This document shows positions 1 to 45,709 of a stretch of 45,709 bases of DNA, piece after piece (within the stretch, counting starts at the first letter, position 1; each line of letters opens with the position of its first letter). The stretch spans positions 1 to 45,709 of the forward strand of contig CANNHR010000004.1 in assembly GCA_947505405.1 (NCBI GenBank), written 5' to 3'. The notes under the pieces were generated by a model. That model had not been told where the DNA came from, searched no databases, and saw only the letters and a list, made by a program, of their open reading frames with translations. The DNA comes from Rickettsiales bacterium (GTDB lineage Bacteria; Pseudomonadota; Alphaproteobacteria; Rickettsiales; Rickettsiaceae). The position numbers and the translations under genes are program-made.

Positions 1-113
1 ATTCCATAATATTTTTGTACATATATCGTCGTTTTCTTATGGATCTTACAATAAAGTTTTATCTCGTATCCCTTTTATTTATTCACGTGTAAGAGTTCTG
101 ACGGAAGGACTAG
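1..113 (+). repeat. Dispersed direct repeat, copy 1 (truncated by window start)
   Basis: Matches 11084-11196 over 113 bp with one visible mismatch (position 41 g versus c). Confidence 0.9.
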
Positions 114-232
114 CTAATCTCAGATAAAATTATACTAATCAATTTTTCAGATCTCGTCTGTGCTCACGTATTTATATACGTTGCGCAGTCTTGCCCTCAA
201 ATTGATGGTCTAATTTTATCTGAGATTAGCTA
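111..232. mobile_element. MITE-like element with 22-bp perfect terminal inverted repeats
   Basis: tagctaatctcagataaaatta (111-132) is the exact reverse complement of taattttatctgagattagcta (211-232); TA at both borders; no coding capacity. Confidence 0.7.
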
Positions 233-290
233 TAGAGTCTGACCTATATAGTTTTTGCGTAATTATACCAATTCCCATTTAAAATAGCTA

Positions 291-1604
291 TTACAACCCA
301 GTGCTAGTTCTATTTAACAATGGTGTCTGATTCTTGATATACCAAAACAGATACAGCGGTAACCCACTAAGTACGAACAGGCTTGCAATAGCTAAAGTTT
401 TAATTGGTGTCTCATACATTATCCACACACAAAAACCACTAGCAACAAGCCCAAATATCCATTGTATAAGGGAACATTGTATTTTCTTTTGAATTAATAA
501 TTTTAAAAAAGCCAGACAGCACATTAAATAAACAAAAAGAAATGCCATCACAGAAAAATCAATTATTGCATTTATTTGCTGAGCAAGGCTTTCGTTTGCA
601 GTAAGAAATAATAAAGGAACGATACCAGAACAACTTATTATAATACTCCACACAGGTGCGTTATGCTTATTTCTTTTGGCAAATATTGGGGGCATTAAGC
701 CATCTTCTGCAAGCCCAAGTGCTACTTGCCCACTGGCGAGTATCCACGCGTTGAGTGTTCCAACGCAAATAATTGCAGCAATACATGCTATGGCTAAATA
801 CCACTTGCCTCCAAAAATAATTTGAGCTGCATCAACATAAGGAGCTTTTGAGTTCATTAAGTCTTGGCCGGAAATTAAACCCATTATCCCTACGCTATTA
901 ATAAAATAAAGTAGGGCTACACATAAAGTACCAGAAATAATGGCTTTAGGAATAGTTTTAGAAGGATTATGTACCGAACCAGCTGGCGTTGTTGCCGATT
1001 CCAAACCAATAAAACCCCATAAAGTTAATAGTGTAATCTTCGCAAGGATTGATGTAGCGGATATGCCCCGGACGCTTTGGTCAATAACAAAATTATTCCT
1101 ATCGAAAAAACATAAAGCTACTAGCGGCATAATTAATAGAGGAATTAGTTTCAGTAAAGTTAAGAAAAGCTCCGCTCTGCCTGCAGCTTTAACCCCTCTA
1201 AGATTTAAAAGTGTAATAAGTAAAAGTAATATAATTTCTAACGCTAAATATACTAATGGAGAACGCGGACCGATGAATACGCTTAATGACCCTATAGCTG
1301 TGACTATCACTGCAGTAGTGCTAACCCATGAAATAACCCAATAAGTCCATCCAGTAAAAAAGGCGGCAGTAAGGCCAAAAGTATGTTTTACGTAAGTGTG
1401 CGGCCCGCCTGTTTCAGGGAATTTTGTACAAAGGGAGGCAAAGACTAAGCAGAGTGCAATCGCTCCTATCCCAGATATTGCCCAGCCGATTAAACTAAAA
1501 ATTCCATATCCAGCTAAATTGGCTGGTAGCATGAACACACCCGATCCTACTTGGCTTCCGATTACAAAGGCGAAAACGGCCCAAAAACCTATTTTATTAG
1601 ACAT
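291..1604 (-). CDS. APC-superfamily amino acid/polyamine permease or antiporter (AdiC/PotE-like)
   Basis: 437 aa, about 12 hydrophobic segments; N-terminus IGSQVGSGVFMLPANLAGYG is typical of APA-family antiporters. Confidence 0.85.
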   Translation of the reverse strand: MSNKIGFWAVFAFVIGSQVGSGVFMLPANLAGYGIFSLIGWAISGIGAIALCLVFASLCTKFPETGGPHTYVKHTFGLTAAFFTGWTYWVISWVSTTAVIVTAIGSLSVFIGPRSPLVYLALEIILLLLITLLNLRGVKAAGRAELFLTLLKLIPLLIMPLVALCFFDRNNFVIDQSVRGISATSILAKITLLTLWGFIGLESATTPAGSVHNPSKTIPKAIISGTLCVALLYFINSVGIMGLISGQDLMNSKAPYVDAAQIIFGGKWYLAIACIAAIICVGTLNAWILASGQVALGLAEDGLMPPIFAKRNKHNAPVWSIIISCSGIVPLLFLTANESLAQQINAIIDFSVMAFLFVYLMCCLAFLKLLIQKKIQCSLIQWIFGLVASGFCVWIMYETPIKTLAIASLFVLSGLPLYLFWYIKNQTPLLNRTSTGL

Positions 1605-1829
1605 AATAGAACTAGCTCAAATTTTTAAAATGAACAGAACTATACTGGCATCTAAAAACTATTTCAATAGACTTCTTCTTATATAGTAATTTAACTTATT
1701 GTCTATGCGTCAATTTCGTGAGGACTCGTCTCTGCTTGTTACAGTGCCGAGTCTCGCTCTAAAATTACCATCAGAAATTAGTGTTGTGCTGTTGTATCTG
1801 TTGCGTTTTTTACATTAGATTATGTTGAT

Positions 1830-3977
1830 TCATATCAATTCAACATAGTCTTCTTTAATAGTTTTGAGGCCAATCTTTTCGAAAGCTATTTCTAAACTAT
1901 CGCCGTTTTTTCGAACGACGACGCCAGTACCAAATTTAGAGTGCTTTACCCTACTGCCAGGTTTTTTACCTGATACAGTAGTAATATTATTTGGTCTTGT
2001 GCTCGGTTGTATGGAAAAATTATGCCTTGCACCTAAATAATTAAGTTTGTTAGTAGATGAACTAATTGTGCATAATTCAAGCGGTATTTCTCTTAAAAAT
2101 CTTGATGGTATAGACTTGATGAACTCGGCAAAAATCCTTCGGCTTTCAGCGTGCGTTATGTAAAGTTCTTTTTTGGCGCGCGTAATGCCAACATATGCAA
2201 TGCGACGTTCTTCTTCGAGCCCTTTATCTCCTTCTTCAGCTATGGCTTTTTGATGAGGAAAAATATTCTCTTCCCATCCGGGCAAAAATACTAAATCAAA
2301 CTCAAGTCCTTTTGCTGCATGAAGAGTCATGATTTTGACCGTACCACCAAAGTCAGACTCTAATGTCTCATTATCCATTACTAAGCTTGAGTGTTCAACA
2401 AATTCAGTAATGTTATTAAATTCATCGATTGCCCTTAGCATTTCGTTGATATTTTCAATTCTAGCTCTAGATTCATCTGTTTTTTCTTCCTTTAAAGCTG
2501 CAAGGTAACCAGTTTTTTCTAGAATAAATTTTGTTACTTCAAAAGCTGATTCGTTCTGATATTTTTTGCCGCTTAAGGTAATTAAATTAGTAAATTCTTC
2601 AAGGCTTTCTTTTGTTTTACCTTTTAGGATATTTTGCTCAACCATTTGCTTAAGTGCTTGAAATACAGATATTTCATTCTCTGAAGCAAAGTCTTTGATT
2701 CTTTTCAGCGTAACATTACCGATGGATCGTTTTGGTACGTTTATAATGCGTTCAAGAGCCAAATTATCATTGTGATTAATACTAAGACGAATGTAAGCAA
2801 GCAAGTCGCGAATTTCCATTCTCTCATAAAATCTAAGGCCGCCAATAATTTGATATGGCAGAGCGTTGCTGATAAATGTTTCCTCAAAAGACCTCGTTTG
2901 GAAGCCAGCTCTGACAAGAATTGCGATCTGATTTGTTTTATACTTACTATTACTTATAAATTTTGCTATTTCAGTAGTAACGAATCGTGCTTCTTCCTTA
3001 TCGTTCCAGCAAGAAATAATTTTAATTTTTTCTCCGTCCTTTTGATCTGTCCAAAGTTTTTTGTTGTGTCTGTGTTTATTGTTGCTAATAATTTTTGATG
3101 CGGCGCTTAAAATATAAGGCGTTGAACGATAATTTTGCTCAAGTTTGATTACTATTGCACTCGGAAAATCTTGTTCGAACCGAAGTATATTTTTAACTTC
3201 AGCTCCTCTCCAGCTATATATTGATTGATCATCATCACCAACACAGCAAATATTTTTATGTTTGCTAGCAAGCATACGTGCCCAAACATATTGAACAGCG
3301 TTTGTGTCTTGATATTCATCAACCAATATATACTTAAATTTGTTTTGATAATGCTCTAAGATATCAGGGTTGTGAATCAATATCTGGTTGCAATAAAGCA
3401 GCAAATCGCCAAAATCAACGGCGTTTGAGGCATGCATTTGTTTTTGATATTCAAAATAAACCATTTTTGCAAATCTATAAGCGGGCGCAATAAAGTCTGA
3501 TTCACCCAGTTTATCCGGTGTTAAGCCTTGGTCTTTCCATTTGGAAATAATAATATGGATCATTTTAGCTGGATATTGCTTCACATCTATATTTAGTTCA
3601 AGAGCAATATTTTTAATTAGTTTGATCTGATCATCTTGGTTGATGATCGTAAAATTACTGGTTAAATCTGTACCGAGCAAACTAATATGAGCTCGCAGCA
3701 TTCGTGCAGCAATCGAGTGAAACGTGCCAATATTAAGCCCATCTGCATGAATAATATTAGTTATCCGATCCTGCATTTCCTTAGCTGCTTTATTGGTAAA
3801 AGTCACAGCTAAAATCTCGAAAGGGTGAGCCAGATTTTGCTCTATAATATATGCAATACGATGTGTTAAAACTTTTGTCTTCCCAGTACCAGCGCCAGCA
3901 AGAACAAGTAGCGGTCCTTCGGTATGCTTCATTGCAAGTATTTGTGGCTCGTTTAGTGCGTCTTGATTGTCGTGCAT
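1830..3977 (-). CDS. uvrD: UvrD/PcrA-type superfamily 1 DNA helicase
   Basis: 715 aa; Walker [74 protein letters not shown]. Confidence 0.95.
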
Positions 3978-4067
3978 TTGTATATACTATAGTACTTCTT
4001 AATAGACCATCATAAAGCGCGAGACTGATTTAGTCTAATTGTTTGTGGGCGTTTTTGTGAAACCTTG

Positions 4068-4096
4068 TTGACAGGGATTTTAATATATCATATCTT
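4068..4096 (+). promoter_or_regulatory. Putative sigma-70 promoter of the glycan operon
   Basis: TTGACA (4068-4073), 17-nt spacer, TATCTT (4091-4096), about 42 nt upstream of the first CDS. Confidence 0.5.
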
Positions 4097-4138
4097 TTCC
4101 AATATTTTATCAGTATCTTAGTAGAGTTAATTTAAGTT

Positions 4139-4540
4139 GTGATTGAAGGATATAAATTAGTTCAAATACCTAGTATTAGCGATGATCGAGGCAGTATTTC
4201 CTTTGTCGAACTTGGGCAGCTTTTACCTTTTGTCGTAAAAAGAGTGTATTGGCTGTACGATACGAAGAAAGATCGTGGCGCTCATGCTCATAAAGAATTA
4301 CAGCAATTTATTTTTTGCGCGCACGGCTGTGTTGAGTTTATCTTAGATGATGGAAAGCAAAGACAATCTGTTATACTTGATTCACCTAATAAAGGTCTAT
4401 GCATTACCAAACCTTTATGGCGAGAGTTGACGAATTTTCAGAATAACCCTCAGGTTGTTGTGCTGGTATCTGATATTTATGATGAACGAGATTATATTAG
4501 ATCATACAAGGAGTTTCAAGAATGGATGTTGATTTCTTAG
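4139..4540 (+). CDS. WxcM/FdtA-like sugar 3,4-ketoisomerase (cupin); GTG start
   Basis: 133 aa; DRGAHAHKELQQFIFCAHGCVEFILDDG motif typical of FdtA/QdtA-type dTDP-keto-sugar isomerases. Confidence 0.85.
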   Translation: MIEGYKLVQIPSISDDRGSISFVELGQLLPFVVKRVYWLYDTKKDRGAHAHKELQQFIFCAHGCVEFILDDGKQRQSVILDSPNKGLCITKPLWRELTNFQNNPQVVVLVSDIYDERDYIRSYKEFQEWMLIS

Positions 4541-5649
4541 ATTTAAAAAAAGTCTATCAAGAGCTAAAGCAAGAATTTGACCAACTATGGTATGAGATTA
4601 ATAGCGATAGTTTTTATATAATGGGTAGCAAACTATCCAAGTTTGAACAAGAATTTGCCGAGTATTTGGGGGTCAAGCACCTAATCGGTGTAGGCGATGG
4701 ACTTGATGCGCTTGTATTGAGCCTCCGAGCTTTAGATATAAAGATGGGTGATGAGGTAATAGTGCCAGCTCATACATTTATTGCATCATGGCTTGCTATT
4801 TCAGAAACGGGTGCAATTCCTGTTCCTGTAGAAGTTGATAGTAAAACTTGTCTCATAGATCAGTCTCAAATTGAGCGAGCTGTAACTAAAAAAACAAAAG
4901 CAATCATGCCCGTGCATCTTTATGGTCGTGTTTGCGATATGCAGCAAATTAGAGCTATTGCTGATCGATATAATTTGAAAATTATCGAAGATTCTGCGCA
5001 AAGCCATGGCGCTGTTGATTTAACAAGTGGTAAAAAAGCTGGATCGTTTGGTGATTGTTCGGGATTTAGTTTCTATCCCGGTAAAAACTTAGGTTGTTTT
5101 GGTGATGGTGGGTGTATTTCAACAAATGATTCAGCTTTGGCAGAAAAGATTAGGCTATTGCGCAATTACGGAAGTCCAGTGCGTTATGAGCACAAGATAA
5201 AGGGTGTTAATAGTAGATTAGATGAATTGCAAGCAGGCGTGCTGTCGATCAAGTTAAAACATCTTGATAGTTGGAATGAAAAGCGCCGCCTTGTTGCTCA
5301 GCTTTATTTATCTGAGCTTGCTTGTATTGATGACCTTATCTTGCCAGAATATGATTCGGGACATGTTTGGCATATATTTGCCATTAGGACTGTCAGAAGA
5401 GATGAATTAAAAGAGTTCTTGGGACTAAATGGCGTAGGAACAATTATTCATTATCCAAAGCCTATTCACATGCAAGAAGCTTATAAGGATATGAATATCA
5501 AGCAAGGTTCATTTTTAAATACAGAAAAAATTTGTGCTAGTGTACTTAGCCTCCCGATGCACCCTTATTTGCAAGAGAAAGAAGTGATGTATTGTGCTAA
5601 AATAATAAAGAAATTTTTTGCATATAGTAAATCACCTAATCCAATGTGA
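4522..5649 (+). CDS. DegT/DnrJ/EryC1 PLP-dependent sugar aminotransferase (FdtB-like)
   Basis: 375 aa; EDSAQSHGA and GFSFYPGKNLGCFGDGG with the PLP lysine; overlaps the ketoisomerase ORF by 19 bp. Confidence 0.9.
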   Translation: MDVDFLDLKKVYQELKQEFDQLWYEINSDSFYIMGSKLSKFEQEFAEYLGVKHLIGVGDGLDALVLSLRALDIKMGDEVIVPAHTFIASWLAISETGAIPVPVEVDSKTCLIDQSQIERAVTKKTKAIMPVHLYGRVCDMQQIRAIADRYNLKIIEDSAQSHGAVDLTSGKKAGSFGDCSGFSFYPGKNLGCFGDGGCISTNDSALAEKIRLLRNYGSPVRYEHKIKGVNSRLDELQAGVLSIKLKHLDSWNEKRRLVAQLYLSELACIDDLILPEYDSGHVWHIFAIRTVRRDELKEFLGLNGVGTIIHYPKPIHMQEAYKDMNIKQGSFLNTEKICASVLSLPMHPYLQEKEVMYCAKIIKKFFAYSKSPNPM

Positions 5650-5657
5650 TTTACTAT
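5624..5657 (+). other. Perfect 12-bp stem-loop over the aminotransferase stop codon
   Basis: atagtaaatcac (5624-5635) / gtgatttactat (5646-5657), 10-nt loop, no T-tract following. Confidence 0.6.
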
Positions 5658-5673
5658 AATCGTATGTATTGAT

Positions 5674-7002
5674 ATGAGAATAACTAAATTCTACAAACTA
5701 ACCTTGGCTAATTTGCTTAATTGGGTTGCAATGCGCTTTTATCGCGCGGCAAAAATTGTTACTGGATACATGGTAACTATTGCTATTGGCTTAAATCCAA
5801 GCAGAGAAATTTTTCAAAAAAATTTAGATAATTTAAAGTTAAATAGAGTTGTATCCTTTAAAAAAGCTACTCTACCATATTGCTCTTTTCCAGATGGATG
5901 TAAAAAATTAGCAGCTCGAATAGTTTTTTACAAGGCAGGTGATCTTATAAACTTACTATTACCCAAAGTAATTAATGATGATTTTAAAGTAAATGAAGCC
6001 TATGTTTGCGAGGCAAAACTGCCCGATATTTATTTAGCCGAGATTAGTGATGCGCAAGTTTTTGCTGGCACAGATTTAATTGTTGCCGGTAAAAGCGTTC
6101 TATATGACGAGATTGATAAAAATTTTTTTGATAGGTACGCAGTAAAATCGCCAGTAATATCAAGTGTGTATAGAGAGAGTATTAGTATCAAATGTCCGTT
6201 AAAAACTACAAATATAGACCAGGGGATTCATTTTGCTAAAGATCACTCATTTAACTATTTTCATTGGATAGTAGAATGTTTACCAAGATTAAGTCTTATC
6301 GCTGAACTGGATAAAAATATTCCTTTATTGGTTGATGATGGTTTGCCAGAACAATTTTATGAGGCGCTCGCATTACTAAATCAAGATAATAGAGGATTAA
6401 TAAAACTTGATCGTAATAATGTGTATAAAGTTCATGAGCTATATTACCCATCTCAATTATCAATAGTTCATGATAATTATGATAATCCAATCTACGATAA
6501 AGATGTTTTATATGCCCCTGATGGGATCAAATATGTAAGAGATACTATTTTAAAACAAATAGTATCTCATAATAACTCAATGAGGCGCAGAAAATTATAT
6601 ATCTCTAGAAAAAATTCTGATTATAGGCAATTGCTTAATTCAGATGAGATAGAGGATATGTTAATGACCCTTGGATTTGAAATAATATTTCCTGAGCATT
6701 TATCATTTTTTGCCCAAGTACAGTTATTTTCTCAGGCTGAAATGATAATAGGCCAAAGCGGGGCGGGAATGACTAATTTTATTTTTGCGCCAAAAGATTG
6801 CAAATTGTTGATGATGATGAGTGATATTAGTCAAACTAACCTTCATTTATTCGGTGCTCTTGCTCAATCTTTGGGTATGAGTTTAGAGTACCTTATTGGC
6901 AAATACAAAATAGCTCTGCCTATACCACATAGGCATCAGACCGATTTTTATATTGATACAAGCCTACTGATTAGATACCTAGAGGCGGAAAGCGAGTTAT
7001 GA
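5674..7002 (+). CDS. GT61 (DUF563)-type glycosyltransferase
   Basis: 442 aa; FNYFHWIVECLPRL, RRRKLYISRKNSDYRQLLN, MIIGQSGAGMTNFIFAP. Confidence 0.8.
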   Translation: MRITKFYKLTLANLLNWVAMRFYRAAKIVTGYMVTIAIGLNPSREIFQKNLDNLKLNRVVSFKKATLPYCSFPDGCKKLAARIVFYKAGDLINLLLPKVINDDFKVNEAYVCEAKLPDIYLAEISDAQVFAGTDLIVAGKSVLYDEIDKNFFDRYAVKSPVISSVYRESISIKCPLKTTNIDQGIHFAKDHSFNYFHWIVECLPRLSLIAELDKNIPLLVDDGLPEQFYEALALLNQDNRGLIKLDRNNVYKVHELYYPSQLSIVHDNYDNPIYDKDVLYAPDGIKYVRDTILKQIVSHNNSMRRRKLYISRKNSDYRQLLNSDEIEDMLMTLGFEIIFPEHLSFFAQVQLFSQAEMIIGQSGAGMTNFIFAPKDCKLLMMMSDISQTNLHLFGALAQSLGMSLEYLIGKYKIALPIPHRHQTDFYIDTSLLIRYLEAESEL

Positions 7003-9131
7003 CGAATGTGCCTAAAATTACAGTGCTCATGCCATCCTATAATAAGGCAGCATATATTGCGCAGGCGATAGATTCTGTTTTGATGCAAGAAACGAATTTT
7101 AATTTTGAATTAATTATCATTGATGATAAATCAACAGATGAAAGTTTAAAAATTGCGCGAAAATATCAAACTAACTACCCTGAGTTAATAAGAATTATAG
7201 CTAACAAGAAAAATGAAGGATGCTTGTCTACTACGTTAACAGGTTATGAACAATTGAAAGCTGAATATTTTTGTGTGCTTGATCCTGATGACTATTGGAT
7301 AGGTAAAAACAAACTTCAGAATGCTATTGATTTTTTGGATATGAATAGCGACTTCACTATGTATATTAGCAATACTTATGTAGAGGAGGGTAAAATAAGA
7401 ACACCATATTTTACTATTTTAAAGAATAGGAATTGTAGCTTTGGGCGTTTGCAAAATCTAATATGGGGCCATACTTCAGGTGTGATATTTAGAAATGTAA
7501 TTTTTAAATATGGAGTACCAAAGCTTCTGTATCAACAGATTAAGACAAAAAGGGAAAGCTGTTTTGAGGGTGATTCTTTTAGAAATATTGTTCATTTAAA
7601 AGAAGGTAGAGCGCATTGTACAAATAATATTGAGAGTGTATATAGGGTCACAGGGGATGGCATTTGGACAAGTTATAGCAAATTTCAACAAAATGCTACG
7701 AATGCGGCATTCTTTTTAACTATGTTCTCATATTTTGGCAATCTTAATCCAGATTTTTTTATCACAAAGTGTTTGACGTACTGTAAAAAAAATCTTGAAA
7801 TAATAAAAGATATGTCAAATCAAAAAGAGAATAAGACAATATCTATTAAAGATTTGTCAGATTTTTATGAAATTCTAGCCCAGTACCTAAAATATCAAAG
7901 CGCATTTTTGCCAGATAGCAGTGAGTTATATGAATGTTTTGTTTTTTACCTGCCGAGTAGAATAGTTGGTGGCTATGAATTTTTATTCATTAGATTAGCA
8001 TCTTTTTTGGCTGACAAAATGCATCTCGAGGTCTACTACGTTGACTATGAGGATGGTTTTGCAAAAAGCCAACTAGCTGAAACAAATGTTAAATTTTTAA
8101 AATATTGCAAAGAAAATACAATAATAGATTTGGGCAAACCTTTCTACTTAATAGCTCCGATCACTATGAGCTCTGAAATTCCAAAGTTAAAAAATCCAAA
8201 ATCAAAATTTATATTTTGGTGCGCTCACCCAAAAAGTATTAAATGGCTTAGCTATCGTTCTGGATTAAGGGGAAAAACATTGAATAATTTTCTACTTAAG
8301 TTATACAAAGCACATTCCGTTTGTTTTATGGATTGGGCTTGTTGGAACGCTGCTAGAAATGATTCTTCAATTAATTTTAAAGAAGTGTATGTGCCAGTTT
8401 TTACTACTGAGAAAGAAATCGCTTATAGCGATATAAGCCTTGTTAATCATAAGGATATAAATGTTGGATGGCTTGGTCGTTTAGATAGTGACAAAATTTT
8501 TAGCTTAATAAATGTACTAGATAATCTATATAATTTAGAAACTAATAAAAAGCGAAACATTCATATTATTGGCGATGGAGATAACAAAGCTTCGATTGAT
8601 GTCAAAAAATATTCCGATCAAATTAATATCATCTTTGCATCTACATTAATAAATGAACAACTAAATAAATATCTACAAGAAAATGTTGATATATTATTTG
8701 GAATGGGAATTTCAGTGCTTGAAGCGGCTAGTCTTAGAATACCTTCAGTATTAGTTTTTCTAACGGATGATATTATGCACTCAAATGATTTCTTATGGCT
8801 GTTTGATTCTCAAAAATATACTCTTGGATATTATAAAGAACAAAAAAATAGTGTTAGTGTCAAAACTACCCCATTCAACGAAATTATAGATTCAATATAT
8901 CTTACTAATAAGAAAGAAGAGTTAGGTCTTAGATGTTATAATTATTTTATGCAAAATCACAACATAAATATTACTGTTGGAACTATGTTCTGCTTTATAT
9001 CGAATGTTAATTGTGGGCAAAGCATACAAGCAGCGCTCTATAATAGATTGTTAAGAAAAATAAAAAGAGTTATATATAAGACTGGTGTCGACAGAGCTAT
9101 ATCACGGATTATGGGGTTAATACAAAATTAG
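6999..9131 (+). CDS. Two-domain glycosyltransferase: N-terminal GT2 and C-terminal GT4-like
   Basis: 710 aa; N-term ITVLMPSYNKAAYIAQAIDSVLMQ...DPDDYW; C-term VGWLGRLDSDKIF...HIIGDGDNK...VLEAASLRIPSVLV; 4-bp overlap with the GT61 gene. Confidence 0.75.
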   Translation: MTNVPKITVLMPSYNKAAYIAQAIDSVLMQETNFNFELIIIDDKSTDESLKIARKYQTNYPELIRIIANKKNEGCLSTTLTGYEQLKAEYFCVLDPDDYWIGKNKLQNAIDFLDMNSDFTMYISNTYVEEGKIRTPYFTILKNRNCSFGRLQNLIWGHTSGVIFRNVIFKYGVPKLLYQQIKTKRESCFEGDSFRNIVHLKEGRAHCTNNIESVYRVTGDGIWTSYSKFQQNATNAAFFLTMFSYFGNLNPDFFITKCLTYCKKNLEIIKDMSNQKENKTISIKDLSDFYEILAQYLKYQSAFLPDSSELYECFVFYLPSRIVGGYEFLFIRLASFLADKMHLEVYYVDYEDGFAKSQLAETNVKFLKYCKENTIIDLGKPFYLIAPITMSSEIPKLKNPKSKFIFWCAHPKSIKWLSYRSGLRGKTLNNFLLKLYKAHSVCFMDWACWNAARNDSSINFKEVYVPVFTTEKEIAYSDISLVNHKDINVGWLGRLDSDKIFSLINVLDNLYNLETNKKRNIHIIGDGDNKASIDVKKYSDQINIIFASTLINEQLNKYLQENVDILFGMGISVLEAASLRIPSVLVFLTDDIMHSNDFLWLFDSQKYTLGYYKEQKNSVSVKTTPFNEIIDSIYLTNKKEELGLRCYNYFMQNHNINITVGTMFCFISNVNCGQSIQAALYNRLLRKIKRVIYKTGVDRAISRIMGLIQN

Positions 9132-9139
9132 GTAAAGCT

Positions 9140-9664
9140 ATGATACTGGGAACAAATATTGACCTCCGGCCTGTAGAAATTGAAGATGCTGAATTTATTT
9201 TACTCTTGCGTCTTGATCCAGAATTAAATCAATATCTGTCGCAGGTTGACAGCGACTTAGATAAGCAAAGAGAATGGATAAAAAATTATAGGTTATATTC
9301 CAGAGATCTTTACTTTATTATACAAAACAAGAAACAAAAATCTATTGGAACGATAAGAATTTACGATATTCAGGAGGATGTTTTTTGCTGGGGAAGCTGG
9401 ATTGTTATACCTGAAGCTAGGAAGTACGCAAGTTTCGAATCGGTGTTTTTGTTGTATAGATTTGTGTTTTTTGGACTAGGATTGAATAAAACTAATTTTG
9501 ACGTGAGAAAGGAAAATAAAAGAGCGGTGAATTTCTATCTAAGATTTGGTGCAACTATTTTTGGCGAAACGGATTTAGACTATCTTATGACTTACACAAA
9601 AAATACTTTTCTAGAACGACAAGGTGAGTACATGGCTGTAATTGACAGAATTGCAAAAGCATAA
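9140..9664 (+). CDS. GNAT-family N-acetyltransferase (RimJ/RimL or amino-sugar type)
   Basis: 174 aa; TNIDLRPVEIEDAEFILLLRLDPELNQYL and NKTNFDVRKENKRAVNFYLRFGATIFGE. Confidence 0.8.
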   Translation: MILGTNIDLRPVEIEDAEFILLLRLDPELNQYLSQVDSDLDKQREWIKNYRLYSRDLYFIIQNKKQKSIGTIRIYDIQEDVFCWGSWIVIPEARKYASFESVFLLYRFVFFGLGLNKTNFDVRKENKRAVNFYLRFGATIFGETDLDYLMTYTKNTFLERQGEYMAVIDRIAKA

Positions 9665-9665
9665 C

Positions 9666-9891
9666 TGTCCAAAGTTAACATTGTCATTTCCGCGCAGGCG
9701 GAAATCCAGTAAGTATTGGGGAGCGCGCTATGAATCCGTATTAAGTTTACATCACGGTCTGTAAGCGCAACGGCATACTTGCATTGGTGTAGAAACCACT
9801 GGGTGATCTAGATTTCCGCCTGCGCGGAAATGACAAAAAGAGGAACAAATACCTGAAAGAAACACGGAAATGATAATGTTAACTTCGGACA
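9666..9891. repeat. Nested inverted-repeat element
   Basis: Inner 24-bp perfect IR 9683-9706/9811-9834 (gtcatttccgcgcaggcggaaatc); outer 27-bp IR with 2 mismatches 9666-9692/9865-9891. Confidence 0.8.
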
Positions 9892-9909
9892 CTTATATTA
9901 CTAAAGCAC

Positions 9910-10833
9910 ATGACTAATATTCAAGCTCCCTTAGTATCCATAGCCATTATCACTTACAATAGCAGTAAATTCATCGCCGCAGCCATAGAGAGTGCTTTGG
10001 CACAAGATTACTCAAATCTTGAAATTGTAATATCAGATGATGCGTCAACGGATAATACTATTGAAATTCTTGCTTTATATGTAAGGGATTATCCTGATAA
10101 AATTAGAGTGTTAACTAATAGAGAAAATACCGGTCCTGTAGATAATTGGTTTAAATGCATCTGGGCTTGCCGGGGTAAGTACATAGCTGCACTCGCAGGA
10201 GATGATAAGTTTTTGCCATCAATAATTGCCAAGCAGGTTGCACAGATGGAAAATGACCCAAATAGTATAATTTGCTATACAGACGCATCTGTTTTTGATG
10301 TTAACTCACAGAAAGAGCTGTATCGTCTCAGTAGTAAAAGACCGCCACTTTCTGGTGGGATAGGGGTGGCTTTGTCTGATGCTATATATTACTCACCAAC
10401 AGTGATGTTTAGAAGTGAGTTTAGGCCAAAGGAAAATAGTTTTGCTAAAATAAGATATGGCGCCGATCTAGCTTTTTATAAAGAAGTTATGATATTGGCT
10501 GGTAATAGAGGAAGGATAAATTATATTCCAGAAGTTTTGTATGTATATCAAAAGCATGACTCAAACATTACTGCAACAAATTCAATATATCGCACTGATC
10601 ATATTTATGCTATCAAGATTCTGCAAGCCAAGTATCCTGAGTATGCGTCTTTATTAAATAGTTCTATATATGATTTTTGTTGCGTGGGTTTTTGCAAAAC
10701 TATACTTAAAGCTAGGTTTAAAGAGAGTTGGTTCTTCTTGAAAGAGGGGGTTAAGGCAGCAAATTGTAATCCATTTAAATTTTTTCGAGCTCTAATATGG
10801 GCACTGCGATATTATTATAGTCGTTTAAGTTGA
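9910..10833 (+). CDS. GT2-family glycosyltransferase
   Basis: 307 aa; VSIAIITYNSSKFIAAAIESALAQDYSNLEIVISDDASTDNT, GDDKFLP. Confidence 0.88.
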   Translation: MTNIQAPLVSIAIITYNSSKFIAAAIESALAQDYSNLEIVISDDASTDNTIEILALYVRDYPDKIRVLTNRENTGPVDNWFKCIWACRGKYIAALAGDDKFLPSIIAKQVAQMENDPNSIICYTDASVFDVNSQKELYRLSSKRPPLSGGIGVALSDAIYYSPTVMFRSEFRPKENSFAKIRYGADLAFYKEVMILAGNRGRINYIPEVLYVYQKHDSNITATNSIYRTDHIYAIKILQAKYPEYASLLNSSIYDFCCVGFCKTILKARFKESWFFLKEGVKAANCNPFKFFRALIWALRYYYSRLS

Positions 10834-10950
10834 ATTAAGCGATTAATTCCATATTGCTTCATGTGGCCCTCAACGTGTGACTTTTGGGAGCTGGTACTGC
10901 TAGTCAGTCTCTCCGCCGGAAATGCCTTGCAGAGGTTTTCCTATCCCTTA

Positions 10951-11026
10951 TTGTCATTCCCGCGTCAGGCGGGAATCCATAGCAAAACGGCTAAAAGACT
11001 GGATTCCCGCCTGGTGCGGGAATGAC
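10951..11026. repeat. Palindromic repeat (GTCATTCCCGC class)
   Basis: 28-bp inverted arms 10951-10978/10999-11026 with 2 mismatches. Confidence 0.8.
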
Positions 11027-11083
11027 AAAAAAGAGAGCTGGAATAATATCGAGAGGCTGTTTTATGCAAAAACATTCTCAGCA

Positions 11084-11196
11084 ATTCCATAATATTTTTG
11101 TACATATATCGTCGTTTTCTTATCGATCTTACAATAAAGTTTTATCTCGTATCCCTTTTATTTATTCACGTGTAAGAGTTCTGACGGAAGGACTAG
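11084..11196 (+). repeat. Dispersed direct repeat, copy 2
   Basis: Same orientation and nearly identical to 1-113. Confidence 0.9.
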
Positions 11197-11239
11197 TCAT
11201 CCTGTAATCTACACCAAACATTAACCGGTGTGATATAAT

Positions 11240-11378
11240 TGCACGGGTTATAAAAAACGAGTCGGGCACTCAATATAATCCTTGCTCATAGCCGCTGCTC
11301 GTGTATATAATCGCTTCGTAATTGATTATTTTGTTACCCATATTGTGGGTGGCCTTAAGTGTTCAAGGCCTTTTCTTT
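11240..11378 (+). ncRNA. Candidate small RNA or leader transcript ending in an intrinsic terminator
   Basis: TATAAT-like hexamer near 11233; successive hairpins ataatc...gattat, accca-tattg-tgggt, then the terminator at 11351. Confidence 0.3.
11351..11378 (+). terminator. Rho-independent terminator
   Basis: ggcctt-aagtgttc-aaggcc followed by ttttcttt. Confidence 0.65.
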
Positions 11379-11420
11379 ATGAACATGTGAGGTTAAAAAT
11401 TATCAAAGCGAAATGTTTCG

Positions 11421-11560
11421 GGAAGGAGATCCTGGATGACGCTGTATTAGTCATCCTGGGCAGGTAATTAGAGATGTTAGGCCGAAGGCAGGCGCAAGCT
11501 TCAATCAAGTTCAGCATGACGGTTGTTTGTCTAGGATCTCATGTAACAGTGTCTACCGTC
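11421..11560. repeat. Rickettsiales-type intergenic repeat (CAGGCGCAAGCTTCAATCAAGTTCAG class)
   Basis: aggccgaaggcaggcgcaagcttcaatcaagttcagcatgacggt at 11479-11523 recurs with few changes near 16676, 19960, 27490 and 44600. Confidence 0.75.
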
Positions 11561-11603
11561 CCGAAGAATTATTGTTAACCATAAATATATAGGTATAAAA
11601 CTT

Positions 11604-14600
11604 ATGGATAAAGTTATAGATAAAAAATCTAAATTTAAAAAATTTCTAACGACCGCTTCTGCTCTTGCAGTTATCGCTGGTGCAAGCAATGCAATGGGTG
11701 CAGCAACAAGGCAAACCACTGGTAACCCAGCGACAGTCGGTGGAGCGAATACTAATTTGAACAATGCATTTGTTAATGGCGACAATGTTCAAGTTAACGG
11801 TGCTCATAACCTTCAAACTGGTGCTGCTGTAACTTTTGGTGCTGGCGGCGGTGGTGTGTTTGGTATTGATGTTGGTGTTAATACAGGTCAAACTTTCACG
11901 GTTAACCACGCGGTTATTTGGGGCGGGGGGCAAGATCTTGTAGATATAGCATTAAATGTAGCTGCTGGTGGATCGATCACTATTCAAGATGCTACTACTA
12001 AGGCTGTAACTGTTAATGGTGGTACGCTAACTATGAGAGATACAGGTGGTGCTGGTGGTGCTGGTGATCTTATCGTGACTAACGGTACTGCAAACGTTCG
12101 AAATGTTGCTAACGACGTTAACATCTCTAATGGTGGTGTTGTAAACTCTACTGGTACTGTGGGTAATGATCTTATCATAGCTAATGCTGGATTATTTAAT
12201 GGTGCCGCTGGTTCGAATGTAGCAAACGACGTTACAATTGATACAACAAATGTTGGAGAAAACATTGTAGGTACTATAGGTGGTGCTTTAACCTTAACAA
12301 GAGGTAAACTCACTACAAATAGTGTAACTGGTGTTACGGCTTTTGGAGCTAATAATGCTAGACTTACTGCTGTTAATAATGCTACCTTTACAGGCGCAAT
12401 TACTACTTTAGGTAATGCTGCTACTGGAGGAGATTTAATATTTAACGGTGTAGGTAGAACAAAGGCTGGAGTTGGTGCTGGTGGTAATGCTCTCAATAGT
12501 ATTACTATCAATAATGGTGCGGTGCGTATGGATGCTGCTGTAGTTGCAACTAATCTTATTATAGCTCATGCTAACGGTGTGGCGGATCTTAGACATGACT
12601 TTAATGGTGCAACTGTATTCACTTCTAATGGTCAAGTAACTCTTGATGCTGGTAAAACGATTACTGGTGCTGTAACAAGCACCGTTGGTGGCGCTACAGG
12701 TGTAAATGGCGGTAAATTAGTGGCTAAGGCTGCTGGTGAAGTAACAGGAGCTATTGGTACTGCTGCTAATAGATTAGATACAGTTGAAGTTACTGGTGCT
12801 GGTGCGTTACATCTTTCAGCTGGTGGAAATACTCACCATTATGCAAGACAATTTTTGCTAAAAGACAATGCTGCAATAATTAAAGTTGCTGCTACTGGTA
12901 TATTACATGGTGATGCTGTTGCAAATGGTAATGGTAATGGTGTAATTAGGTTCCTTGGAGCTGGTGAATTTGATGGCAAAATCGGTGATGCAGGTGGTAA
13001 TGGCCTTGCTATGTTTGAAGCAAATGGTGCTGGTATTGTAAAAGTAGGTGCAGGGGCACATAAAGCTGTTGTGTTTACTTTAACTAATGGTGCTTCTGAA
13101 TTTGAATTTGCTAATGGTGCAGAACTAACTGCTAACATAAACAATGCTTCTGGAGCTGCTAACAATACTAAAGTGAAATTCACTGGTAGTGGTAAAGTTA
13201 GTGGAACCACAGGTACTGCTAATGCGCTATCCGAGCTTAACCTAACTGGTGATGCTAATTCAGTAGTAGGCTTTGGTGGTACAATCACAGCAACAAATAC
13301 TAATATTGGTGCTGGTACACTAGACTTAAACAATGCTGGTAATATCGCTAGTATAACAAACTTCGTTGATCCAGCAAATGGTGGTACATTATTGATTACT
13401 GGTGGTGCAGCTCATACCATTGGTAAAATTGTGACAGTCGGTAGTAGAGGTACAGTTTCAATTGGTAATGGAGTTGGTGCTAACACGGTAACGTTCGCTG
13501 GTCAAATTGGTGATAGAGCTGGTGTAAATGCATTAAAGTTGTTCACACTTGATTCAGGTAACATTGCAAAATTCACCGTAGCTGATTCGCACATAACAGC
13601 TATTAATGTTGGAGTTAATGGTGGTACATTGGAATTTGCAAATGCCGGGGCAACCTATAAAGTTGGTGGCATTACAGCGATTAATAACAAAGGTACTCTC
13701 AAAATAACTGAAAATACTACTTTTGAATCTGCAGCTAACAATGCGGCGGTGACTTTTGGTACTAATGAAGCAAAATTGGCTGGGATTCTGTTTGAAAATG
13801 GAAAAACTTTAACAGTTGGTGATGGTATTAGCATTTATGCAACTAAGATTAGTGCAACAAACGTCAATAATGGAACAGTTACGTTTTTAGGTGACTCTAC
13901 ATTTGCAGCAGCTGCTAATGGAAATATCATTAGTGCCATTAATGTTAATGGTGCTAATAAGACTGTGAAATTGCTTGAAATAACAAATGTTAATGGCAAT
14001 GTTACTGTCGCTAATACTGGTACTTTGGAAATCGCAAACAATTTCACATCTGCTCTTTTGCAAGGCGCAGGAGCTAGTAACGGTACCGTTAAATTTACTA
14101 ATGCTGCGGCTATGACTGTTACAGGTGCTGTTGGTCAAGGTGGTAACTCACTAAAAGCAATCGAGTTTGCGGGTGGTAATGTTGATTTTGCAGGACAAGT
14201 AGCACATACTGCTGGTAACGAATTTACATTCTCTGGTAAGAATGCATCGACTGTAACATTTGCGAATGCTGCTACAGATGTTGGTGGTAACAACTTCGTA
14301 AACAATAGTGATAATGGTCTTGTACATACTGTAGTTCTTAAAAATGCACTTACCAACTTCAATGTTGTTAAGTTAGCTGAAAACGGCAAGCAAATTAACT
14401 TCCAATTGGATAATGGCAATGATGTTACGATAAACGGCGCAACAGTTGCAACTGGTGCAAACTTTACTACAGGAACAAATACCAAAGGTCAATTGACTCT
14501 CAGCTCGACAAATGATGCTACGGTTAATTCTGTCGGTGCGGTTGGTAAAAGCTTAGCCAAAGTCCAGTTCACTACGAATAATGGAATTGCTAATGGTCTA

Positions 14601-16547
14601 TTTGCTGAGCAAGTAGTTGTTGATGCAGGCAAAACTGCTCGTTTGGGTGGAAAAGTAGTATCAGGTGACTTTAGCCTTGCAGGTGATGCTTCAAAAGTTG
14701 TTCTATCAAATGGAACAATAATGGATTCGGCTATCAAATCGACATTAAATACTACCAAAGGTTTGGTTGAATTTGCAGGCGGTGGAACATTGCTCAAAGA
14801 CATTGGAACTGGTACGAATAAAGTAGAATCAGTAACGTTTGCTGATGATGCAAACTTTACTGCAACCCTAAACACTGATAATATCTTTGCAGGTGCTATT
14901 GTCTTGAGAAAAAGTGGAATAAAACTTGATAAGAATATTACTCTTACTGGTCCTACTACAACAAGCAACACGCCATTCATTCTTGGTGATAAGAAATTAA
15001 CAGTTGCTAATGGAAATACTCTAACTTTCAACGGTGATAACAGGATCGAGTTTGAGACTGTAGTTAACGGTGATACTGTAACTGGTGGTCAAATTGAAAG
15101 TAAAGGTACTCTAGAGTTTAATGCTGGGACAACGCTTGTTGTCAAGCCTAATGATGCGAAAGGTTCAAGACCGACCGGTGGCAAAACTCGTCAGTTTACT
15201 TTGATTGCAAACAATAGTGGCACAAATGTTGTGGGTGCAAAATCTTTGGATATAACCAAAGTTGCAATGGACGATTGGGCTAACGTGTTTACTAAGTGGA
15301 CACCAGCTATAGATGCTACTGGTGGATTAGCTCTTGTACAACAAGATAATGCTGAGCAAGTTCTCTTGGATCTACTCGGGTCCAGTCTAGATGCAGCAGA
15401 TAAGGCTAATATTAAGGTTTTAGCTGCGGCTACTCAGGGTACTGATGGTGCAAAAATTATGGACCTAATAAGTTCGTTGACAGTTGGAGGAAACTTGGTG
15501 AAAGCTAAAGTTGACGAAACGCTAGATCGCTTGCCTCCAGTTACGACAATTACTGATGCTGTAGAACATACAGCTGGTGCAGTTAGCATGGGTCTATCAC
15601 AACGTATGACCAACCTAGCTGGAAGCCAAGGTACACCAGTGCAAAATAGAACTGTTGCCTCTGTCGGTGGTGCTACAAGCGGTATTTCTGCTGGTGATGA
15701 TCACGCAAGATTTGGTGCATGGGTAAGTCCATTCTTTGGCAAAACTACGCAGAAAGAAAGGAAAGGTAATGCTGGTTATAAGAGTGATACATATGGCTCA
15801 AGCTTTGGTTTTGATACCAGAGCTAATGACGATATGATCATCGGTGGTGCGTTGACTGTCGCTAATAATGAAATGAAGCACAAAAACTTCAAAGCTGGTG
15901 ATAAAACTAAGATTAGTTCATTGATGTTCTCTCTATATGGAATGCAACAAATTACTGATAACTGGTTTGCTCATGGAGTTGCTACATTTGGTTCAAACGA
16001 GATAAAAAATACTGAAAAAAGAGTTTCAGGACTTATAACGTATGATGCTGTTAGCGGTAAGTACACTTCTATGTCATTCAATGGTGAAGCAATGTTCGGT
16101 TATAATTTTTTAACAGAGCAAGTAACATTTACACCAATGGCTGGTCTTAGATATAGCAGACTTAACGATGGTGGATATAAAGAAGCTGGATCAACAACAG
16201 GTCAGAACTTAGATGTTAATACTAAAGCATCTAACAAACTTGAAATTGTTGCTGGGGCAAGAATTGCTGGTGGTACATTCGATGTGAATGGTATGACTGT
16301 CACTCCTGAAATCCATGGATTTGTTAACCATGACTTAATTGGTAAAAATCCAAAACAAACTCTAGGTCTTGCTGGTACGACTGGCTTAACTGCTAAGTCA
16401 AACAAACCTGTTAAAACTACATTCAATCTTGGCCTTGGCGTAAATGCTGAGTATGGCATGATGGAATATGGTGCTGGTTATGATGCTGAGATTGCTACTA
16501 AGCGTCTTGGACATCAAGGAACTCTGAAGCTTCGTGTGAACTTCTAA
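11604..16547 (+). CDS. ompB: rOmpB/Sca5-like autotransporter surface antigen
   Basis: 1647 aa; signal peptide FKKFLTTASALAVIAGASNAMGA; Gly/Asn/Thr-rich passenger; C-terminal barrel FGAWVSPFFGKTTQKE...AGYKSDT...EYGAGYDAEIATKRLGHQGTLKLRVNF resembling Rickettsia OmpB and ending in Phe. Confidence 0.9.
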   Translation: MDKVIDKKSKFKKFLTTASALAVIAGASNAMGAATRQTTGNPATVGGANTNLNNAFVNGDNVQVNGAHNLQTGAAVTFGAGGGGVFGIDVGVNTGQTFTVNHAVIWGGGQDLVDIALNVAAGGSITIQDATTKAVTVNGGTLTMRDTGGAGGAGDLIVTNGTANVRNVANDVNISNGGVVNSTGTVGNDLIIANAGLFNGAAGSNVANDVTIDTTNVGENIVGTIGGALTLTRGKLTTNSVTGVTAFGANNARLTAVNNATFTGAITTLGNAATGGDLIFNGVGRTKAGVGAGGNALNSITINNGAVRMDAAVVATNLIIAHANGVADLRHDFNGATVFTSNGQVTLDAGKTITGAVTSTVGGATGVNGGKLVAKAAGEVTGAIGTAANRLDTVEVTGAGALHLSAGGNTHHYARQFLLKDNAAIIKVAATGILHGDAVANGNGNGVIRFLGAGEFDGKIGDAGGNGLAMFEANGAGIVKVGAGAHKAVVFTLTNGASEFEFANGAELTANINNASGAANNTKVKFTGSGKVSGTTGTANALSELNLTGDANSVVGFGGTITATNTNIGAGTLDLNNAGNIASITNFVDPANGGTLLITGGAAHTIGKIVTVGSRGTVSIGNGVGANTVTFAGQIGDRAGVNALKLFTLDSGNIAKFTVADSHITAINVGVNGGTLEFANAGATYKVGGITAINNKGTLKITENTTFESAANNAAVTFGTNEAKLAGILFENGKTLTVGDGISIYATKISATNVNNGTVTFLGDSTFAAAANGNIISAINVNGANKTVKLLEITNVNGNVTVANTGTLEIANNFTSALLQGAGASNGTVKFTNAAAMTVTGAVGQGGNSLKAIEFAGGNVDFAGQVAHTAGNEFTFSGKNASTVTFANAATDVGGNNFVNNSDNGLVHTVVLKNALTNFNVVKLAENGKQINFQLDNGNDVTINGATVATGANFTTGTNTKGQLTLSSTNDATVNSVGAVGKSLAKVQFTTNNGIANGLFAEQVVVDAGKTARLGGKVVSGDFSLAGDASKVVLSNGTIMDSAIKSTLNTTKGLVEFAGGGTLLKDIGTGTNKVESVTFADDANFTATLNTDNIFAGAIVLRKSGIKLDKNITLTGPTTTSNTPFILGDKKLTVANGNTLTFNGDNRIEFETVVNGDTVTGGQIESKGTLEFNAGTTLVVKPNDAKGSRPTGGKTRQFTLIANNSGTNVVGAKSLDITKVAMDDWANVFTKWTPAIDATGGLALVQQDNAEQVLLDLLGSSLDAADKANIKVLAAATQGTDGAKIMDLISSLTVGGNLVKAKVDETLDRLPPVTTITDAVEHTAGAVSMGLSQRMTNLAGSQGTPVQNRTVASVGGATSGISAGDDHARFGAWVSPFFGKTTQKERKGNAGYKSDTYGSSFGFDTRANDDMIIGGALTVANNEMKHKNFKAGDKTKISSLMFSLYGMQQITDNWFAHGVATFGSNEIKNTEKRVSGLITYDAVSGKYTSMSFNGEAMFGYNFLTEQVTFTPMAGLRYSRLNDGGYKEAGSTTGQNLDVNTKASNKLEIVAGARIAGGTFDVNGMTVTPEIHGFVNHDLIGKNPKQTLGLAGTTGLTAKSNKPVKTTFNLGLGVNAEYGMMEYGAGYDAEIATKRLGHQGTLKLRVNF

Positions 16548-16555
16548 TTCCAAAA

Positions 16556-16587
16556 TGTAGCTAAAAGAATTCGTTCTTTTAGCTACA
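16556..16587 (+). other. Perfect 14-bp stem with a TTCG tetraloop just after the autotransporter stop
   Basis: tgtagctaaaagaa-ttcg-ttcttttagctaca. Confidence 0.8.
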
Positions 16588-16606
16588 CCGATAACGATTT
16601 TCTTCG

Positions 16607-16644
16607 ACTCCTGCAGCTCTTAATTGTTGCAGGAGTTTTTTTTT
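16607..16644 (+). terminator. Rho-independent terminator of the autotransporter gene
   Basis: actcctgca ... tgcaggagt followed by eight T residues. Confidence 0.85.
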
Positions 16645-16646
16645 CT

Positions 16647-16760
16647 TGATGACGGTGTCTACCTCCTGGGATCCTAGGCCAAAGGCAGGCGCAAGCTTCA
16701 AACGAGTTCAGGATGACGGTGTGCGAAAGGAGATGCTAGGCCGTAAGGCATACGTAGCCA
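16647..16760. repeat. Rickettsiales-type intergenic repeat
   Basis: aggccaaaggcaggcgcaagcttcaaacgagttcaggatgacggt (16676-16720) matches 11479-11523 with 4 mismatches in 45 bp. Confidence 0.8.
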
Positions 16761-16989
16761 ATTAAAGATTTACTATATGGTTGATGTTTAGTAAGTTTTG
16801 TACTAGAATTCACAATTAGGGCTGCTTGGTAGGTTAGAGTAGATAAAAAATCCTCTGGACTATGAAAATTCTCTTGGAGCTGGTCACTAGCGGCATCGTG
16901 GTGTTGTTAAACTGGATCCACCTTAAAAAAAGGTTCTCGAAGGTGAACTTTGCTCAACGGCTAAAGCGGTCCTACGTTTTACGGAAATA

Positions 16990-17115
16990 CTATAAATTAT
17001 CTTTACCATGTTTTCTCTGGTGCCAACTGCTGGTTCCATAAACATTTGCTCCAGTACTGTCAAAGCCTATCTCCATTCCTGCTGATAGATTAACCGGAGC
17101 ATAATAATGTATCTT
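16990..17115 (-). pseudogene. Remnant of an IS4/IS5-type DDE transposase
   Basis: Minus-strand frame reads KIHYYAPVNLSAGMEIGFDSTGANVYGTSSWHQRKHGKDNL*, resembling the DSTG.KVYG..EW..RKHGK catalytic-core signature; truncated by a stop and too short to be functional. Confidence 0.65.
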
Positions 17116-17266
17116 CTTTTTATACAATTTATTGTCTAATGAGTCGAAAACTACATAAAGAGTAGTTATTTTTAATCTAAATAAGCTTGAAATCCTTGTA
17201 AAAACTAAGAATTGTATCTAACTTAGTTACATAATATTAGTTGATTGAAGAGAGAAAGAAGTTTTT

Positions 17267-17656
17267 ATGTCTAAAGATCCGATTGTAATAAAAAATTCAA
17301 GGCCCCTTTCGCCGCATTTAAGTATATATAAACCTCAAATAAGCTCTGTGTTGTCTATTGGTCATCGTTTGAGTGGTGTAGGTTTATTTTTTGGCTTGAG
17401 TGCATTTTGTTGGTGGTTTATATTTTGGGTATTTAGTAAATTCGAGCCGTGTTATCTAGATTGTTTAGACAGTACATTAGTAAAATTTATATTATTTCTG
17501 GCAAGTTATGGTTATTTTTATCATTTTTGCACAGGAATCCGACATCTTATATGGGATGCTGGCTATGGTTTTTCGATTAAGTCAATTAATGTGACTGGTT
17601 GGCTTGCTGTAATAGCATCGGTATGCTTAACTGGTATATATTGGCTATTTATGTGA
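17267..17656 (+). CDS. sdhC: Succinate dehydrogenase cytochrome b556 subunit
   Basis: 129 aa; RPLSPHLSIYKPQISSVLSIGHRLSGVGL, HFCTGIRHLIWD. Confidence 0.95.
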   Translation: MSKDPIVIKNSRPLSPHLSIYKPQISSVLSIGHRLSGVGLFFGLSAFCWWFIFWVFSKFEPCYLDCLDSTLVKFILFLASYGYFYHFCTGIRHLIWDAGYGFSIKSINVTGWLAVIASVCLTGIYWLFM

Positions 17657-17667
17657 GGTTATGACTT

Positions 17668-18051
17668 ATGAAAAACAAATATAGATCAGATCTAGCTATA
17701 GCAAAAAATCTAGGGTCAGCTGGGTCTGGATCGGTGCATTGGTGGCATCAGAGGGTTACTGCTGTAATACTTACGATGGCAACGTTTTGGTTGGTTTGTT
17801 TTTCTTGGAATTTAAGCGGGTCAGAAGTAAGCGGAATAATTGATGTTGTGAAAAAACCGTACAACATAGTTATGCTTACGTTATTTACTGTAGCTGGGTT
17901 TTATCATGCAGCACTTGGAATACGAGTTATAATTGAAGATTATGTTCACTGTAGGGCTATTCGACTAACGTTAGTTTTGCTAGTACAAATTTTTTCTATA
18001 GTAACAATTATCAGCTTTATTATAGCTGTTCTGCATGTAATGAATTTATAA
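17668..18051 (+). CDS. sdhD: Succinate dehydrogenase membrane anchor subunit
   Basis: 127 aa; GSAGSGSVHWWHQRVTAV, FYHAALGIRVIIEDYVH. Confidence 0.93.
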   Translation: MKNKYRSDLAIAKNLGSAGSGSVHWWHQRVTAVILTMATFWLVCFSWNLSGSEVSGIIDVVKKPYNIVMLTLFTVAGFYHAALGIRVIIEDYVHCRAIRLTLVLLVQIFSIVTIISFIIAVLHVMNL

Positions 18052-18063
18052 CGGAATTTGAAT

Positions 18064-19851
18064 ATGGCTGACTCGTATAATGTAATTAACCATGAATTTG
18101 ATGTAGTAGTAGTGGGAGCTGGTGGAGCAGGCTTACGAGCTACATTTGGTATGGCAGAGGCAGGTCTTAGTACCGCATGCATTACTAAGGTATTTCCAAC
18201 TAGAAGTCATACAGTAGCAGCCCAAGGAGGCATTAGCGCAGCGCTTGGTAATATGGGGCAAGACGATTGGCGTTGGCATATGTATGATACAGTTAAGGGC
18301 TCAGACTGGTTAGGAGATCAGGATGCCATTGCTTATATGTGTAAGCATGCGGCCCAAAGTGTTATTGAATTAGAGCATTATGGTGTGCCATTTTCTAGAA
18401 CTAAAGAAGGAAAAATTTATCAGCGTCCTTTTGGAGGCATGACTACGGAATATGGAAAGGGAAAACCTGCACAAAGAACATGTGCGGCAGCAGACAGAAC
18501 TGGGCATGCAATATTACACACTCTTTATCAGCAAGCTTTAAAACATCAGGCTCAATTTTTTATTGAGTATTTCGCTACCGATCTGATTATGGAAGATGGT
18601 GAGTGCAAGGGAGTGATGACTTGGAATCTTGATGATGGATCGCTACATGTGTTCAGAGGGCATATGGTGGTGCTTGCAACAGGTGGTTATGGGAGGGCTT
18701 ATTTTTCTGCTACATCGGCTCATACTTGTACTGGTGATGGGGGTGGTATGTGCATACGTGCAGGCATACCTATGCAAGATATGGAATTTGTTCAGTTCCA
18801 TCCAACAGGAATTTATGGAGCTGGCTGCTTAATAACAGAAGGCGCCAGAGGTGAAGGTGGCTATTTGGTTAATTCAGAGGGCGAGCGGTTCATGGAAAGA
18901 TATGCACCGTCAGCAAAAGATCTTGCTTCAAGAGACGTTGTTTCTCGCTCAATGACTATGGAAATAAGAGAAGGCAGAGGCGTTGGTCCGCATAAGGATC
19001 ATGTATATTTACATCTAAATCATTTGCCACCAGAAGTTCTCGAAAAAAGGTTGCCCGGTATCTCTGAGACAGCAAAAATTTTTTCTGGTGTTGATGTAAC
19101 TAAAGAGCCAATACCGGTAATCCCGACAGTGCATTATAACATGGGTGGAATTCCAACAAATTATCATACGGAGGTTATTACGTTAAAAAATGGTAAACAG
19201 GAAGTTGTGCCCGGTCTTATGGCAATTGGAGAAGCGGGCTGTGTTTCAGTCCACGGAGCAAACCGTCTTGGTTCTAATTCGCTTCTTGATCTGGTAGTAT
19301 TTGGTAGAGCTGCTGCTTATAGAGCTGCAGTTGTTGTTAATAAAGAAGCTCAGCATTCTAAGCTTAAAAGTGATACTTTAACTCCACTTCTCGATAGATT
19401 TGACAATATAAGGGCTGCTAAAGGTAAAATTTCAGTTGCTGATCTAAGGCTTAAAATGCAAAAAGTAATGCAAAATCATGCTGCGGTATTTAGAACAGAG
19501 GAAACTTTAGAAGAGGGGAAGAAGCTTATTGACTCTATTCGCAGAGAATATCATGATATTAATATTAATGATCGTTCAATGATTTGGAATAGCGATCTTG
19601 TCGAAGCATTAGAATTATCAAATCTATTAGATCAAGCGGTTCTGACTATGTATGCTGCTGCTAACCGCAGGGAAAGTCGTGGTGCGCACGCAAGAGAAGA
19701 TTATCCCCAAAGGGATGATAAGCACTGGATGAAGCATACACTGTTGTGGCTTGATGAGCTTGGTCAGGTAAAAATAGATTATAAGCCAGTGACACTTGAG
19801 ACTAATTCGGATGAAGTTGAAACTGTGCAGCCTGTTAAAAGAGTATATTGA
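18064..19851 (+). CDS. sdhA: Succinate dehydrogenase flavoprotein subunit
   Basis: [65 protein letters not shown] at 18064 preferred to the TTG start at 18058. Confidence 0.97.
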
Positions 19852-19861
19852 TGTGTAGGTG

Positions 19862-19995
19862 CAAAAAACGTCATGGCGACGACCTATTGGGAGCGTTGAG
19901 AAAGTCATCCTGAACTTGATTCAGGATCTCATGAAACAGAAGAAGATCCTAGGCCAAAGGCAGGCGCAAGCTTCAAACAAGTTCAGGACGGTTTT
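19862..19995. repeat. Intergenic repeat inserted between sdhA and sdhB
   Basis: gtcatcctgaacttgattcaggatctcatgaaacag...aggccaaaggcaggcgcaagcttcaaacaagttcagga matches other repeats in the window. Confidence 0.8.
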
Positions 19996-20020
19996 CTGGG
20001 CTAATATTTAAGAGGATACT

Positions 20021-20806
20021 ATGGCTGATTTAAGATTACCTCCAAATTCAAGAGTGCTTGAAGGTAAAGTTCATGTTAGTCTGGAGTCTGGAGAGTCTCC
20101 TAAAAAACTGGTAATTTACCGCTACGATCCTGATTTTGGCGAAAATCCAAGGGTGGATACTTATGAAATTGATCTGGAAAAATGTGGCCCTATGGTCCTT
20201 GATGCCCTAATCAAGATTAAGAATGAACTAGACTCCACATTAACATTTAGGCGCTCATGTCGCGAAGGAATTTGTGGCAGCTGTGCTATGAATATCGATG
20301 GAACTAACACATTAGCTTGTACAAAGCCTATAGAGGAGATTGTTGGTGATATTAAGATTTATCCGCTTCCACATATGAAGGTTATAAAAGATCTTGTACC
20401 AGACATGACTCATTTTTATGCTCAGTATGCTTCAATTGAACCGTGGCTTAAGTCAGACACGCCTGTTTCAAAAGATAAAGAACGGTTGCAATCTGAGGAA
20501 GATCGTGAAAAACTTGATGGTCTTTATGAATGTATATTGTGCGCATGTTGCTCTACTTCTTGTCCTAGTTATTGGTGGAATGGTGACAAATACTTAGGTC
20601 CCGCAATACTTCTACAAGCTTATAGGTGGCTTGTTGATTCAAGGGATGAAGCTGATGGAGATAGGTTGCATCAACTTGAAGATCCATTTAAGCTCTATAG
20701 ATGCCACACTATTATGAACTGTACAAAAACCTGCCCTAAGGGCTTGAATCCAGCGAAAGCTATAGCTGAAATTAAGAAAAAAATGGTAGAAAGAGAAGGT
20801 ATATAA
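20021..20806 (+). CDS. sdhB: Succinate dehydrogenase iron-sulfur subunit
   Basis: 261 aa; [57 protein letters not shown]. Confidence 0.97.
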
Positions 20807-20814
20807 ATTTATTT

Positions 20815-21135
20815 ATGAGTAGTATAAGAAGTTTATTATTTAAAAAACTATGTGTGTTTCTTTGCATGGCTTTGTTGCCAATGGGTAATTGTTTTGCAGA
20901 TGACAGAAATAGACCAGTTATTTCCTACTTCGTTGATAATATAATTTTTGAAATTATTGCAAGTGGAGGATACTACAGCTTGGGTACAGCGGTGATATTA
21001 GCTATATTAGCCTGGAGATTTAAAAAATTTAGAGAAGTGCTACTTAGTATATTGATGGCGATTTTTGGAATTGTTCTTTTGGTCTTTGTATACCAAGCGT
21101 TAGAAGATTTTGATTGGCTACCTGCTGTGTATTGA
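20815..21135 (+). CDS. Small putative membrane protein with signal peptide (unknown function)
   Basis: 106 aa; signal-like LCVFLCMALLPMGNCFADD, two later hydrophobic segments; 8 nt after sdhB. Confidence 0.55.
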   Translation: MSSIRSLLFKKLCVFLCMALLPMGNCFADDRNRPVISYFVDNIIFEIIASGGYYSLGTAVILAILAWRFKKFREVLLSILMAIFGIVLLVFVYQALEDFDWLPAVY

Positions 21136-21510
21136 CATTATTATTCTAAATCATGGGTATAATAGACCTCTCATTTTAGATTACCTACAAAGAAATATCT
21201 ACGTATCTATTAATTTAATATTAACTAGTTAACGTTAAATTATAGGTAAAAATATTGGTTCTTAAAGACTTTCATAGGATAAATCAAAACTCACCACGCG
21301 TCAATGGGAAATGGTATCAGAGGTCATTCCAGCTTGTTTTGAGATTTTGACGTACGAGCTTCTAAAACAAATTCAGGACAAGAGGTAAAGTTTAGAGTAA
21401 CCTTCTGTGATTCTTATTCTTTAAATCCGGACAATAATCATTAGAAAATTTTGCGAACAACAAAAATAATCTATGGTTTAATTTGTATTTGCAAGAGAAA
21501 ATAAAAGAGG

Positions 21511-22500
21511 TTACAATAATCCAAAATTCTTAAGTATAGTTGCGCAAGTCTTGGAGGCTACTTTTTGAGCTTTTTCTGATCCAGTTTTTAGCGAATTATA
21601 TATGTAATCTTTATCCTTAATTATCCTGGAATATTCAGTATTTATTGGTTTTAAATGCTCAATTATAAGCTCAGCCAAATCTGATTTAAAATCAGCAAAA
21701 CCTTTATGTTGATAGCTAGTTAATATCGTTTCAACATTCGAGTCAGACAAAGCGATAAATATATTAATTAAATTTGCTACTTCCGGTCTATGCACTTGAT
21801 CGTAAGTTATTTCTTCAATACTATCAGTTTTTGATTTTCTAACTTTTGCCAAAATAGTTTCAGCGCTGTCAGTCATGTTTATTCTTGAAGCGTCACTTGA
21901 ATCTGATTTGCTCATTTTTTTAGTACCATCTCTCAGGCTCATAACTCTTGTTGCCGCGCCTTGAATGAGGGCAGATGGAACCTTAAGTATTTCCTTTTGA
22001 AATTTACGATTAATCGCTCCAGCAATGTCTCGAGTAAGTTCTAGATGCTGCTTTTGATCATCGCCAACGGGCACAACATCGGCGTTATATAGTAGGATGT
22101 CAGCAGCCATGAGAACCGGGTAAGTGAATAATCCAGTGTTGGCGTTATCTTGCTTGCTACCTGCCTTATCTTTAAATTGAGTCATCCGTTTGAGCCATCC
22201 AATCGGTGTTACGCAGTTTAAAATCCATGCAAGCTGGCAATGTTCTTTAACAGCAGATTGTAAGAATAATGCAGACTTGTTTGGATCTAGGCCGCAAGCA
22301 AGGTAAGTAGCCGTAGAATTTAGAACATTTTGCCTTAACTCGGAGGGGTCTTGGTCTACTGTAATTGAATGTAAATCAGCAAGAAAAAAATAGCATTCAA
22401 AATCTTTTTGCATATGCACCCAATTTTTAATTGTGCCAAGGTAGTTACCAATATGAAGTTTTCCAGTGGATTGAACTCCTGAAGCGGCAATTTTTGTCAT
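21511..22500 (-). CDS. trpS: Tryptophanyl-tRNA synthetase
   Basis: ASGVQSTGKLHIGNYLGTIKNW (HIGH-like), VPVGDDQKQHLELTRDIA, KKMSKSDSS (KMSKS); internal ATG with GGAG preferred to the ORF-track start. Confidence 0.96.
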   Translation of the reverse strand: MTKIAASGVQSTGKLHIGNYLGTIKNWVHMQKDFECYFFLADLHSITVDQDPSELRQNVLNSTATYLACGLDPNKSALFLQSAVKEHCQLAWILNCVTPIGWLKRMTQFKDKAGSKQDNANTGLFTYPVLMAADILLYNADVVPVGDDQKQHLELTRDIAGAINRKFQKEILKVPSALIQGAATRVMSLRDGTKKMSKSDSSDASRINMTDSAETILAKVRKSKTDSIEEITYDQVHRPEVANLINIFIALSDSNVETILTSYQHKGFADFKSDLAELIIEHLKPINTEYSRIIKDKDYIYNSLKTGSEKAQKVASKTCATILKNFGLL

Positions 22501-22538
22501 AATATCTCCTCGAAAATACCACAAAAAACAATTATCTG

Positions 22539-23360
22539 TTGATGAAGAAATTTATAGTTTTACCAATTTTAAAAATACTATATAGTCAGCCAATCAAACT
22601 TTCTAACATATATATGTTGTGGCGACTTAGAGCACTCGTTTTTTATACAATAATTAGTGTAACAATGGTATTGTTTTTTATCCTATTTTGGGTACCAATG
22701 CAATTATCATATGTTTCCTACAGTTTTCGCTACAGAGTAGCAGAGCTTTTCTCATATATATTTATTTATCTACTTTGGTTGGTATGTGGAATAAAATTTA
22801 CGGTAACTGGTAGGGAAAATCTTCCTGTTGATGGAAAGCCGTACATAGTTTTGTCTAATCACCAATCTTTTTGGGAAAATTTCTTCATGCAGTTGCTGAT
22901 TCCGCAGCATTCTTGGGTGATAAAAAGAGAGTTATTTGATATCCCAGTATTTGGTTTCGGGTTAAGAAGTGTATTACCAATAGCTGTTGATCGCAGTAAT
23001 AACCGCTCTGTTATACAGATTCTAGAGGAAGGTAGTAAAAAAATTGAAGCTGGATTATCGCTTATTATGTTTCCAGAAGGAGGAACAGTTAAAATTGATC
23101 GTAGCGTAAAATTTAAGCCGAGCGCTGCTAAACTAGCTTTAAATACAAGAGTGCCGATTGTATTAATTGTTCATAATGCTGGCCTAGTTTGGCCTAAGGG
23201 CTTTTGGTTTAAACGATCTGGGACTGTTAGAGTGAAAGTTATTGAATGCATAAGTTCCGAAGAAATTAGTACTTACAGTGCTGATGCACGAGAGTTGACA
23301 GATTATATTCAAGAAAAAATCAATTCTGAGAAGAAAGTACTGATTGACTTAGGGGTGTAA
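22539..23360 (+). CDS. plsC: 1-acyl-sn-glycerol-3-phosphate acyltransferase
   Basis: 273 aa; NHQSFWENFF (HX4E variant of HX4D), IMFPEGGT. Confidence 0.85.
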   Translation: MMKKFIVLPILKILYSQPIKLSNIYMLWRLRALVFYTIISVTMVLFFILFWVPMQLSYVSYSFRYRVAELFSYIFIYLLWLVCGIKFTVTGRENLPVDGKPYIVLSNHQSFWENFFMQLLIPQHSWVIKRELFDIPVFGFGLRSVLPIAVDRSNNRSVIQILEEGSKKIEAGLSLIMFPEGGTVKIDRSVKFKPSAAKLALNTRVPIVLIVHNAGLVWPKGFWFKRSGTVRVKVIECISSEEISTYSADARELTDYIQEKINSEKKVLIDLGV

Positions 23361-23404
23361 GATATTTTTTGGAACCGTTGATTCTTATTACCTAGGCTGT
23401 GTTA

Positions 23405-23668
23405 TTAGTAATGAAATTTACATTGGATAATGAATATTTCCTTATTCGGCTTTATTTGATATACGAGTCTATGTTCTTGATCAATTCTACGAGACCAAAT
23501 ATTATTTCCTAGAAACTTCAAACGTTCTGGTTTGCCAATACCTTCTGTTGGAGTTTTGGCTATACTTTGGCAGAGTAGCTTTACTTTTTCTAATTTCTTA
23601 GAATCATGTTTTTTCCAATAATCTAAATGTAATTTGGCAGTCGGCGTCCAAAGAATATTAAAGGTCAA
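23405..23668 (-). CDS. yoeB: YoeB/Txe-family toxin (RelE-like mRNA interferase)
   Basis: 87 aa; GIGKPERLKFLGNNIWSRRIDQEHRLVYQI...CKFHY. Confidence 0.93.
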   Translation of the reverse strand: MTFNILWTPTAKLHLDYWKKHDSKKLEKVKLLCQSIAKTPTEGIGKPERLKFLGNNIWSRRIDQEHRLVYQIKPNKEIFIIQCKFHY

Positions 23669-23903
23669 TTTTGACGCCTATGCTTTTATTAGCCTCATCT
23701 AGCCCTTTAAGCAATTCTTTGGCATTGGCAGGAGATTTTAACAAGTGTGCTGTTTCCATTAAGCTATCATAATTGCTTTTATCGACCATGACTACTTGCT
23801 TACCATTTTGGCGTTCAATACAGAACACTTCAGAATTATCAGTAATTTGATTAAGGATCTCGCTAAGATGCTGTCTAGTATAAGAGTAAGATATTTTTTC
23901 CAT
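23658..23903 (-). CDS. yefM: YefM/Phd-family antitoxin
   Basis: 81 aa; SYTRQHLSEILNQITDNSEVFCIERQNGKQVVMVDKSNYDSLMETAHLL; overlaps the toxin gene. Confidence 0.93.
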   Translation of the reverse strand: MEKISYSYTRQHLSEILNQITDNSEVFCIERQNGKQVVMVDKSNYDSLMETAHLLKSPANAKELLKGLDEANKSIGVKIDL

Positions 23904-23987
23904 AATGACTTATCTAAATTAATTGTACAGTAACATTGTACAATAACATATACTATACTGCAAGAACGAAAAAGATTTTTGTGTAGT

Positions 23988-24314
23988 TTAAACGGCAAAA
24001 GAATTGCCGCATCCGCATTTAGCGGTAGCTTTTGGGTTTGTGATTTGAAAATAATTGCTGCCCAATTCGTGCACAAATTCTATTGTGCATCCTTCAAGAA
24101 ACTCTTGAGAAACTGGATCAATTGCCACTTTTACACCACTATTTTCTAGTATAAAATCGTCGCTGTTAACAGAATCAATTAGTTGATAATTATACATAAA
24201 GCCTGAGCATCCTCCTCCATCGACTGACACCCTTAAGGCTATTTGTTTATTATTATCTTTAGCGATAAGTTCTGCAATTCTTACCACTGCGCTATCAGTT
24301 ATAGTTATTTCCAT
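23988..24314 (-). CDS. erpA: Iron-sulfur cluster insertion protein (ErpA/IscA)
   Basis: From MEITITDSAVVRIAEL; LRVSVDGGGCSGFMYNYQL and KATAKCGCGNSFAV carry the three conserved cysteines. Confidence 0.92.
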   Translation of the reverse strand: MEITITDSAVVRIAELIAKDNNKQIALRVSVDGGGCSGFMYNYQLIDSVNSDDFILENSGVKVAIDPVSQEFLEGCTIEFVHELGSNYFQITNPKATAKCGCGNSFAV

Positions 24315-24422
24315 AGACAATATATTATTAACCTGAGTTTGATATAGGTTATCCAAAAATGGTTTGAAAAGATCTACATATGACAATATATTGATTAAAG
24401 CTAAAATTTTCAAGAGATTAAT

Positions 24423-25583
24423 ATGCTAGAAAGCTTTGCCTGTTTGCCAGAAAACTCAAGAGGAAGAATTCACCCAGAGAAGCCAACTCCCTATAGAAAT
24501 GAATTTGAAAGGGATAGGGATAGGATAATTCACGCAAATGCTTTTAAGCGATTACAGTATAAAACTCAGGTTTTCGTGAATCATGAGGGAGATCATTATC
24601 GTAATCGTATGACTCATTCTGTGGAAGTTTCTACCATCGCAAGATCTTTGTCAAAGGCGCTAGGTTTGTGCGAAGATTTGGCCGAAGGTGTTGCTCTTGC
24701 GCACGATCTTGGTCATACACCTTTTGGTCATGCTGGTGAAGATGCTTTAAATGCCTGCATGAAAAATTTTGGAGGCTTTTCTCATAATGCACATTCGTTC
24801 AAGATATTAACTTATTTAGAACAAAAATATGCGGCTTATGATGGCCTAAATCTTACATGGGAAGTGCTTGAGGGAATTGTAAAACATAATGGACCAGTAG
24901 AAGAGAGCGAATCCTATGCATATATCTTTGAGTATGATAGTAGACACAGTCTTGACCTATCTAAGCATTCGTCGGCAGAGTCGCAAGTAGCTGCTCTTTC
25001 AGATGATATAGCATATATTTGTCATGACCTAGAAGATAGTATTAGAGCTGAAATAATTACGTATAAAGATTTGCAAGAAATTGAGTTTGTTGATCGTTAT
25101 ATTCGTGAGGTAAAGAATACATATCCCGATATTAATGATGACCGATTAATATACGAAGTTGGCAGAAAACTTACACATCACTTGATAGAGAGCTTGCTCT
25201 TTCAGACTCGTACGAATATTGAAAAATATAAAATTAAGACTGAATCAGACGTTCGAGACCTTGGTCACCAGCTTATTGAATTTACCGACTCAACATTTAG
25301 TGAAGTAAAACTAATTAAAGACTTTTTGATGAAAAAAGTATATAAGCACCATCGAGTAGCATCGGTAACGCTTCAAAGTCAGAATGTAGTTAGAGACTTA
25401 TTTAAGCTATACGTGGAAAATATTGAGCTACTTCCATTTGGGTGGAGATCAATGATTGATGAAAATAAGATAGAATCTAAAATGTCAATTATTGCAGACT
25501 ATATAGCTGGCATGACTGATCGTTTTGCGATCAAGCAATATCAATCATTTTACAACTTAAATTTTGCTAGTACAGGCTTATGA
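24423..25583 (+). CDS. dgt: dGTPase-like HD-domain triphosphohydrolase
   Basis: 386 aa; [64 protein letters not shown]. Confidence 0.95.
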
Positions 25584-27313
25584 ATATTTTTAAAGAACTA
25601 TGGGCAGACCTAAAAAATATAGGTTACCATCTTTGTCAAGATGAGAGTATATGGGATCAGGCTAATCTTGAAATTCCGAAGGATCCACTAAACGGGGATA
25701 TTTCAACTAATCTTGCAATGATTATTGCAGCAAAGGATGGCAGCAATCCTCGAGAAGTTTCTTTAAAATTCAAAGAACATTTAACTGAAATTCCCTATAT
25801 AGCTCATATCGAAGTTGCTGGACCAGGTTTTATTAATTTTACAATAAAAGCTGAGAAATGGCATGAATGTATGAAAGGCATCTTAAATGATGATAAAGAT
25901 TTTTGGAAAGTTGATGTAGGCAAAGGAGAAAGAGTAAATGTCGAGTATGTTTCAGCGAATCCAACCGGGCCAATGCACATTGGGCACGCACGTGGGGCAG
26001 TATATGGAGACGCTCTTGCTAATGTCTTGAGCCTATGCGGGTATAATGTTACTAAAGAGTATTACATAAATGATGCTGGCACCCAGATTGATATTTTGCT
26101 AGATAGCGTATTTTTACGTTATAAAGAAGTTTTGAGTGGTGAAGTTGCGGTTATACCAGAGGGGTTATACCCTGGTGATTATTTAAAGGCTGTGGGGCAG
26201 AAAATAGTTACTGAATTTGGCTCGACACTACTTGATATGAATATACAAGAAATGCGGCAAAAAATTAAGGACATAGTAATAAACGAAATGCTTGAGCTTA
26301 TTAAGTCGGACTTAAGAGGCCTTGGAGTGCACCATGATGTATTTTTCTCAGAGCAGTCACTGCATGATAGCAATAAAATAAATGATGTAGTGAAAATATT
26401 AGAAGGAAAAGGACTGATATACAAGGGTGTACTGCCACCACCAAAGGGCAAAATTGATGAAAATTGGGAAGAAAAAGAACAACTTTTGTTTAGATCTTCA
26501 GAGTATGGCGATGATCAAGATAGGCCAGTGCAAAAAAATGATGGAGCATGGTCATATCTGGCAGCAGATTTCGCTTATGCTAAGGACAAAATTGATAGGG
26601 GATTTGATACATTAGTTTACATTTTGGGAGCTGACCATAGTGGCTATGTCAAGAGAATTCAAGCGGTGATAAATGCTCTTGGTGATGGTAAAATTAGAAG
26701 CGATGTTAGAATAAGTCAGCTTGTGAATTTCGTTAAAGACGGAGAGCCTATTAAAATGTCAAAGCGCAGCGGTAATTTCATGACCGTGAGTGATGTGACG
26801 AATGAAGTAAGCAAAGATATTATCAGATTTATTATGCTTACTAGAAGAAATGACATGACCTTAGATTTTGATTTTAGCAAAGTTAAAGAGCAGTCCAAAG
26901 ACAATCCAGTATTTTATGTTCAATATGCACATGTTCGGGCAAAATCTATTATTGCAAAGGCAATAGAAACGATTCCTGAAGCTTATAAAAAATTTACCGC
27001 CTCTGAATTCGATTTATCCTTGTTATCAACAGAAGAAGAAATACAATTGATAAAATTACTTGCTTCTTGGCCAAAGGTTTTAGCTTCATCAGCGAAAGCA
27101 TGCGAGCCGCAAAGAATTGCGTATTACCTAATAGACGTGGCTTCAAGATTTCATTCAATATGGAACCTTGGCAAAGAGAAGAATGATTATAGGTTTAATA
27201 TCGAAGATGATATAGAGTTGACAGCAGCAAGATTGGCTCTTGCAGAGAGTATAAGAAAAGTTATAGCTGGTGGTTTTGGAGTAATTGGTGTAAGGCCAAT
27301 GGACAAAATGTAA
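25580..27313 (+). CDS. argS: Arginyl-tRNA synthetase
   Basis: 577 aa; [37 protein letters not shown]; 4-bp overlap with dgt. Confidence 0.97.
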
Positions 27314-27333
27314 CTCTAAGCTTCTGGAAAAAT

Positions 27334-27595
27334 CAGTTACCCTGGGCCGGAGGCAGGCGCAGCCCCACAACGAGTTCAGGATGACGGCGTGTGCTTTAAA
27401 GTCATCTCGGGCAGTATAAAAGTCATCCCGGACTTGATGGGGCTACGCCTGCCTGCGGTTCGGGATCTGGGGCAGCGAAATGAGATCCTGGGCCGAAGGC
27501 AGGCACAAGCTTCAGTCAAGCTCAGTATGACTAAATAGTTCAGGATTACGGCGTGTGGAAGTGAGATACCGGATCAAGTCCGGCATGACAGTGTT
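27334..27595. repeat. Cluster of intergenic palindromic repeats
   Basis: gtcatcccggacttgatggggctacgcctgcctgcgg, ccgaaggcaggcacaagcttcagtcaag and ggatcaagtccggcatgac units arranged successively. Confidence 0.8.
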
Positions 27596-27643
27596 TTTAG
27601 TACACATGACGAGATGATGTAAGACAGAATATAATATGAATCT

Positions 27644-28420
27644 ATGAATCGAAAAATCTTATTTTTTAAAATAATGATTATTCTGCTTGTTGGTTTGGGC
27701 GGGCTATTCTTTTATTTTAAAATACAAAACTCACGAGAAATTGTAACTCTGTCGCCTGATGAAGGTGAAATTAAGAAAAAACCTGATGACCCAGGAGGGA
27801 TAATAATTCCTAATTCGGAGAGCTTAGTATACGAAAAACTTCAAAAATTCGTAGAAAAAAATAGAAAAATTAATATTTTACCTGAGCCGGAAGCTCCAAT
27901 TGACCTGGGTCGAAAGGTTGAAGATAGTCCAGTAATATATCTTGACTCAATAGATGAAATATTAGCGAATATTGAGTATTATGACGAAACAGAAGACAAT
28001 AATTTAGCTATAACGCAAGAGCTTGTTGTACCGAAAATCATTAAATCATCGGTGGTTGTAGACTCTGAAGAAGAAAAACAAAAAATAGATATCCCTGGAA
28101 CTGGATTAAATATAATAAAATCTTCAGATAATAGATTTAAAGTTACAGAAGTGAACATCGGTAGTGCTGAAGATGAGGGGTATAAAATACAGTTAACTAC
28201 GGCTTTTTCAGAAGGGGATGCAAAAAAGCTCTGGCAAGAAATAACTAAGCGTCATAGTAAAGTATTAAATGGCGCAAATCTTATCACAAAAAAAGTTGAC
28301 GGCAAGAATGAGCATATATTTTATCTGGTTATGGCTGGCACCTACCCTTCACTGAATCATGCTAAACTAGTATGTAAACGCCTCGCTTCACGCAGGCAAA
28401 ATTGTATAGTTACAAAATAA
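27644..28420 (+). CDS. SPOR-domain protein, membrane anchored
   Basis: 258 aa; one N-terminal TM segment; C-term GYKIQLTTAFSEGDAKKLWQEITKRHSKVL...YLVMAGTYPSLNHAKLVCKRLASRRQNCIV. Confidence 0.8.
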   Translation: MNRKILFFKIMIILLVGLGGLFFYFKIQNSREIVTLSPDEGEIKKKPDDPGGIIIPNSESLVYEKLQKFVEKNRKINILPEPEAPIDLGRKVEDSPVIYLDSIDEILANIEYYDETEDNNLAITQELVVPKIIKSSVVVDSEEEKQKIDIPGTGLNIIKSSDNRFKVTEVNIGSAEDEGYKIQLTTAFSEGDAKKLWQEITKRHSKVLNGANLITKKVDGKNEHIFYLVMAGTYPSLNHAKLVCKRLASRRQNCIVTK

Positions 28421-28439
28421 AAATTATTTTTCATAGAAT

Positions 28440-28456
28440 TTGGCACGTTTTATGCT
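28440..28456 (+). promoter_or_regulatory. Putative sigma-54 (-24/-12) promoter of fliK
   Basis: TTGGCACGTTTTATGCT; GG and GC separated by 10 nt; about 40 nt before the ATG. Confidence 0.7.
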
Positions 28457-28496
28457 CCTATAAGGGTGAATATGTAATGAATTCATAGGAAATATA

Positions 28497-30101
28497 ATGG
28501 CTACAGCTGTTTTTGAACAAATGACAATAAGTTCTGGTGAAACAGATAGAGGAAAAAAATCTTCTTTCTCTACAAAAAATCATGGTGCAGGTGAATTTGC
28601 TGATTTTATAAAAGATAAACCTAAACTAATTTATTCTACATCGACAAGAACTGATCATACTCAGAAGACTAGCAAGAATTCACAAGATAAGCAAAAACTG
28701 TCCGAGGATAGGGAGCCTAAAATAGTTGATCAGAAGAAAAGGAGTGAAAAAGAGAGTGATATAGATCTGGAAGCCATGAATCTAGTGGCTCCTATAAATC
28801 AAATGGATCCAATTGATGTAGTTCCTTTAAGCGCAGAAAATGGCGAGTTCATTGTATCTGTAGAAGGTGATAAAAACATATTTGGGCAAGTGTTTGTTGT
28901 TCCTGTGATAAATAATGTCACAAAATCAACGGTGACTGCAAAACCTGAATTAGTTGTATCAGAACTCTCAACAGAAACTAATATTAGAATTATAGATATT
29001 TCTGCAGATAGTAGCGATAACAATAAAGAGAATATAGCTGTTAATACAAACGATAAGATTGTAGCTGTTTTCTCAAATCAAAATAGCTTAGTTGGTTCGG
29101 AATTGTCTGACCAAGAACAGTCTATAATTCACAATATGAAATCATTTAAATTACTTGGAGAGTTTAGTAATGATTTCGATAAGTCGAATAAAAATCTTAA
29201 TACGGCACAAGAAGCAACGTCAAATCAGGTTGCATCAAATGAAAGAGTGGTTGCTCAAAATCTAGGAGTATTGTTAAAATCTGCTGTCGTTGAAAACGCT
29301 CAGTCACTTCAGGCTTCAGCGAGGATTATAAAAGAAGATATTTCAAAGCTGATCACTATAAGTTCGAATTTGCTTTTGGCTGATGAAACTAAACAGGGCC
29401 AATCAGTTCTTGCTAAAATGAACAGAGACTCAGAGTCTAAAATTAGTTCGGTAGCACAAGCTGAACCAGAAATCAAAGAGAATTTTACTGGTTTAGAACA
29501 AGACTTGAGAGAGTCTAGCTCAAAAAAACATAGCATGCTTGAGTCTTTTGGTGGTATGTTAGAAGCTAATGGGGAAGATTTATTCCAAGTTTCTTTTAGA
29601 GAAAATACCCTAAATTTGGGACCAAAAAATGAGGCGCCAAAGCCAGATATGCAAGTATCTTTAGCTGTGAGGGAAGTTCTAAACGTTTCAAATAATGTAG
29701 GAAAAAAGGAAATAACAATTAATTTATTTCCCGAAGCCCTTGGATCTGTTAAAGTTGAGATACTTTCAGTGCTTGGCGAGAATGGTGTAAGAAAAATTGA
29801 AAGCATCAAAATCATAGCTGAGAAAAGAGAGACTTTAGAAATTCTAGAGAAATCGAGAATTGATCTAGAAAAAAATCTAAAAGAAGTAACAAATACAAAA
29901 GAAGAAACTTCACTTCAGTTTGAAATGAACCATCAAGGCAAAGGATCATCCGGAGCGTATTTTGATTCTCAGCAAGAGAGAGATAACTGGATGAATAATT
30001 TTGCTCCGTTAGTGGCAAAAGAAGAACTGACAAATGATTCTATGGAAGGCAGTCAAAGCTTAGGTTACATAACAGAAGATAGCATAAATATAAAGGTTTG
30101 A
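28497..30101 (+). CDS. fliK: Flagellar hook-length control protein FliK
   Basis: 534 aa; low-complexity N-terminal region and C-terminal GKKEITINLFPEALGSVKVEIL typical of the Flg_hook domain; followed by flgD. Confidence 0.8.
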   Translation: MATAVFEQMTISSGETDRGKKSSFSTKNHGAGEFADFIKDKPKLIYSTSTRTDHTQKTSKNSQDKQKLSEDREPKIVDQKKRSEKESDIDLEAMNLVAPINQMDPIDVVPLSAENGEFIVSVEGDKNIFGQVFVVPVINNVTKSTVTAKPELVVSELSTETNIRIIDISADSSDNNKENIAVNTNDKIVAVFSNQNSLVGSELSDQEQSIIHNMKSFKLLGEFSNDFDKSNKNLNTAQEATSNQVASNERVVAQNLGVLLKSAVVENAQSLQASARIIKEDISKLITISSNLLLADETKQGQSVLAKMNRDSESKISSVAQAEPEIKENFTGLEQDLRESSSKKHSMLESFGGMLEANGEDLFQVSFRENTLNLGPKNEAPKPDMQVSLAVREVLNVSNNVGKKEITINLFPEALGSVKVEILSVLGENGVRKIESIKIIAEKRETLEILEKSRIDLEKNLKEVTNTKEETSLQFEMNHQGKGSSGAYFDSQQERDNWMNNFAPLVAKEELTNDSMEGSQSLGYITEDSINIKV

Positions 30102-30105
30102 AACA

Positions 30106-31983
30106 ATGAAAAGCGTAAATAACACACCTACAAGCCCATTAGATAAATCTCCGATCAAATCTGAAGGGTTTTCTAGGTTTCATAACGCAATGCAAGCTGA
30201 TCGTAAGACCAGAAGTCAGATAGAAGGAAGTGATATTTTAAAGGTTCAAGAGAATATAGAGAAGGCCATAGATTTTTCGACGCAGCTAATGCTCGCTGCA
30301 GCAAAAAATATGGGGTTTCCTGATAATGATGGTAGCAATAATAAGTCCAAAGAGATGGCAGATGCAGCAAATTCCATTGCTCAAATGATGGCAACAAAAG
30401 CTTCTATTGGTGCCCAAATGGCAGCTATTGAAGCTCAGAAAAATCCAGCCATAGACCTAATGTCGCTTAAAGATAAAGTCGTTGATTATAGGGATGATAC
30501 AAAAGCCTTCTTTGGTGAGCCTATAACATATAATTATAAAGTTTCGCATGAGGAATCGTCGCCTTCTGCGGTTGTGAATCTTACATTTACGGTTCGTGAT
30601 AAGAATGGCATTGCTGTTAAAACAGTAAGGCAAACTGGCAAAGTGGGCGAACATCAGTTTATATGGGACGGCAAGAATGATAAAGGGCAAATGATGCTTC
30701 CTGGTCAGTATACTCTCGATTTAAAGGCCGATGGAAGAAAAAATGTAAATGGAACTCAAGTTACATTCCCAGTCAAGGCGGGAGCTGTTCTGTCTGGTGT
30801 TGTAGAGTCTATTAAGCTTGAAAAAGGAGTTGCTGTTGGTGTTATGATCGACGGTAAATTAATCAGAAGAGATCAGATTACTGACGTAAAAGACTTTGTC
30901 AAACCTAAAGAAGATAATCAGCTGACACCTGATTTGATAGGTAAGCGTGTTGAAATGAATTTCTCTCGCGCAGAAGTTAAAAATGGTTCTTTAGAAGTCT
31001 ATTTTAAGAATCATGTTGAAAATCCAGGCAAAATAACTGTTAAAATTTACGATGAGAGCAATAAATACATAAAAACGCTAGAGAATTCGGATAAAATTGC
31101 TGTAGGTGTAGGTAAATTTACGCTACCAAACCATGGGCTTGAAGATGGACACTATAACGTCAAAGTCTATGTTGAAGATATTAGTGATGAAGCAAATCCA
31201 GTTGATGTTGAATTGGAATACAAAACAAAACTATTAGTTGCCGGGGTTAACAGCCGCGCTGGTACATTTATGTCGATTGAAGAGGATATATACAATCCAC
31301 ATAACATCGACTCAATAGTGGGGAATTATATAACTCCGCTTAATCAGAAGAGGCAAGATTATCTTGGAGCTAGAGTTACTTACAGAGATGATTTCTTCAA
31401 ATATGCGCCGGGAAGCGATCCAGCAACATTTAAAATGATGAAGCCAGAAGAAGACGGAGTCATTTCTTATGGTCAAATGGCGATTTATGATCCTGCGACG
31501 CAAGAGCTTGTTGCAACGATAAAGGGAGAGTATAGAGTGTTTGATCTTTTGAGTGATCCAAGCAAACTATTAGTAAGGCAGTATTTGCAACCGAACTACA
31601 ATACTGGAGATTATAATGCTCTAAGTGTACAGGAACGAGTTGAAGTAAATCGCCACATTGAAGCTGAATTACTTACCGGTAACTTAGTTTTGCAAGAGCA
31701 GTATCAAGAAGACTATGACAATGGCAAAGTTCCAATCACTTTCCCTGTGTGGGACGGTAGATTGAGTGATGGTACAAGGGCTATCGAGGGCAAAGAGTAT
31801 AGACGTGAATTTACACCAATATATTCGAGACCAGATAATTCAATTTTTTCTGGACAAACGGATCGTGAGTTAATGATAGCTACGGTTGAAACTGTCGATG
31901 AAGAAGGCGGAAAATTGTCATTGAACTTAGTTGGTGGAAAAGTCATTCCTGAAGAGTTAGTACTGCGTTCTGAAGGGAAATAA
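30106..31983 (+). CDS. flgD: Flagellar hook capping protein FlgD, C-terminally extended
   Basis: 625 aa; NLTFTVRDKNGIAVKTVRQTGKVGEHQFIWDGKNDKGQMMLPGQYTLDLKA is a FlgD Ig-like signature. Confidence 0.82.
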   Translation: MKSVNNTPTSPLDKSPIKSEGFSRFHNAMQADRKTRSQIEGSDILKVQENIEKAIDFSTQLMLAAAKNMGFPDNDGSNNKSKEMADAANSIAQMMATKASIGAQMAAIEAQKNPAIDLMSLKDKVVDYRDDTKAFFGEPITYNYKVSHEESSPSAVVNLTFTVRDKNGIAVKTVRQTGKVGEHQFIWDGKNDKGQMMLPGQYTLDLKADGRKNVNGTQVTFPVKAGAVLSGVVESIKLEKGVAVGVMIDGKLIRRDQITDVKDFVKPKEDNQLTPDLIGKRVEMNFSRAEVKNGSLEVYFKNHVENPGKITVKIYDESNKYIKTLENSDKIAVGVGKFTLPNHGLEDGHYNVKVYVEDISDEANPVDVELEYKTKLLVAGVNSRAGTFMSIEEDIYNPHNIDSIVGNYITPLNQKRQDYLGARVTYRDDFFKYAPGSDPATFKMMKPEEDGVISYGQMAIYDPATQELVATIKGEYRVFDLLSDPSKLLVRQYLQPNYNTGDYNALSVQERVEVNRHIEAELLTGNLVLQEQYQEDYDNGKVPITFPVWDGRLSDGTRAIEGKEYRREFTPIYSRPDNSIFSGQTDRELMIATVETVDEEGGKLSLNLVGGKVIPEELVLRSEGK

Positions 31984-31997
31984 ATTATACAAATAGT

Positions 31998-32014
31998 TTG
32001 GCACTGTTTTTGCT
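31998..32014 (+). promoter_or_regulatory. Putative sigma-54 (-24/-12) promoter of fliD
   Basis: TTGGCACTGTTTTTGCT, essentially consensus; GG-GC spacing 10 nt. Confidence 0.78.
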
Positions 32015-32096
32015 TAACTAGAATTAATATATTTGATTTGTGCACTAGAAAGACATAGAGTACACTGAAATTAATCACTAATTTGACGAGATTTTT

Positions 32097-33941
32097 ATGA
32101 GTATAACAGACGCTATTGGTAAAGGTATAGGACTATCAAGTATGCTTGGTCCTCAGGATCAGTTTATAAAAAAAGCAACTGAACAGCTAGAATTATCAAA
32201 GGTTGAGACACAAGATAAAACCGAAATCAAAGAAACAAAGCTCGGAGAAATTTCTCAACTTCAGAAAGTATTAAGTGAAATAAAAGCAAAAGCTTCTTTG
32301 CTTACTAATCCGCTTCAGGCTGGCTTTGATAGAAAAACATCGAGCACAAGCACGCAAGATCTTGGCGGTGCAGATGACTATATATCAAACATTCGTGTTG
32401 ATGACAAAGCTCATGTGGGCGATACGAAAATAGCCGTACAGCAAGTGGCAACAGCTTCAGAGCTTGTACTTGCTTCGGCGCCAGGTGTAGGCTTTGCGAA
32501 AGGCGTTGCACTAAATAAAACTGGTAATATAACATTAACTGTCAATGGCACAGCGCGAGTTGTAAATATTATTGCTGGAGATACAGTTGAGCAAATTACT
32601 GGAAAAATTAATCACGTATTTTCTGCAGCTGGAGATGAATTCGAGGCTTTTCTTGTAGAAGGAGATAATAATACTGCCTTTATTGAAGTTAGAGCAAAAG
32701 ACACTGGAGCTGGAGCTATAGCAGTTACTTATGACGATGGGGTGGGCGGTTTTGTCCTTGGCGGAGGTGATCTACATTCGCAAAGTAACGTGGTTGGTGT
32801 TAATGCAATAATACATATAAATGGTATTCAAAGAACGCAGGCTTCTAATAAGTTTATAAACGTTGTCGAAGGCTTGTCATTTGAACTATCTGGTAGAGTC
32901 AATGCAGCTAACGGGGCTCCTGCGAATCTTGTTTACGGTGGCTTGAACTACAGTACGGTAAAAGTCAAAGAAGATCATGCTAACGTGAAAAAGATGATTG
33001 TTGATTTTGGTAACTCTTTAAATGAATTATCATATATCATTGCTAAAAACCAACAAGCTACGCGCTCAGTTACTCATGACCAATTTGCTGATCCTACTGA
33101 GCCTATGAGTTCATATGATAGCTCAGATTCGCCTCTTCGTGGGTCTTCATTAATGACCGAGGCAATGGAAATTTGGGAAAGATTTACAACTACAAAAGCT
33201 GGTGGAGTTGGTGACATCACATCTATTTACGAACTTGGAATGGGCTTACAAAAGTCTACTAAAGATGGTGTGGGGTACGAGGTGCTTTACTTTGAAGACG
33301 AAAGCGTCTTCACCAAAAAATTTGAAGATGATTTTACAGCGGTTCGCAGGTTCTTTATTACTGATACTAAAATAACTCCGACTGTTGGTAACTTAGCAAG
33401 TCTACAGTATTTGCCTGGTGAATTCGATAGACAAATAATAGATTCATCAGTTGTTGGTACAGATATTGTGACATCCACAACTTTCGTGGCTGGAGCTGTA
33501 ACAGTTTTTACAGCCACAGTGAATGGAATAATTCTAAATGCTAATATTGTTCATAATCCAGGAACAGGTCGGTACAATGTTTCTTTTGATGAAGACTCAG
33601 TTTTATACGGGATAGAATTTTCAATTGATCCTAAAACAGCAGTGAATGCTGTTGAGCTTAACACGATAAATTATACACCAGGCCTTGCAAATCTTATCCA
33701 AGAAGATGCAAGAAGAATGATTAGTGACGATGGTATGAATGGTACGACTATAGGAGAGGCCAATTTAATTCAAGAAGAGATGAAGAAATTAAGCGATGCA
33801 TTTGCCAAAGTCGAAGAAGAGTTAAAGAAGCTCACTGCTAAATTAGAAAGCGAATATCATGCAATAGCTCAAATGGATATGATGAGTGCGATTCAAATGG
33901 CGATGATTGAAGCCGCTCTTTCAAGCTTAACTGAAGCTTAA
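32097..33941 (+). CDS. fliD: Flagellar filament cap protein FliD
   Basis: 614 aa; N-term KIAVQQVATASELV, internal NITLTVNG and GDTVEQITGKIN elements, coiled-coil C-terminus; followed by fliS. Confidence 0.85.
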   Translation: MSITDAIGKGIGLSSMLGPQDQFIKKATEQLELSKVETQDKTEIKETKLGEISQLQKVLSEIKAKASLLTNPLQAGFDRKTSSTSTQDLGGADDYISNIRVDDKAHVGDTKIAVQQVATASELVLASAPGVGFAKGVALNKTGNITLTVNGTARVVNIIAGDTVEQITGKINHVFSAAGDEFEAFLVEGDNNTAFIEVRAKDTGAGAIAVTYDDGVGGFVLGGGDLHSQSNVVGVNAIIHINGIQRTQASNKFINVVEGLSFELSGRVNAANGAPANLVYGGLNYSTVKVKEDHANVKKMIVDFGNSLNELSYIIAKNQQATRSVTHDQFADPTEPMSSYDSSDSPLRGSSLMTEAMEIWERFTTTKAGGVGDITSIYELGMGLQKSTKDGVGYEVLYFEDESVFTKKFEDDFTAVRRFFITDTKITPTVGNLASLQYLPGEFDRQIIDSSVVGTDIVTSTTFVAGAVTVFTATVNGIILNANIVHNPGTGRYNVSFDEDSVLYGIEFSIDPKTAVNAVELNTINYTPGLANLIQEDARRMISDDGMNGTTIGEANLIQEEMKKLSDAFAKVEEELKKLTAKLESEYHAIAQMDMMSAIQMAMIEAALSSLTEA

Positions 33942-33976
33942 CGATGCTAATCCATAAAAATTTTGAGTAGTAATGT

Positions 33977-34333
33977 ATGAGTCCTTTAGAAAAATATAAA
34001 GCTACAGCTGCAGTAACTAGCAGTAGCAATAACCAGTTGATATTTATTTTTGACGAGGTTCTTAAGTTATTATTTTCTGCTCAAAAAGCTCTTGAAGAAA
34101 AAAAACATGAAATTAAGTTTAAAGCGCTTACCAGAGTTATAGAAGTGTTTTATATACTCAAAACAGGAATTGATCCAGAAGCGATGGACGAGAGAACTAA
34201 AGCAATTGATTCTTTTTACGGATCGACAATTCATCAACTTGAGAATATAAACATGAAAGGAGAAAATCCAGAAGAGCTCCAACCAATCATCGAAGCTATT
34301 TCAGAAATTCGTGCAGCATTAGTAAGTTCGTAA
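33977..34333 (+). CDS. fliS: Flagellar export chaperone FliS
   Basis: 118 aa; YKATAAVTSSSNNQLIFIFDEVLKLLFSAQKALEEK helical pattern typical of FliS, directly after fliD. Confidence 0.82.
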   Translation: MSPLEKYKATAAVTSSSNNQLIFIFDEVLKLLFSAQKALEEKKHEIKFKALTRVIEVFYILKTGIDPEAMDERTKAIDSFYGSTIHQLENINMKGENPEELQPIIEAISEIRAALVSS

Positions 34334-34351
34334 TCCTAAGCTAGAATTTAA

Positions 34352-34568
34352 TGTGAGCGTTCACGGTTTTTGAAAATGCTGTAAGCCCTAATAGATACTG
34401 GGCTTCAAGCGTATTACTCAATATTTTGTTTTTTAAAAACTAACGGCAGGATGCGGGTTTCAAGGGGTATAAAAAGTTAAAAAAGGAAAAATTTTTAAAT
34501 CCTTAAATCTTTCTAGGCTTTTAAATATAAGGGATAGGCGCCCATTAAAAAAACCGTGAACGCTCACA
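34352..34568. mobile_element. 217-bp MITE-like element with 20-bp perfect TIRs and 6-bp target duplication
   Basis: tgtgagcgttcacggttttt (34352-34371) / aaaaaccgtgaacgctcaca (34549-34568), flanked by atttaa at 34346-34351 and 34569-34574. Confidence 0.82.
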
Positions 34569-34653
34569 ATTTAATAATTCACCATTCAAACCTCCGCTAT
34601 CCTGGCTTGACTTGGCCCTGCCTCTTGGCCTAGGGACCCCAAGGCTGCAAGGT

Positions 34654-34720
34654 TGTCATCCTGAACTTGTTTCAGGATCCAATGAGATAGAAGAAGATCC
34701 CGGATCGAGTCCGGGATGAC
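34654..34720. repeat. GTCATCC-class intergenic palindromic repeat
   Basis: gtcatcctgaacttgtttcaggatcc ... gatcccggatcgagtccgggatgac. Confidence 0.8.
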
Positions 34721-34746
34721 TAGTATTCTGCTCCAATTTATAAGTT

Positions 34747-35457
34747 TTAAGTCATCCCAATTGTTACCAGTTTAACAGATGCCGCGCCTGCTCGCTTAAG
34801 CAGCTTTGCACAGCTAGTGCAGGTAGTTCCTGTCGTCCTTACATCATCAACTAAAAGCACTCTCATTCCTTTAACCATTCGCTTCATATTAAAAACAAGT
34901 GATCCTGATAGATTTTTTTCTCTCTCGTATTTAGTCAATGTAGTTTGAGGCCTGGTCCATTTGGTTTTGATAAGCATATCTGGAATCATAGGCACTTTGA
35001 GCAAATCAGATATATCCTTAGCTAAAATTTGAGCAGGATTATATTGCCGAAATATTCTTTTTATTCTGTGCATTGGCACTGGTACGACCAAATCTACTTC
35101 TTCTATTTCTTTTTTGTATCTTGCAACAAGCAATTTAGCAAACATTTTTGAATGCGCTGTTCGATCGTTATACTTAAAGGCATGAATTAGTTTTTTACTT
35201 TCAATGTCAAACTTGAACAAGCTACGAGCCAAATCATAATTTGGTCGCTGGGCTACGCAGCGCCCACATAAATTTTGCCCTTCTATTACGAACTCAAAAG
35301 GAAAGCCGCAACAGGAACAGTAAGGAGAAGTAACAAAATTTAATTTGGCAAAACAAGACACGCACATGCCTTGCTCTTTGTCGATTAGCTGAGAACATGA
35401 ACTACACCTGTATGGCAGAATATAGTTCACTAAGCTGGCTAGAAACCGCTTTATCAT
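34747..35457 (-). CDS. comF: ComF-family phosphoribosyltransferase-like protein
   Basis: 236 aa; CSSCSQLIDKEQGMCVSCFAKL zinc-finger, VLLVDDVRTTGTTCTSCAKLLKRAGA PRPP motif. Confidence 0.92.
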   Translation of the reverse strand: MIKRFLASLVNYILPYRCSSCSQLIDKEQGMCVSCFAKLNFVTSPYCSCCGFPFEFVIEGQNLCGRCVAQRPNYDLARSLFKFDIESKKLIHAFKYNDRTAHSKMFAKLLVARYKKEIEEVDLVVPVPMHRIKRIFRQYNPAQILAKDISDLLKVPMIPDMLIKTKWTRPQTTLTKYEREKNLSGSLVFNMKRMVKGMRVLLVDDVRTTGTTCTSCAKLLKRAGAASVKLVTIGMT

Positions 35458-36620
35458 TTTCTTCTGCCCATGGCATATTTAATAAGCAATTTTTTAAATG
35501 GCGGAATCTTCTCTATCGCTCTAAAACCCAACTGTCTTGCGGCATGAAATATTTTTGAATTATTAGAAAACAAGGAATTTAAAATATTCGTAATTTCAAG
35601 CATAGCATTATTATCGCTTTTACGTGTATTTTGGTATTTTTCAAGCGATTGGTTACTAACTCCAAATTCAAAAATAATGTTTACAAGGGATTGTATATCT
35701 TTTATTCCCTGGTTCAAGCCTTGTCCAGCAAGGGGATGAATGACATGAGCAGAGTCAGCAACTAGAACTATTCTCTTATTATAATATTTATTTGTAGCGT
35801 AAGCTTTCAAAGGGAACGAAGCTATTTCACTCTTTATACTGATATTTCCTAGAAACTGGCCAAAATTTTGCTGAACTATATATAAAAACTCATCATCTGG
35901 TAAATTTAGAATTGCATTGTTTATATCAGACTTTATAGTCCAAACTACTGAAGAGAAATTTTGATTTTTTAAAGGCAATATAGCAAACGGTCCTGTAGGG
36001 ATAAAATGCTCTACTGCCGTGCCATCATGAGGTTTTTCATGCTGCACTATGAAGGTTAGCGCATGCTGAGAGTATGGTTTGTACGTTTCGCTACTAAAAT
36101 ATTTTTGCCTTGTGGAAGAGTTACTTCCATCGCACACAACAAGAAGATCGCACTCCTGATCCAAAGTGCCATTTATGGTTAAAATACACTTATGATCGTT
36201 ATTTTCTTTAACTTCATAAGAACTATTATCGATAATAGTTATGTGCCTGTTAGCCAAAACTTGAGCAAGCAGGGATTTTTTAAAATCTTTATTTTCAACT
36301 AAGTAGCCCATTACTTGCTCATCTTTCAATTCATGAGACGCAAAATGTACCATCTCGGAAGCTTTATTATCTGCTACATAGATATCATTTATAGGGCCAG
36401 AAATTTCTGCAATATTATCCCAAATTCCTATGGTTTCAAAAAATTTCTTCGATGAGTCAGTAAGCGCCGTAGTTCTTATATCATTAAAAAACGATTGGTC
36501 ATAAAGAAGTCTAATATTTTGACGCTCAATTATGGTTGAGTTTATACCGCGCGCTGCAAATGAGAGCGCTGTAATCATGCCGCTGAGGCCACAACCAATG
36601 ATGGTAATACCAAATCCCAT
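35454..36620 (-). CDS. ubiH: UbiH/COQ6-type FAD-dependent ubiquinone-biosynthesis hydroxylase
   Basis: GFGITIIGCGLSGMITALSFAARG dinucleotide-binding motif, VLVADSAHVIHPLAGQGLNQGIKD; start at MGFG preferred (ORF track starts at 36773). Confidence 0.88.
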   Translation of the reverse strand: MGFGITIIGCGLSGMITALSFAARGINSTIIERQNIRLLYDQSFFNDIRTTALTDSSKKFFETIGIWDNIAEISGPINDIYVADNKASEMVHFASHELKDEQVMGYLVENKDFKKSLLAQVLANRHITIIDNSSYEVKENNDHKCILTINGTLDQECDLLVVCDGSNSSTRQKYFSSETYKPYSQHALTFIVQHEKPHDGTAVEHFIPTGPFAILPLKNQNFSSVVWTIKSDINNAILNLPDDEFLYIVQQNFGQFLGNISIKSEIASFPLKAYATNKYYNKRIVLVADSAHVIHPLAGQGLNQGIKDIQSLVNIIFEFGVSNQSLEKYQNTRKSDNNAMLEITNILNSLFSNNSKIFHAARQLGFRAIEKIPPFKKLLIKYAMGRRK

Positions 36621-36762
36621 TTTTAAATGACACAACGAATTTTGTGGATCTTGCTTGTGCTTGCTTACACTTGTAAGCCCCGCAAGTTCGTCCTGAAATG
36701 GTATTTCAAGTAATACCTCTGACGAGTCATTTTTCTCATTTAATCTGAGATTTGGTACAATT

Positions 36763-37041
36763 CTAAGATGCATCTGAAGATGTTGTTTTATGTTTTTGCA
36801 AAAAATATTTTAAGTAAGCGCTAGTCGCGATAACGCTTAGAAGAAAATAAATAAAAGCTATGTCAATATAAGAACTATTTGCTTTAAATGAGCTAAGAAA
36901 ACATATAAATAGTGCAACCAAGCTGGTACCGATATTTACGAATAACAATTTAGTAAATATGTCTCGCTGCAAAAATGCTCCGCAAATAACGACACAAGCA
37001 AACACTAGCGATAACAATACACAAATATTTAACATAAACAT
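36763..37041 (-). CDS. mrpF: Mrp/Mnh-type cation/proton antiporter subunit F
   Basis: 92 aa, three TM segments; next to an MrpE-like gene; ends YIDIAFIYFLLSVIATSAYLKYF. Confidence 0.75.
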   Translation of the reverse strand: MFMLNICVLLSLVFACVVICGAFLQRDIFTKLLFVNIGTSLVALFICFLSSFKANSSYIDIAFIYFLLSVIATSAYLKYFLQKHKTTSSDAS

Positions 37042-37058
37042 ATTATACCAACTTGGTA

Positions 37059-37535
37059 CTATTTAATTATTCTCTTGATTCTTCTATCCATCTCACCTTC
37101 TTGCAATTCACTCATAAAATCATAATCAAGTGCGTGTACTAGCAGATTTTTACCATCAACTGAGAGAGTAACTGTTCCAGGGGTAAGCGTGATAGAATTT
37201 GCATAAATCACGGTCCCAACATCATCATCTTGAATGGTTTTTATTGGCTCCAAGCTAGGTTGCAATATTATGTGTTTTCGCCACGCGATCTTAGACACCG
37301 TCCAAGCAGACATCACTATCTCCTTCAATAACCATATGCAGTAAAAAATAGCATTAATCTTAAATATATTTCTTGTAGGCATTAGTTTCAACTTAATTGC
37401 AAAAATAAGCGTAAGTGCAGAAGCTGCCAAAAGGTAATTCAAGTGTTGCCATTCAACAATAAAGCCAGTCAGTCCAGTCCAAATCAACATAAATATAAGA
37501 AAAGAAACTAACTTAATGCACATTTGAGGTAACAA
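37059..37535 (-). CDS. mrpE: Mrp/Mnh-type cation/proton antiporter subunit E
   Basis: 158 aa; YANSITLTPGTVTLSVDGKNLLVHALD is the MrpE signature. Confidence 0.9.
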   Translation of the reverse strand: MLPQMCIKLVSFLIFMLIWTGLTGFIVEWQHLNYLLAASALTLIFAIKLKLMPTRNIFKINAIFYCIWLLKEIVMSAWTVSKIAWRKHIILQPSLEPIKTIQDDDVGTVIYANSITLTPGTVTLSVDGKNLLVHALDYDFMSELQEGEMDRRIKRIIK

Positions 37536-39069
37536 CTGTTTTAGGTGTTGAAGAGAAAGGAATCAATATCATCCCCATACAAAATATAATAGCTATGATA
37601 ACAAAGACGTTATTAATTGCAATTACAAAAGCCTCTCGTTCAACGACATTACTCAAAAGTTGATATGCTGCGGTTTCTGGGTCATTTACTTTACCTATCA
37701 ATGATTGAGTAAAAAACTCTAGGCTTTCTTGCACTTTTGGTGATGTTAATGGCATGTTATCCTTCATGGTTTGTGCATAGATCTTTGACTTCGAAATGAT
37801 CAGGCTATTAATCACAGCTAGGCCTATTGCACCGCCCAAGTTTCTTGTTAAATTATAAAGACCACTAGCATTTTGCACTTCATCTTTTTTCATTGTGCCA
37901 AGAGCTAGATCATTTATCGGCATAAAGCAAAACATCAGTGCTAAGCCACGGATCATTTGTGGAACAAATAATTCCCAATATTGTGATTGGGCAGTAAGAA
38001 AACTGTTAGCAAAAGACCCTATAGCAAACAAAGAAAAACCTATGGCCAGGATTATCCTTTTATCGATGCCTGAATCAAACATTTTACCAGCCATAGGCGC
38101 TGAGACAAGTTGGAAAACTCCAGTGATAATCATGGTAATGCCAATCTGAAGAGTGTTATATCCTGCTATTATAAACAAAAATAGTGGCAACAAATAGACA
38201 GTCCCATACAGTCCAACACCTAGTATGAACGAATAAATGCAACCAAAACTAAAATTCTTATTCCTGAATGAACCAAGATCAATTATTGGGTTCTGATAAG
38301 TAACTTCTCGAATAATTAACCAAACAAAAGTTACAATAACTACTATTGTTAATAAGAGGATATGACCGTCATCTAGCCAATCTTTCTTATTCCCTTCTTC
38401 TAGTACATATTGCATCGAGCCCAAACAAACTGCCATCAACAAGATGCCAACGAAATCGAAATTTTTGAGCAGTTTGTAGTTTGGTTTATCAAAATCAACA
38501 TATAGAAAAACGGTCACGCAGACAAAAATTCCAGGAATAACATTAAGCAAAAACATAAAATGCCAAGATATTGTCTCTGTAATATAGCCTCCAAGTGTTG
38601 GCCCAATAGTTGGGGCTACTGTTACTACTAATCCAATGATCATAGTAACTTTGGTATGCATGCTTTTAGGAAATATAATAAAAATTGCCCCAAAAGCTGT
38701 AGGAATCATTGCTCCACCAAAAAAACCCTGCATGGCTCTGAAAATAATCATGGATTCAATATTCCAAGCGAGAGCACATAGCAAGCTCATAAGAGTAAAT
38801 CCCAGTGCAGCAATAAAATAAGAAATTCTGGTTGATAATAGGCGTGAGGCAAAACCAGTGACCGGAATAATTATTACTTCAGCAATAAGATATGAGGTTT
38901 GAATCCAAGAAAGCTCATCACCAGAAGCAGATAACCCAGCAGCAATTACTGATAGAGAGCTTGCAACAATCTGAATATCTAATATCGCCATAAACATTCC
39001 AACAACCATAGCAAAGAACGCTAGAATAGTTTTGGATGATATTGGTTGATCAGTTTGTTCTTGGTTCAT
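37513..39069 (-). CDS. emrB: DHA2-family MFS multidrug transporter (EmrB/QacA-like)
   Basis: 518 aa; FMAILDIQIVASSLSVIAAGLSASGDELSWIQTSYLIAEVIIIPVTG, PTIGPTLGGYITETISWHFMFLLNVIPG. Confidence 0.93.
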   Translation of the reverse strand: MNQEQTDQPISSKTILAFFAMVVGMFMAILDIQIVASSLSVIAAGLSASGDELSWIQTSYLIAEVIIIPVTGFASRLLSTRISYFIAALGFTLMSLLCALAWNIESMIIFRAMQGFFGGAMIPTAFGAIFIIFPKSMHTKVTMIIGLVVTVAPTIGPTLGGYITETISWHFMFLLNVIPGIFVCVTVFLYVDFDKPNYKLLKNFDFVGILLMAVCLGSMQYVLEEGNKKDWLDDGHILLLTIVVIVTFVWLIIREVTYQNPIIDLGSFRNKNFSFGCIYSFILGVGLYGTVYLLPLFLFIIAGYNTLQIGITMIITGVFQLVSAPMAGKMFDSGIDKRIILAIGFSLFAIGSFANSFLTAQSQYWELFVPQMIRGLALMFCFMPINDLALGTMKKDEVQNASGLYNLTRNLGGAIGLAVINSLIISKSKIYAQTMKDNMPLTSPKVQESLEFFTQSLIGKVNDPETAAYQLLSNVVEREAFVIAINNVFVIIAIIFCMGMILIPFSSTPKTVVTSNVH

Positions 39070-39098
39070 AAACTAAGTTATATATCCGTAGTGCTCTT

Positions 39099-39231
39099 TA
39101 GAACCTGTCTTCATAGATTCATTCTGCATAATTTTTGTAATTTTTAATTTTAATATATGTATATTCGCATTAAAAATCATTGAAAATTATCCTAAAAATT
39201 CTATCAGACAATTCTATGAAGACAGGTTCTA
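39099..39231. mobile_element. 133-bp MITE-like element with 19-bp perfect TIRs
   Basis: tagaacctgtcttcataga (39099-39117) / tctatgaagacaggttcta (39213-39231); interior AT-rich and non-coding. Confidence 0.78.
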
Positions 39232-39614
39232 AGTATCTTGTCTAGCTTTTTGTCGAAAGTAAGTACTGTGACTGGAGTATTATCTAGTTTACTTCTAGCA
39301 ACAATAATAGAATCAACAATATGTATATTATGATTTCGGTAAATATCCAGTGCCATACCTAGTAAATACTTCTCAGTGTCTAAACCTTTATAAGATAGAA
39401 ATGAATGCATAGTATCAATAATTTTTTCCTTGGGGATATCGTAAAAAGAAGAGAGAACAAAAATTACTTCAACAAACACTACTTGTTCTAATTTAACTTG
39501 AGCTTTACCATCTCGTACTTGGTCGAAAACGGCTTTTGCTTGTGTATAATGATCTTTGTTATCAGCAAGTAAGTATCGTACTATAAAATTAGTATCAACT
39601 ATATATTTTTGCAT
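39204..39614 (-). CDS. vapC: PIN-domain toxin (VapC-like)
   Basis: 136 aa; YIVDTNFIVRYLLADN, VEVIFVLSSFY, IVDSIIVARSKLDNTPVTVLTFDKKLDKIL; last 8 codons lie inside the MITE. Confidence 0.85.
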   Translation of the reverse strand: MQKYIVDTNFIVRYLLADNKDHYTQAKAVFDQVRDGKAQVKLEQVVFVEVIFVLSSFYDIPKEKIIDTMHSFLSYKGLDTEKYLLGMALDIYRNHNIHIVDSIIVARSKLDNTPVTVLTFDKKLDKILRTCLHRIV

Positions 39615-39856
39615 TATTGAGCTTCTTTGTTGTTTCTAGAATTAAACCAAGACTGATTGCGTATTTGATCAAATGACAAATCTGTTTTCTTTTTAAATTC
39701 AGCGATGCTACCTCCAACATCTGGAACCGGATAGATTACAGCATGGGTATCGTCTATTAATTCAAGGACAATAGTATTTGTCTTAAATAAATTACGTAAT
39801 TTTTTAGGCAACGTTATTTGACCTCTAGGTCCTATAGAAAGAGTTTTACTTATCAT
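39614..39856 (-). CDS. vapB: AbrB/SpoVT-type antitoxin (VapB/MazE-like)
   Basis: 80 aa; LSIGPRGQITLPKKLRNLFKTNTIVLELI; stop overlaps the toxin start by 1 nt. Confidence 0.85.
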   Translation of the reverse strand: MISKTLSIGPRGQITLPKKLRNLFKTNTIVLELIDDTHAVIYPVPDVGGSIAEFKKKTDLSFDQIRNQSWFNSRNNKEAQ

Positions 39857-39930
39857 AATCTAAACAGCTCAGATATTTTATTTATATTGCTACTATATAA
39901 TATCATACTATATGAAAAAAGTAAGTAGAA

Positions 39931-41166
39931 TTAAATAATGCGAGCAACACTATTTCTGATCACTATCCCCGCTAATAAGAACACTATCATTATATATCCT
40001 GCAATAGGCAAATATGAACCGGTGTAATGCACGATAATTAAACATATTGAGGGAGTGAGTTTGCCAATAGTGCTTGCTCCAAAAGTTGAGCCCATACCTA
40101 CGATCATATATTTCTCGTCCCCCTTTATTTGATTTTTGCACCAAAGATTTAGTGGACACATATAAACCACTCCCCAAATTACTATCCAAAAACGTACAAA
40201 AGTTACGTAATATATCGATGAATCTGCGATGAAATACCATAACGGAGCAATTGATAATGCAAGGATAGTACTTGCTATCTGCATAACTTGGCTAGGATTA
40301 TAGCACGATAGTATTTTGCCAATGATTGGAATTGATACCATATCAAAAATAAGCATAAAGCTATTTACTGCAATCATATTTTTTTCCTCAATATTTGTAA
40401 CCATTGGTACCATATGATTCATTGTGACAAACGGAATCAAATATGTCATATAAGAAAAACCTGTAACGATCGCTATCCTTAGCAAAATTAACTTATGAGA
40501 CCACAAAATATTCAACCCATCAATGCTGTAGAATTTTAATTGGTGTTTTAGATTTTTGCTTTCTTTTGGTAAAATTATTTTACGAAAAACATACCCAACT
40601 ATTGCAGCTGAGCCTCCAAGAATATAACAAATCCTCCAGGAGCCTGTTACGTCTATATAATGGACAATGGTTGCTGCAAGTGATGCAAGAACAATACCGA
40701 GCATAGTTGATAGTTGGTATAAATAAGAGCCTTTAAATGCTTCTTGTTCTATCTTATCTTCTAGAATATATAGTTTTGCAATACTAGTCTCACCGGCGGC
40801 AAATACTTCTCTTAAAACACGAAAAGTAACAAATAATAACGGTGCAATCCAACCTATCATGGCATGACTAGGTAATAAACCTATGAAGACAGTAAAAACT
40901 CCTACACCAATTAATGAATTTGATAGGGCGGCGACAGGTCCTCTTAACCTTGCAATCATTCCAAATAGGTACGTTCCCAGTGGTTTTGTAATAATTGACG
41001 TAGCCAAAATGCCATATGCCATTATCAAACCAAGTAGTTTATCTGTGTTTGGAAAAAATACCGGCGCAATAATAGGGGCAAGAAAAATATAAAGCGAAGT
41101 GTCGAAATGATCAATTGTATTACCAATAAGAATAGTAATATCTCTTTTAGGCAGGCTATAATTCAT
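39931..41166 (-). CDS. MFS transporter (ProP-like); candidate thiamine/thiamine-precursor importer
   Basis: FDTSLYIFLAPIIAPVFFP, TKPLGTYLFGMIARLRG MFS motif; ATG at 41166 with GGAG upstream preferred to 41196; TPP riboswitch in leader. Confidence 0.85.
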   Translation of the reverse strand: MNYSLPKRDITILIGNTIDHFDTSLYIFLAPIIAPVFFPNTDKLLGLIMAYGILATSIITKPLGTYLFGMIARLRGPVAALSNSLIGVGVFTVFIGLLPSHAMIGWIAPLLFVTFRVLREVFAAGETSIAKLYILEDKIEQEAFKGSYLYQLSTMLGIVLASLAATIVHYIDVTGSWRICYILGGSAAIVGYVFRKIILPKESKNLKHQLKFYSIDGLNILWSHKLILLRIAIVTGFSYMTYLIPFVTMNHMVPMVTNIEEKNMIAVNSFMLIFDMVSIPIIGKILSCYNPSQVMQIASTILALSIAPLWYFIADSSIYYVTFVRFWIVIWGVVYMCPLNLWCKNQIKGDEKYMIVGMGSTFGASTIGKLTPSICLIIVHYTGSYLPIAGYIMIVFLLAGIVIRNSVARII

Positions 41167-41289
41167 CAAAATACTCCAATATTTGCTAATAAACAAACAC
41201 CAGAGTCAGAAAAGATTTTCCTAAAAATAATCTTTAAAAACTACCAACACCCAATCCTGTACTAGAATTGAACATTGAGTTTCCAACTT

Positions 41290-41377
41290 TACCTCCCTTC
41301 GCAGGCATTATCCTGGAGCAGGTTATAAGAGTATAATCTCAGCCTTGAGCCAATACGTAGCCAAAGCACCTCTGGTA
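41290..41377 (-). promoter_or_regulatory. TPP (thiamin pyrophosphate) riboswitch aptamer
   Basis: Minus strand reads TACCAGAGGTGCTTTGGCTACGTATTGGCTCAAGGCTGAGATTATACTCTTATAACCTGCTCCAGGATAATGCCTGCGAAGGGAGGTA, with conserved CTGAGA, ACCTGctCcaGGATAATGCctGCGAAGGGA; TACC/GGTA can close P1. Confidence 0.93.
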
Positions 41378-41566
41378 TCTTAGGGGATACTAAAACCCTA
41401 CTTTGTGGTTGTCAACACAAATTTGGTGGTAAATTAATTAGTATTTTGTGGCCGAGTAGCACATTAAGGAATTACTAATATCTTCAAACTACTCCATTAA
41501 TTGACTCTACAATATATTTGATATTTAATTCAATTCAGGACATAAGTAATAGCGAGTTAAAACTAT

Positions 41567-42253
41567 ATGAAAGTAATCACAATAGCTCAGCAAAAAGGTG
41601 GAGCTGGTAAAACTACTATCGCTGCGCACTTGGCCGTATCTTTAGCTCAAACGGGAAAAAGGGTTGCTATTATTGATATTGATCCGCAGGGAAGCTTAAC
41701 AAATTGGCATAGTCTGCGCGAAAAGAAATTTGGTATTGGTTATACAGGTTTGAATTTTGTAACTAGTGCTGGTTGGCGAGTCGAAAGTGCTATAAGTAAT
41801 TTGCGAGGCAATGTTGATTACGTGGTTATTGATGCGCCTCCGCATACAGAAACTGAATCCAAGACGGCCATTCGTGCATCTAATTTGATTATAATACCTA
41901 TGCAACCAAGTCCGACTGACTTGTGGGCAACGAGTACTACAACTGATTTTGCTCAAAGCGAAAAGATCCCAGCTAAAATTTTGTTGAATAGATACAACCC
42001 ACAATCAAAGCTCACAAAAGAAATAATTGCCCAACTACAAGGTGACCTGTTTAAATGTTCACTTGGTAACAGAGTGGCATTTAGTAGCTGTTTCCTGAGT
42101 GGAGTTACTGTCACCGAATGCGTTCCAAATTCTGTTGCTGCTGATGAAATAAGGGCTTTATCGCGTGAAGTGCTTACAATTTTTGATACTGGAAAAACAA
42201 ATAAAGAGAAAGCATCAGACGGTAATATAAAAAGATCCGTTGCAAAAGTGTAA
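41567..42253 (+). CDS. parA: ParA-family ATPase
   Basis: 228 aa; AQQKGGAGKTTIAAHLAVSLA deviant Walker A, IIDIDPQGSLTNW, VVIDAPPHTE; no adjacent ParB. Confidence 0.92.
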   Translation: MKVITIAQQKGGAGKTTIAAHLAVSLAQTGKRVAIIDIDPQGSLTNWHSLREKKFGIGYTGLNFVTSAGWRVESAISNLRGNVDYVVIDAPPHTETESKTAIRASNLIIIPMQPSPTDLWATSTTTDFAQSEKIPAKILLNRYNPQSKLTKEIIAQLQGDLFKCSLGNRVAFSSCFLSGVTVTECVPNSVAADEIRALSREVLTIFDTGKTNKEKASDGNIKRSVAKV

Positions 42254-42356
42254 ATTTTTCTTTAAAGTAGGCTGGTTTAAAGCAGTTCCATAAAAATTAT
42301 GGCTATGAACATACAAATTATAGAATAATTACAATTTCTGGCTAAATAAATAATAC

Positions 42357-44465
42357 ATGTTTAATATACTCAAAAGGATCACAGACTATTCGCACTTAGC
42401 GCTTGCTTCTGCAATTGTTGGGATTTTGATGGTCCTGCTCTTTCCAATTCCAACCGGATTACTTGATTTTTTATTAGCTTTGTCAATTGGCATATCTTTT
42501 GTAATTCTGATGACGACATTATTCATTCAGAAACCTCTTGATTTAAGTATGTTTCCAACGATTCTGTTAGTCACAACTCTTTTGAGATTATCGCTAAACA
42601 TTGCCTCTACTAGGTTGATTCTTTCAAGGGGGCATGAAGGCCCAGACGCTGCTGGCCATGTAATCAAAGCTTTTGGTGGTTTTGTGATGCAAGGGAATGT
42701 AGTTATTGGGCTCATTGTGTTCTTAATATTGACTTTGATCAACTTCATCGTCATTACAAAAGGTTCTGGTCGTATTGCTGAAGTAGCGGCAAGGTTTAGC
42801 CTTGATGCAATGCCTGGTAAGCAAATGGCTATCGATGCTGATTTGGCAGCCGGGTTGGTTGATGAAAAAGTAGCTAAGTCACGCCGTAAAAATCTTGAAG
42901 ATGAGAGTACATTCTTTGGCTCTATGGATGGTGCTAACAAGTTTGTACGTGGTGATGCAATTGCTGGATTGATCATTACTTTTATCAACCTGATTGGGGG
43001 AATGATAGTTGGTATTTTACAAAAAGACTTGTCTTTCGACGTAGCGGTTAAAACCTATACAGTGCTTACCATTGGTGATGGGTTAGTAACACAAATTCCG
43101 TCGCTGATTGTTTCATTATCTGCTGGTTTGCTTGTTACTAAAGCTGGTACTTCTGGCTCCACAGACAAATTGCTTTTTGGACAGATTGGTCAATATCCAC
43201 AAGCTTTAGTGATGACAGCAATCGTTACTGGCCTTATGGCATTCTTACCTGGACTTCCCTTTATTCCATTCTCAATAATTGCAGCTGTTATAGGGGGGAG
43301 CGCATATGCGCTAAACTCAACAAAAAATCAAGAATTATTAGCTGGAGTTTATGGTTCTGGAGGAGGTGCAACCTCTAAGATTGGATCAGATTCCGGGGAG
43401 GGTGGTAGTAGCCAAGAACAGGATAAATCCGAGAAGATATCGGATGCGCTTCATCTTGATTTAATTAGGTTAGAAATAGGTTATGGTTTAATGTCGCTTG
43501 TTAATGCAAGTAATGGCCATAATTTAACTGAGCAAATTAAAGGTTTGCGTAAGCAAATTGTCCAAGAGTACGGCTTCGTGATGCCAGCTGTTAGAATTCA
43601 GGATAACATTCAACTAGATACTGACGTGTATGTCATTAAAATCAAGGAGCTGGAGGCTGGTCGAGGTTTAGTACGTCCAGGTAAGCTGATGATTATGGAT
43701 CCACAAGGTACCGATCTGGATATTCCAGGCGAGAGCGTCAAAGAACCTGCGTTTGGATTACCAGCAAAATGGATCGATGAAAGTTACAAAGAAGAAGCGT
43801 TGTTTCATAATTGTACTGTTGTCGACCCTTCTACTGTTATTACCACACATCTTACAGAGCAAATTAAGGAAAATATTACTGATTTGCTTTCATATAGTGA
43901 GACGCAAAAATTGCTCGATAAAATGGCTGATGAGCACAAACAATTGTTAAAGGATGTTATACCAGATGTGGTCTCAATTGCTTCACTTCAGAAAGTATTG
44001 CAAAATTTACTATCCGAGATGATTTCAATCCGAGACATGCCTAGTATTTTGGAATCAGTAGCAGATTCTGCCAGAGCAAATAAGAATTTAACAGCTATGA
44101 CTGAGGCAGTTAGAGTACAACTATGCAGACAGATTTGCCATCACAACACCAATCGAGAAGGATTTATTCCAATAATTGCGTTATCTGCAGAGTGGGAGAG
44201 GAGTTTCATTGAAAATTTAATAGATGATGGCACAGGGGATAAACAATTATCAATGCCTCCATCAAAATTACAAGAATTTGTTACTAAAGTGAAAAAAGCT
44301 TATGATGATCAAGCGTTGAAAGGGTATGTCCCAGTACTCTTAACCAGCGCCTATACCAGGCCATATGTGCGTTCTGTAGTAGAGCGCTTTAGGCCAGCTA
44401 CGGTTGTAATGTCGCAGAATGAGATTCACTATAAGGCAAAAATTAGGACACTCGAGTCAATATAG
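42357..44465 (+). CDS. flhA: Flagellar biosynthesis / type III export protein FlhA
   Basis: 702 aa; LLRLSLNIASTRLILSRG, FSLDAMPGKQMAIDADLAAGLVDE, RGDAIAGLIITFINLIGG. Confidence 0.96.
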   Translation: MFNILKRITDYSHLALASAIVGILMVLLFPIPTGLLDFLLALSIGISFVILMTTLFIQKPLDLSMFPTILLVTTLLRLSLNIASTRLILSRGHEGPDAAGHVIKAFGGFVMQGNVVIGLIVFLILTLINFIVITKGSGRIAEVAARFSLDAMPGKQMAIDADLAAGLVDEKVAKSRRKNLEDESTFFGSMDGANKFVRGDAIAGLIITFINLIGGMIVGILQKDLSFDVAVKTYTVLTIGDGLVTQIPSLIVSLSAGLLVTKAGTSGSTDKLLFGQIGQYPQALVMTAIVTGLMAFLPGLPFIPFSIIAAVIGGSAYALNSTKNQELLAGVYGSGGGATSKIGSDSGEGGSSQEQDKSEKISDALHLDLIRLEIGYGLMSLVNASNGHNLTEQIKGLRKQIVQEYGFVMPAVRIQDNIQLDTDVYVIKIKELEAGRGLVRPGKLMIMDPQGTDLDIPGESVKEPAFGLPAKWIDESYKEEALFHNCTVVDPSTVITTHLTEQIKENITDLLSYSETQKLLDKMADEHKQLLKDVIPDVVSIASLQKVLQNLLSEMISIRDMPSILESVADSARANKNLTAMTEAVRVQLCRQICHHNTNREGFIPIIALSAEWERSFIENLIDDGTGDKQLSMPPSKLQEFVTKVKKAYDDQALKGYVPVLLTSAYTRPYVRSVVERFRPATVVMSQNEIHYKAKIRTLESI

Positions 44466-44567
44466 TAAATTTAATATATCTCTTGCGTCAAACTCAGGTT
44501 ATATTAAAATGAATTTTTAATTAGTATTGGTAAGTCCAACAAGTTCAAGAACTCAGGCAATGAAGCA

Positions 44568-44682
44568 GTCATCCCGGGCTTGATCCGGGATGACTTAAAA
44601 CGAAGGCAGGCGCAAGCTTCAATCAAGTTTAGGATTGTATCTTAAACGAAGGCATACGAAGCCCAACAAGTTCAGGATGACT
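44568..44682. repeat. GTCATCCCGG palindrome plus CAGGCGCAAGCTTC-class repeat
   Basis: gtcatcccgg-gcttgat-ccgggatgac (44568-44594) then cgaaggcaggcgcaagcttcaatcaagtttagga. Confidence 0.85.
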
Positions 44683-44749
44683 TTATTAACAGCTAGAACA
44701 TTATTTTTGTGTGAGCAAAATAATTTTTTCACAATAGACTTAGTTGCCT

Positions 44750-45574
44750 ATGAAGAAGGTTATGTATAGTTTGTACAGGTCGGTAGTAAAGATGATTGAC
44801 CATGATGGAGTCGAGCACTCAGGTTATATGTCATTTATGCTCTTGGTATCAATTTTTCCGTTTTTTATTTTCATCTTAGCTTTTACCAGCTTTTTTGGAG
44901 CTTCAGAACTTGGCGAAAAGTTTGTTGAACTTGCTCTAGAGAATATGCCAGAACATTCAATCGAGTCAATTAAGATAAGGATCAATGAGCTAATGTCTGC
45001 TCCTCCGCAAGGGCTATTGACTCTTGCAATTGTGGGAACGATATGGACTTCTTCTTCTTTTGTAGAGTGCCTACGAACAATTTTAAATAGAGTGTATGAA
45101 ATAAAATCTCCGCCAAATTATATCTTAAGGCGTTTGCTTAGTATTGCACAGTTTTTGATCATCAGTTCTGGTATTTCCTTTGCTATGCTTCTTCTGATTA
45201 TTATTCCTATTGGGCTTGAAAAAATACCTAAATTTATGATTTTAATTGAAGACTATAAGTCTTTGCTTGATTTTGCCAGGTATGTGCTGGTTGTTCTATC
45301 ACTATTTTTTGCAGTTTGTTCGTTGTATTACATAATACCCAATGCAAGTCTAAGATTTCTTGAAGTGGTACCTGGCGCTTTTCTAACTGTTGGTTTATGG
45401 GCAGCAAGCGGTTTTTTGCTTTCTAGATATATCGTATACTACAATCAACTAAATATAGTTTATGGATCTCTAGGGAGCATCATTGTTACGTTGGTGTTTT
45501 TTTATATAGTAAACATGATCTTCATTATTGGTGCAGAGTTTAATTATCTGATGAGAAATAACAATATTGATTAG
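44750..45574 (+). CDS. YihY/BrkB-family membrane protein
   Basis: GYMSFMLLVSIFPFFIFILAF, FVECLRTILNRVYE, LGSIIVTLVFFYIVNMIFIIGAEFNYLM; ATG at 44750 preferred to TTG at 44744. Confidence 0.88.
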   Translation: MKKVMYSLYRSVVKMIDHDGVEHSGYMSFMLLVSIFPFFIFILAFTSFFGASELGEKFVELALENMPEHSIESIKIRINELMSAPPQGLLTLAIVGTIWTSSSFVECLRTILNRVYEIKSPPNYILRRLLSIAQFLIISSGISFAMLLLIIIPIGLEKIPKFMILIEDYKSLLDFARYVLVVLSLFFAVCSLYYIIPNASLRFLEVVPGAFLTVGLWAASGFLLSRYIVYYNQLNIVYGSLGSIIVTLVFFYIVNMIFIIGAEFNYLMRNNNID

Positions 45575-45665
45575 CATTATTTCGCCAACAAAATGACACT
45601 TGCAAATACTTTTTTATTGGTTTATTTTTAGTAATAATTAAACATTGCAACTCAGGATTAAACAA

Positions 45666-45709
45666 ATGATGAATTTTAATATTGATGTAGCTATTTTTAT
45701 AGTATTTAT
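45666..45709 (+). CDS. Possible 5' end of a CDS running off the window
   Basis: atgatgaattttaatattgatgtagct... gives MMNFNIDVAIFIVF, hydrophobic start, open to the window end. Confidence 0.35.
   Translation, partial: MMNFNIDVAIFIVF

Follow-up and report, generated by a model that had tools for sequence, protein, structure and literature searches.

Background

In Alphaproteobacteria the control of the flagellum by RpoN, FlbD and FliX is well known; in the hierarchy of Caulobacter the early genes are driven by CtrA, and flgF is sigma-54-dependent. The flagellins of Caulobacter depend on RpoN as well (PMC3930126, PMC3096577), and its FlbD is missing some of the key residues of phosphorylation (PMC3096577). 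RpoN-dependent flagellar genes, opened by an activator of the NtrC family, are also found in Vibrio, Pseudomonas, Helicobacter and Campylobacter (PMC3930126). According to a survey of sigma-54, Rickettsia and Ehrlichia belong to the organisms that do not have this factor (PMC3162934). Two studies of genome evolution in Rickettsiales cover flagella, and rpoN and FlbD are absent from their main text (PMC9352585, PMC10847448); moreover, we found no open-access paper (supplements excluded) linking Rickettsiales to FlbD as a flagellar regulator, or to sigma-54 together with flagellar genes.

We hereby analyze a stretch of 45,709 nucleotides (the window), which is contig 4 of the assembly of a Rickettsiaceae bacterium (1.47 Mb, 98 contigs, 93.5% complete). 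An earlier note on this stretch had proposed that sigma-54-type elements precede two of its flagellar genes and that an RpoN-dependent flagellar hierarchy has been kept in this organism. The presence of rpoN, of an FlbD-type activator and of FliX, and the conservation of the promoters, support this proposal: on the evidence of sequence comparison we assign a probability of about 0.9 to the reading that both elements are genuine RpoN-dependent promoters and that this bacterium has kept a late-flagellar circuit of the Caulobacter type.

Results and discussion

Two promoter elements in front of fliK and fliD

Two pairs of flagellar genes are found on the forward strand of the window. The first is composed of fliK (28497..30101), which encodes the flagellar hook-length control protein (Pfam Flg_hook, E 3.5e-6, just under the curated cut-off), and flgD (30106..31983), which encodes the hook-assembly scaffold (FlgD_ig, E 1.9e-19; the NCBIfam FlgD match is weak). 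The second is composed of fliD (32097..33941; FliD_C, E 6.6e-17), encoding the filament cap protein, and fliS (33977..34333; FliS, E 2.1e-13), encoding the flagellin export chaperone. The early gene flhA, for the export-gate protein (42357..44465, same strand; FHIPEP, E 3.9e-254), provided a negative contrast. FlgD, with 625 aa and a long C-terminal extension in which no Pfam domain was found, and FlgE, with about 1017 aa (L102:2619-5669), are unusually long in this genus. Elsewhere in the window a 1647-aa autotransporter (PF03797; 11604-16547) adjoins a cluster of sugar aminotransferase and glycosyltransferase genes (4139-10833).

Both elements lie exactly where they had been reported, with exact GG-N10-GC spacing, on the forward strand: TTGGCACGTTTTATGCT at 28440..28456, 42 nt from the start codon of fliK, and TTGGCACTGTTTTTGCT at 31998..32014, 84 nt from that of fliD. 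The exact TGGCACNNNNNTTGCW occurs in the window only in the fliD element, and the fliK element deviates from the consensus at one position (ATGC instead of TTGC, at -12). The two thus combine the spacing with the TGGCAC/TTGC consensus upstream of a gene, as is characteristic of sigma-54 (-24/-12) promoters, and their sequence, statistics, distance and conservation point to them as the RpoN promoters of fliK-flgD and fliD-fliS; transcription is predicted to start at about 28466-28468 and 32024-32026, respectively. Because the gaps within the pairs are short (4 nt between fliK and flgD, 35 nt between fliD and fliS) and no good -24/-12 site of their own was found for flgD or fliS in the upstream scan, each pair was considered a single transcription unit. 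The units have two separate promoters and, as had been suggested, may also be separately timed.

In our motif score GG and GC are required and the other consensus positions are scored, up to a maximum of 11. Against a dinucleotide model of the window, which gives 2.25e-6 sites per base at a score of at least 10.5, about 0.2 sites are expected on both strands and exactly two were observed, the fliK and fliD elements. The best score upstream of flhA is 8 of 11, so that this gene has no good site.

RpoN, FlbD and FliX

The earlier note had named the absence of rpoN as grounds for abandoning its proposal, and it had called for a search for an activator of the NtrC/FlbD type; both genes are in fact present. 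The rpoN gene (G000:C26) is an intact open frame of 478 aa, whose product has all three sigma-54 domains (activator-interacting, core-binding and DNA-binding) and the RpoN box ARRTVAKYR, and scores above the cut-off of TIGR02395; the closest named RpoN records are MAGs of Rickettsiaceae. A strong sigma-54 activator domain occurs in two proteins of the genome, an FlbD-type protein and NtrX. For the first, NCBIfam FlbD is the best family by a wide margin, and we call it FlbD-type because its score of 588.7 bits is under the equivalog cut-off of 750 bits, in a model that is tuned to Caulobacter FlbD. Its AAA+ domain has intact GAFTGA and Walker A motifs; its receiver is, by inspection, degenerate, having neither the acidic pair nor the lysine that are found in phosphorylated receivers, and its Fis-type HTH was recognized by reading the sequence, not by a Pfam match. 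The activator thus appears competent, and its identity across relatives ranges from 95 to 53%. FliX is also encoded, by an ORF of 139 aa that scores above the Pfam FliX cut-off (E 3.9e-21).

An rpoN match above the family cut-off was obtained in 29 of 55 relatives. FliX was found in 26 of these 29 and in 0 of the 26 rpoN-less genomes, and rpoN and FlbD agree (both present or both missing) in all of the 35 genomes tested, counts that are not independent of phylogeny. Of these 35 genomes, 20 bear rpoN, and all 20 have an FlbD orthologue (identity of at least 50%); the other 15 have matches at the level of NtrX only, or none. Within the genus, flgD was found in 6/7 rpoN-bearing versus 0/7 rpoN-less genomes, and there are congeners in which rpoN, flbD and fliX are missing along with flgD. 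Regulators and flagellar genes are therefore present or missing together, in agreement with the idea that the hierarchy has been lost in non-flagellated relatives. In one genome that is 73% complete (G011), flgE, fliD and a flagellin-type gene (L171, L205, L152) are present and the element is kept upstream of flgE, and a search for rpoN, flbD and fliX found none of them; either the assembly is incomplete or the circuit is decaying. A MAG record titled Rickettsia typhi (CAMBEC010000005.1; L188) carries rpoN, with an RpoN identity of 92%, and flagellar genes; since Rickettsia is listed without sigma-54 (PMC3162934), the species label is very probably wrong.

The patchy presence of these genes inside one genus could also be read as a recent gain of RpoN and its flagellar targets by transfer, rather than as retention from the Rickettsiales ancestor, and in the RpoN tree, where support is weak and branches are long, the family requires two changes. 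We consider such a gain, which would alter the history of the circuit and not its mechanism, unlikely: the RpoN sequences of the family cluster, with the exception of the long-branch G042, and those of the seven congeners fall into a single starred group; rpoN, flbD and fliX are located on separate contigs and yet are missing together; and, according to published reconstructions, the ancestor of Rickettsiales had a flagellum, which was then lost on multiple occasions (PMC9352585, PMC10847448).

A very improbable alternative is that the promoters are real and are driven through NtrX, or some other activator, instead of FlbD. NtrX of Rickettsiales has a related AAA+ domain and is encoded in the same genome, where it scores above its NCBIfam cut-off and has an intact receiver domain; as a difference from the Caulobacter system, no further strong activator-type protein was found besides FlbD and NtrX. 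However, NtrX lacks the GAFTGA motif and, unlike FlbD, persists in almost every relative without rpoN; for these two reasons it is unlikely to work with sigma-54, and a role as sigma-54 activator is improbable in this genome. FlbD and FliX, by contrast, track rpoN.

Genome-wide matches and the putative regulon

The genome contains 13 exact matches to TGGCAYNNNNNWTGCW (TGGCAY-N5-WTGCW), five of which are intergenic and ahead of late flagellar genes, namely fliK, fliD, flgE (on G000:C3) and a pair of flagellin-type genes (on G000:C11 and C34); another seven fall within coding frames, and the last overlaps a small antisense ORF at its start. A possible non-flagellar promoter at G000:C1:55044 was rejected because a small ORF on the opposite strand, rich in lysine, overlaps it with its ribosome-binding site and start; no RNA family or tRNA was found at this site. 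A candidate at G000:C32:16203 is located within a coding frame, and the ORF that begins 90 nt further on has no known domain.

The expectation that the motif exceeds the genome-wide background did not hold for raw counts, as relatives lacking rpoN have as many matches; counting was discarded as a test on these grounds, and also because the reversed-pattern control is not codon-neutral. With respect to position upstream of genes, the motif does exceed the background. Among the upstream regions of this genome, 5 of 113 score at least 10, all of them at fliK, fliD, flgE and the two flagellin-type genes (0 of the 108 others), a comparison that is partly circular, since three own-genome stretches, though not the window itself, were picked for the motif. 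Since the enrichment of loose matches in the window is mild (36 observed versus 23 expected with up to two mismatches) and genome-wide counts are uninformative on rpoN, the evidence for the elements is positional and comparative.

No -24/-12 site is present upstream of the early genes examined (flhA, fliL, flgB and fliE), and none was found upstream of flgF. Among the flagellar genes located, RpoN promoters thus precede hook and filament genes and not early genes, flgF being the exception to the late-gene pattern.

The flagellin-type genes (L104:4419-5630 and L105:4152-5345) are divergent, being 49% identical. Because their Pfam calls are weak and below threshold, we turned to structure prediction (mean pLDDT 67.8); all PDB matches listed for the predicted fold were flagellins or flagellar filament proteins. 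Standard annotation would miss both genes, which fall under the Pfam flagellin cut-off. A 551-aa protein without recognized domain (L103:5447-7099; G000:C58) is encoded divergently from a histidine kinase gene; our guess is that it might be a second FliK-type protein.

Conservation and two possible promoter subtypes

The element is conserved upstream of fliK in 9/9 Rickettsiaceae genomes, of fliD in 5/5 congeners with upstream sequence, of flagellin-type genes in 9/11 cases, and of flgE in all 10 genomes of the family, the last count leaving out the more distant families (G036-G044), where matches begin inside the gene. In the 32 sites listed, T1, A5 and T13 are invariant, positions that are scored and not required, at variance with GG and GC, which the scan demands. 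The lowest-scoring sites are those of fliK in G014 (score 9) and G019 (9.5). The flanks of the conserved sites have diverged among relatives. The position before orthologues is therefore conserved beyond background, as is expected of sigma-54 (-24/-12) promoters. That the motifs are instead matches due to chance or coding composition, the genes being read from ordinary sigma-70-type promoters, is scarcely credible: loose matches are indeed common, in the window and in the genome (64 with up to one mismatch, mostly inside genes), also where rpoN is missing, but the only two strong sites of the window both precede flagellar genes, and the elements are conserved at similar distances upstream of orthologues with 43-80% protein identity.

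An unplanned observation concerns the -12 region. In the genus, hook promoters (fliK, flgE) have ATGC in 12/12 cases and cap and filament promoters (fliD, flagellin-type) have TTGC in 13/13; the sixth base is C in 12/12 hook-class and T in 12/13 filament-class promoters. Outside the genus ATGC is kept in 5/7 hook promoters. This split may reflect the simple inheritance of each promoter, or it may be a device ordering hook versus filament.

Proposed mechanism and comparison with known systems

By analogy with Caulobacter, the RpoN-holoenzyme would bind the -24/-12 elements of fliK-flgD, fliD-fliS, flgE and the two flagellin-type genes, and it would be unable to open them alone. FlbD, with its AAA+ domain, GAFTGA motif and degenerate receiver, would open these promoters through ATP hydrolysis and would do so without phosphorylation, as in Caulobacter (PMC3096577, PMC3930126). 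FliX would gate FlbD and couple its activity to assembly; expression of the hook and filament genes would then follow the building of the basal body and the export gate. The early genes examined, flhA, fliL, flgB and fliE, and also flgF, are not preceded by a promoter of this kind.

As in Caulobacter, RpoN, an FlbD with degenerate receiver and FliX are present here, and hook and flagellin genes are behind -24/-12 promoters. Unlike in Caulobacter, flgF has no site and the regulon apparently comprises no more than about five promoters; furthermore, FlbD enhancers (ftr) were not found by a de novo search near the promoters, which returned no shared palindrome above the AT background. The use of RpoN and of an NtrC-family activator is shared with Vibrio, Pseudomonas, Helicobacter and Campylobacter, which rely on activators of the FleQ/FlrC/FlgR type, whereas here the activator is FlbD-like and accompanied by FliX.

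A further and more tentative proposal, which we hold to be possible though somewhat less than evenly probable, is that sigma-54 has been reduced here to a single purpose, with one activator (FlbD) and about five hook and filament promoters in two conserved subtypes: (i) TGGCAC-N5-ATGC for the hook (fliK, flgE); (ii) TGGCAY-N5-TTGC for cap and filament (fliD, flagellins). These subtypes would possibly help to set the order of hook before filament. If sigma-54 indeed has no other task, the lack of rpoN in Rickettsia would be accounted for by the loss of the flagellum.

Conclusions

What is new here is a putative RpoN-FlbD-FliX circuit in a family whose best-known genus, Rickettsia, is reported to be without sigma-54. 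In Rickettsiaceae this regulatory layer appears to have been kept along with the flagellum, sigma factor, activator and structure being lost together, which suggests that Rickettsia is without rpoN as a side effect of having lost the flagellum. As a marker set, rpoN, flbD and fliX could predict which Rickettsiaceae make a flagellated stage.
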